From an uncultured Pelagibacteraceae bacterium (GTDB lineage Bacteria; Pseudomonadota; Alphaproteobacteria; Pelagibacterales; Pelagibacteraceae), in the NCBI GenBank assembly GCA_902628635.1, contig CACONQ010000003.1, positions 62,001-126,000 on the forward strand: a stretch of DNA of 64,000 nt, read 5' to 3'. Below are positions 1-64,000 of this stretch, in pieces (within the stretch, counting starts at the first letter, position 1; every line of letters begins with the position of its first letter). The notes beneath the pieces are model-generated. The model searched no databases. It worked only from the letters and a program-made list of their open reading frames with translations, and was not told where the DNA came from. A program made the translations under genes and the position numbers.

Positions 1-118
1 ATACACAACCAACAGATGGATTTTCTTTTGTTAAACCAGCGTTTTCTCGAGCAAGCGCTAAAGCCAAACCCATATAATAATTATTAATTGATTTAGTTTT
101 ATCTTTTTTTGAAGACAT
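1..118 (-). CDS. ribD: Riboflavin biosynthesis protein RibD, N-terminal fragment (runs off left edge)
   Basis: Reverse complement from 118 translates as [39 protein letters not shown], the RibD deaminase N-terminus; overlaps the nrdR 3' end. Confidence 0.8.
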
Positions 119-557
119 CTATTTTGTCAACAAATTGAATAAAATCTTTCTCTTCTCTGAAATTTCTGTACACAGATGCAAAACGTACATAGGCAACTGG
201 ATCTAGGTCCTTTAATCCGTCCATAACCATGGTTCCAATAGTATTTGATGCAATTTCATTTTGTCCTAATTCCTCTAATGATCTAGAGATCTTGGTAATA
301 AATTTTTCAACTGTATCAGTATCGATAGGTCTTTTTTTTAGAGCGATGTAAATTGACTTAGCTAACTTATCTCTGTCAAAAGGAGATTTTCTACCATTCT
401 TTTTTACAACCATTAATTCACGAATTTGTACTCTCTCAAATGTAGTAAATCTTTCTCCGCAACCACAAAGCCTTCTCCTTCTTATGGTAGTTCCATCTTC
501 TGTAGGTCTTGAGTCAACTACCGAGGTCTCACCTCTTTTACAAATTGGACATATCAT
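99..557 (-). CDS. nrdR: Transcriptional repressor NrdR
   Basis: MICPIC...[15 protein letters not shown]...RFTTFERVQ zinc ribbon plus ATP-cone. Confidence 0.95.
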
Positions 558-567
558 TTAAATTTAT

Positions 568-1878
568 TTAACCTAAGTGTTTATAAATTGGAAATTTTGA
601 ACATAGTTCAATTACTTCCTGTCTTACTTCATTTTCCACTTTGCTATTATCTTCTGGATTTGACGAAAGGCCTTTAATAACTTTTGTAATAAGTTGTCCC
701 ACCATTTCAAATTCTTTTAAACCAAATCCTCTAGTTGTTGCAGCTTGCGAGCCCAGTCTTATTCCCGATGTAACCATTGGGCTTTCAGTATCAAATGGAA
801 TTCCATTTTTATTGCAAGTAATATTAGCTCTGCATAAGCTCTCTGCTGCTAAATTTCCTTTTACATTAAAAGGTCTTAGATCGACTAGCATCAAGTGAGT
901 ATCTGTACCTCCAGAGTAAATTTTAAAACCATTATTTTTTAATGTCTCAGCTAAAATTTTTGCATTGGATAAAACAGATTTTATGTAATCTTTAAAATCT
1001 GGTCGTAATGCCTCAAGAAAACCAGCAGCCTTCGCAGCTATAACATGCATTAATGGTCCACCTTGATATCCAGGAAAAACGGCTGTGTTAAATTTTTTTG
1101 AAAGATCTTCGTGATTAGTTAAAATTATACCACCTCTTGCACTTCTAAAAACTTTATGTGTTGTAGACGTTACCACGTGAGCATAATCACACGGATTAGG
1201 ATAACCTTTGCCAGCTACAAGACCTGAGAAGTGAGCCATATCTACCATAAGATAAGCTCCAACTTTGTCAGCTATTTCCCTAAATCTTTTAAAGTCAATT
1301 ACTCTTGAGTAAGCACTACCACCAGCAATAATTAATTTTGGTTTGTGTTCTAATGCTAATTTTTCAACGTTGTCATAATCAATTAATTCTGATTTTTTAT
1401 CGACATCATAACCAATTGCATTAAACCATTTACCTGACATAGAAATTTTTAACCCATGAGTTATATGTCCTCCTGAGTTTAGGCTCATTCCTAAAAAAGT
1501 ATCACCAGGTTTTAGCAAAGCTAAAAAAACTGCACCATTTGCTTGAGCGCCCGAGTGTGGTTGAGCATTTGCAAATTTACAATTAAATAATTTTTTTAAT
1601 CTTTCGATTGCTAAATTTTCCGCAACATCAACATGCTCACATCCATTATAATACCTTTTACCTGGGTATCCCTCAGCATATTTATTTGTTAAAACTGAAC
1701 CTTGAGCTTCTAGCACAGCTTGAGAAACAATATTTTCTGAAGCTATTAACTCTATATGTTGTTGTTGTCTTCTTAGTTCATCACTAATTGCTTTAAAAAG
1801 ATCTGGATCTGTTTTAGATAAGCTATCCTCAAAAAATCCCTTGTATTGATCATTTACATATTTATTTTCACTAGACAT
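568..1878 (-). CDS. glyA: Serine hydroxymethyltransferase
   Basis: [45 protein letters not shown] (PLP lysine) motifs. Confidence 0.98.
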
Positions 1879-1885
1879 AATAACC

Positions 1886-2311
1886 TCAAATTTTATTTAC
1901 TCTTCTTAGATGTCTTCCCCCATCAAATTTTGTTTTTAAAAAAGTATCAATAAACAATAAAGCATTTTTTCTGGATATCAACCTTGAACCTAAGGTAATA
2001 ATATTAGCATTATTATGCATTCTTGATAATTTGGTAGATTTTATACTGTAACATGCGGCTGCACGTATTTTTTTATGTTTATTTGCCGCTATATTCATGC
2101 CTGTACCTGAACCACATATTAAAATACCGAAATATTTTGAGTTTTTTGATACTGCTTTTGATAGTTTATGTGCGTAAATTGGATAATCAACAGAATTACT
2201 ATTTTTAGGTCCTAAATCGAAAACTTTCATTTTTTTTTTATAAAATTTTTTTTTAATATACTCTTTAAGATTGTAACCTGCGTGATCAGAAGAAATAAAT
2301 ATTTTACTCAA
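1886..2311 (-). CDS. rpiB: Ribose-5-phosphate isomerase B (RpiB/LacAB family)
   Basis: [13 protein letters not shown] and [13 protein letters not shown] motifs. Confidence 0.92.
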
Positions 2312-2312
2312 A

Positions 2313-2903
2313 TTAATTAAATTTATAATTTAAAACACATGCAACCAAATGAACTCTATTCTCCTCACCGCCATTGAACGCATTGTGATATTTGGTGTTA
2401 TTAGTTATCCAAACAGAACCATCAGCTGGCATATGCTTTGCCACATGATCAACAACCATAATCGCACCTGGATTTGTATATATAGGTATATGAAGTCTTG
2501 GTTCAGGATCTCTGTGCCAACTTAATGTTGATCTTGGCTCTTTAAGAAGTAATCTCATTCTTCCCAATTTATATTTTTTTGTTAATTGATCATAAACTTC
2601 TTTAAAATAAGTATTTTTAAATTCATCAACAAACTCAGTATATTTACTTTCGTCTATTTTATTTTCTCTTTGAACCTCTACACCTGTGCTGTCTGGCTTT
2701 GTCCAATAAATTCCTCTGACATTATTACCTTTTATGGATTCAGGTTTTCCTGGGATTTGGTTAAGTGAAATTCCTGCAAAATGAGGTATGCCAAGACTTG
2801 TATCAAATCCTTTAATTTTTAATACATCGTCGCAAGCCTGTTTTAGTTTTGAAATGTCAAATTTAAGGTCTTGCTTTTGAAAGTCGTTAAAAGTAAGTGA
2901 CAT
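2313..2903 (-). CDS. Aspartyl/asparaginyl beta-hydroxylase-like cupin / 2-oxoglutarate-dependent oxygenase, substrate unknown
   Basis: SWHRDPEPRLHIPI (HxD) and HNAFNGGEENRVHLVA (distal His, Arg) fit the Asp_Arg_Hydrox fold. Confidence 0.6.
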   Translation of the reverse strand: MSLTFNDFQKQDLKFDISKLKQACDDVLKIKGFDTSLGIPHFAGISLNQIPGKPESIKGNNVRGIYWTKPDSTGVEVQRENKIDESKYTEFVDEFKNTYFKEVYDQLTKKYKLGRMRLLLKEPRSTLSWHRDPEPRLHIPIYTNPGAIMVVDHVAKHMPADGSVWITNNTKYHNAFNGGEENRVHLVACVLNYKFN

Positions 2904-2976
2904 AATGGTATTTTATTAATAGCTTAATAATTATTATATAATATATAACTATTGTCGCATATAAAATAATTTTTAA

Positions 2977-3966
2977 ATGATTACAACTGGTAAATATCCA
3001 AATTTAAGACTTAGACGAAATCGTGAACACGATTGGATTAGAAGATTAACTAAAGAAAATACATTATCTGTAGATGATCTTGTTCAACCCATATTTATAA
3101 TAGAAGGAAAAAATAAAAAAATACCAATTAAATCTATGCCTGGAGTATATAGGTATTCGATCGACAAACTTAATAGTTTTGTGAAAAAAATAATTGATTT
3201 AGGAATTCCAATGATAGCTTTATTTCCTTATACAGAGAACAAACTTAAAGATAACTATGCGTCGGAAGCCATGAATGAGAATAATTTAGTTTGTAAGGCT
3301 ACAAAATTAATCAAAAAAAAATTTGGAAACAAAATTGGAATAATGTGTGACGTTGCATTAGATCCATATACATCACATGGACATGATGGAATTTTAAAAT
3401 CAAACAAAATTCTTAACGATGAAACGATAGATATTTTGATTAAACAATCTATCATTCAAGCAAAGGCTGGTTGTGATGTAATTGCGCCTTCAGATATGAT
3501 GGATGGAAGAATTGGAAAAATTAGAAAAGCTTTAGATAAAAATGATTTTTCAAATGTGAGGATCTTGTCTTACGCTGTCAAATATGCATCTAGTTTCTAT
3601 GGACCTTTTAGAGATGCTGTTGGATCAAAAAATCTTTTAAAAGGAGACAAAAAAACATATCAGATGGATTTTAGCAACAGTGATGAATCATTAAGGGAAG
3701 TTGCATTAGATATTAAAGAAGGAGCAGATATGGTCATGGTCAAGCCTGGACTCCCTTATTTAGATATCATAAGAGACGTGAAAAGGAATTTTAAAATACC
3801 GGTTCTAGCCTATCAAGTTTCTGGTGAATATAGCTTGATAATGAATTCAATAAAAAAAGGTCTGGTTGACGATAAAATAATATATGAAACACTGACAAGC
3901 TTTAAAAGAGCTGGTGCCAATGCGATAATTTCATATTTTTCAAGTAGTATAGCTAAAACTCTATAA
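2977..3966 (+). CDS. hemB: Delta-aminolevulinic acid dehydratase (porphobilinogen synthase)
   Basis: RLRRNREHDWIRRL, DVALDPYTSHGHDG, MVKPGLPYLDI, AYQVSGEYS motifs. Confidence 0.97.
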   Translation: MITTGKYPNLRLRRNREHDWIRRLTKENTLSVDDLVQPIFIIEGKNKKIPIKSMPGVYRYSIDKLNSFVKKIIDLGIPMIALFPYTENKLKDNYASEAMNENNLVCKATKLIKKKFGNKIGIMCDVALDPYTSHGHDGILKSNKILNDETIDILIKQSIIQAKAGCDVIAPSDMMDGRIGKIRKALDKNDFSNVRILSYAVKYASSFYGPFRDAVGSKNLLKGDKKTYQMDFSNSDESLREVALDIKEGADMVMVKPGLPYLDIIRDVKRNFKIPVLAYQVSGEYSLIMNSIKKGLVDDKIIYETLTSFKRAGANAIISYFSSSIAKTL

Positions 3967-3967
3967 A

Positions 3968-4648
3968 TTATTTAAGTGTATTAATAAAGTCCACTCTTTG
4001 AAGTGGATGATTTAGATTATTTGGCTGTAAGATATTTTTATCTAAATAACTAGTCACAATTTGTATTCCTCTAATAAGATCATTTTTGTCTGCTATTTCA
4101 TTATTGTTTTCTACAAGAAAATTTGGAACAATTTTTTTTTCAGTTTGAGACTCAACAAAATATTTCGATTTATTATTTTCAATTGTTTTCTTTACAATTT
4201 TTCTTAAATTTAAATCATAACCTGAAAGTTTTAATAATTCGAGTTCCCACATAATATATTCCATTAACCAATTATTTTTTTTAATTAAAGAAAAGAATTT
4301 TTCAATCAAATTAAAAATTTCTGGGTTTTTTTGATTTTCAGCTGTAAGAAGTTTAACCATACTCATTGATGAACTAATACAATGTAGCTTACTTCTGTTA
4401 TTAAAGAATAGAGGTGTTTCAGCTTTAATAATCTCTACTTTAAAGGATCCGATTTTATTTTCATTTTTACTTTGATAGTTTAATTGAAATTTATTTCCAA
4501 TTTGTAGATAGCCCTTTATTCTTTTTGATGAAGCGCCAAATATAATACCAGAGGTTTTCCCATGGTCTATTGTAAAAAAATCTGCAATCACTGAATTTTC
4601 ACTATATTTAAATTTGGATAATAGAAATCCTTTATCGTCCCAAATCAT
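3968..4648 (-). CDS. recO: DNA repair protein RecO
   Basis: MIWDDKGFLLSKFKYSENSVIADFFTIDHGKTSGII N-terminal OB-fold; located next to rnc. Confidence 0.85.
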   Translation of the reverse strand: MIWDDKGFLLSKFKYSENSVIADFFTIDHGKTSGIIFGASSKRIKGYLQIGNKFQLNYQSKNENKIGSFKVEIIKAETPLFFNNRSKLHCISSSMSMVKLLTAENQKNPEIFNLIEKFFSLIKKNNWLMEYIMWELELLKLSGYDLNLRKIVKKTIENNKSKYFVESQTEKKIVPNFLVENNNEIADKNDLIRGIQIVTSYLDKNILQPNNLNHPLQRVDFINTLK

Positions 4649-5307
4649 AATAAGTTCATTTTTCTTAGAAGAGAAGTAGCTGCATCTTGTTCAGCCAACT
4701 TTTTTGAAGAACCAATTCCATCAATGCTTTTTGATGATTTTATTTTAACTTGAACATGAAATACAGGTTTATGTTTTGGTCCTTTTGTTTTTAACAAGGT
4801 ATACTTAGGTAATACTTTATACTTTTTAAGTGAAAATTCTTGAAGTTTTGTTTTAGAGTCTATCTTGGTCTCTTGTGTGTTTTCAATATACTCATTCCAA
4901 ATTTTTAATATAAAATTTTCTACAACTTTAATTCCTTGGTCTAAAAATATAGCTCCAATTATTGCTTCACATGTATCGGATATAATTTTATTTTCTGGCT
5001 TATAATTATTGGTTTTATTTGTATTTGTTTTAATAAATTCAGACAGATTTAATTTATTTGCAATACTTAAACACATATTTTTATTTACTAGTGATGCAAA
5101 TTTTTTATCAAGAGCTCCTTCGGTTTCCTCTGGGTAAATTTCATATAGTTTTTTTGATATGACAAAACCTAAGACTCTGTCTCCTAAAAATTCTAGTTTT
5201 TCATTATTATTTATTGGATCAAGGCTTTTATGAATAAGTGATTTTTCTAAAATTTTTTTATTTTTGAATTTTATCTGCAATATTTTTTCAAGATCATTTA
5301 AACTCAT
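4645..5307 (-). CDS. rnc: Ribonuclease III
   Basis: KLEFLGDRVLGFVISKKLY signature and C-terminal dsRBD. Confidence 0.97.
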   Translation of the reverse strand: MSLNDLEKILQIKFKNKKILEKSLIHKSLDPINNNEKLEFLGDRVLGFVISKKLYEIYPEETEGALDKKFASLVNKNMCLSIANKLNLSEFIKTNTNKTNNYKPENKIISDTCEAIIGAIFLDQGIKVVENFILKIWNEYIENTQETKIDSKTKLQEFSLKKYKVLPKYTLLKTKGPKHKPVFHVQVKIKSSKSIDGIGSSKKLAEQDAATSLLRKMNLL

Positions 5308-5316
5308 ATAAATTTT

Positions 5317-6045
5317 TTAATTAATTACTTTAAAGAACCTGTCAAATCTAATCAGTTCACCCCATTTCCAAAATTCAAATATACTTCCATTCCTTGCATC
5401 GGAGGAAAAAAAAATGAATCGTGCTTTTCCAACTAAGTTATTTTTGTGCACATAGCCAACACTTGATAAGAATCTACTGTCTTTTGAACAATCCCTATTA
5501 TCTCCTAAAAAAAAATAATGATCTTCTGGCACTACGAATAAATCTGTATTTTGAAGAGTAAAACTACTAAAATAAGCTGTTTTAAATTCCTTTCCATTTG
5601 AAAATTTTTCATTAAAGAAATTACTTTCAATCTTATTTGATCCACAAAATACGAACTGATTTTTTGATTTAAGATTTTTAAATATTTCTAAGTTGTTTAA
5701 GTAGATACTGCCATCAATAAACTGAACAGTATCACCGGGTAAGCCAATAAGACGTTTTATGTAATCTGTTCTATTGTCTGCTGGTGTTTTAAATACTACT
5801 ACATCGCCTCTTTCAGGTTTTTGAAATAGAATTCTATTTTTAAATATAGGTGGACTAAAAGGAAAGGAGTGTTTGCTATACCCATAAGAATATTTTGTCA
5901 CAAACAATCTGTCACCGACTAACAAATTTGGTTCCATAGATGAAGAAGGTATATAGAAAGGTTGAATTAATAATGATCTAATAATAATAGCAATAATTAA
6001 TGCATAAAAAATTGTTATTGCATTTTCAATAAATATTTTTTTCAT
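5317..6045 (-). CDS. lepB: Signal peptidase I
   Basis: PSSSMEPNLLVGD (catalytic Ser), YIKRLIGLPGD (catalytic Lys), FLGDNRDCSKDSR. Confidence 0.97.
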   Translation of the reverse strand: MKKIFIENAITIFYALIIAIIIRSLLIQPFYIPSSSMEPNLLVGDRLFVTKYSYGYSKHSFPFSPPIFKNRILFQKPERGDVVVFKTPADNRTDYIKRLIGLPGDTVQFIDGSIYLNNLEIFKNLKSKNQFVFCGSNKIESNFFNEKFSNGKEFKTAYFSSFTLQNTDLFVVPEDHYFFLGDNRDCSKDSRFLSSVGYVHKNNLVGKARFIFFSSDARNGSIFEFWKWGELIRFDRFFKVIN

Positions 6046-6434
6046 TTTTTTAACCCACTTAAAATAACAAAAGCAATAGAGTGTTTATCTTGATCAGATA
6101 AAGATAAAAATATTTTGAAAGATTTAAATTTATTTTTTTTTAAAATTATTGATTTAATTTTATCATTTATTTTAATAAAAGGTTTGCCTAGTTTATCGTT
6201 GACAACTGAAATGTCAGAAAAATTTATACCATTACGAAAACCTGTTCCTAGTGATTTTACAAAAGCCTCTTTTGCTGCAAATCTTTTAGCAAAATAACTA
6301 ACTTTATCTGTTTTTAATTTTGATTTTTTAACTTCTTCAGATGAATAGATTCTTTTTATAAACTTAATATTTTTAATTGATTTTTTAATTCTTGAGTTTT
6401 CAACAATATCAACACCATTACCAACAATTATCAT
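6042..6434 (-). CDS. acpS: Holo-[acyl-carrier-protein] synthase
   Basis: GNGVDIVENSRI and FAKRFAAKEAFVKSLGTGFRNGI. Confidence 0.95.
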   Translation of the reverse strand: MIIVGNGVDIVENSRIKKSIKNIKFIKRIYSSEEVKKSKLKTDKVSYFAKRFAAKEAFVKSLGTGFRNGINFSDISVVNDKLGKPFIKINDKIKSIILKKNKFKSFKIFLSLSDQDKHSIAFVILSGLKK

Positions 6435-6435
6435 A

Positions 6436-7152
6436 TCATTTACAAATTTTTTTAAATTTTTTTATAACTTTATTAATTCCAACAAAAATTGACTCTCCTA
6501 TTATAAAATGGCCGATATTAAATTCCTTAATTTCTTTTAGTTTAGATAAAATTTTTGCAGTTTTATAATCAAGTCCATGACCAGCATGCACCTCAAGTCC
6601 AATCGCATTTGCATATTTGCAACATGCAATTATATTTTTTAAATCTTTTTGATATTTTTTTTTGGATTTTATTTTTCTTGAGATTGTGCCTGTATGGATT
6701 TCAATACATTTAGCTCCAATTATTTTAGATAATTTAATATCTTGAATTTTTGGATTTATAAATAAACTTGTTCTTATTTTTTTTCTATTTAAAATATTAA
6801 TGTTTGCTTTTAATGCCTGAAAATTTTTTTTAAGATTAAGCCCTCCCTCTGTTGTAATTTCTATTCTTTTTTCTGGAACTATACATACATATGAAGGTTT
6901 TGCCTTTAGAGCAATATTCAACATTTTTTTATTACAAGCCATCTCGAGATTGATAGGTATTGATTTAAATTTAGATAATATTTTGAGATCACTATCTTTG
7001 ATATGACGTCGATCTTCTCTTAAATGTATTGTTATTAAATCAGCTCCGTTTTTCATCACAAATTTTGCTGCATTTAAAATATTTGGATGGTCTTCACCTC
7101 TTGCATTCCTTAAGGTTGCTACATGATCAATATTTACACCAAGACGTATCAT
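6436..7152 (-). CDS. pdxJ: Pyridoxine 5'-phosphate synthase
   Basis: RLGVNIDHVATLRNARGEDHPN, ITIHLREDRRHI, VHAGHGLDY. Confidence 0.97.
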   Translation of the reverse strand: MIRLGVNIDHVATLRNARGEDHPNILNAAKFVMKNGADLITIHLREDRRHIKDSDLKILSKFKSIPINLEMACNKKMLNIALKAKPSYVCIVPEKRIEITTEGGLNLKKNFQALKANINILNRKKIRTSLFINPKIQDIKLSKIIGAKCIEIHTGTISRKIKSKKKYQKDLKNIIACCKYANAIGLEVHAGHGLDYKTAKILSKLKEIKEFNIGHFIIGESIFVGINKVIKKFKKICK

Positions 7153-7739
7153 TTTAAATTTCTACTTCCCGGTCTTGTTATTGGAATTTTTTTGAGAAAA
7201 GGAGGTATATTTTTTTTTTTGTATGTTGGAATGTTAATTTTAATTTGTGATACGATTTTTTTATTTTTTATTTTTAAAGTTTTTTTCTCTGATCGATCTA
7301 TAATACAAGCAAAACCTATATTGCTAGATTTAAATTTTTTAATTAATTTTGTGCATTCCAAACTGGATTTGCCTGTCGTTATTACATCCTCAACTATTAA
7401 AACTTTTGACTTAGGTTTAATTGAAAAACCTCTTCTTAATTGAAACTTTTTATTTACTCTTTCACAAAAGATTGTTTCTTTATTTAACAATCTACCTATT
7501 TCATATCCGATAACTATACCACCCATCGCTGGAGATAATATAATGTCTATATTCTTAAATTCTTTTCTTATTTTTTTTGCTAAAGAGAGACATATTTTTG
7601 AAGCTAAACTGGGTTTGCTCAATAGTTTTGCACATTGCACATACTTTGATGAGTGTAGACCTGAAGATAGTACAAAATGACCTTCCAAAAGAGCTCTAGT
7701 TTTTTTTAAAACCGCCAAAGAGTCTTTTGATGAAAGCAT
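7149..7739 (-). CDS. pyrE: Orotate phosphoribosyltransferase
   Basis: EGHFVLSSGLHSSKYVQ and VLIVEDVITTGKSS (PRPP site). Confidence 0.95.
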   Translation of the reverse strand: MLSSKDSLAVLKKTRALLEGHFVLSSGLHSSKYVQCAKLLSKPSLASKICLSLAKKIRKEFKNIDIILSPAMGGIVIGYEIGRLLNKETIFCERVNKKFQLRRGFSIKPKSKVLIVEDVITTGKSSLECTKLIKKFKSSNIGFACIIDRSEKKTLKIKNKKIVSQIKINIPTYKKKNIPPFLKKIPITRPGSRNLK

Positions 7740-9441
7740 ATTTTTTATTTTTATGTCTTATAATTTTAAAGTTATATTCTTTTTGTTTTAACTCACTAAT
7801 AAGTTTTGTAAAGTTTTTCAAATCATGAATAATAAGATTAAATCTAAAATTTATAGTTTTTTTAGTTTTTTCTACCATCTCTACGCTGGAAATATTTACA
7901 TTATTTATACCTATCATAGTGGTAACATCTCCTAATTTTCCAGGCTGATCAGGTAATGATATCCATAGTGTTGTATTGTATTTTTTAGATTTAGATAATT
8001 TAGAATTCTCTCTATATTGCCAATACCTTCTGATTGCTGCACGCGCCTTTCCCGTTTTAGTCAAGGATAACCAATGAAGTGAGGGTGAAACTTTTTTTGA
8101 TGTAATTATCTTCACCACGTCTCCATTTCTTAATATTGATTGTAAGGGTGACTCTTTACCGTTTATTTCTGATCCAATTGCTGTATCACCAACTTGTGTA
8201 TGAACAGCATAAGCAAAATCTATTGGCGTAGCATTTTTAGGTAATTTTATAACCGATCCTTTTGGAGTAAAACAAAATACATTTTCTTGGAACATTTGTA
8301 ATTTAGTGTATTCATAAAAATCTTCTGGATTTTCATTTTTCTCAATTATCTCTACCAAATCAGCTAACCAGTCATATTCTTTCCATGTTAATGAATTAAA
8401 TTTTTCAGATGACTTGTATTTCCAATGAGATGCTATTCCCCTTTGAGCAAATTCATGCATTTGCATTGTTCTTAGCTGAATTTCTATAGGTCTTTTATTT
8501 GGCCCTATTATTGCAGTATGTAAAGATTGATATTTATTTATTTTTGGAGAAGAAATATAATCTTTAAATCTTCCCGGAATACAATTCCATTTGTTATGAA
8601 ATATCCCAAGTGATTTATAACATGAAGAAATATCGTTTAAAATTATTCTAAAACCCATAATGTCAGTAATTTGCTCAAGAGATATTCTTTTGCTTTGCAT
8701 TTTTCTCCAAAGAGAAAAAGGAGTTTTTTCTCTTCCATAAATAGTTGCTGATAAGTCATTTTCATTTAATAGTTTAGTAAATTCATCTGCAACGGAATTA
8801 AAACTTATTAAGTTATTTTCCTTTATTTTATCAAGTCGATCTTTGATTAGTTTTCTAGCTTTAGGATTAAGAACTTCAAATGAAAGATCCTCCAATTCAT
8901 CCCTTATTCTATTCATACCCATTCTATCTGCTAAGGGAGAATATATTTCCATAGTTTCTCTTGCAATTCTCTCTTTTTTTTCTTGTTTATCAATTGAATG
9001 AATTGTTCGCATGTTGTGAAGTCTGTCAGCAATTTTTACAAGTAATACTCTAATATCTTTTGAAGTTGCAATGATTAATTTTCTAAAATTCTCAGCTCTT
9101 GAATTTGCTTTAGCTTGATTTTCTAACTCAGAAATTTTAGTTACACCCTCAACAAGATCAGCAACTTCTTGACCAAATTCCTGTTTAATAGTTTGATAAG
9201 TAGCATGCGTGTCCTCTATTGTGTCATGAAGTAGTCCAGTAGCTATAGTTGCACTATCTAATTTTAACTCTGTTAATATATTAGCCACAGCAACTGGATG
9301 TATAACATAAGGGTCGCCTGATTGTCGTTTTTGATTTTCATGAGCCTTTACTGCAAAATTATATGCCTTATCCAAAGTTTCAGGATTCAAAAACTTATTG
9401 TATGATTTTACTTTATTTATTAAATCATTTGATTTTAACAT
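7696..9441 (-). CDS. spoT: Bifunctional (p)ppGpp synthetase/hydrolase (RSH family), short C-terminus
   Basis: HD domain (LLHDTIEDT), synthetase (GRFKDYISSPKINKYQSLHT), TGS (CFTPKGSVIKLPKNATPIDFAYAVHT), ACT. Confidence 0.95.
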   Translation of the reverse strand: MLKSNDLINKVKSYNKFLNPETLDKAYNFAVKAHENQKRQSGDPYVIHPVAVANILTELKLDSATIATGLLHDTIEDTHATYQTIKQEFGQEVADLVEGVTKISELENQAKANSRAENFRKLIIATSKDIRVLLVKIADRLHNMRTIHSIDKQEKKERIARETMEIYSPLADRMGMNRIRDELEDLSFEVLNPKARKLIKDRLDKIKENNLISFNSVADEFTKLLNENDLSATIYGREKTPFSLWRKMQSKRISLEQITDIMGFRIILNDISSCYKSLGIFHNKWNCIPGRFKDYISSPKINKYQSLHTAIIGPNKRPIEIQLRTMQMHEFAQRGIASHWKYKSSEKFNSLTWKEYDWLADLVEIIEKNENPEDFYEYTKLQMFQENVFCFTPKGSVIKLPKNATPIDFAYAVHTQVGDTAIGSEINGKESPLQSILRNGDVVKIITSKKVSPSLHWLSLTKTGKARAAIRRYWQYRENSKLSKSKKYNTTLWISLPDQPGKLGDVTTMIGINNVNISSVEMVEKTKKTINFRFNLIIHDLKNFTKLISELKQKEYNFKIIRHKNKKYAFIKRLFGGFKKN

Positions 9442-9461
9442 ACAAACTTATATCATTTTTT

Positions 9462-9977
9462 TTATTCAACTGTAATAGATCTTAAGTCAATCGTGTCAAT
9501 TTGCTTTAATAATTGGGATATATTTAACTTGTATTTGGGATGTTTCCATTTTTTTGATATCTCATAAAGTGGAATTAAAACAAAATTCCTTTTATGTAAT
9601 CTTGGATGTGGAATAATTATTTTATCACCTTCGCAATCTAATTTTAAACATTTATGGTCATAATCTAATATGTCTATATCGCATTCTCTTGGAGAGTTTT
9701 TTTCAGAGATTTTTCTACCTAATTTTTTTTCAATTTTCTTTATAAAATAAAATAGATTTAAAGGTGTTAAATTAGTTTTAATTTTGAGAACAATATTTAA
9801 ATATTCTGGTTTTTTGGGGTCAGGCCATGATTTAGTTTTATAAAAATTTGAAGATTTCTCGATCATTAAATTATTTTTTTCTTGAAGAAGCGATTTAGCT
9901 TTATTTATATTATTTTTTTTATTTCCTAAATTTGATCCAATACCTAAAAAAACAGTATTAGCTTGTTTTTCTAACAT
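9462..9977 (-). CDS. folK: 2-amino-4-hydroxy-6-hydroxymethyldihydropteridine pyrophosphokinase
   Basis: [45 protein letters not shown]; start set at internal Met ([16 protein letters not shown]), the longer ORF runs into smpB. Confidence 0.92.
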
Positions 9978-10428
9978 ATCTAGCTTTATCTCTCTGCCAA
10001 TCTTTATTTTTTTTTGCTTGTCTTTTATCGTATTGTTTTTTTCCTTTTGCAACGGCTATTTCGATTTTTGCCTTTCCTTTTTTAAAATAAATTTTAGTGG
10101 GTATTATTGTGAAACCTTCTCTGTTGATCTTCCCAATAAGTTTATTAATTTCTCTTTTGTTTAATAAAAGTTTTCTATCATCTGTTGGATTATGATTTGA
10201 ATAGCTTGCATTTTTATATAATGGAATATGTGAATTCATAAGATAAATTTCACCACGTCTTTCAATTGCATATGAATCAGCAATATTAATTTTGCCAGAT
10301 CTGATAGATTTTATTTCAGATCCTTTTAAAACAATTCCAGCCTCGTAAACGCTTTCAAAGAAATAATTAAAACTTGCTTTTCTATTAATTGAAATTATCT
10401 TTAAACCAACACTGGTTTTTTTTTTCAT
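9958..10428 (-). CDS. smpB: SsrA-binding protein
   Basis: [26 protein letters not shown] and C-terminal [21 protein letters not shown]. Confidence 0.97.
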
Positions 10429-11312
10429 TAACTAATTAATTTAGCTGATATTAAAGCCTTTTTGACTTTTTCTTCTGTATCTTTTTGAATATTAACTAAA
10501 GGAAGTCTAATTTCATCATTGCAAAGGCCTAGAAGTTTTGCTGCATACTTTGCAGGTGCTGGATTACTTTCAATAAATAATGATTTGTGTAATGGCTGTA
10601 AAATTTGATCTATTCTTTCAGCTTCTTTAATTTCATTATCTGATTTTGATTTTGAATATTTTTGCATATCTGAACATAATTTTGGTGCAATATTTGCTGT
10701 GACCGAAATAATTCCGACCCCGCCTCTTTTGTTAAACTCAAATGCAAGACCATCCTCACCTGTTAGCTGGATAAAATCAGGGCCGAGTTTCTTTATTGTT
10801 TCATCTAGTCTATTAAGATCTCCAGTAGCATCTTTTACACCTGCTATATTTTTTAGTTCAAATAATCTAGCCATTGTATCTACTGACATATCTATTACAC
10901 ATCTGCTTGGTATATTGTAAATAATAATTGGAAGGCTTGTGTTATCATTAATAGCTTTATAATGTTGATATAAACCCTCCTGTGTTGGTTTATTGTAATA
11001 AGGAGTAACAACCAAAACTCCATCTGCACCCATTTTCTCAGCATGCTTCGTTAAAGATATTGCCTCATCTGTTGAATTTGATCCTGTACCTGCAATAACA
11101 GGAATTTTACCTTTTACCTCTTTTATACACAATTCAATAACTTTCTGGTGTTCATCATGGTCTAAAGTTGGTGACTCCCCTGTTGTTCCAGCTGGAACTA
11201 AACCATTGGTGCCATTTTCTAAGTGAAAATGTATAATTTTTATGTAAGCTTCAATATCAAGCTTATTATTTTTAAATGGGGTTATTAAAGCAACATTTGA
11301 ACCTTTAAACAT
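10428..11312 (-). CDS. dapA: 4-hydroxy-tetrahydrodipicolinate synthase
   Basis: [49 protein letters not shown]. Confidence 0.98.
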
Positions 11313-11354
11313 AAATACTTATAACATAAATTATAGATTCATTTACAAAAAATT

Positions 11355-13577
11355 ATGAAAAAAAATTTATTTTTACTGACTATCCTATTTTCATTTTTAG
11401 CTACCACATATGTAAGTTCACAAGAAAATGTTATTATTCCTTTAAAAAAACCTACTCTTAATCCTGAGTTAAAAGAAAAAAAAATTTCAATAAATATTAT
11501 TAAACCCCTTGAAAAGCCTATTTTGACAAAAGAGGTAAAGAAAAAAGATGAAAAAGAAGAAATTATTGAAAATAAAAAAATAACTAAATTAGGAATTATT
11601 GTTCCAAAAAATAAGCCAAAAATAGTTCAAAAAACAATAGAAAAGGTTGCAAAAAAATCGAAGTACTTTTCAAAAAAAGAGTTTGAATTAGCTGCCAAAG
11701 CAATTAATGCAATGCAAAAAGGTAACTGGCCCAATGCACTAAGTTTAGCAAAGAAAACAAGAAACAATGATATTAATAGCTTTATTCAGTGGCGACATCT
11801 TTTAACAAATAGAAATAATGCGAGTTATTATGACTACCAACAATTCATAGATAAAAATCCAGACTATCCAAGAATAGGAAGGATTAAGTATTTATCAGAA
11901 CATAAATTATCAACAGAAAAAGTATCACCAAAAAAAATTATTAAAAAATTTTCTGAGGAAGCGCCGTTAAGTGGTTTCGGCGAAATGATCCTTGGAGAGA
12001 GTTACATAATAAATGGTGAAAGCGCTAAAGGAATTAATTTAATAAAAAAAGGTTTTGAAAAAGCCGAATTAAGTAAATCAGATTTAAGGTTTTTTAGAAA
12101 AAAATATAAAAAATATTTAAATAGTGAAGATTATATTAAAAGAGCAAAATATTTAGCTTGGGAGAATAAATATTGGGACCTAAAAAGAATGTTACGATAT
12201 TTACCAAAAGACGAGCAATTACTATACACAGCAAGACAGTTATTAATGAGTAAATCATATGGTGTGGATAGTGCTATTGCAAAAGTCCCTGATAGACTTA
12301 AAAATGACTCAGGATTAAACTATGATAGACTGAAGTGGCGTAGAAAAAGAGGCAGAGTCGACTCTTCTCTTGAAATTTTATTAAAAGTTCCAAATAACAA
12401 AATTTACCTAGTAAGACCTGAAAAGTGGTGGAAGGAAAGAGAAATCATAGGAAGATCTTTAATTTATAAAAAAAAATATGAGTTAGCTTATAAAGTTGTA
12501 AGCAAACATTCAATGGTAGAAGGACCAGAGTATGCAGCTGCAGAATGGATGAGTGGTTGGATTGCGCTAAGTTTTTTAAATGATCCAATTTTAGCTGTAG
12601 AACATTTTGATAATTTTTTTAATAACGTCGGTTATCCAATAAGTTTGGCTAGAGGGGCATATTGGCTGGGTAGATCCTACGAAAAGATGGGTAGCAAAGA
12701 TTTACAGAATAAATGGTATCAGGAAGCTTCTAAATATTTAACTACTTACTATGGACAGCTTGCCTTTTTAAAAATAAATCCTGATAAATCTTTCGAGTTA
12801 GATTTGGAGCAAGTTGTAGATAAAGATTATAAAAAAAAATTTGAGAATAAGGGATTAGTCAAAGTAATTTACCTTTTAAATGAACTTAATAAAGATAAAT
12901 ATACAAAGCACATATTAAGACATTTAGCTCTAGATGATATTGAAAAAGGAAGTGAAATTTTAGCTGCAGAACTTGCAACAAATATTTCAAGATACGATTT
13001 TGCTATTCAAATAGCAAAAATAGCTTCTTACGAAAAAAGATTTTTGAATAATTATAACTATCCTATCATAGGAACTCCAAAAATAATTAATGGTAGAAAA
13101 ATACCTGAAACACCTTTTATTTTATCAATAATAAGACAAGAAAGTGAGTTTGATATGAAAGCAAACAGTTCAGCCGGTGCAAGAGGTTTGATGCAATTAA
13201 TGACCTACACTGCTAAGTTAGTTGCCAAACAAGCGAAGTTACCTTATTCAAAATCAAGGCTAACAACGGATCCGGAATATAATATAAATTTAGGCTCACA
13301 TTATATTGCTGGACTGATTCTAGAGTACGATGGATCGTATCCTTTTGCCATAGCTGCTTACAATGCTGGACCAAAAAGAGTAAAATACTGGAAGAGATTA
13401 AATAAAAATCCTCAAAAAAATCAAATTGATTATGTTGATTGGATAGAGCTAATTAAATTTAAAGAAACAAGAAATTACGTTCAGAGAGTGTTAGAGAACT
13501 ATAATGTGTATAGATTCGTTGTTGAAAAAAGACCTGTAAAAATGCTTAATTTTTTCGAGGATATGCCGCTTTATTAA
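11355..13577 (+). CDS. Soluble lytic murein transglycosylase (SLT) with signal peptide and Lys/Pro-rich N-terminus
   Basis: Signal-like N-terminus; ILSIIRQESEFDMKANSSAGARGLMQLM...AIAAYNAGPKRVKYW SLT domain. Confidence 0.93.
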   Translation: MKKNLFLLTILFSFLATTYVSSQENVIIPLKKPTLNPELKEKKISINIIKPLEKPILTKEVKKKDEKEEIIENKKITKLGIIVPKNKPKIVQKTIEKVAKKSKYFSKKEFELAAKAINAMQKGNWPNALSLAKKTRNNDINSFIQWRHLLTNRNNASYYDYQQFIDKNPDYPRIGRIKYLSEHKLSTEKVSPKKIIKKFSEEAPLSGFGEMILGESYIINGESAKGINLIKKGFEKAELSKSDLRFFRKKYKKYLNSEDYIKRAKYLAWENKYWDLKRMLRYLPKDEQLLYTARQLLMSKSYGVDSAIAKVPDRLKNDSGLNYDRLKWRRKRGRVDSSLEILLKVPNNKIYLVRPEKWWKEREIIGRSLIYKKKYELAYKVVSKHSMVEGPEYAAAEWMSGWIALSFLNDPILAVEHFDNFFNNVGYPISLARGAYWLGRSYEKMGSKDLQNKWYQEASKYLTTYYGQLAFLKINPDKSFELDLEQVVDKDYKKKFENKGLVKVIYLLNELNKDKYTKHILRHLALDDIEKGSEILAAELATNISRYDFAIQIAKIASYEKRFLNNYNYPIIGTPKIINGRKIPETPFILSIIRQESEFDMKANSSAGARGLMQLMTYTAKLVAKQAKLPYSKSRLTTDPEYNINLGSHYIAGLILEYDGSYPFAIAAYNAGPKRVKYWKRLNKNPQKNQIDYVDWIELIKFKETRNYVQRVLENYNVYRFVVEKRPVKMLNFFEDMPLY

Positions 13578-13670
13578 TGGCGGAAGAGGTGGGATTCGAA
13601 CCCACGTTACGAATTTCTCCGTAAGATCAGTTAGCAACCGATTGGTTTCAGCCATCTCACCCACTCTTCC
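13578..13670 (-). tRNA. tRNA-Ser (anticodon GCT), CCA encoded
   Basis: Minus strand GGAAGAG...CGGTTGCTAACTG...long variable arm...GGGTTCGAATCCCACCTCTTCCGCCA; 7-bp acceptor stem, T-loop, class II variable arm. Confidence 0.95.
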
Positions 13671-13734
13671 ACGATACCTGTGTAACTTGAAACCATTGAA
13701 TATTCAATATTAATCAAGTATTTTCACTAAAAAT

Positions 13735-14988
13735 ATGAAAAACAAATACTCAATTTTTTCGCTTTTAAAAAACGCTTTAACTGACCATGAAAACTGGCAA
13801 AGAGCGTGGAGAGATCCTGAACCAAAAAAAGAGTATGACGCCATAATTGTTGGCGGAGGTGGTCATGGTTTAGCTACAGCTTATTATCTAGCAAAAAAAC
13901 ACAACATGAAAAATATTGCTGTTTTAGAGAAAGGTTGGATCGGTGGTGGTAACACTGGAAGAAATACTACTATAATTAGATCTAATTATCTTTGGGATGC
14001 AAGTGCTGGATTATATGATCACGCCTTAAAGATATGGGAAGGTCTTTCTCAAGAATTAAATTATAACGTTATGTTTAGTCAAAGAGGTGTTATGAATTTA
14101 GCGCATAATCTTCAAGATGTAAGAGATTTAAAAAGAAGAACACATGCTAATAGATTAAATGGTGTAGATGCTATTTGGTTGTCAACAGATGAGGTTAAAA
14201 AGTTCTGCCCTATAATAAATACGTCCCCAAATATAAGATATCCTGTTTTAGGTGGGACATTACAAAAAAGAGCAGGCACAGCAAGACATGATGCTGTTGC
14301 TTGGGGTTATGCTCGAGGCGCTGATGAAATGGGAGTAGATATAATTCAAAATTGTGAAGTTAAAGGTATTAAAAGAAATGGAGATACTGTCGAAGGTTTA
14401 GAAACAACAAAAGGTTTTATTAAATCAAAAAAAATTGGTGTAGTTGCTGCAGGACATTCAAGTGTTATAGCAAACATGGCAGGTTTAAAACTTCCTTTAG
14501 AAAGTAAACCTTTACAAGCTCTAGTTTCTGAACCTGTTAAACCAATAATTGATACTGTCGTAATGTCAAATGCAGTTCATGCTTATGTTAGTCAATCGGA
14601 TAAAGGCGAATTGGTAATTGGAGCAGGAACAGATGATTATGTTTCTTATTCTCAGAAAGGAAGTCATGACATTGTAGAGGGAACATTGCATGCAATATTA
14701 GAACTCTATCCAATTTTCAGTAGAATGAGAATGCTAAGACAATGGGGAGGAATTGTTGATATTTGTCCTGACGCAAGTCCAATAATTAGCAAGACCTCAA
14801 TAAAAGGATTATATTTTAATTGTGGTTGGGGTACTGGTGGTTTTAAAGCTACACCTGGATCTGGCGACTTATTTGCACATACAATTGCTAATGACGAACC
14901 TCATAAGCTAAATGCAGCATTCAATATAAATAGATTTGTAAGTGGCGATCTTGTTGATGAACATGGGGCTGCTGCTGTTGCTCATTAA
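13735..14988 (+). CDS. soxB: Sarcosine oxidase beta subunit
   Basis: [24 protein letters not shown] site, RWGG-type C-terminus, followed by soxD/A/G. Confidence 0.95.
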
Positions 14989-15263
14989 TGTTTATTATTA
15001 ATTGTCCTTATTGTGGCGAAAGGGAACAAAGCGAATTTAAAGCTGGCGGTGAAGCTCATATAGTTAGACCTAAACAACCGACAGAGCTTAGTGATGATGA
15101 GTGGGCTGAATATTTATTTATGAGAAAAAATATTAAAGGTGTACAATTTGAAAGATGGGTTCATATACATGGATGTAGAAAATGGTTTAATATGGTTCGG
15201 GATACATCTAATGATCAAATTCATGCAGTTTACAAAATGGGCGAAAAACCACCCGTAAAATAA
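14988..15263 (+). CDS. soxD: Sarcosine oxidase delta subunit
   Basis: INCPYCGEREQSEFKAGGEAHIVRP...HIHGCRKWFNMVRDT. Confidence 0.95.
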   Translation: MFIINCPYCGEREQSEFKAGGEAHIVRPKQPTELSDDEWAEYLFMRKNIKGVQFERWVHIHGCRKWFNMVRDTSNDQIHAVYKMGEKPPVK

Positions 15264-15267
15264 TTTT

Positions 15268-18200
15268 ATGACAAAAAATTTAAGAACAAAAGCAAGTAAG
15301 TTTATTGATGAAACAACGAGGATTTCTTTTAAATTTGATGGTAAAGTATATTATGGCTACAAAGGTGATACTTTAGCATCTGCTTTAATAGCTAATGGTA
15401 TTCATTTAGTAGCTCGTAGTTTTAAATACCATAGGCCTCGAGGAATAATGACTGCAGGGTCTGAGGAACCAAATGCTATAGTACAGGTGAATGGAAATAG
15501 TGCTTATACAGAGCCTAATGTTAGAGCAACAGAGATTGAAATATATGATGGTCTTGAAGCTTCAAGCCAAAATTGTTGGCCAAATGTAAATTTTGATATA
15601 GGAGGTATAAATAATATTTTATCCCCTGTTCTACCAGCTGGATTTTATTACAAAACTTTTATGTGGCCTGCTAGCTTTTGGGAAAAATATGAATACTTTA
15701 TAAGAAAATCCGCAGGTTTAGGAAAATCACCAACAAAACCAGATCCTGACATCTATGAACATAAACACATACATTGTGATGTTTTAGTGATAGGTGGTGG
15801 TATTTCTGGGATTATGGCAGCTAAAACAGCTGCTGAGAATAATTTTAAAACATTATTGTTAGATGAAAAACCACATTTAGGTGGATCAACCATTTATCAA
15901 AATTCAGATTTTGATAAGATAAATAATCAATCTTCATCTACATGGCTTGAAAATGAAATATCTAAACTTAAAGATATAAAAAACCTTGAAATTAAAACAA
16001 GAACAAGTGTGGTGGCTTACCATGGTTATAACTTTTTATTAGCCAGGGAAAATTTAACTGATCATTTACCTTTTGATAAAAAGAAAAACAAAATAAGACA
16101 AAGATTAATTAAAATTAGAGCTAAAAAAGTAATCGTTGCCACAGGTTCAATTGAAAGACCTCTAATATTTAATAATAATGATAGGCCAGGTATTATTCTT
16201 TCATCAGCGATTAAAAAATATTCTGATTATTATGGGGTAATCTGTGGAAATGAAAATGTTTTATTTACTAATAATGATAGTGCTTATGAAACAGCTATAT
16301 CTTTATTTAATAAAGGAATTAGAGTTAATGCGATAATAGATATAAGAGATAAAGTAACTTCTAGTATTGTAAATCAAGCAGAAAAATTAAGTATAAAAAT
16401 ATATAATTCTTTTACTATTGTAGATACGTCTGGGTATAGAAGAATTAAAAATATTTCAATAATGAAACTTTCAAAAGATGGTCAATCTGTTACAGGTTCA
16501 AAAACTCAAATAAATTGTGACTGTCTCGGAGTATCTGGAGGATGGACGCCAGCGGTGCATTTATTTACACAATCAGGTGGAAAGCTTAAGTTTGATTATG
16601 ATGACAATGTTTTTAAACCTAATAAGTATCCTTCAGATCAAATAAGTATAGGTGCGTGTAATGGTGAATTTGATTTAGATACGATTATTAAAAATTTTAA
16701 CAATAATGTCAAAACATATCTTGGAATAGAAAAAACAAGCTATGAAAATTTAAATATAAGTGCTTCTAAAGAAATTTTAAAAAAGAATATTTGGCTATTA
16801 CCCTCAAACAAACCAATTGGAAAAACTAAATCATTTGTTGATTTTCAAAATGATGCAACCGCAAAAGATATTAAACTAGCCCTAAGAGAAGGATTTAGAT
16901 CAATAGAACATGTAAAACGATACACAACAACTGGTATGGGTACTGATCAAGGTAAACTAGGTAATATGCATGCTTTGGGAATTATTTCAGATACAAGTGG
17001 AGTTAAAATGTCAGATTTAGGAACGACAACTTTTAGGCCACCTTATACTCCTTTAACATTTGGAACAATTGTTGGAAGAAATGTTGGTGAATTTTTCGAC
17101 ATATTCAGAAAAACTCCAATGCATGATTGGCATGTTAAAAATAATGCTGAATTTGAAAATGTTGGTCAATGGAAAAGAGCATGGTATTACCCAAAAAAAA
17201 ATGAAAGTATGCATGATGCAGTTCAAAGAGAAAGTAAAGCGGCCAGAGATGGTGCGGGTATATTAGATGCATCTACATTAGGTAAAATTGATATCCAAGG
17301 ATCTGATGCGTCGGAATTTTTAAATAGAGTTTATACAAATGCTTGGTCAAAACTTGCAGTTGGAAAATGCAGGTATGGTTTGATGTTAAATGAGGATGGT
17401 ATGGTTTATGATGACGGTGTTACTACTCGACTTGATGAAAATCATTATATAATGACTACTACCACTGGTGGCGCAGCTACTGTTCTTGGCAAATTAGAGG
17501 ATTATCTTCAAACAGAGTGGCCTGAACTTGATGTATATTTAACTTCAGTAACTGATCATTTCGCTACAATTAGTGTTTGTGGGCCTCATAGTAAAAAAAT
17601 TGTTAAAAAAATTATACCTGATTTAGATTTATCTGATGAGAAGTTTCCACACATGTCATTCAAAAATGCAAAAATTGGTAATATTAAATGTCGTGTAATG
17701 AGGATTAGTTTTACTGGGGAACAAAGTTATGAAATAAATATTCAAGCAAATTTTGGTAAATCTGTATGGGAAAAATGTATAGAAGCTGGAGAAGAGTTTA
17801 ATATCACTCCCTACGGAACCGAAACTATGCACCTTTTAAGAGCAGAAAAAGGTTTTATAATTGTGGGACAAGATACTGACGCAACTTTAACTCCCATAGA
17901 TCTTCAAATGGATTGGATAGTCAGTAAGAAAAAATATGATTTCATAGGTAAAAGATCGCTTTATAGATCAGATACAATTAGAGAGGATCGAAAACAACTT
18001 GTTGGAATAATTACAGAAGACCCAAAAGAAGTTTTAGAGGAGGGTGCTCAAATTGTTGCTGATGTCTCAAAAAAACCAGTAGAAATGCTTGGACATATTA
18101 CCTCAAGCTATTTTAGTCCAAATTTAAATAAGTCAATCGCTTTAGGAGTTGTTAAAGGTGGAAAAGATATGTTGGGTAAAAAATTATTTGTACCTATGAA

Positions 18201-18273
18201 AAATAAAGTTATTAATGTACAAATTGCTGATCCAGTTTTTCTAGATAAAGATAATAAAAGATTAAATGCTTAA
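15268..18273 (+). CDS. soxA: Sarcosine oxidase alpha subunit
   Basis: FKYHRPRGIMTAGSEEPNA, FAD domain VLVIGGGISGIMAAKTA, C-terminal GcvT-like folate domain. Confidence 0.96.
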   Translation: MTKNLRTKASKFIDETTRISFKFDGKVYYGYKGDTLASALIANGIHLVARSFKYHRPRGIMTAGSEEPNAIVQVNGNSAYTEPNVRATEIEIYDGLEASSQNCWPNVNFDIGGINNILSPVLPAGFYYKTFMWPASFWEKYEYFIRKSAGLGKSPTKPDPDIYEHKHIHCDVLVIGGGISGIMAAKTAAENNFKTLLLDEKPHLGGSTIYQNSDFDKINNQSSSTWLENEISKLKDIKNLEIKTRTSVVAYHGYNFLLARENLTDHLPFDKKKNKIRQRLIKIRAKKVIVATGSIERPLIFNNNDRPGIILSSAIKKYSDYYGVICGNENVLFTNNDSAYETAISLFNKGIRVNAIIDIRDKVTSSIVNQAEKLSIKIYNSFTIVDTSGYRRIKNISIMKLSKDGQSVTGSKTQINCDCLGVSGGWTPAVHLFTQSGGKLKFDYDDNVFKPNKYPSDQISIGACNGEFDLDTIIKNFNNNVKTYLGIEKTSYENLNISASKEILKKNIWLLPSNKPIGKTKSFVDFQNDATAKDIKLALREGFRSIEHVKRYTTTGMGTDQGKLGNMHALGIISDTSGVKMSDLGTTTFRPPYTPLTFGTIVGRNVGEFFDIFRKTPMHDWHVKNNAEFENVGQWKRAWYYPKKNESMHDAVQRESKAARDGAGILDASTLGKIDIQGSDASEFLNRVYTNAWSKLAVGKCRYGLMLNEDGMVYDDGVTTRLDENHYIMTTTTGGAATVLGKLEDYLQTEWPELDVYLTSVTDHFATISVCGPHSKKIVKKIIPDLDLSDEKFPHMSFKNAKIGNIKCRVMRISFTGEQSYEINIQANFGKSVWEKCIEAGEEFNITPYGTETMHLLRAEKGFIIVGQDTDATLTPIDLQMDWIVSKKKYDFIGKRSLYRSDTIREDRKQLVGIITEDPKEVLEEGAQIVADVSKKPVEMLGHITSSYFSPNLNKSIALGVVKGGKDMLGKKLFVPMKNKVINVQIADPVFLDKDNKRLNA

Positions 18274-18829
18274 TTATAATTCACCAATTAACGAAACAAA
18301 AGACTTTAATAACCTCAAAATGAGTGAAGAGAGTCCCATTATGAAGTTAGTTATTAGAGGAAAAAAAAGAGAGTTCATTTCAAAAGTTGGAAAATTATTA
18401 AATATACTTTTACCTAATGAACCTAATACATCAACAGTTGGAAATAATATTTCAGCACTTTGGTTAAGCCCAGATGAATGGATGATTCACTCTAATGATA
18501 AAATTGATAAAAATAACAATATGTATCCCATTGAAGAAGATCTGATAAATAATATTCATAAGATTAACTTAGGTGCTATAACCGATGTTACAGATCAATT
18601 TACAATGATCAAAATGGAAGGTTCGCAAATTTATGAATTATTTTCAAATAGTTGTCCTTTTAACTTTAATGATTTTAAGAAGAAAAAAGGTGCAGTCACT
18701 CAAACCATTATTAATAAAATTGATGTAATTATTCATAACAAAGAAATAAATGTGGTAAATTTATTGGTTAGACGATCCTTCTCAAGCCATCTTTGGTCTT
18801 GGTTAAATGACGGCGCTAAGCGTATATAA
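18266..18829 (+). CDS. soxG: Sarcosine oxidase gamma subunit
   Basis: Operon position; ALWLSPDEWMI and DVTDQFTMIKMEG typical of SoxG. Confidence 0.88.
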   Translation: MLNYNSPINETKDFNNLKMSEESPIMKLVIRGKKREFISKVGKLLNILLPNEPNTSTVGNNISALWLSPDEWMIHSNDKIDKNNNMYPIEEDLINNIHKINLGAITDVTDQFTMIKMEGSQIYELFSNSCPFNFNDFKKKKGAVTQTIINKIDVIIHNKEINVVNLLVRRSFSSHLWSWLNDGAKRI

Positions 18830-20152
18830 TTTTTTTTTAATATAATAAAGAACTATAAGAAAAAGACTAATTGAAAATATCCAATTAGAAATTACCCATA
18901 TCCAAAAAAAAGTATTAAAATCAGCTACAATATAAGTTGCTAGGTAAAAAGTAAAAATTGGCATTATAATATTTCTAAAAAAATTTGTAAGTAATGCATT
19001 TTCTGATTTTTTTAACGCCATGAAAAAACCATTTGAAAGAAAAAATATTGGATATGCAGGAAGTACAAAAGCTGAAATTTGTAAGTATTTTTTTCCGAAA
19101 TGATTTACCTCTAAACTATCAGAAAAAAATGTCGGAATTATTCCAGATGTTAAAAAAATAAAGATACCAGATAAAATCATAATAATTAAAGCGTATTTTA
19201 TAGCGGTATAGTAAGATTCTTTAATTCTTTCATATTTTCTAGCACCATAATTTTGCGCTATTATTGAAATTATAGCTGTATTAATTCCTAGTACAGGAAG
19301 CAGCACTACTTGCTCTATTCTAGTTGCAGCACCATATCCTGCTGCTGCAGCTTCACCGGATAATCCTACATAAGCAAATATAATTGCCGATGCAATTGAA
19401 TATCCACAAATCGCTAAACTTATAGGCATAGATTGAAAAAAAATATCTTTTATATAAACAAATTTGATTGATAGATATTCTCGAGACATTTCTCGAATTC
19501 TTTTATTTTTAATAACTTTATAAAAAATTATTAAAAATGATAATATTTGGGATATGATAGTTGCTATACCAATACCCTTAACACCAAATGCTGGTATAAA
19601 AAGAAATCCAAAAATTAAAATTGGATTTAATATTATATTTAAAAAAAATGATAATATAAGAGCGTTTCTATAAGTCTTTGTATCTCCCTCGGCATGTAAT
19701 AATGAATTAAATGCAACTACTAAAATAAATAATATTGTTCCAGAAAAGATTATATTTGTATATTCCAAACCAAGGGAAGTAACCTTATTTGAAGATCCCA
19801 TTAATAAAAAAACAGTTTCTGAAAAAAATAAACCAAATAGGGTTAATAATACTGAAATAAAAATTCCAAAATAGATAATGTTAGAAAAATAATATAAAAT
19901 CTTTTTTTTATCGTTTTCTCCAATACTATTTCCAATTAATGATGTACCAGCAATTGTAACACCAATTGATGTTGCAACTATAATAAAATACATTGGAAAT
20001 GATTTTGACAAAGCTGACAAGGCATCAGGTGAAATTTTTCCTGCAAAAAAAGTATCGACTATATTGTAAAGTGTCTGAAATAGAGTTCCAACACTAGCAG
20101 GTACTGCAAGCTTTCTTACTAATGTGGGTATTTTTTCATTTAACAAGTCCAT
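18803..20152 (-). CDS. MATE family efflux transporter
   Basis: LAVPASVGTLFQTLYNIVDTFFAGKI; 12-TM-like hydrophobic pattern. Confidence 0.9.
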   Translation of the reverse strand: MDLLNEKIPTLVRKLAVPASVGTLFQTLYNIVDTFFAGKISPDALSALSKSFPMYFIIVATSIGVTIAGTSLIGNSIGENDKKKILYYFSNIIYFGIFISVLLTLFGLFFSETVFLLMGSSNKVTSLGLEYTNIIFSGTILFILVVAFNSLLHAEGDTKTYRNALILSFFLNIILNPILIFGFLFIPAFGVKGIGIATIISQILSFLIIFYKVIKNKRIREMSREYLSIKFVYIKDIFFQSMPISLAICGYSIASAIIFAYVGLSGEAAAAGYGAATRIEQVVLLPVLGINTAIISIIAQNYGARKYERIKESYYTAIKYALIIMILSGIFIFLTSGIIPTFFSDSLEVNHFGKKYLQISAFVLPAYPIFFLSNGFFMALKKSENALLTNFFRNIIMPIFTFYLATYIVADFNTFFWIWVISNWIFSISLFLIVLYYIKKKLYTLSAVI

Positions 20153-20167
20153 ATTATAGATTTACAA

Positions 20168-21073
20168 TCAGTATTGTTTTTCAAAGATGTATTTTTTTCC
20201 TAATTGTTTTGCAAGATTAATTTGACTTTGACGCATTCTAAATCTTTTTTTTTGAGAAAGTGTTAAAAAATCATAACATTGTGCACATGACACTCCTAAT
20301 TCATATTTTTTAGATAATTTATCTTTTTTTGAAATCGGATTTCTACATCCCCCACAAATTGTGTACGTTCCTATTTCTAAACCATGTTTTAAACTTATCC
20401 TGTTATCGAAAACAAAACATTCCCCTTTCCATAAACTTTTTTTTTTTGGAATCTTTTTTAGATAATTTATAATTCCACCTTTTAATTGATAAACGTTTTT
20501 AAAACCTTTTCTCTCTAAATACACAGAAGCTTTCTCACATCTTATACCTCCTGTGCAAAACATTGCTATAGGCTTATCTTTTTTAAGTTTTTTTAAATAC
20601 TTAGGAAAATCTCTAAAATTCTTAATACCTGGATTATTCGCTTTTTTAAAAGTACCAACATTATATTCAAATGGTTTTCTAGCATCTACTATATATGTAT
20701 TTTTATCACTAATAAGTTTGTTCCATTGAGACGGTTCTATATGTCGATTATTTTTTTTTGATTTTTCATATAAAGGTAAATTCATAGGAACAACTTCTTT
20801 TTTAATTTTTACTTTTGGCTTGTGAAATGGCTGAAATAAACTTTTTGAGGAATTTTCACTATCAAAATACTTAAATTTAAAAATTTTTTTAATTTGTTGT
20901 GAAATAATTTTAATTTTATTTACTTTGCCAGCAATACTGCCATTTAAACCCTCTTTTGAAATTATAATTGTACCTTTAATATTTTCTGAAATTAAAAGAT
21001 CAGTTATATGTTTTTTATTTTTTTTTATGTTATTAATTTTTATAAACTTATAAAATCCCAAAACTATAAACAT
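20168..21073 (-). CDS. trhO: Rhodanese-domain tRNA uridine(34) hydroxylase (TrhO/YceA family)
   Basis: GTIIISKEGLNGSIAG, FHKPKVKIKKEVV, PIAMFCTGGIRCEKASVYL, CxxC near C-terminus. Confidence 0.88.
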   Translation of the reverse strand: MFIVLGFYKFIKINNIKKNKKHITDLLISENIKGTIIISKEGLNGSIAGKVNKIKIISQQIKKIFKFKYFDSENSSKSLFQPFHKPKVKIKKEVVPMNLPLYEKSKKNNRHIEPSQWNKLISDKNTYIVDARKPFEYNVGTFKKANNPGIKNFRDFPKYLKKLKKDKPIAMFCTGGIRCEKASVYLERKGFKNVYQLKGGIINYLKKIPKKKSLWKGECFVFDNRISLKHGLEIGTYTICGGCRNPISKKDKLSKKYELGVSCAQCYDFLTLSQKKRFRMRQSQINLAKQLGKKYIFEKQY

Positions 21074-21723
21074 TATAATTTCCTACAAATAGTCATGCCA
21101 TCACCAAAAGGAACAATTACTTTTTCCACTCTTTTATCTTTAGATATAAAGTTATTTAAATTTCTTATACTTTCTGTGATTTTATCTTTTATATTATTAT
21201 CGACTACCTCACCATGCCAAAGAACATTATCTATAATAATTAAACCTTCTTTATCTAATAGGTTTAATGCAATTTCATAATATTTTTTGTAATTCATTTT
21301 GTCTGCATCAATGAAAATTAATTCATATTTTCTGTCTCTAATTTCCATTAAAGCCTCTAAAGCTGATTTTACAATTATACTAATTTTACTGTCTTGTTTT
21401 GCTTTTTTAAAAAACTCATTTGCTTTGTTGCTTGTATTTTTATCTTTATCTACAGCAGTTATTTTGCCATCTTCGGGTAAGGCCAATGCCATTGATAATG
21501 TACTTAAACCAGTAAATGTTCCTATTTCTAATACTCTTTTTATTTTAGAAACTTTAATAATTAAATGAAGAAATTGGCATTGAGATATTGAAATTTGCAT
21601 TCTTTTAATATCTCCTAACGATAGATTATAATTTATAATTTCTTTTTGAACTGGATGTAGTTTAAGGCCATATTTAAGAATATAATCTTGTAAAAGTTTA
21701 GTAATATTAAGGTCTGCACCCAT
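21073..21723 (-). CDS. SAM-dependent O-methyltransferase (CCoAOMT-like, family 3)
   Basis: RVLEIGTFTGLSTLSMALALP, LIFIDADKMNYKKYYE, LIIIDNVLWHGEV. Confidence 0.9.
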   Translation of the reverse strand: MGADLNITKLLQDYILKYGLKLHPVQKEIINYNLSLGDIKRMQISISQCQFLHLIIKVSKIKRVLEIGTFTGLSTLSMALALPEDGKITAVDKDKNTSNKANEFFKKAKQDSKISIIVKSALEALMEIRDRKYELIFIDADKMNYKKYYEIALNLLDKEGLIIIDNVLWHGEVVDNNIKDKITESIRNLNNFISKDKRVEKVIVPFGDGMTICRKL

Positions 21724-21727
21724 AACC

Positions 21728-23203
21728 TTATAATTTCTTTTTTAAAATTTCATTTATTAATTGTGGATTAGCTTTACCACTAGAGGCTTTCATGGCTTGT
21801 CCAACGAAAAATCCAAATAATTTTTCTTTACCGTTTTTATACTCAATAGCTTTTTCTCTATTATCATTAATTATTTTATCTATTAAAGCCTCAAGAGCTT
21901 TAGGGTCACTTTGTTGTTTTAATCCTTTTTCTTGAACAATTTTTTGAGGATCTTGATCACCATCAATCATATGTTCAAACACAGTTTTAGCTATCTTTCC
22001 TGAGATTGTTCCATTTTTAATCAAGTTAATTAGTATTGATAAATTTTTTGCACTTATTGGACTTTGAGAAATTTCTAAATTTTTACTATTCAATAGAGCA
22101 AACAATTCACCAGTTATCCAATTTACTGCTAATTTAATATCTCTATTTTTTCCCATCTTGGTCACAACCTGTTCAAAGTATTTTGCGATTTCAATATCAG
22201 AAACTAAGATCGTTGCTTCGTATGGTGATAGTTTAAACTCATTTATGAATCTTTTTTTTTTATCATCTGGTAATTCAGGAATATCGGATTTTAATTTTTC
22301 AATAAATTCATCAGAGACTTCTAAGGGAAGTAAATCTGGATCTGGAAAATATCTATAATCATGAGCATCCTCTTTAGATCTCATTGATCTTGTTTCGTTT
22401 TTTTTTGTATCGAATAAACGAGTTTCCTGATCAATGGCTTTGCCTTCTTCAATTAAATCCACTTGTCTATTTGCCTCATAATCAATAGCTGATTGCATAA
22501 ACTTAATTGAATTCACATTTTTAATTTCACATCTTGTGCCAAAATCCTTTGATCCTTTCAATCTTACAGAAACATTAACATCTGCTCTAAGAGATCCCTC
22601 TTGCATATTACCATCGCAAGTTCCTAGATATCTCATTATAGATCTAAGTTTTTTAATATAAGCGCTAACTTCGTCTGGTGATCTCAGATCAGGCTTGCTT
22701 ACAATTTCCATTAAAGCTACACCAGATCTATTTAAATCTACCAAGGTGTTATCTGGATCAATATCATGAATGCTCTTTCCAGCATCTTGTTCTAAATGTA
22801 ATCTTTCAATACCAACTTCCTTTTGACCTTCGGGCATATCTAAAATAACCTTGCCCTCTCCTACAATTGGATCTTTGAATTGTGAAATCTGATATCCTTG
22901 AGGCAAATCTGCATAAAAGTAGTTTTTTCGATCAAATACTGAACGTTTGTTTATTTTTGCATTTAACCCAATTCCAGTTTTAATTGCTTGTTTAACACAA
23001 AATTCATTAATGACAGGTAGCATTCCAGGAAAGGCTGCATCAACTAAACTAACTTGGGTATTTGGCTCTGCGCCAAATTTAGTGGAAGATGTTGAAAATA
23101 ATTTTGAATCTGATGTAACCTGCGCATGAACCTCCAATCCTATAACAACCTCATATTGATTATCTTTTCTATTAATTAAATACTCAGATTTATTTTTACT
23201 CAT
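21728..23203 (-). CDS. gatB: Asp-tRNA(Asn)/Glu-tRNA(Gln) amidotransferase subunit B
   Basis: [40 protein letters not shown]. Confidence 0.98.
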
Positions 23204-24657
23204 TTAATCCACCAATCAGCTATCTTATTTTTAAAATTAATCTTTTCCTCCATTGAGTAAGCTATGTTTAATATATTTTGTTCATCAAAAGCTTTTCCAA
23301 TAATTTGTAATCCTAAAGGATAACCTTTTTTATCATGACCTGCTGGAATTGATATGCCCGGCAGACCCGCTAAATTAACAGGTACTGTAAAGATATCATT
23401 TAAATACATTGATACTGGATCGTCTTTTTTTTCTCCTATTTTAAAAGCGGAGCTAGGAGTTGACGGAGTTAATATTGCATCTACTTTTTTATAAGCCTCA
23501 TCAAAATCATTTTTTATTAAATTTCTTACTTTTTGAGCCTTAAGATAATACGCATCATAATAACCAGATGATAAAACATATGTACCAATCATAACTCTTC
23601 TTTGAACTTCTGAACCAAAACCTTCAGACCTTGTTTTTTCATACATATCTATTAAGTTGTCACCTTTAGATCTAAATCCATATTTTACACCATCGTATCT
23701 AGCTAAATTTGATGAAGCTTCTGCAGGTGCTACTATATAATAAGTTGGTAATGCATAAGTCGTATGTGGGAGTGATATGTCAATTATTTCAGCACCACAA
23801 TCTTTTGCAAAATTAATACCTTTTTGCCAAAGTTCTTCAATTTCTTTTGGCATACCATCGACTCTATATTCTTTTGGTATACCAATTTTTTTCCCCTTAA
23901 TATTTTTCGATAACTCTACGCTGTACTTACCTCTTTTAAAATCAACTGATGTTGAATCTTTTTCGTCGTAGGAACTAATTACTTCATTTAATATTGCGCA
24001 GTCCTTTACATTTTGTGACATGGGTCCTGCTTGATCTAAAGATGACGCAAAGGCTACTATACCATATCGAGAACAACTACCATACGTTGGTTTCAATCCT
24101 ACAGTTCCTGTAAAGGATGCTGGTTGTCTTATGGATCCACCAGTATCAGTGCCGATTGTTACAGGGGTTAAGTTTGCTGCTAAAGCAGATGCTGATCCAC
24201 CCGATGATCCTCCTGGCACTAAATTTTCATCGATTGGACTTTCTACATTTCCAAAGTAGCTAGTTTCGTTGGATGATCCCATTGCAAATTCATCACAATT
24301 TAGTTTTCCTAATAATATAGCTCCCTCGTTCCAAATATTTTGTGTAACCGTAGATTCATATGTGGGAATAAAATTATTTAATATTTTGCTACCAGCTGTT
24401 GTTTTTACATCTTTTGTACAAAATAAATCCTTTACGGCAATGGGTATACCAGGAAGCTTTAAATCAAAGTTAGGATTTTGATCGAATTGCTTAGCTTTTT
24501 TAATTGCCCTGTCAAAACTTTCAGTAATATATGTATTTAGTTTTTTTGATTTTTCTGATCTATCTATAAAAGCCTTTGTGACCTCTTCAGATGAAATTTT
24601 TTTAGTTTTAATATTATTAATTAATTCTGATAGTGTTTGCTTTGTGATATCTGTCAT
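23200..24657 (-). CDS. gatA: Asp-tRNA(Asn)/Glu-tRNA(Gln) amidotransferase subunit A
   Basis: Amidase signature [34 protein letters not shown]. Confidence 0.98.
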
Positions 24658-24944
24658 TATTCTATTACCTTTGGAACTACAAAATAATCCTCGTTTTTTT
24701 CAGGAGAATTTTTGATAATTTCTTCTCTCATATTTTGACTTTTTATTTCATCATTTCTAAGTTTAAGAGAGGTTTCTGCAATTGAGGTTAATGGCTTTAT
24801 TTGATCCGTTTTAAGCTCATTTAACTTTTCTATAAAATCAAATATTGAATTTAAATCACCTGCTAATTTTTTAGCTTTTTCATCATCAACAGATATTCTT
24901 GATAATTTTGCAATATGTTTTATGGTTTTAAGATCTATAGTCAT
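24657..24944 (-). CDS. gatC: Asp-tRNA(Asn)/Glu-tRNA(Gln) amidotransferase subunit C
   Basis: IKHIAKLSRISVDDEKAKKLAGDLNSIFDFIEKL; directly upstream of gatA. Confidence 0.96.
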   Translation of the reverse strand: MTIDLKTIKHIAKLSRISVDDEKAKKLAGDLNSIFDFIEKLNELKTDQIKPLTSIAETSLKLRNDEIKSQNMREEIIKNSPEKNEDYFVVPKVIE

Positions 24945-24992
24945 GTGGTAGTTAAATATCGCAAAGTATCACTTAAGTATAAAATATACAAT

Positions 24993-25448
24993 ATGATCAC
25001 TATTGAAGATTTTAAAAAAAAACAAACTTATAAGGTTAGATTGCTAGGTTTAGACCTAGGTTCTAAAAAGATTGGACTATCTATAAGCGATGAAAATCAA
25101 ACCATAGCCACTCCTCATAAAACATTAATAAAATCAACCTCGAACAAACTTATTGATGAGTTAAAAGCTATTATAAATGAAAATAATATTAAAGGCCTAA
25201 TAATTGGTTATCCAATAAATATGGATGGAAGTTTAGGTAAATCATCTCATTCCGTTAAAAGTATTGCATTAAATATTGAGAAATCGATAAATATACCTAT
25301 CTGTCTTTGGGATGAAAGACTTTCTACAGTAGCTGCATTTAAATTATCGAGTAATTTAGAAGCGAATATCACAAAAAGAGTAAAAAAAATTGATGAAAAT
25401 GCAGCGACATTCATTCTTCAGGGCGCAATCGATTATTTAAATAATTAA
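24993..25448 (+). CDS. ruvX: Putative pre-16S rRNA nuclease (YqgF/RuvX)
   Basis: LLGLDLGSKKIGLSISDE, IIGYPINMDGS, LWDERLST, DENAATFILQGAIDYL; start set at internal ATG. Confidence 0.93.
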   Translation: MITIEDFKKKQTYKVRLLGLDLGSKKIGLSISDENQTIATPHKTLIKSTSNKLIDELKAIINENNIKGLIIGYPINMDGSLGKSSHSVKSIALNIEKSINIPICLWDERLSTVAAFKLSSNLEANITKRVKKIDENAATFILQGAIDYLNN

Positions 25449-25490
25449 TGCTTGCCTAATTCGCTCTTACAGTCTATAGAGTTGGTTTTA

Positions 25491-26429
25491 ATGGCATTAT
25501 TAGAAAAAGCTATTAAAATTTCTCAAAAACACTTATTAGGAATCCAAGACTTATCTATTAAAGATATTCATCTTATTTTGGATGAGGCAAAAAAATTTAT
25601 ATCATTAAATAAGAGTAAAAATAAAAAACTTGATATATTGAGAGGAAAGACTCAAATTAATCTATTCTTCGAGCCATCTACAAGAACCCAAAGCTCCTTT
25701 GAATTAGCAGGAAAAAGACTCGGGGCTGACGTGATGTCAATGAACATAACTAATTCAGCAATCAAAAAAGGTGAAACTCTTATTGATACTGCAATGACGC
25801 TAAATGCTATGCATCCTGATATCATTGTCATCAGACATCAAGATTCTGGTGCATGTAATCTTTTATCACAAAAAGTAAATTGTGCAGTTTTAAATGCAGG
25901 AGATGGTAGACGAGAACACCCAACTCAAGCTCTTCTTGATGCATTAACAATAATTGATAGAAAAGACAAAGTTCAAGGATTAAGGATAGCTATTTGTGGT
26001 GACATTTTGCATTCACGAGTAGCAAGGTCAAATATTTATTTGTTAAACATGTTAGGAGCAGAAGTAAACATTGTTGCTCCATCGAATTTAATGCCAAAAG
26101 ATATTGAGAAGTTGGGCGTTAATACTTTTTCGGATATGAAAAAAGGTTTAAAAGATTGTGATATAGTAATGATGTTAAGACTACAAAATGAAAGAATGAG
26201 TAGTTCATTTTTGTCCTCTAATAGAGAATATTATGAATACTTTGGTCTAACACCCGACAAGCTAGATTATGCTAAAAAAGACGCTTTAATTATGCATCCA
26301 GGTCCAATGAATAGAGGTATAGAAATTGATACAAAATTGGCAGACGATATCAATAAAAGTGTAATAAAAGAACAAGTTGAATTAGGCGTTGCTGTTAGAA
26401 TGGCTTGTCTTAAAATTTTTTGTGAATGA
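25491..26429 (+). CDS. pyrB: Aspartate carbamoyltransferase catalytic subunit
   Basis: [44 protein letters not shown]; start set at ATG (MALLEK), the track ORF begins at a TTG. Confidence 0.97.
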
Positions 26430-27712
26430 AAAAACAATATTTTTTAAATGCTGCAATAATAGATCCCAAAAATTCATTGGATGAAATGGGTGGCTTAATT
26501 GTAAGCGAGGAAGGAAAAATTGAAGCAGTTGGAAAAAAAGTTAATAAAAACAACATACCTTCAAGAGAAAAATTCATTGATTTAAGCGGAAAACATATAT
26601 TTCCAGGTCTAGTCGATATGCGTGTTTTCGTTGGTGAGCCTGGTTATGAATATAAAGAGAACTTTAAAACATTAAGTAATGCAGCCTTGGCTGGTGGAGT
26701 TACGTCTGTAGTAACTATGCCAAATACAAGTCCGATAATAGACAATGTTTCAATTGTTGATTTTTTAAAGAGACGTGGGAGAGATAAATCAAAAATAAAT
26801 ATTTATCCTTCTGCCTCTCTCACAAAAAATTTAGAAGGAAATAACATGACTGAATTTGGTTTATTACAAAAGAAAGGAATTATAGGTTTTACTGATGGAA
26901 CAAAAACAATTCAAAACAGTCGCTTAATGTCAAGAATAATGAGATCCGCATTTGACCTGGGTTGTCTAATAATGCAGCACGCGGAAGACAACGAATTATC
27001 ACAGAATGGTATGATGAATGATGGTGTAATTGCAACTAAACTGGGTCTTCAAGGAATTCCAGAGGTTGCTGAAAAAATAATAATTGAAAGAGATTTGTCT
27101 TTATTAGAAGATTTTAATTGTAGATATCATATATCACAGATATCATCCTCAAAGTCTTTAGACGTAATTGAAAAAAAAAAGGACCAAATAGACTTTACAA
27201 CCGGTGTTTCAATAAACAATCTCTCTTTAAATGAAAATGATATAGGTGATTTTAGGACATTTTTAAAATTATCACCCCCTTTAAGAACTGAGGAAGATAG
27301 ACAATCTCTAATAAGAGGAATTAATAAAGATTTAATTGAAGTTTTAGTATCAGATCATAAGCCAGAGGATGAAGAGTCGAAAAGGCTCACATTCTCACAG
27401 GCAGCTACTGGAGCCTCTGGCATTGAAACACTACTGCCGCTTTCCTTAGAGCTTTTTCACAATAACTCAATTAAATTGCCAAAGATAATAAAGTTATTAA
27501 CTAGCAACCCTGCTAAAGTTCTTAAAGTCGATAAGGGAAATTTATCAATTGGAAATGATGCAGATTTTTGTATTGTCGATATTAATAAACCTTGGATAGT
27601 TAAAAAAGAAAAAATGATTTCAAAATCGAAAAATACTTGTATTGAGGATAAAAAACTTCAAGGGAAAGTAACAAATACCTTTGTTAAAGGTGTAGAACTA
27701 TTCAAATTGTAA
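26426..27712 (+). CDS. pyrC: Dihydroorotase-like protein (PyrC'/PyrX type), probably non-catalytic
   Basis: Dihydroorotase fold ([42 protein letters not shown]) but HxH metal motif replaced; overlaps pyrB. Confidence 0.88.
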
Positions 27713-27713
27713 T

Positions 27714-28292
27714 ATGGAATTACTTTTTATATCTTTTTTTTGTTATTTATTGGGCTCAATACCTTTTGGTTATATTTTAACAAAAATTATTCTAAAGAAA
27801 GATATTCGTGAAATTGGATCGGGAAATATAGGAGCAACAAATGTTCTTCGAACTGGAAATAAATTAATTGGTTATAGCACACTAATATTGGATATACTAA
27901 AAGCTGTTATACCACTTTTGTATTTAAAATTTTATTATCTAGATTATATATATTTAGGATCACTTTGTGCATTTATAGGACATGTGTTTCCGGTGTGGCT
28001 TAAGTTTAAAGGTGGAAAAGGAGTTGCAACATACCTAGGAATACTTTTTTGTATAAATTATTTACTTGGTTTAGTTTTTATTACTATATGGATTATTATT
28101 TTTTTAATTTTTAAATACTCCTCTCTGTCTTCAATTTTATCAACTCTATCAATACCGATTTTTCACTTTTTTTATTTGAACAATGATAATTATTATTTTT
28201 TCATAATTCTGTTCATTTTGATTTTCTATACACATCGACAGAATGTAAAACGCTTAATAAATAATACTGAATCTAAGACAAAAATTTATTAA
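27714..28292 (+). CDS. plsY: Glycerol-3-phosphate acyltransferase PlsY
   Basis: LLGSIPFGYIL, REIGSGNIGATNVLRTG, FKGGKGVATYLG. Confidence 0.97.
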   Translation: MELLFISFFCYLLGSIPFGYILTKIILKKDIREIGSGNIGATNVLRTGNKLIGYSTLILDILKAVIPLLYLKFYYLDYIYLGSLCAFIGHVFPVWLKFKGGKGVATYLGILFCINYLLGLVFITIWIIIFLIFKYSSLSSILSTLSIPIFHFFYLNNDNYYFFIILFILIFYTHRQNVKRLINNTESKTKIY

Positions 28293-28330
28293 TTTGACTA
28301 TTTAAATCAATTATGTAGGTTCTTTTTACT

Positions 28331-30892
28331 ATGAACCTTGTCATAGTTGAAAGTCCTGCAAAAGCGAAAACTATAAACAAATATTTAGGTAAAGATTTTA
28401 CTGTTCTTGCTAGTTATGGACATATTAGAGATTTACCATCAAAAAATGGATCAGTTGACCCAGACAATCAATTCAAAATGATCTGGGAAATAGATAGTTT
28501 TTCAAAAAAATATCTAAAAGAAATAACTGATGTTGCAAAAGAATCTGATAAAATAATTTTAGCAACAGACCCAGATCGTGAAGGTGAAGCTATAGCTTGG
28601 CATGTTAAAGAATTTTTAGACGAAAAAAAACTACTTAAAGGAAAAAAAATCGAAAGAGTTGTTTTTAATGAAATCACAAAGAAGGCTGTTACTAACGGTA
28701 TAGAAAATCCTAGAGAAATTGAGGATCATTTAGTAGATGCTTACATGGCTAGAAGAGCACTAGACTATCTAGTTGGTTTTAATATTTCACCAATCCTATG
28801 GACTAAACTACCCGGATCAAAATCAGCAGGTAGAGTTCAATCTGTAGCTTTAAAGTTGCTTACTGAAAGGGAGCATGAAATCGAAATTTTTAAACCAGAG
28901 GAATTTTGGACTTTAAACGTTATTTTTAAAACAGAAAATAATTCAAGTATCACATCAAATATTTTTCAGCTTGATGGAAAAAAAGTAGAAAAATTTTCAT
29001 TTAGAAAAAAGGATGATATTAATAAAGCTATTGAAATAATTAAAAGTCAAAAATACAAAATATCAGATATATCTTCAAAAGTTTTTACTAGAAATCCTGT
29101 AGGTCCCTTTACTACATCTACTTTACAACAGTCTGCATCAAGCAAATTAGGTTTTGGTGCTTCAAGAACCATGCAAATAGCTCAAAGATTGTATCAAGGT
29201 ATAGATATTGAAGGTGATACAAAGGGATTAATCACCTACATGCGTACAGATGGAACTAATATTTCAAAAGATGCAGTCACAGAATTTAGAGACTATATTA
29301 ATAGTAATTATGGTAAAGAATATTTGCCAGGGGAGCCAAATAATTACTCAGGTAAGAAAGCTAAAAATGCACAAGAAGCTCATGAAGCAATAAGACCTAC
29401 AAATATAACAAGTGATCCTAATAGCTTAAAAAAATATTTAAGCTCTGATCAATATAAACTCTATAATCTTATTTGGTCTAGAGCTTTATCTTCTCAAATG
29501 CAATCTGCAAAATTTGATAGAAAAACTATACTAATCAATTCAGAGGACGATAAACATATATTTCGAGCTAGTGGATCAGTAATTAAGTTTGATGGATTTT
29601 TAAAACTATATAATTTAGATGATGAAAATAATGAAGAAAAAATATTGCCAGAAGTTTCAAAAGGTCCGATTAATATTGAGAGCTTTATTGATGAACAACA
29701 CTTTACACAACCTCCACCTAGATATTCTGAAGCTAGTCTTGTTAAAAAACTAGAGGAGCTTGGTATAGGTAGACCTTCAACTTATGCAAGTATAATATCT
29801 GTAATAGCTAATCGAGGTTACGCAGATATCGTGAATAAACGTTTTTTTCCCACTGATAGAGGAAAATTAATTTCTGCTTTTTTAGAGAAGCTTTTTACTA
29901 AATATGTCGATTACAGTTTTACTGCTAAATTAGAGGATCAATTAGATGATATTACCTCTGGCAAGGAGGATTGGGTAAAGGTTTTAGACCAATTTTGGAA
30001 CGACTTTAATAAAAATGTATCAAGTGTAAAAGAAAAAAGAACTAGAGAAGTACTTGATATGCTAAACGAAAGTCTTGGAAGTTTGGTTTTTGAAACTGAT
30101 GAGAATGGTAAAATTGACAGAAAATGTAAGCTATGTGACAAGGGTGAACTAAGTCTTAAGAATAGTTTCAGGGGTGGTGCATTTATTGGATGTTCTAATT
30201 ACCCTGATTGTAAATTTACCAGACCTTTGTCTAAAGCTAAAGCAGCAGAGCAAGTAAACTTGGCTGAACCTAAATTAATAGGTCAAAACGATTTAGGAAA
30301 AGATATTTATCTAAAAAATGGAAGATTTGGACCTTATCTACAATATGAAAAAAATCCTGAAGAAATTGAAGTTAAAAAAAAGAAAAAGAAAAAACTAAAA
30401 AATGAAACAAACGAGAATCTTAAAAACGTTTCAATACCGAAAGGAATTGATATTGATACGATAGATTTGGAACGTGCGAAATTTTTGTGCTCTTTGCCAA
30501 AAAGCCTTGGTCTTAACCCGGAAAATAACATGGAAATTTTTTTAAACTCTGGACGTTTTGGTCCATATTTAAAATGTGAAAATAAATCTGCAAGATTGGA
30601 AAATGTAGAGGAAATTTTTAATATAGGTTTAAATAGAGCTATAACTTTAATCGCAGAAGCAAAACCAGGAAGAATATCTTCGTCATTAATAAAGGATTTG
30701 GGTGGACATCCAGAGGATAAAAAACCAGTAAGAATTATGAAGGGTCAATATGGACCATATATAAAGTATAAATCTCTTAATGCAACTATACCAGAAGAAA
30801 AAGATCCAACAGAATTAACCATGGAAGAGGCCTTAATATTAATTGAGAAAAGAAGAGAATACGATAGAAATAAGAAAAAAAAGAAAAAATGA
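28331..30892 (+). CDS. topA: DNA topoisomerase I
   Basis: VIVESPAKAKTINKYLG, ATDPDREGEAIAWH, ITYMRTDGTNIS; Zn finger and C-terminal GPYL/GPYI repeats. Confidence 0.98.
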   Translation: MNLVIVESPAKAKTINKYLGKDFTVLASYGHIRDLPSKNGSVDPDNQFKMIWEIDSFSKKYLKEITDVAKESDKIILATDPDREGEAIAWHVKEFLDEKKLLKGKKIERVVFNEITKKAVTNGIENPREIEDHLVDAYMARRALDYLVGFNISPILWTKLPGSKSAGRVQSVALKLLTEREHEIEIFKPEEFWTLNVIFKTENNSSITSNIFQLDGKKVEKFSFRKKDDINKAIEIIKSQKYKISDISSKVFTRNPVGPFTTSTLQQSASSKLGFGASRTMQIAQRLYQGIDIEGDTKGLITYMRTDGTNISKDAVTEFRDYINSNYGKEYLPGEPNNYSGKKAKNAQEAHEAIRPTNITSDPNSLKKYLSSDQYKLYNLIWSRALSSQMQSAKFDRKTILINSEDDKHIFRASGSVIKFDGFLKLYNLDDENNEEKILPEVSKGPINIESFIDEQHFTQPPPRYSEASLVKKLEELGIGRPSTYASIISVIANRGYADIVNKRFFPTDRGKLISAFLEKLFTKYVDYSFTAKLEDQLDDITSGKEDWVKVLDQFWNDFNKNVSSVKEKRTREVLDMLNESLGSLVFETDENGKIDRKCKLCDKGELSLKNSFRGGAFIGCSNYPDCKFTRPLSKAKAAEQVNLAEPKLIGQNDLGKDIYLKNGRFGPYLQYEKNPEEIEVKKKKKKKLKNETNENLKNVSIPKGIDIDTIDLERAKFLCSLPKSLGLNPENNMEIFLNSGRFGPYLKCENKSARLENVEEIFNIGLNRAITLIAEAKPGRISSSLIKDLGGHPEDKKPVRIMKGQYGPYIKYKSLNATIPEEKDPTELTMEEALILIEKRREYDRNKKKKKK

Positions 30893-31350
30893 GTTTTGAA
30901 GAAAACATAAAAAAAAATAATATTGTTTTACCGAATGCTGCTGATCCAGTAGGAGCCTATGTGGCGGCCAAAATTGTAAATAATTTACTCTACATCTCTG
31001 GTCAAATTTCAATGGACGAAAACGGTAAATTAATTAAAGGCAAAGTAGGACAAGACCTAAATACAGATCAGGCTTATAAAGCTGCAGAGCGATGTGCTTT
31101 AAGTATAGCTGCTCAAGCAAAAAAAGCTTGTAATAATGATTTATCAAAAATTAAATCCTGTATTAAGTTAACTGGTTTTGTAAATTCAACTGATAAATTC
31201 ACTGAGCAGCCAAAAGTAATCAACGGTGCATCTGATATGATTGCTAAAATATTTGGTGATAGTGGTATTCATACCAGGGCTGCTGTGAGTACAAATAGTT
31301 TGCCTCTTGGCGTGGCTGTTGAGGTTGATGCAATTTTTGAGCTAAAATAA
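30889..31350 (+). CDS. RidA/YjgF-family enamine/imine deaminase
   Basis: NNLLYISGQISMDENGKL, HTRAAVSTNSLPLGVAVEVDAIFEL. Confidence 0.92.
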   Translation: MSFEENIKKNNIVLPNAADPVGAYVAAKIVNNLLYISGQISMDENGKLIKGKVGQDLNTDQAYKAAERCALSIAAQAKKACNNDLSKIKSCIKLTGFVNSTDKFTEQPKVINGASDMIAKIFGDSGIHTRAAVSTNSLPLGVAVEVDAIFELK

Positions 31351-32649
31351 CTATCGTCCAATACCAAAATAATTTATTTTATCTTTTTTCATTTTATCTG
31401 GTGATAGAATATTTCTCATATCGTAAACAATAACATTTTTTTTGCTTGATAATTTTTTAAAATTAAGGGCTTTAAAATCATTCCATTCAGTATGAATTAT
31501 GATCATATCTGCATCTATGCATGCAGATTTAATATTTTCACTAAAAGAAATATTTTTAAATTTATCAAAATCTTTTTTGTATCCACTAGGATCGTAATAT
31601 TTAATCTTGGCACCCTTTGATATAAGTGAGGGAATCATTACAAGACTAGATGACTCTCGCATATCATCAGTATTTGCTTTAAATGTTACTCCAAGAAAAG
31701 TAATTCTTTTATTTTTAATCTTATTTTTTAATAATTTTGATACTCTATTTAAAAGTATCTTAGATCTATTTTCGTTGGATTTAATTACATTTTTAATAAT
31801 AGATAAATCAGTCTTGAATTCTTTTGCGGTATCAACAATTGCACGCGTATCCTTAGGAAAACATGATCCACCATAGGCTGGTCCTGCCCTTAAAAACCTA
31901 CCACCTATTCTTTTATCTAGCCCCATACCTATTGATATATCCTCAATATTTACTCCTATTTTTTCTGACAAGTTTGCTAATTCATTAATAAAAGTAATTT
32001 TTGTTGCAAGAAATGCATTTGAGGCATACTTTATTAGTTCAGCTCCTCTTCTCGAAGAGTTCACATATTTTGCCCCTTTTGATAATAGCGGTGCATAAAG
32101 AGAGTGCATTAATTTATTAGTTCTTTTATCTGATGTACCTATAACAATTCTATCTGGAAAGAAAAAATCATTTATCGCATCTCCTTCTCTTAAAAATTCA
32201 GGATTAGAAATGACAGAAAAGTTTTTTCTTTTAGCATTTTTTAATAAAATTTTTTCTATTTTATCTCCTGTTGTAACAGGAACTGTAGATTTAGTTACGA
32301 TTATTTTAAAACTTTTTATAAATTTGCCTATTTCCTTAGCAACATAAAAAACCTGAGATAAATCAGCTGCGTTACTATTTTTCTTTGTAGGAGTACCTAC
32401 ACAAATAAAAATGACTTGGGAGTTTTTAATAGCTTCTGATAAATTTGTGGTAAAACTTAATCTGCCAGATTTATAGTTTTTTTTTACTAATTCACTTAAT
32501 CCAGGTTCATATATAGGAATAATACCTTTTTTTAGTTTATTAATCTTAAAAATATCTTTATCTACACAAACAACATCATTTCCAAGATCAGCAAAACAAA
32601 CACCACTAACTAAACCAACATATCCAGTTCCTATCATACACAGTTTCAT
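31351..32649 (-). CDS. ugd: UDP-glucose 6-dehydrogenase
   Basis: MIGTGYVGLVSGVCFADLGNDVVCVD, YGGSCFPKDTRA. Confidence 0.97.
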   Translation of the reverse strand: MKLCMIGTGYVGLVSGVCFADLGNDVVCVDKDIFKINKLKKGIIPIYEPGLSELVKKNYKSGRLSFTTNLSEAIKNSQVIFICVGTPTKKNSNAADLSQVFYVAKEIGKFIKSFKIIVTKSTVPVTTGDKIEKILLKNAKRKNFSVISNPEFLREGDAINDFFFPDRIVIGTSDKRTNKLMHSLYAPLLSKGAKYVNSSRRGAELIKYASNAFLATKITFINELANLSEKIGVNIEDISIGMGLDKRIGGRFLRAGPAYGGSCFPKDTRAIVDTAKEFKTDLSIIKNVIKSNENRSKILLNRVSKLLKNKIKNKRITFLGVTFKANTDDMRESSSLVMIPSLISKGAKIKYYDPSGYKKDFDKFKNISFSENIKSACIDADMIIIHTEWNDFKALNFKKLSSKKNVIVYDMRNILSPDKMKKDKINYFGIGR

Positions 32650-33461
32650 AATTTAGAAATTTCCATTGATGATTTAATATAGCCTTTCATAGTCCCACAG
32701 TCTAAATATTTGCCTGAAAAATTATGGCCTATAATTTTATGTCCACTCTCAATTAATCTTTTGATCGAGTCTGTTATATGAATCTCTCCACCCTTACCTT
32801 TCTTTTGATTATTAAGTTTTTTAAAAATATCTTTACTTAAAATATATCTTCCAATCACTGCAGAATTAGAGGGTGCATATTTAATTTCTGGTTTTTCAAC
32901 TACATCTTTTATAAAAAAATTATTTTTATTTATTTTTTTTTCTTTGGAATAAATACCCCATCTTTTAACAGTGTTTCTTTTAACGTTCATACTTGCCATT
33001 ACAGAACAATTGTATTTCTTATGAACTAAAATCATATCTTTAGAACAATTTCTTTTAATAATTAAATCATCAGGTAAAAGCATCAAAAAAAATTTATCCT
33101 TAATAAATTTTTTTGTTTTCAAAACTGCATCACCTGTTCCCATAGGTTTATTTTGATAAACAAATTTTATCATTTTTTTAAATTTTTTGATTTTTTCATA
33201 TTCATATTTGATTCTTTTATCTTTTTTAGTTTTTATAATTTTTTTGTAAAAGCTATCATTATAAAAATATTTCTTTATTAATTGTTTTTTTTTTGAAATT
33301 ATAAAAATTATTTCTTTAATCCCTGCTTCGATACATTCATCTAATATATATTCAATACCAGGTTTGCCATTAATAGGGAGAAGTTCTTTTGCAAAAATAC
33401 TAGTTAGTGGCAAAAGTCTTGTTCCTTGTCCAGCTAGTGGTATGATGGCTTGTTTAATCAT
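32646..33461 (-). CDS. galU: UTP-glucose-1-phosphate uridylyltransferase
   Basis: IPLAGQGTRLLPLTSIFAKELLPINGKPGIEYILDE; overlaps ugd. Confidence 0.92.
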   Translation of the reverse strand: MIKQAIIPLAGQGTRLLPLTSIFAKELLPINGKPGIEYILDECIEAGIKEIIFIISKKKQLIKKYFYNDSFYKKIIKTKKDKRIKYEYEKIKKFKKMIKFVYQNKPMGTGDAVLKTKKFIKDKFFLMLLPDDLIIKRNCSKDMILVHKKYNCSVMASMNVKRNTVKRWGIYSKEKKINKNNFFIKDVVEKPEIKYAPSNSAVIGRYILSKDIFKKLNNQKKGKGGEIHITDSIKRLIESGHKIIGHNFSGKYLDCGTMKGYIKSSMEISKL

Positions 33462-33493
33462 TAATAATTATTTTAAAATATGAACTATCATAA

Positions 33494-34303
33494 ATGATAA
33501 TATTTAAAAGCATAAATACACTTATAAAAGAAGTTAATTTTAAGGCAAATATTGGTTTTGTTCCTACAATGGGTTCTTTACATAAAGGTCATGTTTCTTT
33601 GATTAATACATGCAAAAAAAAATGCAAAAAAACAATCGTGTCTATTTTTGTAAACCCATCTCAATTTAATAATAAAAATGATTATAAAAGTTATCCAAGA
33701 AATATTCATAATGATCTTTTAATTCTTAAAAGATTAAAAGTTGATTATGTGCTTATACCGTCAATAAAGAATATGTTTAAAACAAAAAAAGAAATGAAAA
33801 TTCCAATTCTTAATAAATATAAGGTTTTATGTGCTAAATTTAGACCGGGTCATTTTGAGGGCGTTTTGGGTATAATTAATAAATTTTTAAAAAAAATTAG
33901 ATCAAAATATATTTTTTTGGGAGAAAAAGATTTTCAACAAGCTTACCTAATAAAAAATTTCATTAAAAGAAAATTTAAGACAAAAGTTTATATTTGTGAA
34001 ACAGTTAGGAGTAAATATGAACTGCCCTTTTCATCAAGAAATGTACGTTTAAATAAAGAAGATTTATTAAAAGCATCTAAAGTATCTCAAGCAATTAAAA
34101 AACTATTTTTTTTAATTAAAAAAAATTTTAAGAATAAAGATAAAATAACCGAAATTAAAAAATTTATAAAAAGTAATAATATAAATTTACAATATTTAGA
34201 GATACGAAATAAAAATAATCTTTCTACTAATTTCAACCAAAATAATTTTAAAATATTTGTTGCATTTTTTATTAAAAAAATAAGATTGATTGATAATGTC
34301 TAA
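33494..34303 (+). CDS. panC: Pantothenate synthetase (divergent)
   Basis: GFVPTMGSLHKGHVSLI, IFVNPSQFNN, FRPGHFEGV, GEKDFQQ, SSRN. Confidence 0.93.
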   Translation: MIIFKSINTLIKEVNFKANIGFVPTMGSLHKGHVSLINTCKKKCKKTIVSIFVNPSQFNNKNDYKSYPRNIHNDLLILKRLKVDYVLIPSIKNMFKTKKEMKIPILNKYKVLCAKFRPGHFEGVLGIINKFLKKIRSKYIFLGEKDFQQAYLIKNFIKRKFKTKVYICETVRSKYELPFSSRNVRLNKEDLLKASKVSQAIKKLFFLIKKNFKNKDKITEIKKFIKSNNINLQYLEIRNKNNLSTNFNQNNFKIFVAFFIKKIRLIDNV

Positions 34304-34305
34304 TT

Positions 34306-35682
34306 TTAATAAAAGAAATATGCACCAATACCTAGAAAAGAGAGAAAACCTATAACATCAGTTATTGTAGTAACAAAAACACTTGATGCTATTGCTGGGT
34401 CTATATTGAATCTTTTTAAAGAAATCGGTACAAGGATACCAAATAAACCAGCTACTATCATATTTAGTACCATAGAAATTGAAATTATAAGTGATAATTG
34501 AATATCATTAAACCAAAGCTGAACAATAATTGCACTAATTATAGCAAAAATAATTCCATTTAGAATTCCTATTGAAAATTCTTTAACAATATTTTGTGTA
34601 AAATTATTTTTAGTTAATTCATTAGTTGCAATTGTTCTAATTGTGACCGCAAGTGTTTGCATTCCAGCATTGCCACCCATAGATGCAACTATTGGCATTA
34701 AAAACGCTAATGCAACCATTTGTTCAATTGTTGCCCCAAAAATACTTATAACCCATGTAGCTAAGAAAGCAGTAAATAGATTTAATAAAAGCCAATTAAA
34801 TCTTCTTTTTGTTTTTTTAAAAACGCCGTCAGTAATTTCTTCGTCACCAACCCCTGCTAAACGTAGAGCATCCTCTTCTGCTTCCTCTTTTAACACGGTA
34901 AGAACATCATCGCTTGTTATCATTCCAACCAACTTATTATTTTTATCTACAACACATGCTGAGTTAAGATTATAATTTTCAAATAAATGACCAACTTCTT
35001 CTCTGTCCATATCAACAGGTATTGATAATTGTGACTCATTCATAATCGTAATCATTTTAGTGTCTCTTGAGGTTCTTAATACTTTTGATGATGGAACTGT
35101 ACCAATCGGCTGAAATTCGTTATCAACCACAAAGATTTCTAGAAATTCTTCTGGTAGATCTTTATTCTCTCGTAAATAATCAATTGTTTGTCCAACAGAC
35201 CAATTACTTGGTATTGCCGTAAATTCTCTTTGCATTATTCTAGCGGCAGAGTCCTCTGGGTAACTTAAACTCTCAAGAAGAACAAACCGGTCCTTTGGTG
35301 GAAGTGATCTCAAAATATCATTTTTATTTTCTTCACTTAAATTTTCGATAATTTTTATTGAGTCATCAGATTCTAAATTTTTTAAGATATAAACAATGGA
35401 GTCTTTTGAAAGGTACTTTATTATTTCTGTTTGAACTGCCTCATTAAGTTCAACAAATACCTGAGGGTCAATTTTAAAGTTATTTAATTTAATTAAATTT
35501 TCTCTATCAGACTCATTTAAATGCTCAATAATATCAGCTGTATCAGATGGGTGCATTTCTCTAAAAGAATTTGATATAAATTCTGCATCGTTGCTCGCGA
35601 TTTTATCAGTTACTACTTTAATAAATTCTTTATTAAATTCGAAATTAACTTTTTTATCTTTTATTTTTTTTACTAAAGTCAT
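34306..35682 (-). CDS. mgtE: Magnesium transporter MgtE
   Basis: MgtE N domain, CBS pair, GGNAGMQTLAVTIRTIA TM region. Confidence 0.96.
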   Translation of the reverse strand: MTLVKKIKDKKVNFEFNKEFIKVVTDKIASNDAEFISNSFREMHPSDTADIIEHLNESDRENLIKLNNFKIDPQVFVELNEAVQTEIIKYLSKDSIVYILKNLESDDSIKIIENLSEENKNDILRSLPPKDRFVLLESLSYPEDSAARIMQREFTAIPSNWSVGQTIDYLRENKDLPEEFLEIFVVDNEFQPIGTVPSSKVLRTSRDTKMITIMNESQLSIPVDMDREEVGHLFENYNLNSACVVDKNNKLVGMITSDDVLTVLKEEAEEDALRLAGVGDEEITDGVFKKTKRRFNWLLLNLFTAFLATWVISIFGATIEQMVALAFLMPIVASMGGNAGMQTLAVTIRTIATNELTKNNFTQNIVKEFSIGILNGIIFAIISAIIVQLWFNDIQLSLIISISMVLNMIVAGLFGILVPISLKRFNIDPAIASSVFVTTITDVIGFLSFLGIGAYFFY

Positions 35683-35743
35683 AAATTCATCTCATAATTT
35701 ATAAGCACTATTAATACATAATAAATATAATACAATTTAATAA

Positions 35744-36358
35744 ATGAATATTGAGATTAAAATATCCAAAAAACCAGTAGATTATAAGAAAGCTGTAACT
35801 TTTATGGAAAAAAGATTAGATAAAATAAGAGAAGGTAAAGCGAGAGAATTGATTTGGATTTTAGAACACAATGACATTTATACAGCTGGTTCTAGATCAA
35901 AAAAAAGTGAAATTTTAAATAAAAAAATAAAGGTCATAAAAACTAATCGTGGAGGTAAAATTACATGGCATGGTAAAGGACAACTAATTTGTTACTTTGT
36001 TATAAATTTAAATAAAAGAAATAAAGATATTAGAAAATTTATTACAAATATAGAAAAGTCAATAATCAATACCTTAAAAGAATTTAAAATAAAAAGTTTT
36101 TCAGACAGGCAAGATATTGGTATATGGATTAAAATTGAGGGAAATATAAAAAAAATAGCTGCAATTGGTATTAGAGTCAAAAAATGGATTGCTTATCATG
36201 GATTTTCAATAAATATCAATAATGATTTAAAAAAATATAATAAAATCATTCCATGTGGAATAAAAAACAAAGCAGTAACTAATCTTGAAAGTATAAAAAA
36301 AAATAAATATGCTAATTTAAAGAAAGTTTTGTTAAATAACCTAATTAAAAATCTTTAA
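35744..36358 (+). CDS. lipB: Lipoyl(octanoyl) transferase
   Basis: RGGKITWHGKGQLICY, AYHGFSININNDL, IIPCGIKNKAVTNL. Confidence 0.95.
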   Translation: MNIEIKISKKPVDYKKAVTFMEKRLDKIREGKARELIWILEHNDIYTAGSRSKKSEILNKKIKVIKTNRGGKITWHGKGQLICYFVINLNKRNKDIRKFITNIEKSIINTLKEFKIKSFSDRQDIGIWIKIEGNIKKIAAIGIRVKKWIAYHGFSININNDLKKYNKIIPCGIKNKAVTNLESIKKNKYANLKKVLLNNLIKNL

Positions 36359-37268
36359 ACTGCAATCTTTTAACTTTTAAAAGTTTTTTAAAATATTCTG
36401 GAAGTAAAGCTGTGTATTTATATTTTTTGTTATTTATCATAAATTTTAGCTGATAAGAGTGAAGCATTAAATTTTTGTTTATTGATTTAAGATTGGGTAA
36501 AAAATATTTATTATCGCCAAATATAGGATTTCCTATTTCAAGCAACTGTTTTCTCAATTGGTGTTTTCTACCTGTAATAGGTTTCATTTCGATTAAAGAT
36601 GATATTGAATTTTTATCTAAAACTTTAAAATAAGTTTTAGCTTTTTCAATAATTTTTTTTCCATTTTCATATCTAATCAGATTACTATCTAAAGATCCTT
36701 TTGTTTTGTCAATTTCACCATGACAAATTGCTAAATAGGTTTTATGCACTTTTCTAAGTCGAAATAGGGTTGTAAGTAATTGAGCATAAGATCTATTTTT
36801 AGCAATCAAGAAAATGCCTGAGGTATCCTTGTCTAACCTATGTACTGTATAGGGTTTACTATTTTGAAAAATTTCACTTTTAGCGAAAATATCTATTAGA
36901 TTTTTTCTAGATTTAGTTCCACCTTGTACTGAAATCCCGGCCTCTTTATTTACAACTATAAAATTTTCATTATTGTCTATTATCTGTTTTTCATTAGATT
37001 TTATTACATCAGATGAGGGTAAAAACTTTACCTTATTTTTAATTGAGTCCTTAATATTTAAATGAAAAATCTCTATTAAATCTTTATATTTAACTTTAAA
37101 TGAGCTTTTGACTTTTTTATGGTTAACTTTAATTTTTCCTTTTCTTAAATTTTTTTCTAATAAACTTTGAGGTATTTTTTTAAAGTTATTTCGAACCCAT
37201 CTATCTATTCGACAATTATCATATGATTTTTCCACATGAAAAGTTTTTTTCATTTGGTAATTCTTCAA
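36345..37268 (-). CDS. rluC: RluA-family 23S rRNA pseudouridine synthase (RluC-like)
   Basis: S4 domain and [20 protein letters not shown] signature. Confidence 0.88.
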
Positions 37269-37726
37269 GCTGATGATTTTTTCTTATCTACTTTGTCTTC
37301 TTTTGGGGTTGTTTTTTTTGTTTCTTTGCTTGTATCTTTCTTTTTTACATCCACTTTTTTTGCTTGGATATCTCTATCTACAAATTCAATTACAGCCATT
37401 GGTGCATTATCTCCATATCTAAATCCAGCTTTAACGATCCTAGTATATCCACCTGAACGTTTTTCATATCTTTTAGATAAAGTTTTAATGACCTTATTAG
37501 CTGATTTTGTATCTTGAAGTTTTGAAAACAAAGTTTTCGTATTGTGCAAACTTTCTTTTTTTCCAAGAGTAATAATTTTATCTGCTTGTGGTTTTAAAAC
37601 TTTTGCCTTGGGTAAAGTGGTAGTTATTTGTTCGTATTTAATAAGAGAATTAAGCATATTTTTAATTAGTGCTTTTCTATGTTCTGATGTTCTATTAAGC
37701 TTTTTATAACCAAACTTGTGTCTCAT
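37265..37726 (-). CDS. rplQ: Ribosomal protein bL17 with Lys-rich C-terminal tail
   Basis: [24 protein letters not shown]. Confidence 0.98.
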
Positions 37727-38754
37727 TAAATGGCTTCCTCTAATTTCTTAGATAATTCAGCTATATTATCTGGAGGCCAGTTTGGTATTTCCATACCTAA
37801 ATATAATGACATACCTGTCAAAACCTCTTTAATTTCATTTAAAGATTTTCTTCCAAAATTTGGAGTTCTCAACATCTCTCCTTCTGATTTTTGAACTAAA
37901 TCTCCGATATAAATAATATTATCATTTTTTAAACAATTCATAGATCTGACAGATAGCTCAAGTTCGTCTACTTTTCTTAATAAATTTTTATTAAACTCAG
38001 GCTCAGAAGGTTGTTCTTTCATCACGACTTCTTTTGGTTCATCAAAATTTACAAACATACCTAATTGATCTTGGAATATTCTAGCAGCATAAGCCACGGC
38101 ATCTTCGGCTGAAATTGACCCGTTAGTTTCCACTTCCATTGTCAACTTATCGTAATCAAGTGCCTTACCTTCTCTTGCGGTGCTTACTGAATAAGAAACT
38201 TTTTTGACCGGACTAAATAATGAGTCAATTGGTATTAACCCTAAAGGTGGTTCCTCTGGTTTGTTTAGGTCAGCAGATACATATCCTTTACCAGTACCAA
38301 CATTCATCTCCATATGAAAGTTTGTATTTTCATCAAGATTACAAATAACTAAATTTGGGTTAAGAATTTCTATATCTGTCACAGGCGTAATATCAGATGC
38401 TTTAATCTCGCCTGGTCCTTTGGCATCTAAAATTAATTTTTTTGTTCCCTCCGATGAACTTTTAAGAGCTAGTGATTTTACATTTAAAACTATATCTGTA
38501 ACATCTTCTCTAACACCTTTTATTGAAGTAAATTCATGTAATACTCCATCAATTTGTATCGACGTAACAGCAGCACCTCTTATAGATGATAATAAAACTC
38601 TTCTAAGAGAATTTCCCAACGTAAGCCCATAACCCTTTTCCAAAGGTTCAGCCGTAATTTTTGCAATTGTTTTGTCGTCACTTAATTTTACATCTAGTTT
38701 TGCTGGTTTAATAAGTGATTTCCAATTTTTTACATTTATTTCAAGATTATCCAT
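37726..38754 (-). CDS. rpoA: RNA polymerase alpha subunit
   Basis: [28 protein letters not shown] and alpha-CTD. Confidence 0.99.
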
Positions 38755-39201
38755 TTACACTCTCCTTTTTTTAGGTGGCCTAGTACCATTGTGTGGTAGT
38801 GGCGTTGTATCTTTAATTGATAATATTTTAAATCCTCTGGCTTGTAATGCTCTCAATGCTGTTTCTCTGCCAGAACCAGGACCTTTAATTTCTACTGTTA
38901 AAGTTTTCATTCCATACTCTAAAGCTTTAGCGGCCGCAGCATCAGCAGCAACCTGAGCTGCATAAGGTGTTGATTTTCTAGATCCTTTAAATCCTTTTTG
39001 ACCTGCAGATGCCCAAGAAATTACATTTCCATTAGTATCAGCAATAGAAATTATAGTATTATTGAAAGTTGATAAAACAAAGGCAGTACCATTAAGAATA
39101 TTTTTTTTTACTTTTTTCTTCTTTGAATATGAACTTTTTTTTACTGACTTTTCCTCTTTAGACTCAGTTGCTTGGGTTTTTTCATTTTTTTTTGTATTCA
39201 T
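38755..39201 (-). CDS. rpsK: Ribosomal protein uS11 with Lys-rich N-terminal extension
   Basis: [38 protein letters not shown]. Confidence 0.99.
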
Positions 39202-39205
39202 TTTG

Positions 39206-39589
39206 TTATTTCTTTAAAGGTGTAAGTTTTTTACCTGCTATAGCGATAGCTTTTCCTTTTCTTGTTCTTGCATTGCATCTAGTCCTCTGACCTCTTACCG
39301 GTAATTTTTTTCTATGTCTAGACCCTCTATAGCAAGCCAAATCAATTAATCTTTTTATATTTAATGAAAGTTCTCTCCTTAAATCACCCTCTACAGTGAA
39401 ATTCTTATCAATGTACTCTCTGATTTTTAAAATTTGATCATCTGTAAGCTCGTTTACTCTTTTCGATTTAGGTATATCTAATTGTTTACATATTTGTTTT
39501 GAAAACTTTTGTCCAATACCATGAATATAGGTAAGTCCAACTTGAACAATCTTATTTTGTGGTATATTTACACCTGCAATACGAGCCAT
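39206..39589 (-). CDS. rpsM: Ribosomal protein uS13
   Basis: [26 protein letters not shown]. Confidence 0.99.
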
Positions 39590-39612
39590 ATATCTAGAGA
39601 TTAATTTTAGCC

Positions 39613-39640
39613 TTTATATAAGAAGTTGTTTTAAAGTCAA
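39613..39640 (-). promoter_or_regulatory. Predicted sigma70 promoter for rpsM-rpsK-rpoA-rplQ
   Basis: Minus strand TTGACT (39640-39635), 16-bp spacer, TATAAA (39618-39613) in the adk-rpsM gap. Confidence 0.65.
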
Positions 39641-39644
39641 TGTC

Positions 39645-40208
39645 TTAAACATTAAGAATTCCCAGCATTTTTTCGCTTATTTGATTGATTTGTAGGTTTC
39701 CATCAATTTCATGAAATTCTTTCTTTGAAGAGTAATAATCTAAAACAGGTTTAGTTTTATCCATGTAAATATCATATCTTTTTAGGATAGTATAAGACTC
39801 GTCGTCTGATCTATTTTCTAAAATCTTTCTTTTCTCAATTCTCTTTATTATTGTTTCTTTTTTTACATTTAAAAAGAATATAAAATCTAGCTTTTGGTTC
39901 GATTTATTTAATAAATTTTCAAGATTTTTTGCTTGATTTACAGTTCTAGGATATCCATCAAAAATTAATTTATTTTTTTTTTCTTTATCAAAAATAATTT
40001 TTTCTAGTAATTTATTGACTATTTCATCTTCAACAAATTTTCCTTCATTCATATGATTAATAATTTTCTTACCAATTTCTGTATCTTTTTTTATCTCATC
40101 TCTAAGCATATCGCCCGTTGAAATTTGAAAGCTTTTCAATTTTTCTACAAGATTTTTAGCTTGCGTTCCTTTTCCTGCACCCGGAGGTCCAAAAATAATA
40201 ATGTTCAC
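39645..40208 (-). CDS. adk: Adenylate kinase (short LID)
   Basis: IIFGPPGAGKGTQAKNL, FDGYPRTVNQA. Confidence 0.97.
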   Translation of the reverse strand: MNIIIFGPPGAGKGTQAKNLVEKLKSFQISTGDMLRDEIKKDTEIGKKIINHMNEGKFVEDEIVNKLLEKIIFDKEKKNKLIFDGYPRTVNQAKNLENLLNKSNQKLDFIFFLNVKKETIIKRIEKRKILENRSDDESYTILKRYDIYMDKTKPVLDYYSSKKEFHEIDGNLQINQISEKMLGILNV

Positions 40209-40211
40209 TTT

Positions 40212-41492
40212 TTACTTACCAAATTTAGTTTTTTTAATTAAACTTTCGTATTGTGAGCTCATTAATCTAGTTTGAATTTGAGTCACTGTATCAATTGAAA
40301 CAACCACAACAATCAATATTGCAGTTCCACCTAAATAAAATGGTATTGGATAATTCGCAATCAAAAATTCTGGCAAAAGACAAACTGCTGTTAAGTATAA
40401 TGCACCTATCGTAGTTAGTTTAGTTAATATATTATCTATGTAAATTGCAGTACTTTCTCCTGGACGTATACCAGGTACAAATCCTCCATATTTTCTTAAA
40501 TTTTCAGCAGTTTCATTTGGATTAAAAACTATTGAAGTATAAAAAAAAGTAAAAAATATTATTCCAGATGCGTATAATAACATGTACAAAGGTTGTCCTT
40601 GCGTAAAGTAAGAGGAAATGTTTAAAAATGTTTCATTATTTGAAATATTAAAATTTGAAAAAGTTACTGGTAACAATAACAAAGCTGATGCAAAAATAGC
40701 CGGAATAACACCCGCAGAATTTATTTTTAATGGTAAGTGAGAAGAGTCACCACCATACATTTTATTACCCATTTGTCTTTTAGGATAATTAATTAAAATC
40801 TTTCTTAATGCCCTTTCCATAAAGACTATGAACATTATAGTAGCTATAAGAACAACAAAAATTAGAAAAATTATAAAACCTGATAGAGCACCTGATTTAC
40901 CTAGTTCAAAAGTTGTAACTAAAGCTCTAGGTATCTCAGCTACAATTCCAGAAAAAATTATTAGTGATATACCGTTTCCAATACCTCTCTGTGTTATCTG
41001 TTCCCCCAACCACATTAAAAATACTGTTCCTGCAACAATTGTGGTTACTGTAGAAATTTTAAAAAACATGCCCGGATTAATGACTAAGTTTGCTGACGAC
41101 TCTAAACCTACGGCTAGACCATAGCCTTGAACTGTTGCTAATAAAACAGTTCCATATCTAGTAATTTGGGTAATTTTTCTTCTACCTATTTCACCTTGTG
41201 CCTTAAGATTTTTAAAATAATCAGAAACACCTGTTAAAAGCTGAACAATAATTGATGATGATATATATGGCATTATACCTAGAGCAAATATAGCCATCCT
41301 ACTTATTGCACCACCAGCAAAAACGTTAAACATCCCCAAAAGACCTTTTTGATTACCCTCCATAAGTGTTTGGAGTTGTTGAGGGTCTATTCCAGGTAAA
41401 GGGACAAATGTACCGAGTCTATAAATTGCTAGTATTAATAAAGTGAATAGTATTCTATTTCTTAAGTCGTTTGTTTGTTGACTTGAACTCAT
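40212..41492 (-). CDS. secY: Preprotein translocase subunit SecY
   Basis: RILFTLLILAIYRLGTFVPLPGID, GNGISLIIFSGIV, FYTSIVFNPNETAENLRKYGGFVPGIRPG. Confidence 0.99.
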   Translation of the reverse strand: MSSSQQTNDLRNRILFTLLILAIYRLGTFVPLPGIDPQQLQTLMEGNQKGLLGMFNVFAGGAISRMAIFALGIMPYISSSIIVQLLTGVSDYFKNLKAQGEIGRRKITQITRYGTVLLATVQGYGLAVGLESSANLVINPGMFFKISTVTTIVAGTVFLMWLGEQITQRGIGNGISLIIFSGIVAEIPRALVTTFELGKSGALSGFIIFLIFVVLIATIMFIVFMERALRKILINYPKRQMGNKMYGGDSSHLPLKINSAGVIPAIFASALLLLPVTFSNFNISNNETFLNISSYFTQGQPLYMLLYASGIIFFTFFYTSIVFNPNETAENLRKYGGFVPGIRPGESTAIYIDNILTKLTTIGALYLTAVCLLPEFLIANYPIPFYLGGTAILIVVVVSIDTVTQIQTRLMSSQYESLIKKTKFGK

Positions 41493-41495
41493 TAC

Positions 41496-41948
41496 TTATT
41501 TCTTAATTTTTAAAATACTATCTGTTTTATCAAGTTTATCTTTGACGGATTTAGATATAAAATCTACTTCTAAAGTTATTTTGTCTTTAAGTTCTCCATT
41601 ACCTAATATTTTTAATTTTAAACAATTATTGCTTATTAATTTTGCTTTTTTTAGCAAACTTAAGTTTATAGTTTCACTATTTTTTATTTTTTTTTTGTCC
41701 AAAAGTGATTGAATTTTTCCAATATTTATTTTTCCAACTTCTGCTGATTTAATTGGATTAAATCCTCTTTTAGGTAAACGTCTATACAAAGGCATTTGAC
41801 CACCTTCAAAACTCTTAATTGCTACCCCTCTTCTTGATTTTTGTCCTTTATGTCCACGGCCAGAGGTTTTACCTTTTCCTGAGCCAATACCTCTGCCTGG
41901 ACGAATTTTTTTTGTCTTTAATTGAGTTGTTGAATTTAAATTTATCAT
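41496..41948 (-). CDS. rplO: Ribosomal protein uL15
   Basis: RPGRGIGSGKGKTSGRGHKGQKSR. Confidence 0.98.
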   Translation of the reverse strand: MINLNSTTQLKTKKIRPGRGIGSGKGKTSGRGHKGQKSRRGVAIKSFEGGQMPLYRRLPKRGFNPIKSAEVGKINIGKIQSLLDKKKIKNSETINLSLLKKAKLISNNCLKLKILGNGELKDKITLEVDFISKSVKDKLDKTDSILKIKK

Positions 41949-42448
41949 TATCCTCTTTTTTCAATAATTTCAGAAATTTTTTTATTCCTAATATTTGATA
42001 TTTGTTTTGGAGATGTTTGTTTTTTTAAAGCTTTCATACAAGCACGTATTACATTATGCGGATTAGCTGTTCCAATAGATTTTGCCACAATATCTTTGAT
42101 ACCCAGTACTTCACATACCGCCCTAACTGGTCCACCTGCTATAATTCCAGTACCTTTAGGTGCTGAACGTAATTTTATTTTGCCCGCACCATCTTTTCCA
42201 TATATATCATGATGTATTGTTCTTCCTTCTCTTAATGGAATTTGAATTAAATTTCTTCTTGCTAATTCATTTGCCTTTTTAATAGCATCAGGAACTTGCT
42301 TAGCTTTAGCGTGGGCTACTCCAATTTTTCCATTTTGATTACCTACTACAACAAGCGCTGAAAAACCAAATCTTCTACCACCTTTTACTACTTTAGTAAT
42401 TCTATTTATGTGAACAAGTTTTTCTAAAATATCAGTATTTTTATCCAT
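41948..42448 (-). CDS. rpsE: Ribosomal protein uS5
   Basis: KVVKGGRRFGFSALVVVGNQNGKIGVAHAKA. Confidence 0.99.
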   Translation of the reverse strand: MDKNTDILEKLVHINRITKVVKGGRRFGFSALVVVGNQNGKIGVAHAKAKQVPDAIKKANELARRNLIQIPLREGRTIHHDIYGKDGAGKIKLRSAPKGTGIIAGGPVRAVCEVLGIKDIVAKSIGTANPHNVIRACMKALKKQTSPKQISNIRNKKISEIIEKRG

Positions 42449-42450
42449 AT

Positions 42451-42804
42451 TTAAAATTCCATCCCGTTTTTTCTTAATGTTTCTGCAAATATTTTAATTC
42501 TTCCATGATACTTATAAATGCCTCTATCAAAAAAAACTTTTGTTAATTTTTTCTCTTTAGCTATTTTTGCAAGTTTCTCTGCAACCAATGCTGAAGAATC
42601 TGATTTATTCTTTTTTGCCATTTTAATATCCTTCTCAGAGGAAGATGCTGAAATTAAAGTTTTAGAACTATTATCATCTATTATTTGAGCTGATATGTTT
42701 TTTGTGGATCTTGATATACAAAGTCTTAATCTACCAGCTGTTGCAACTTTTTTAAGTTTATTCCTTACCCTAAATTTCTTTCTAATTGTTGTTGTTAATT
42801 TCAT
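42451..42804 (-). CDS. rplR: Ribosomal protein uL18
   Basis: [18 protein letters not shown]...[26 protein letters not shown]. Confidence 0.98.
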
Positions 42805-43343
42805 TATTTTTTCTTTCCTTCCTTACGCAAAATATATTGTCCTTTTTCCTTTATTCCTTTTCCTTTGTAAGGCTCTGGTGGTCTTAAAGATTTAATTTTA
42901 GATGCAATCATTCCAACTTCCTGCTTATCAAATCCTATTATTTTTAGTGTTGTTTGTTTCTCTACTGTAATTTTAACAGTATCAGGGACATCAAAATTTA
43001 TATCGTGACTAAATCCTAATTGTAAATTCAATTGCTTTCCTTTTAATGCTGCTCGATAACCAACTCCCACAAGTTCTAAAGTTTTCTCATATCCTTTGCT
43101 TGCACCTATAATTGCATTATTTAAGAGACTTCTATTCATTCCCCACAATCTTTTAGTATTTTGATCAATTTTTTTTGGTTTTAATGAAATTTCTTTTCCG
43201 TCTTTTATATTTAGTTCAAAAGTTTCCAAATCTATACTTAGAGACTTTTTTCCAAGAGGTCCCTCAATGTTAATATTACTTCCTGCTAAAGCAACTTTAA
43301 CTTTGTCTGGTATTGATATATTAATTTTTCCAATTTTTGACAT
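42804..43343 (-). CDS. rplF: Ribosomal protein uL6
   Basis: [15 protein letters not shown]...[27 protein letters not shown]. Confidence 0.99.
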
Positions 43344-43738
43344 TAAAATACCTTACAAATAATTTCTCCACCAACTTTTTGTTTTCTTGCGTCTATATCA
43401 GTCATAACTCCTTTAGGAGTTGAGATTATAGCAATACCTAATCCATTATTAATTTTCGGTAAGCTTTCTGCACTAGAAAATATTCTTCTTCCTGGTTTTG
43501 AAACTCTTTCAATTGTATTTATAACTGGATTACCAGAATTATATTTTAAATTAATTGTTAGGTTTGGCTTTCCAGATTTATTTTCTACATTGTAATCAAT
43601 TATAAAACCTTCACCTTTAAGAACATCTGCAATTTTAGTCTTAAAGTTGGAAGATGGTAAATCTACCTTTTTCTGATTTCTCATTTGGGCATTTTTTATT
43701 CTTGCTATCATATCTCCTATTGGATCACTTAAACTCAT
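43343..43738 (-). CDS. rpsH: Ribosomal protein uS8
   Basis: MSLSDPIGDMIARIKNAQMRNQ, IISTPKGVMTD. Confidence 0.99.
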   Translation of the reverse strand: MSLSDPIGDMIARIKNAQMRNQKKVDLPSSNFKTKIADVLKGEGFIIDYNVENKSGKPNLTINLKYNSGNPVINTIERVSKPGRRIFSSAESLPKINNGLGIAIISTPKGVMTDIDARKQKVGGEIICKVF

Positions 43739-43750
43739 AATATTTCCTTT

Positions 43751-44056
43751 CTACCAACTTGATTTTACCATTCCTGGAATTTTTCCTTCAAGACCCAGCT
43801 TTCTAAGGGCTATTCTTGAAATTTTTAATTTTCTATAAACACCGTGGGGTCTTCCGGTAATCTGACATCTGTTTCTTACTCTTATTTTTGCTGAATTTCT
43901 AGGAAGTTTAGATAATTTTTGTTGAGCTTTAAATCTTTCTTCTAATGGAAGTTTTTTATCCATGACTATTTTTTTTAGCTTTTTTCTTTTAGAGTAATAT
44001 CTGTCAGACAACTTTATTCTTCTATTATTTTTATTTATTGAACTTAGTTTTGCCAT
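43751..44056 (-). CDS. rpsN: Ribosomal protein uS14, zinc-independent type
   Basis: [27 protein letters not shown]; no CxxC pairs. Confidence 0.98.
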
Positions 44057-44610
44057 TAGTTAGTCCTTTCTTCTTTAAATGGAAAATTTAAACGTTTTAA
44101 TAGTTCGTAACTGTGCTTTTTGTCGATAGCTGAAATAACTATAGTAATATCAAGCCCTCTTATCTTATCAACTTTATCAAAATTAACCTCAGGGAAAATT
44201 ATATGTTCTTTAATTCCAAAAGTATAATTACCAAAATTATCAAAACCTTTTGATGATAAACCTCTAAAATCTTTTATTCTAGGAAGTGCTATATTGACTA
44301 GTCTATCAATAAACTCGTACATTTTATCTTTTCTTAAAGTTACTTTAAGACCTGCTTTTGTATTCTTTCTTGTTTTAAAGTTTGAAATTGATTTTTTAAA
44401 TTTAGTTGTAACAGGTTTTTGTCCAGTAATTTTCGATAAATCTTCCTCACAAACTTTTAATATTTTTGAGTCGTTTCCATCAACTCCGAGACCCATATTA
44501 AGAACAACTTTCACAAGTTTAGGGGCCATATAACTATTCTTAAGACCTAACTTATTTTTAAGATCAATCTGAATTTCTTTATTATATAACTCTTTTAATC
44601 TAGGTATCAT
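44056..44610 (-). CDS. rplE: Ribosomal protein uL5
   Basis: [14 protein letters not shown]...[19 protein letters not shown]. Confidence 0.99.
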
Positions 44611-44861
44611 TTTTTAGCCTCTTTTTTTTTTATTTCTTTTTTGCCTGTTGAAATAATAGAAAGATTTGAAAGGTTTAAAAAATTTTCTTTTTCAAAAATA
44701 CCACCTTTTTTTTCTTTGGTTGTTTTCACATGTTTTTTAATCATGTTTAAACCTTTTACTTTTGCTCTAAAGTTTTTTCTATCAATCTCTATTATTTCTC
44801 CCTCTTTATTTTTGTCTTTACCACAAATTATTTTTACTTTATTTCCTTTTTTAATATCCAT
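44607..44861 (-). CDS. rplX: Ribosomal protein uL24 (short)
   Basis: KOW motif [22 protein letters not shown]; position between L14 and L5. Confidence 0.95.
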
Positions 44862-45229
44862 TATAAAACCTCCGGAGCTAAAGATATTATTTTCATTTGT
44901 CCCTTATTTCTTAATTCTCTTGTTACAGGTCCAAAAATTCTTGTACCAACTGGTTCTCCTTTATCATCAACCAATACCGCAGCGTTATTATCAAACTTAA
45001 CTTTAGATCCATCATCTCTATGAATACCTTTTTTAACTCTTACTACCACCGCTTTATGAACAGACCCTTTTTTTACTTTACCCTTTGGAATGGCTTCTTT
45101 TACAGCAATCACAATTGTATCTCCAATGCTTGCGTATCTTCTTTTTGATCCTCCCAAAACTTTAATACACTCAATTTTTTTTGCACCAGTGTTATCAGCT
45201 ACATTTAATTCTGTTTGAACCTGAATCAT
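44861..45229 (-). CDS. rplN: Ribosomal protein uL14
   Basis: [33 protein letters not shown]. Confidence 0.99.
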
Positions 45230-45462
45230 TTTTTTCCCTCAATAACTTCAAATTTTTTACTTTTAGAGTAAGGTTTGCATTCAATAATAGATACCTTATC
45301 TCCACTTTTATATTTATTTGTCTCATCATGAGCGCTATATTTCTTTCTACTTCTAACAACTTTTTTGAAAAGTGGATGTTGGTACTTCCTTTCAACTAAA
45401 ACTTTTATAGTTTTGTTTTCTTTGTCACTTACAACTATCCCATGAAGTATTTTTTTAGGCAT
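45226..45462 (-). CDS. rpsQ: Ribosomal protein uS17
   Basis: [32 protein letters not shown]; start set at internal Met. Confidence 0.97.
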
Positions 45463-45646
45463 TAGCTTTTGCTCCAATAAATGTTTTTAGTCTTGCTATA
45501 TTTCTTTTTGTTTCTTTTATCTTAGAGGTGTTAGTTACTTGTCCATTAATTTTTTGAAAACGCAAATTGAATAGATCTTTCTTAAATTTCTCTATATCTT
45601 TTTGTGCTTGAGACTTAGTCATCTTTTTAATTTCTTTTTTTTTCAT
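45455..45646 (-). CDS. rpmC: Ribosomal protein uL29
   Basis: LFNLRFQKINGQVTNTSKIKETKRNIARLKT. Confidence 0.97.
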   Translation of the reverse strand: MKKKEIKKMTKSQAQKDIEKFKKDLFNLRFQKINGQVTNTSKIKETKRNIARLKTFIGAKANA

Positions 45647-46056
45647 TATGTAAATCTTCTTATAAATTTTGTTTTTATTGGTAATTTAGCAGATGCTTTA
45701 TATAAAGCTTCTTTTGCAATTTGCTCAGATACACCGTCGACTTCAAATAAAATTCTTCCGGGTTTCACTCTGCAAGCCCAAAATTCTGGAGAACCTTTTC
45801 CTTTACCCATTCTTACCTCTGTTGGTTTTTTTGATACAGGTATATTTGGAAACACTCTAGTCCATACACGTCCTTGTCTTTTCATATGTCTTGTTAATGC
45901 AACTCTAGCTGCTTCTATTTGTTTGGAAATAACTCTATCAGGTGATAAAGCTTTAAGACCATATGCTCCGTAATTCATTAAATTACATCTCGATGCTCTT
46001 CCATGTATTCTGCCCTTATGAGCTTTTCTAAACTTTGTTCTAGTTGGTTGTAACAT
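45646..46056 (-). CDS. rplP: Ribosomal protein uL16
   Basis: [19 protein letters not shown]. Confidence 0.99.
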
Positions 46057-46059
46057 AAT

Positions 46060-46719
46060 TTATTTTTTATTAGTCTCTTGACTAAACTCCTTTGTAAAAA
46101 TTTCACCTTTATAAATCCAAACTTTAATACCAATTATACCGTATGTGGTTAAAGCCTCTGACTCCGCATAGTCAATATCTGCTCTTAGTGTATGTGATGG
46201 TATACTTCCATCTCTTAGCCACTCTGTTCTAGCAATTTCATTTCCACCTAATCTGCCACTAATAGAGACTTTTATGCCCTTCGCTCCTAATCTTAAAGCT
46301 GATTGCATTGATCTTTTCATAGCTCTTCTATATGAAACTCTTTTAACTAGTTGTTGTGCAATGTTTTCTGCCACAAGAAAACTATTTGTCTCTGGTTTCT
46401 TTACTTCTTTTATATTGAGATTAACTTCATTTTTAGTCAATTGAGATAATTTATTCTTAATTTTTTCAATATCACTTCCTTTTTTCCCTATTACAAAACC
46501 AGGTCTTGATGTGTAAATTGTTACAAAACATTTCTTAGATGTTCTTTCAATCATTACTTTTGACACTCCAGAATTAATTACATTTTTTTTTATATATTCA
46601 CGTATCTTAAAATCTTCTATTAAGTAATTACCAAAATCTTTTTTTCTTGCATACCAAACAGAGTCCCAACCTCTATTTATACCAAGTCTTAAACCTACTG
46701 GATTAACTTTTTGACCCAC
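46060..46719 (-). CDS. rpsC: Ribosomal protein uS3
   Basis: [26 protein letters not shown] domain. Confidence 0.99.
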
Positions 46720-47107
46720 GTTTCTCCTCTATTTTCTTTTTATATTCTGACAAAATAATTGTTAAATTTGAATATGGTTTTTTTATACCTGCTGCTCTAC
46801 CTTTTGCTCTAGCTCTAAATCTTTTCATCACAATTTGTTTTCCACAATATGCTTCTTTAATAAATAGCTTATCAATATCATATTGAAAATTGTTTTCAGC
46901 GTTTGCGACAGCTGATGAAATCGTTTTCTTGACATCTTTTGAAATTCTTTTCTCTGAGAAAGTTAAATCTCTTATTGCCTCACCCACTTTTTTTCCAACG
47001 ATAGATTTAAGAATAGGCTTAAGTTTTCTCGTGCTCGATCTGACATTTTTGTTAACTGATTTAACAGTTTTAATATCTGATTTAATTTTATCTTCTTTTT
47101 TTCCCAT
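46703..47107 (-). CDS. rplV: Ribosomal protein uL22 with N-terminal extension
   Basis: [54 protein letters not shown]; start set at internal Met (MGKKEDKIK), upstream frame lies inside rpsS. Confidence 0.96.
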
Positions 47108-47108
47108 T

Positions 47109-47420
47109 TTACTTCTTCTCCGCAGGTTTAGCTGCTGCATCCTCTGTTTTAGCTTTTTTATCCGCCGGTGTGTGACCAAAGAATTGTCTAGTTGGAGCAA
47201 ACTCTCCAAATTTATGTCCTACCATATCTTCTGAAACTGTTATTGGAATAAATTTCTTACCATTGTAGATCAAGAAACTAACCCCTACAAAATCTGGAAT
47301 TATCGTAGATTTTCTAGACCAAGTTTTTATAGGTTTTTTTGCTGGATCATTTTTTTGTTTTTCAACTTTTTTAATCAAGCTTTCTTCTACAAAAGGTCCT
47401 TTCCAAACTGCTCTAGCCAT
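47109..47420 (-). CDS. rpsS: Ribosomal protein uS19 with Ala/Lys C-terminal tail
   Basis: [19 protein letters not shown]...[16 protein letters not shown]. Confidence 0.99.
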
Positions 47421-47422
47421 AA

Positions 47423-48256
47423 CTATTTCTTCTTCCTTTTTCTTCTTCTAATAATAAATTTATCTGTTCTCTTATTATCTCTTGTTTTAAGCCCTTTTGC
47501 GGATTGGCCAGTTGGTGAAACCGGGTGTCTTCCTCCAGCTGATTTTCCTTCACCTCCACCATGTGGGTGATCAACTGGATTTTTGACTACACCTCTAGTG
47601 TGTGGTCTAATCCCCATCCATCTTGATCTACCTGCTTTTCCTATTTTAATATTTTTTTGATCAGGGTTTGATAATACACCGATTGTTGCCATACATTTTG
47701 AATTTACTTTTCTAACTTCTCCTGAAGTCATCTTAATTAGTGAATAGGCGCCATCTACGCCTGAGATAGAAACAGACGTACCTGCAGATCTAGCAATTTT
47801 GCCTCCAGCTCCTGGTTGGAGTTCAACATTATGAATATCAATACCAGCTGGGATATCTTGTAATGGCATACAGTTTCCAACTTTGATCTCTATATTTGTT
47901 CCATTTCTAATTTTATCACCTGCTTTAACGTTCTGGGGTGCTAAGTAATAAAATTTTTCTCCATCCTCAAACTTTACCAACATGATATAACAAGATCTAT
48001 TTGGATCATATTCTATTCTTTCTATTTCACCAATTGAATCAAATTTTCTTCTGTAAAAATCAATAATTCTATATTTATGCTTATGACCTCCGCCGTGATT
48101 TCTTGACGTTATTCTGCCTAAGTTATTCCGCCCTTTCGAGGAATTATTTGCAGCTGTTAGTGGTTTAAATGGTTTTCCTTTCCACAAATTACTTCTATCA
48201 ACTAAAACTGTTCCACGTGTTGATTTAGTATATGGTTTAAAACTTTTTAAGGACAT
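47423..48256 (-). CDS. rplB: Ribosomal protein uL2
   Basis: [47 protein letters not shown]. Confidence 0.99.
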
Positions 48257-48257
48257 T

Positions 48258-48551
48258 TTATATACCTGTCGTCAAATCGATCGATTGACCCTTTTTAAGT
48301 GTTATAATTGCTTTTTTATACCCTTGAACTTTAACTTTTCTTCCTCTTGTGAATTTGAGTCTTGACTTTTTATTTACAATATTAATTTTGGTAACATTTA
48401 CCTTAAAAATTTTTTCAATATTTTTTTTTAAAGTTTTTTTATCTGATGAAAAAGGAACCTTAAAAACAATTTTGTTAAATTCGGATAAATTGGTAGATTT
48501 TTCAGTAACTACTGGAGAAATTATTTTGTCATATAAATGAATTTTATTCAT
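48258..48551 (-). CDS. rplW: Ribosomal protein uL23
   Basis: IISPVVTEKSTNLSEFNKIVFKV. Confidence 0.98.
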   Translation of the reverse strand: MNKIHLYDKIISPVVTEKSTNLSEFNKIVFKVPFSSDKKTLKKNIEKIFKVNVTKINIVNKKSRLKFTRGRKVKVQGYKKAIITLKKGQSIDLTTGI

Positions 48552-49167
48552 ATCTTTTTTCTAACTCCTTTACTGAGGTTTCTGTAAAAATTACTTTTTT
48601 AAATTTTATAATATCAAAAGCGCTAAAATGATTAATATCGGTTGTTTTTACATTTGGTAAATTTCTTAGTGATTTAAATACTTTTTCTTTTGAGTTTTTA
48701 TCTAATATGATTAAAGAATTGCTAGCTTCAAATTTATTTAAGATTTTATTCATCTCTTTAGTCTTCTTTATTTCATTCTTAAAATCACTTATTACAATAA
48801 GATTGCTAGATTTTTTTTTATCACTTAACAAAGAAGCTACGCTCATTTTTTTTTCATTTTTATTCAGTTTTCTTATTTTATAATTTTTTTCACCTTTTGG
48901 TCCGTGAGCAATTCCTCCACCAACAAAAATTGGAGCTTTTCTACTTGCGTGTCTTGCGTTACCGGTTCCTTTTTGAGCATAAATCTTTGAAGTTGAACCT
49001 ATTATCTCGTTTTTTTGTTTTGTTTTTGCTTTTCTTCCTTTGTAATTTGCATTTATTTTGTAAAGAACACCACTAATTAACTTTTTATTTATTTTAGCTG
49101 AAAAGATTTTGTCCATCACCTCTATGCTCTCTTTTTTTCCATCAATATTAAATTTATCAATTTTCAT
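48544..49167 (-). CDS. rplD: Ribosomal protein uL4
   Basis: KIYAQKGTGNARHASRKAPIFVGGGIAHGP. Confidence 0.98.
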   Translation of the reverse strand: MKIDKFNIDGKKESIEVMDKIFSAKINKKLISGVLYKINANYKGRKAKTKQKNEIIGSTSKIYAQKGTGNARHASRKAPIFVGGGIAHGPKGEKNYKIRKLNKNEKKMSVASLLSDKKKSSNLIVISDFKNEIKKTKEMNKILNKFEASNSLIILDKNSKEKVFKSLRNLPNVKTTDINHFSAFDIIKFKKVIFTETSVKELEKRYE

Positions 49168-49171
49168 TTTT

Positions 49172-49882
49172 TTATTTCTTTTTCTTTTCTGGTACTTTTT
49201 TTAGCTTTTCTATTGCTTCAATTTTTTCACTCATAGTAAGTTTTGAAGTATTTTTTGATGCTTTTTTAACTAAAACTTCACTATTTTTTGAGCCAGGGAT
49301 AGATCCTTTTACAAAAAGCAGATCATTTTCTGGATCAGATTTTATAATTTCAATATTTTGAATAGTTCTTAGCTTATCACCCATATGTCCAGCCATTTTT
49401 TTATTTTTAAAAACTTTTCCTGGATCTTGATTTTGTCCTGTTGAACCATGTGCTCTATGTGAAATGGAGACACCATGTGAAGCTCTTAAACCCGCAAAAT
49501 TATGTCTTTTCATAGCACCAGCAAAACCTTTACCAATAGTTTTTGATCTAATATCAACAAATTTAGTATCTTTAAAAATTTCAACACCAAACTCATTACC
49601 TGGCTTATAGTTCTCTATATTTTTTACCCTCAATTCTTTTATTATTTTCCTTGGTTCTGTATTTTTTTTTGTAAAAAAACCTTTCATAGCTTTTGTTAAT
49701 TTCGAATTTTTGATCTTACCAAAACCTAATTGTATTGCTGTATATCCTCTTTTTTTTGGATCAATAACTTCAATAATTCGCCCTTTTTCAATTTTTAAAA
49801 CAGTTACAGGAACTGACTGGCCAGTTTTATAAAACTCTCTTGTCATTCCTATTTTTTTTCCTATTAAAGCTATCTCTGTCAT
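49172..49882 (-). CDS. rplC: Ribosomal protein uL3
   Basis: ALIGKKIGMTREF, GFAGAMKRHNFAGLRASHGVSISHRAHGSTGQNQDPGKVFKNKKMAGHMG. Confidence 0.99.
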   Translation of the reverse strand: MTEIALIGKKIGMTREFYKTGQSVPVTVLKIEKGRIIEVIDPKKRGYTAIQLGFGKIKNSKLTKAMKGFFTKKNTEPRKIIKELRVKNIENYKPGNEFGVEIFKDTKFVDIRSKTIGKGFAGAMKRHNFAGLRASHGVSISHRAHGSTGQNQDPGKVFKNKKMAGHMGDKLRTIQNIEIIKSDPENDLLFVKGSIPGSKNSEVLVKKASKNTSKLTMSEKIEAIEKLKKVPEKKKK

Positions 49883-49886
49883 AATT

Positions 49887-50195
49887 TTATATTTTTATTT
49901 CTACATCTACACCAGATGCTAGATCTAGTTTCATCAAAGCTTCTACTGTTTGTGGTGTTGGTTCAATTATATCTATTAATCTCTTATGAGTTCTTGTTTC
50001 AAATTGCTCTCTACTTTTTTTATCTATGTGTGGCGATCTTAAAACTGTATATCTCTCAATTTTTGTTGGAAGTGGTATAGGCCCCTTTATATTAGCACCA
50101 GTCCTTTTTACTGTATTAACAATTTCTTCAGTTGACTGGTCTAAAACTTTGTTATCGTATGCCCTTAATTTAATTCTTATATTTTGCTTTTCCAT
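49887..50195 (-). CDS. rpsJ: Ribosomal protein uS10
   Basis: [29 protein letters not shown]. Confidence 0.99.
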
Positions 50196-50198
50196 TTT

Positions 50199-52274
50199 TT
50201 AACCTGTCTTTTTTGTTACTTCGTCCTGAACATTTTGCGGTACTTTTGCATAATGATCAAAGAACATAGAATATTGTGCTCTACCTTGTGACATTGATCT
50301 TAAAGAATTAATATAACCAAACATATTTGCCAAAGGTACCATTGCGGTGATTACTGTTGCATTTCCTCTCTGTTCTTGAGTACTAATTTGACCACGTCTA
50401 CTATTTAAATCGCCTATAACATCTCCCATATAATCTTCTGGTGTAACTACCTCTACCCTCATCATTGGCTCTAATAATTTAAGAGTTGCTCTTGTACATG
50501 CCTCTTTAAAACACTGTCTAGAAGCAAGCTCAAAAGCTAATACACTTGAGTCAACATCATGATGTAGACCGTCTAAAATAGTAACTTTATAATCTATCAT
50601 TGGAAAACCAGCTAATATTCCATTATCAGCAACTGACTCAACACCTTTTTCAACTCCAGGAATAAATTCTTTTGGAATTGCTCCACCTTTAATTTTACTT
50701 TCGACTTCTCTACCTTTGCCAGGTTCTAATGGTTCAACAGAGAGTTTTACTCTTGCAAATTGTCCGGCACCACCACTTTGTTTCTTATGAGTATAATCAA
50801 ACTCGCTGGGATTTTGTATTGTTTCTCTATAGGCTACCTGTGGAGCTCCAACGTTTGCTTCAACTTTAAATTCTCTCTTCATTCTATCAACAATTATATC
50901 AAGATGTAATTCTCCCATTCCTTTAATAATTGTTTGGCCCGACTCCTCGTCTGAGCTTACTCTAAAAGAAGGATCCTCTTTTGCTAATCTTGCTAAAGCC
51001 TCACCCATTTTCTCTTGATCGGCTTTAGTTTTTGGTTCCACTGCAATTTCTATAACTGGATCAGGAAATTCCATTGGCTCTAAAAGGACAGGTTTATCTT
51101 TATTAGCCAATGTATGTCCCGTAATTGTATTCTTTAATCCAGCTAAAGCTACAATATCACCAGCATTAGCTTCTTTAATATCTTCTCTAGAATTGGCATG
51201 CATCAAAAGCATTCTTCCAACTCTCTCTTCTTTATCTTTTGATGTATTGTAAATTCCAGTACCAGTTTTAACCGTACCAGAATATACTCTTATAAACGTT
51301 AATGATCCTACAAATGGGTCATTTGCTACTTTAAATGCTAAAGCCGAAAAAGGAGCACTATCCTCAAATTTCATTTCCATTTCCTCATCAGAATTAGGTT
51401 TCGTTCCTTTTATTGATCCAATATCCTTAGGACTTGGTAAATAATCAACAACAGCATCAAGTAATGGCTGAACTCCCTTATTTTTGAAAGCTGAACCAGT
51501 CAATACTGGTACAAAATCAAAACTTAAACATCCTTTTCTCACACATTTAATTAAATCCTCATTTTTAATTTCGTCACCATTTAAATAACTTTCCATTAAT
51601 TTTTCATCTTGTTCTACAGCAGTCTCAACTAAATCCTGTCTATATTTTAAACAAATTTCCTTTAAATCTTCCGGTATGTCTTTTTCCTCCCACTCAGCAC
51701 CCAAGTCCTCATTTTTCCAAATTATTGCTTTCATTTTCACTAAATCTACAACACCTTGTAAAGACGACTCTATTCCAACCGGAATTTGCATCACCAAAGG
51801 TTTTGCGCCAAGTCTCTCTTTTATCATTTCAACACATCTAAAAAAATCAGCTCCTGTCCTATCAAGCTTATTTACAAAACATATACGTGGAACTTTATAT
51901 TTATCTGCTTGTCTCCAAACAGTCTCTGATTGAGGTTCTACACCAGCAACTCCATCAAATACTGCAACTGCACCGTCTAATACTTTAAGAGATCTCTCAA
52001 CCTCGATTGTAAAATCTACGTGTCCAGGAGTATCAATAATATTAATTCTATTATCTCTCCAAAAACAGGTTGTTGCTGCTGAGGTAATTGTAATTCCTCT
52101 CTCTTGTTCTTGCTCCATCCAATCCATTGTTGCAGCACCATCGTGAACTTCACCAATTTTATGACTCTTTCCTGTATAATAAAGAATTCTCTCAGTTGTT
52201 GTAGTTTTTCCAGCATCAATGTGAGCCATAATCCCAATGTTTCGATATTTTTCTAAAGTGTGTGTTCTACTCAT
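50199..52274 (-). CDS. fusA: Elongation factor G
   Basis: [25 protein letters not shown]; start set at [12 protein letters not shown]. Confidence 0.98.
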
Positions 52275-52279
52275 ATCTA

Positions 52280-52750
52280 TTACCATCTAAAATGAGCAAA
52301 AGCTTTATTTGACTCTGCCATTTTATGTGTGTCCTCTTTTTTTTTAATTGCTGCACCCCTATTTTGGTAAGCATCATAAATCTCATTAAAAATTTTATCT
52401 GACATATTTTTATCTTTTCTTTTTCTTGAAGCATCGATTAACCATCTTAAAGCTAAAGCCTGAGATCTTTTTGATTTTACTTCAACTGGGACTTGGTATG
52501 TTGCACCACCGACTCTCCTGGATCTTACCTCAACTGTAGGCTTTATATTATTGATAGCCTCATTAAATACGTTTAAAGGTTCATCTTTTGATTTTGTTTT
52601 GATTTTATCAATTGCCTCATAAATAATTTTTTCTGCAACTGTTTTTTTTCCATCATACATAATACTGTTTATTAATTTTGGAATAATTGTAGATTTATAA
52701 ACTGGATCAACTATTGGAATTTTTTTTGGTGCTCTTTTTTTTCTAGACAT
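52280..52750 (-). CDS. rpsG: Ribosomal protein uS7
   Basis: [20 protein letters not shown]...[19 protein letters not shown]. Confidence 0.99.
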
Positions 52751-52753
52751 GAA

Positions 52754-53125
52754 TTATTTTCCTTTTTTTGCACCGTATTTAGATCTTTGCTGTTTTCTTG
52801 CTGTAACACCCTGCGTATCTAGATTTCCTCTTAATATATGATAACGTACACCTGGTAAATCTTTAACCCTTCCGCCCCTGATAAGAACTACAGAGTGCTC
52901 TTGAAGATTATGACCTTCACCTGGTATATAAGATGTAACTTCGTGACCATTAGACAACCTCACCCTTGCTACTTTTCTTAAAGCTGAATTTGGTTTTTTT
53001 GGTGTTGTTGTATAAACCTTAACACATACACCTCTTTTTTGAGGAGATTTTTCTAACGCAGGAACTTTATCTCTTGATGAAGGTCTACGTCTTCTTTTTC
53101 TTAATAACTGGTTTATAGTCGGCAT
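52754..53125 (-). CDS. rpsL: Ribosomal protein uS12
   Basis: [38 protein letters not shown]. Confidence 0.99.
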
Positions 53126-53150
53126 ACATTTTAAATATTTTTTGAGTAAG

Positions 53151-53170
53151 AAATAACTGACAGGTTATTT
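53151..53170 (-). promoter_or_regulatory. Perfect 7-bp stem hairpin in the rpsL leader
   Basis: aaataac-tgacag-gttattt, about 26 nt upstream of the rpsL ATG. Confidence 0.5.
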
Positions 53171-53224
53171 AGTGGCAGCGTTTAATGCCCCAATGACATT
53201 ACATTCCAACCAAAAAATATGGCC

Positions 53225-53252
53225 AAAATACTATAGAAATTGTTTTTGTCAA
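53225..53252 (-). promoter_or_regulatory. Predicted sigma70 promoter for rpsL-rpsG-fusA operon
   Basis: Minus strand TTGACA (53252-53247), 16-bp spacer, TATTTT (53230-53225) in the 156-bp rpoC-rpsL gap. Confidence 0.65.
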
Positions 53253-53281
53253 ATTAAAACGTTTATAAAAATTGTAAATTT

Positions 53282-56200
53282 TTATTGATTTACTTGGGTT
53301 TCTGAGGGTTCAGATTTTTCCTGCTCAGCAAGAAATTTATTATCGTCATCTATAGCTCTTTTATTCCAATCGTTCTTAATTGTACCTGTTCCTGCAGGTA
53401 CTAATCTACCCACAATAACATTCTCCTTTAGGCCCAATAGAGTGTCGGTTTTGCCTTTGATTGCCGCATCTGTAAGAACTCTGGTTGTTTCTTGAAACGA
53501 AGCAGCAGAAATGAACGATTCAGTTTGCAATGAAGCTTTTGTTATACCCATTAGTACTCTTTCACCAACTGCTGGTTTTTTACCATCTGATTTAAGTTTT
53601 TCATTCATATTGTCAAATTTTATTCGATCGATTATTTCTCCAGGTAATAAATTTGAGTCACCAGAATGTTTAACTTCAATTTTTTTCAACATTTGCCGTA
53701 GAATAGTTTCTATGTGCTTGTCATTAATCACTACACCTTGTAATCTATAAACCTCTTGTACTTGGTTAACAAAGTATTCTGTTAATTCCTCAATACCTAA
53801 AATTCTTAAAATATCATGTGGCAGTGGTTGTCCATCCAATAAATATTCGCCTTTTTTAATCTTTTCACCCTGATTAAAATTAATATGTTTTCCTTTAGGT
53901 ATTAAATAATTTGAAGTTTCACCACTATCGGATACAATTGAAACCCTTTGTTTGCCTCTTACTTCCTTACCAAATAATACTTTTCCATCATTTTCTGCAA
54001 TAATAGCGCTATCTTTTGCTTTTCTAGCTTCAAAGAGTTCTGCTACCCTCGGTAATCCTCCTGTTATATCTTTAGTTTTAGAAGTTTCTTTTGGAAGTCT
54101 TGCAATTACATCTCCTGCAAATATTTTTTGCCCATCTTTCACAGATAAAATAGAGTCTGGCACTAAATAGTATCTAGCTTCATTGTCATCAGCTTTTTTA
54201 ATTACATTTCCTTTTTCATCTCTTAAAGTAATTCTAGGTTTTAAATCTGTATTTTTTGATTGAGATCTCCAATCAATCACAGATTTAGACTCTATTCCTG
54301 TTTCATCATCTAAAGTTTCTGAAAGCGTAACTCCATCAATTAAATCAACATAATTAACGATACCACTTTTTTCAGCGATTACAGGAGTGGTATACGGATC
54401 CCACTCACAAATCTTGGCATTTTTTTTAATTTTATCTCCATTTTTAAAAAAGATTTTTGAACCATAGGGCACTTTGTAAATAGCTATTTGTAGACCATTA
54501 TCATCCTCTATTGAAAGTTGAGTATTTCTTCCCATTACAATCTGATTTTTCTTAGAATCCTCTAAAAGGTTTGTGTTAATTATTTTTAACGTACCCTCGT
54601 TTTTACTTACAATTTGTGAATCTTGTTTTATTGATGCAGTTCCACCTACATGGAATGTTCTCATAGTTAACTGAGTTCCTGGTTCTCCAATAGACTGGGC
54701 AGATATCATACCTATAGCCTCGCCTACATGCACCATTTTTCCTCTTGATAAATCTCTTCCATAACATCTAGAACAAACTCCTTCTTTTGAACTACATGTT
54801 ATAACTGAGTAAACTGAAATTAATTTGACGCCTGCTGCATCTATTTTTTCACAAACGCTCTCATTTATCTCAGAATTTTTTTTAACAATAATTTCACCTG
54901 TGATTGGGTTTTTAATGTCACTTGCAGTAACTCTACCTAAAGCTCTCTCAGAGAGACTAACTATAACATTTCCTCCTTCAATAATTTCAGATAACTTTAT
55001 TGATCCTGGTTTTTCGCAATGCTTCTTTGTAATAGTTAAATCTTGGGCTACATCGCATAGTCTTCTTGTTAAATAGCCTGAGTTTGCAGTTTTTAAAGCC
55101 GTGTCAGCTAGACCTTTTCTAGCTCCGTGAGTAGAATTAAAATATTCAAGAGCAGTAAGACCTTCTTTAAAATTTGATGTAATTGGCGACTCTATAATTT
55201 CACCAGAAGGTTTTGCTATCAAACCTCTCATTCCAGCTAATTGTTTCATTTGAGCAGCAGATCCTCTTGCGCCTGAATCGGCCATCATAAATACAGAATT
55301 TACTTTTAATCCATCTTTAGTATTTTCAGTTGCTGAAATTCTTTTCATCATCTCAGAGGCTACTCTATCTGTACATTTTGACCATGCATCAACAACTTTG
55401 TTATATTTTTCACCTCTAGTAATAAGACCTTCGGCATATTGGTTCTCATAATCTGTAATAAGTTTTTTAGTCTCCTCAATTAATTGAGCTTTATTATCAG
55501 GGATAATTAAATCATCTTTACCAAAAGAAATTCCTGCCTTGAACGCATGTTTAAAACCTAAGTCTTTTAATTTATCACAAAAAATTACTGTATTTTTTTG
55601 ACCAGTAAATCTAAATACAATATCGATTATTTCTGAAACTATTTTTTTTGGTAATAACCTGTCTACTAAAGAAAATTTTATATCCTTATTTTTTGGTAGT
55701 AAATTTGCTAAGAGAAATCTTCCAACTGTGCTTGTGTACTTTTCATATTTAACATTATTTTTATCATCTACAGTTTCAAATCTTGAAACAATTCTTGAAT
55801 GTACATTGATTTTTCCAGACTCTAAACCTTGTTCAATTTCAGAATTATTTACAAAATATCCCTCTATTTTTTCGGTTTGGTATGGTGGCTGTGATAAATA
55901 ATAAATTCCCAAAATCATATCCTGACTTGGAACGATAATTGGTTTTCCATTAGAAGGACTGAGAATATTATTCGTTGACATCATAAGCACACGTGCCTCT
56001 AGCTGTGCTTCTAAACTCAGTGGGATATGTACAGCCATTTGGTCTCCATCAAAATCGGCATTAAACGCTGCACATGTTAAAGGGTGAAGTTCTATAGCAT
56101 CACCTTCAATTAATTTTGGCTCAAATGCTTGAACACCTAATCTATGCAAAGTAGGTGCACGGTTTAGAATTATTGGATGTTCTCTAACAATTAATTCTAA

Positions 56201-57448
56201 AGCATCCCAAACTGCATTTGTTTCTTTTTCAACTAGTTTTTTAGCTTGTTTAATTGTTGATGCCAGGCCAAGTTTATTTAGCCTTGCATATAAAAAAGGT
56301 TTAAATAATTCTAAAGCCATTTTTTTTGGTAATCCACACTCATGAAGCTTCAAATCTGGACCCACAACAATCACTGATCGACCGGAATAATCAACACGTT
56401 TACCTAAAAGATTTTGTCTAAATCTACCTTGCTTACCTTTTAACATCTCCGCGAGTGATTTTAATGGACGTTTACCGGTTCCAGTTATTACTCTTCCTCT
56501 TCTTCCATTATCAAATAATGCATCAACCGACTCTTGGAGCATTCTTTTCTCATTTCTAATTATTATATCTGGAGCTTTTAAGTCCATTAATCGTTTTAAT
56601 CTGTTATTTCTATTTATTACTCTTCTATACAAATCATTTAAATCTGATGTTGCAAATCTTCCACCATCTAGAGGAACCAAAGGTCTTAATTCAGGCGGAA
56701 TAACTGGAATAGTTGTAAGTATCATCCACTCAGGCTTGTTACCTGTCTCAATAAAAGAGTCTATGAGTTTAAGTCTCTTAATCGATCTCTCTTCAGCAAC
56801 TTTTGATTTTGTTTCTTTAATATTTTTTAATAAAACTTCTCTTTCTTTTTTTAAATCTACAGACTTAAGTATCTCTAATATTGCTTCTGCGCCGATACCA
56901 GCTGAGAAAGCATCTTCGCCGTGTTCCTCTTGATATTTTGCAAGCTCGTCTTCAGTTAACAATTGATTTTTTTTAAGGTCAGTCAAGCCAGGTTCAATAA
57001 CTATAAAGCTCTCAAAATATAATACCCTTTCGACTTCTTTCAATTTCATATCAATTGCTAGTGAAATTCTGCTAGGTAATGATTTTAAAAACCATATATG
57101 AGCAACAGGTGTAGCAAGATTTATGTGGCCCATTCTTTCTCTTCTTACATTTGACTTTGTAACCTCGACGCCACATTTTTCGCATATTATACCTCTAAAC
57201 TTCATCCTTTTGTATTTTCCACAAAGACATTCGTAGTCTTTAATTGGTCCAAAAATTCTAGAACAGAAAAGTCCATCCTTTTCAGGTCTGAATGTTCTGT
57301 AGTTAATTGTTTCAGGTTTTTTTATTTCCCCATAAGTCCAAGATTTAATCTTTTCAGGACTAGCCAAAGTAATTTTAATACTATTAAAATTTTGTGCTTC
57401 TGAAATATCGCTGTTATTTTTAAATAAATCTTTTAAATCTTTTTTCAT
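53282..57448 (-). CDS. rpoC: RNA polymerase beta' subunit
   Basis: [35 protein letters not shown], bridge helix/trigger loop region. Confidence 0.99.
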
Positions 57449-57449
57449 T

Positions 57450-60400
57450 TTAATTTAATTCCACATTAAGAGCTAAAGCTTTAATTTCTTTGACTAAAAC
57501 ATTAAATGACTCTGGAATTCCAGACTCAAAATTCTCCTCGCCTTTAACAATTGTTTCATAAACCTTTACTCTACCAGCCACATCATCTGATTTTACAGTT
57601 AAAATTTCCTGTAAAGTATAAGACGCTCCATAAGCTTCAAGTGCCCATACTTCCATTTCTCCAAATCTTTGACCACCAAGTTGTGCTTTTCCTCCTAATG
57701 GTTGTTGAGTAACTAAACTGTATGGACCTGTTGATCTAGCATGAATTTTATCCTCAACTAAATGATGAAGTTTAAGCATATAAATAGTTCCAACTGTAAC
57801 TTCACGATCAAATTTTTCACCCGTTCTACCGTCCCATAATTCTGTTTGTCCGGAATTTGGTAAATCTGCAAGCTCTAACATTTTGGTAACATCTATCTCT
57901 TTAGCTCCATCAAAAACAGGAGTGGAAATTGGGACACCATTTTGTAAATTTTCACACAAATCTTTAAATTCAACTTTATTTAATTTATCTAAACTATCCT
58001 CAAAAGTATCTTTTCCATAAACTGATTTTAAAAAGTTTGATATTTTCTCATTTTTTTCAGCTTTTTTTTGATTATCATTTATTAAATTTTTAACTTTTTC
58101 TCCTAATTCGGTACATGCCCAACCTAAGTGTGTTTCGAGTATTTGTCCAACATTCATACGGCTTGGTACACCCAAGGGGTTAAGCACAATGTCTACTGGT
58201 TTACCGTTTTTACGGTATGGCATGTCTTCCAATGGAACAATTTTACTTACAACACCTTTGTTTCCATGTCTTCCGGACATTTTATCCCCTGGTCTTAATC
58301 TTCTTTTTATTGCTACAAAAACCTTAACCATTTTCATTACGCTAGGAAGTAATTCATCGCCTTGTCTTATTTTTAAAACCTTGTCTTCAAATCTTTCTTG
58401 TATATCTTGTTTTGCCTTATTAAACTGATCTTTTAGCTGATTTAAACTGTCATCTTTTTTTTGGTCTCCAATATTTATTTTAAATAAATCAGTAATTGTT
58501 ATTTTATCAATATTATCTGCATTTATTTTTGATCCTTGATCCACGTCTTTTATCTTCTTATTTAAAACCTGACCCTCAACGATTTGTAGTGCTCTTTGCT
58601 TAATGCTTCTCTCAAGTATTTCTTCCTCAACAATTCTATCTTGTTGAACAGAATCAATTTCTGATCTTTCTATAGTTATTGATCTTTCATCTTTATCAAT
58701 ACCATGACGGTTAAAAACTCTAACATCAACAACAATACCTCCGCTACCACTAGGCATCTTTAAAGAAGTATCTGTTACATCAATAGCCTTTTCACCAAAA
58801 ATTGATCTTAAAAGTTTTTCCTCGGGACCTGATGCCGTATCACCTTTAGGTGTTACTTTTCCAACTAAAATATCACCAGGCTTAACTTCTGCTCCAATAT
58901 AAACAATTCCAGACTCATCTAAATTTTTTAGAGCTTCCTCATTAACGTTCGGAATATCTCTTGTTATATCTTCCTCGCCAAGTTTTGTATCTCTTGCCAT
59001 AACTTCATATTCCTCTATATGAACAGATGTAAAAACATCATCAGTTACGCATCTTTCTGAAATTAGGATTGAATCTTCAAAATTGTATCCTTGCCAAGGC
59101 ATAAAAGCCACCGTAACATTTTTTCCTAAAGCTAATTCACCAAGTTTTGTAGAAGGACCATCAGCAATGATGTCTCCCGATTTTACTTTATCTCCAACTC
59201 TAACTAGTGGTTTTTGGTTTATGCATGTATTTTGATTTGATCTTTTAAACTTTTGTAAATTATAAATATCAACACTAGATTTTGTAAAATCTGTTTCGCC
59301 TGTCGCCTTAATTACAATCCTTTTTCCATCTATTTTGTCAACTATACCATCTCTTTTTGCAACAATCGTCACTCCAGAGTCCAGAGCAACATCGCTTTCA
59401 ATACCAGTTCCAACTAACGGTGATTCAGGCTTTAATAAAGGAACTGCTTGTCTCATCATGTTTGATCCCATTAAAGCTCTATTTGCATCGTCATTTTCTA
59501 AAAAAGGTATTAAAGAGGCAGCAACAGAGACTAATTGTTTTGGAGATACGTCTATATAGTCAATATTTTCTGGTTTTGATAAAATAAAGTTTAAATTTTG
59601 TCTGCATGAAACTAAGCTCTCCGTAAATTTTCCATTTTTATCTATTTTTGAATTAGCTTGTGCTATTGTAAATTTACCCTCTTCCATTGCTGACAAATAC
59701 TCAATTTTCTCCTCAACAACTCCATTCCTTACTTTTTTATATGGACTCTCAATAAATCCATACTTATTAATTTTTGAATAAGTTGATAAACTATTAATTA
59801 AACCAATGTTTGGACCTTCTGGAGTTTCTATTGGACATATTCTTCCATAATGAGTTGGGTGCACATCTCTTACCTCAAAACCAGCTCTTTCTCTTGTTAA
59901 ACCACCGGGACCAAGTGCAGATACTCTTCTTTTATGAGTAATTTCAGATAAAGGATTGGTTTGATCCATGAATTGAGAAAGTTGAGATGTTGCAAAAAAA
60001 TCTTTAAGCGAAACAGTTAATGGTTTTGCATTTATTAAATCTTGTGGCATGGCTGACTCCACATCAAGTGTGGTCATTTTTTCTTTAATAGCTCTTTCCA
60101 TTCTATAAACACCAATTCTTGCTTGATTTTCAACAAGTTCACCAACTGATCGGACTCTTCTATTAGCTAGGTGGTCGATGTCATCTACTTCATCCTTACC
60201 ATCTCTCAAATCTAACATTTTCTTTATGATTGCTATAATGTCATCATTTCTTAAAATGGTTATTTTATCTGAACAATTTAAATTTAGCCTAGAATTCATT
60301 TTAACTCTACCTACGTCTGATAAATCATATCTGTCAGAGCTAAAAAATAAATTATTAAAAATTTGAGTTGCTATTTCTATTGTTGGTGGTTCTCCAGGTC

Positions 60401-61532
60401 TTAAAACTTTATATATTTCAGTAATTGCATCATTCTTATTATTATTTTTATCGTTAAACAAAGTTTGTAATAAATATGGACCTTTGTTTATTGAATTTGT
60501 TGAAGAAATTAATATGGAACTAATATTATTTTCTAGAATTTTTTTAATTATTGTTTCATTTAGTTCTGTTCCAATTTTAAAAGTTTCCTCACCACAGACA
60601 ATATCTTTGTGAAGAAATTTTCCATATAAGGATTGGTCAGAAACAAAAATTTCTTTTAAACCACCATCATATAGTTTTTTGGCATTCAAAAAGTTTGTTT
60701 TTTCCCCTGCTTTAATTACAGTTTTTCCTGATTTAGCGTCAATTATTTCCTCTGAAAAATTTTTAGATTTATAATTTTCTGGATTAAATTTTGTTTTCCA
60801 TTTTTTAATTTTGATATCGTAATTATAATTTTCTTTATCAAAAAACTCATTCACGATATCATCTTTTGAATATCCTAAAGCTAGTAGTAGAGTTGATACA
60901 TATATCTTCTTTTTTCTGTCTATTCTAAAATAAAGCAAATCTTTCACATCATATTCAAAGTCAATCCATGACCCTCTGTTTGGGATTACTCTGCAATTAA
61001 ATAAAAGTTTACCACTTGCGTGGGATTTTCCCTTATCATGATCGAAAAATACACCGGGACTTCTATGCATCTGATTTACAACTACTCTTTGAACACCATT
61101 AGTTATAAATGTTCCACTGTTTGTCATCATAGGAACTTCCCCCATGTAAACTTCCTGTTCTTTAGCAGATAAGATTTCTTTAGTGTTGTTTTCTTGATCA
61201 ATGTCGTAAACAACTAATCTTAAAGTACATTTAAGTGAGGAAGAATAAGTGAGACCTCGTTGTATACATTCCTCTACATCAAATTTTGGTTTCTCTAGTC
61301 TATATGAAACATATTCTAATGTTGCTTTATCATTTAAATCTTCAATTGGAAAAATACTTTTAAAAACCCTGTCAAATCCTTTAACTAAATTTTGATCAAC
61401 AATTTCTTTAAATTCAGTTAATTCTTTATATGAATTTTTTTGAACCTCTATAAGGTTTGGAATTGATAAACCTTCTTTAAGTTTACCAAAATTTTTTCTA
61501 ATATTTTTTTTCTCAGTAAAAGATAACAACAT
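57450..61532 (-). CDS. rpoB: RNA polymerase beta subunit
   Basis: [64 protein letters not shown]. Confidence 0.99.
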
Positions 61533-61543
61533 CTACAATTATC

Positions 61544-61565
61544 GCTAGTTAAATTAATAACTAGC
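61544..61565 (-). promoter_or_regulatory. Hairpin in the rplL-rpoB intergenic region (candidate attenuator/RNase processing/leader element)
   Basis: gctagtta-aattaa-taactagc, perfect 8-bp stem, 11 nt upstream of the rpoB ATG. Confidence 0.6.
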
Positions 61566-61585
61566 AATTTAATTTTTTAATTTAT

Positions 61586-61957
61586 TTACTTAAGTTCTAC
61601 TTTTGCTCCAGCAGCTTCTAGTTTAGCTTTAATTTCTTCAGCTTCTTTTTTATTAACACCAGATTTTACTTCTTTTGGAGCGCCTTCGACTAAATCTTTA
61701 GCCTCTTTTAATCCTAAAGAAGTAACTGCACGTATTTCTTTAATAACATTAATTTTTTTGTCTCCTGCTGAAGATAACATTACCGTAAACTCACTTTTTT
61801 CCTCAGCTGGTGCAGCACCACCAGCAGCAACAGGTGCAGCAGCTACAGCAGCAGCTGCAGAAACTCCCCATTTCTCTTCTAATTGTTTCGATAGTTCAGC
61901 CGCTTCAACTACGGTCAAACTCGATAAATCTTCTATAATTTTATTTAGGTCAGCCAT
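61586..61957 (-). CDS. rplL: Ribosomal protein bL12 (L7/L12)
   Basis: [31 protein letters not shown]...[23 protein letters not shown]. Confidence 0.99.
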
Positions 61958-61972
61958 AAATTTTATCCAAGG

Positions 61973-62482
61973 TTATTTTTTTGATTTTTCGAGCGCTAAA
62001 ATAGCGATTTTTGAGCCTGGTGCAAGTAAAATACTTGCGATTTTTTGGGCTGGAGACCTCAATATTCCCACTATTTTTGCTCTTGCCTCATCTAAAGTGG
62101 GTAAGGTTGCAACATTCTGAACTCCCGCAACATCCAAAATATCAGTTCCCATGATTCCACCAAGAATTTTTAAATTTTCGTTCTCTTTTGAGAATTTTGT
62201 AAGTATTTTTGCAGAAGTTATAGCATCTTTAGATAATGCAACTGCTGTTGGTCCTTTAAATAACTCAGATAAATCTTTACACTTAGTTTTTTCAAGAGCT
62301 AATTTCGTAATTCTATTTTTTGTTATTTTAAATTGGATACCATGTTCTCTCATTTTACCTCTTAGGTCGTCTAACTGACTCATAGTTAAACCTTGATAAT
62401 GAGTTACTATAACAGCCTCTGAATTATCAAATTGACTGGTCATATCTTTTATATATTCTTGTTTTTTTTCTTTATTCATCAT
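61973..62482 (-). CDS. rplJ: Ribosomal protein uL10
   Basis: SEAVIVTHYQGLTMSQLDDLRGKMREHGIQFKITKNRI. Confidence 0.98.
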   Translation of the reverse strand: MMNKEKKQEYIKDMTSQFDNSEAVIVTHYQGLTMSQLDDLRGKMREHGIQFKITKNRITKLALEKTKCKDLSELFKGPTAVALSKDAITSAKILTKFSKENENLKILGGIMGTDILDVAGVQNVATLPTLDEARAKIVGILRSPAQKIASILLAPGSKIAILALEKSKK

Positions 62483-62484
62483 AA

Positions 62485-63174
62485 CTAAAAACTCTTCTCT
62501 AGTTTTAATTTATATGAAACACCCATTGTTGATGTAATAAACACTTGTTTTATTAAATCACCTTTGACATTTAAATTAGATTTTTCTTTTTCTAGAGTAT
62601 CGATTACAGCTTTGAAATTTTTAATTAGATTTTCATCCGAAAAGGATTTCTTGCCAATAGATACTCCTATATTACCATCTTTATCATTTCTTATTTCAGC
62701 TTGGCCGGACTTAGCATCTTTAATAGCTTTAGAAACATCCTCTGTTACAGTACCTAATTTTGGATTGGGCATTAAGCCTTTAGGCCCTAAAATTTTTCCT
62801 AGTTTTGAAAGTTTAATCATCATTGATGGTGTACAAATTAATTTTTCAAAATTTAAATCTCCAGCTTTTATAGTTTCAATTAAATCATCTCCACCTACTA
62901 AATCAGCACCAGAATCTTTTGCTGTTTTAATTTTAGCCTCTTCACATACTACCGCAATTTTGGTTTTTTTTCCTGTTCCACCTGGCATATTTACAAATGT
63001 TCTCAAATTTATTTCATTTTTCTTTTGTTTATTATTTATTAAAAAGCTTAAATCTATTCCTTCATCAAACTTTGTTGTGCAATTTTTTTTGATTTCTGAC
63101 AAGAGCTTTTCAATATTCTCAGGCTTTAATTTGTTTGTATCTTTCGGTAATTTTTTAAATCTTTTTGAAGACAT
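62485..63174 (-). CDS. rplA: Ribosomal protein uL1
   Basis: RTFVNMPGGTGKKTKIAV, MIKLSKLGKILGPKGLMPNPKLGTV. Confidence 0.99.
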   Translation of the reverse strand: MSSKRFKKLPKDTNKLKPENIEKLLSEIKKNCTTKFDEGIDLSFLINNKQKKNEINLRTFVNMPGGTGKKTKIAVVCEEAKIKTAKDSGADLVGGDDLIETIKAGDLNFEKLICTPSMMIKLSKLGKILGPKGLMPNPKLGTVTEDVSKAIKDAKSGQAEIRNDKDGNIGVSIGKKSFSDENLIKNFKAVIDTLEKEKSNLNVKGDLIKQVFITSTMGVSYKLKLEKSF

Positions 63175-63602
63175 TATTCTTTAACCTCTATTCCCATAGA
63201 TCTAGCTGATCCCATTATAATTTTTGTAGCCTCATTAACGTCATGAGCATTTAAATCTTTCATCTTTTTTTTTGCAATCTCCTCTGCTTGTTTTTTTGTT
63301 ATTGATGCAACAATGTTTCGGCCTGGCTCTTGAGAACCACCCTTTATTTTTGCAGCCTCTTTTATGAAATGAGAAGCTGGTGGTGTTTTAATTATAAAAT
63401 CGAATTTTTTATCTTTATAAACAGTGATAACAACAGGTACTGGTTTACCCATAAATTCTTTTGTCTTTTCGTTAAAAGCTTTACAAAATTCCATTATATT
63501 AATTCCTCTTTGTCCCAATGCTGGTCCAACAGGTGGTGCGGGGTTTGCTTGACCCCCTTTAATTTGTAATTTTACATATCCACTAATTTCTTTTTTTGCC
63601 AT
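63174..63602 (-). CDS. rplK: Ribosomal protein uL11
   Basis: [34 protein letters not shown]. Confidence 0.99.
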
Positions 63603-64000
63603 TAACTTACCTTTTCTACTTGATTATATTCTAACTCAACTGGCGTTGGTCGACCAAAAATAAGTACAGAAACTTTCAATCTAGATTTTTCTTCATCTAT
63701 ATCCTCGACCATTCCATTAAAAGATGCAAATGGTCCATCTATAACCTGTACTTTTTCACCTACAGAATATTCAATACCACTCTGACCTTGGGTTACACCA
63801 TCTTTGATTTGTCCTAATATTTTTTCAATTTCCTTCTCAGAAACTGGTGAGGGCATTCCTTTTGATCCTAAAAAGCCACTAACTTTTTTTATTCCTTTGA
63901 TCATATGGTAAATATTATTATCCATTTCACTTTTAATTAATACATATCCTGGAAAAAACTTTTTTTTTCTTTGTACACGCTTTCCTCTTTTTACCTCAGT
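63602..64000 (-). CDS. nusG: Transcription termination/antitermination protein NusG, partial (5' end beyond right edge)
   Basis: Frame stays open past the track's Met at 63925: [35 protein letters not shown]...KOW domain. Confidence 0.96.

Follow-up and report, generated by a model that had tools for sequence, protein, structure and literature searches.

A shortened Rel without helical and zinc-finger domains in Pelagibacteraceae (SAR11)

The sole Rel/SpoT protein of a genome from the Pelagibacteraceae, which belong to SAR11, the most abundant bacteria in the ocean, is 581 amino acids long and lacks the helical and zinc-finger (CC) domains between TGS and ACT. To our knowledge, the domain plan of long RSH proteins is close to universal, and it is the ZFD that couples synthesis of the starvation signal ppGpp to stalled ribosomes. 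We propose, with a probability of roughly 0.6, that the SAR11 Rel is a bifunctional enzyme that has been uncoupled from starved-ribosome sensing and operates in a SpoT-like manner, with its balance set via TGS and ACT and by non-ribosomal inputs. It may be argued on sound grounds that its mode of sensing differs from that of canonical Rel proteins.

Within the window, i.e. the entire 64,000 nucleotide stretch of DNA that was analysed, the rel/spoT open reading frame occupies positions 7696 to 9441 on the minus strand. The original prediction gave the correct coordinates but left the strand unstated, and a plus-strand reading of the same interval contains 48 stops. The encoded protein is by prediction a bifunctional RSH with a short CTD and the order HD-SYNTH-TGS-ACT, and it matches TIGR00691 spoT_relA above the cut-off (611 bits). 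Its score against the SpoT equivalog model NF008303 is 502, with a cut-off of 947, and the tree places it with the alphaproteobacterial Rel proteins. Upstream of rel lies folK (9462 to 10052, minus strand), the start codon of which is uncertain: the frame contains approximately 30 additional N-terminal residues that overlap smpB, and the true start is probably located further downstream. Downstream lies pyrE (7149 to 7739, minus strand), which overlaps rel by 44 nucleotides. The basic C-terminal tail of Rel (residues 568 to 581; 7699 to 7740, minus strand) falls within this overlap. The overlap comprises about 44 nucleotides in most members of genera g1, g8 and g9, is shorter in g6 and reaches from 0 to about 10 nucleotides in g5 and g7, and a long basic tail is present in g1, g8 and g9 only, i.e. 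only where the overlap is long. The idea that the tail is a functional element is weakened by this finding, because its length tracks the length of the overlap.

Pfam searches identified an HD_4 domain, corresponding to the ppGpp hydrolase (residues 26 to 176; 8914 to 9366; 6e-48), a RelA_SpoT (SYNTH) domain (236 to 346; 8404 to 8736; 1.8e-39), a TGS domain (389 to 447; 8101 to 8277; 1.6e-19) and an ACT_4 domain (485 to 553; 3.8e-10), all on the minus strand. HD and SYNTH were also supported by alignment to 1vj7, and by combining Pfam with an AF2 model the ACT (RRM) domain was assigned to residues 485 to 561 (7759 to 7989, minus strand), which bears out the domain composition proposed originally. 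The model was built on a 30-sequence alignment and has a mean pLDDT of 80.7. It arranges TGS, a single helix (residues 464 to 480; 8002 to 8052, minus strand), which is what remains of the beginning of the helical domain, a low-confidence five-residue linker (480 to 484; 7990 to 8004, minus strand) and ACT (488 to 561) in immediate succession. Thus, the claim that TGS passes straight into ACT holds, with one helix and the linker in between. Both the model and the alignments with other alphaproteobacteria, including the sister family of the same order, place the missing helical and ZFD/RIS module of about 140 residues at this linker. The ACT domain adopts a β-α-β-β-α-β fold with a pLDDT of about 90, and the predicted structure leaves no space for a concealed helical/ZFD region between the TGS helix and ACT.

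The RelA_AH_RIS family (PF19296) was not matched by hmmscan in the 581-residue Rel or in three other Pelagibacteraceae proteins. In the same scan, a full-length protein of the sister family (9.3e-16) and another alphaproteobacterial Rel (1.6e-36) were detected, and the absence is therefore not a failure of sensitivity. The CC...C pattern of the ZFD is conserved in the sister family and in other alphaproteobacteria, but the entire region is missing from the Pelagibacteraceae alignment. A hidden helical/ZFD region is thus ruled out by Pfam, alignment and AF2 structure, and the proposed loss of both domains stands. The SAR11 Rel still possesses the HD and SYNTH half and the C-terminal TGS and ACT domains by which long RSHs are recognized, but it lacks the ZFD whose conserved Cys pair and Arg, as binders of the A-site finger, mark a ribosome-associated stringent factor. 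It also departs from the full six-domain plan, including the helical and CC/ZFD domains, which is usual for long RSHs but not strictly defining, as rare exceptions are listed in Atkinson 2011 (PMC3153485).

With the whole model as a query, the best Foldseek matches were Rel, RelA and SpoT structures, and the ACT fold resembles both the amino-acid-binding ACT domains of Tyr-bound TyrA and Ser-bound SerA and those of RSHs. The Pelagibacteraceae ACT has diverged from other Rel ACT domains (28% to the sister family and 23% to other alphaproteobacteria). Replacement of the original domain by a foreign ACT is not favoured, because ACT_4 outscores the generic ACT model and the domain end aligns with Rel ACT domains, although the high divergence has to be considered here.

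The distribution of the short form was analysed by rel searches in 60 relatives and subsequently in 298 genomes of the order. Named records identify the family of the window as Pelagibacteraceae, and the attribution to SAR11 is correct. In Pelagibacteraceae, the matches are single and continuous over Rel, except for a few genomes with a second match, which corresponds to partial genes or an extra HD-only reading frame. In the sister family, the match is split at query residues 481 and 485 with about 140 residues in between, and the reading frames encode 708 to 714 amino acids. The length of Rel was 566 to 586 amino acids in all 151 Pelagibacteraceae proteins measured (138 from the genus set of the window and 13 from five other genera, i.e. 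six genera in total), and none was longer. Five proteins of the sister family comprised 707 to 712 residues and 27 proteins from other alphaproteobacteria 707 to 742. The shortening is thus common to every Pelagibacteraceae Rel measured, and the objection named in the original prediction, a deletion not shared by relatives, fails. Across the class, sampled with 144 genomes, almost all RSHs were found in frames of about 700 amino acids or more. No rel was detected in 9 of the 150 genomes of the order that are at least 90% complete, which is consistent with incompleteness.

The gene order folK-rel-pyrE is common to both families. In a tree of the HD-SYNTH-TGS part, the Pelagibacteraceae are monophyletic (100/100) and group with the sister family (99/99), and the deletion is present on both sides of the deepest split within Pelagibacteraceae. 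Based on locus order and tree, the simplest account is a single in-place, in-frame deletion in the ancestor of the family, which removed the helical and ZFD/RIS (CC) regions. Other reduced alphaproteobacterial genomes show independent ZFD losses: the RSHs of G453 (locus L249) and G433 (locus L250), each the sole RSH of a 1.0 to 1.5 Mb genome, lost RIS/ZFD but kept the AH part, and these are therefore deletions different from that in SAR11. The 546-residue RSH of genome G343 was discarded as a further example, because its assembly is fragmented and the gene lies close to where a short contig ends.

All nine HD residues inspected (R44, H53, H77, D78, E81, D82, D144, N148 and T151 in RelSeq numbering) are identical in the SAR11 Rel, and in SYNTH the residues D260, Y304 and E320 (RelSeq D264, Y308 and E323) are invariant in 30 aligned proteins. 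The RxKD motif is of the bifunctional type and not ExDD, with RFKD in the window protein, KFKD in several relatives and SFKD in the sister family. Given these intact active-site residues, the SAR11 Rel is predicted to act as both (p)ppGpp synthetase and hydrolase. In the regulatory half, H414 of TGS, which corresponds to the tRNA-CCA-contacting H420 of B. subtilis, and N516 of ACT, which corresponds to N685 of B. subtilis and N651 of R. capsulatus, are likewise invariant among the 30 RSHs aligned; since both are common to all of them, they are diagnostic of no single input. G501 of ACT is also invariant, and the PG turn of this domain is changed to AG in genera g5-g7. Pairwise dN/dS, determined by the Nei-Gojobori method for 113 non-identical coding sequences from the genus of the window, was 0.006 for TGS, 0.006 for ACT, 0.011 for SYNTH and 0.014 for HD, values that are to be read relative to each other rather than as absolute numbers because the genes are AT-rich and the pairs non-independent. 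Such low values reflect strong purifying selection on both active sites, TGS and ACT, and they indicate that the enzyme and its shortened regulatory half are in use.

One RelA_SpoT domain was found in each SAR11 genome examined, and a compensating small synthetase was rejected, as no second SYNTH domain was present in the genomes checked. The only exception is G282, a Pelagibacteraceae genome of genus g10 that is 86% complete, in which no RelA_SpoT domain was found; either the unassembled remainder of the genome holds the gene or ppGpp synthesis has been lost from this genus. A Pelagibacteraceae genome of genus g7 (G162) contains a short HD reading frame (locus L159, C1:854614-854895; 154-residue frame) that resembles a small alarmone hydrolase. 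Searches of Pelagibacteraceae genomes with PF19296 did not reveal a detached AH-RIS gene but only a sub-threshold remnant of 12 to 19 residues at the retained helix, and supply of the helical/ZFD module in trans was rejected for the genomes searched. On the output side, every SAR11 genome examined encodes omega and a DksA homologue. SAR11 omega (loci L193-L219) keeps a MAR N-terminus in the sequences read, but NRF is replaced by SPY/NQY and the C-terminus is extended into a long acidic tail. As the MAR motif and the DksA homologue are present, ppGpp could still reach RNA polymerase, and a ppGpp output side is plausible in SAR11. In both families rpoZ is located away from rel, which it adjoins in most other alphaproteobacteria checked. 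For EIIA-Ntr, the hallmark of a PTS-Ntr-controlled Rsh, PF00359 gave no match above cut-off in 15 Pelagibacteraceae and 4 sister-family genomes, and it was found in 7 of 9 other alphaproteobacteria. In Caulobacter, phosphorylated EIIA-Ntr inhibits the hydrolase activity of SpoT (PMC4848567).

On the ribosome, ZFD and RRM/ACT of Rel/RelA touch the A-site finger of the 23S rRNA, and TGS inspects the CCA end of the tRNA (PMC7058999). The original prediction had assigned contacts with both ribosome and tRNA to the missing regions; this is correct for the ribosome, but the CCA contact belongs to TGS, which is retained. The ZFD recruits the enzyme, and its substitution disrupts 70S binding and is by itself sufficient to counter ribosome-dependent activity in E. 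coli RelA and in B. subtilis Rel lacking RRM (PMC7058999). When both RRM and ZFD are removed from B. subtilis Rel, hydrolysis is retained, but synthesis is weak and toxicity slight (PMC7058999). A further role of the CTD, seen in the full-length protein, is to stabilise its hydrolase-on state (PMC13376610). Extrapolating from these findings for RelA of E. coli and Rel of B. subtilis, the ancestral deletion would have stripped the module that docks Rel on the A-site finger, and canonical recruitment to, and activation by, starved ribosomes would no longer occur. The SAR11 enzyme would then mainly hydrolyse (p)ppGpp, with a low or weak basal synthesis as in SpoT, while TGS and ACT may act allosterically on the catalytic half to set the balance of synthesis and hydrolysis together with non-ribosomal inputs. 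Weak contacts with ribosome or tRNA are possible, since the TGS His and ACT, the second A-site-finger contact, are retained. The likeliest non-ribosomal input is, speculatively, a small molecule that is bound directly by ACT, possibly a branched-chain amino acid.

In its most specific version, this explanation turns the ACT domain into a direct metabolite sensor that binds a branched-chain or other amino acid, sets the hydrolase and replaces ribosomal amino-acid sensing. Hydrolysis by R. capsulatus Rel is reportedly stimulated by branched-chain amino acids via N651, the equivalent of N516, as relayed in PMC7058999. The strong constraint on ACT, its likeness to amino-acid-bound ACT domains and the absence of EIIA-Ntr, the known regulator of SpoT hydrolysis in Caulobacter, point in the same direction. 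However, long RSHs in general share the Asn, the PG turn is not preserved in genera g5-g7, and branched-chain amino acids, leucine among them, had no effect on hydrolysis by B. subtilis Rel (PMC7058999). Because amino-acid binding is reported for the R. capsulatus ACT but did not regulate the B. subtilis enzyme, it is only a candidate input, and we regard the sensor reading as tentative and rather doubtful. The same reserve applies to the bolder statement that the stringent response of the Pelagibacteraceae is ribosome-blind and reads the nutrient state via a ligand-binding ACT instead of uncharged tRNA, as a fixed ancestral trait.

Alternatively, the SAR11 Rel could still be activated by the ribosome on a shorter route, in which TGS reads the CCA end of deacyl-tRNA, ACT alone contacts the A-site finger (PMC7058999) and the helical/ZFD lever is dispensable in SAR11 cells. 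The invariant H414 and the strong constraint on TGS agree with this possibility, but the His occurs in every RSH aligned and is hence unspecific, and the effect of ZFD substitutions alone speaks against it, which makes it unlikely. Slightly less likely still is an unregulated housekeeping enzyme, in which fixed rates of synthesis and hydrolysis hold a basal ppGpp level and regulation has decayed under streamlining. A review describes gene expression in oligotrophs as largely constitutive and SAR11 as devoid of growth control of ribosome synthesis (PMC11102524). Yet, decayed regulators should drift, whereas TGS and ACT are constrained at least as much as the catalytic domains, and in the portion of the source available, ribosomal-protein and RNA-polymerase mRNAs of P. 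ubique were strongly down relative to exponential phase (PMC5069961). That the segment is missing from this genome only through faulty assembly or sequencing is extremely improbable, because rel is 100% identical in two further assemblies (AG-453-G21 and AG-892-O03) and the length class is fixed across the 151 proteins and six genera, among them named records from single cells and MAGs, which excludes chance or assembly error.

If the SAR11 Rel is indeed uncoupled, the family-wide loss of the ZFD in a sole RSH would represent a natural case in which evolution parts a ppGpp enzyme from ribosomal sensing. The loss also offers a concrete molecular candidate to account for the weak growth-rate control that has been reported for SAR11 ribosome synthesis, and the protein may serve as a natural minimal enzyme for studying the non-ribosomal inputs of Rel in isolation.

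The architecture itself is known but rare. Atkinson 2011 (PMC3153485) lists a few long RSHs with missing domains, including the SpoT proteins of the Pasteurellaceae Haemophilus ducreyi and Actinobacillus pleuropneumoniae, in which, as in SAR11, the helical and CC domains are deleted internally and TGS and ACT are kept. Different from SAR11, where Rel is the only RSH, gammaproteobacterial SpoT is normally accompanied by RelA. Outside the class, genome G736 encodes a 568-residue SpoT-like RSH (locus L247, 1018-2724, plus strand) with the same TGS-helix-to-ACT junction, in addition to a 742-residue RelA-like RSH and a 197-residue SYNTH-only reading frame; it represents a convergent loss. Among the matches listed for 398 Pseudomonadota genomes sampled, this was the sole non-SAR11 match continuous over TGS-ACT, and others may exist. 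The SAR11 architecture was not described in the literature available, and Atkinson 2011 (PMC3153485), the supplements of which may list SAR11, makes no mention of Pelagibacter in its main text. A large free-living family in which this form has become fixed as the sole RSH thus appears to be undescribed.

The canonical alphaproteobacterial Rel/Rsh proteins, such as Caulobacter SpoT, Brucella Rsh and those of the sister family and about 120 other families, are orthologous to the SAR11 Rel, with about 50% identity over HD-SYNTH-TGS, and a single bifunctional RSH is usual there too. The sister family shares the pyrE/folK neighbourhood with SAR11. In contrast to the Pelagibacteraceae, the canonical proteins keep the helical and ZFD regions (PF19296), and SAR11 further differs from them by the absence of EIIA-Ntr and by an rpoZ that is no longer located beside rel. 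The SAR11 Rel can also be likened to the B. subtilis Rel truncations, in which ZFD loss leaves an enzyme that still hydrolyses, synthesises weakly and is almost without toxicity (PMC7058999). These variants, however, were engineered from the C-terminus by removing RRM or RRM and ZFD, whereas the SAR11 protein keeps its ACT domain behind TGS.
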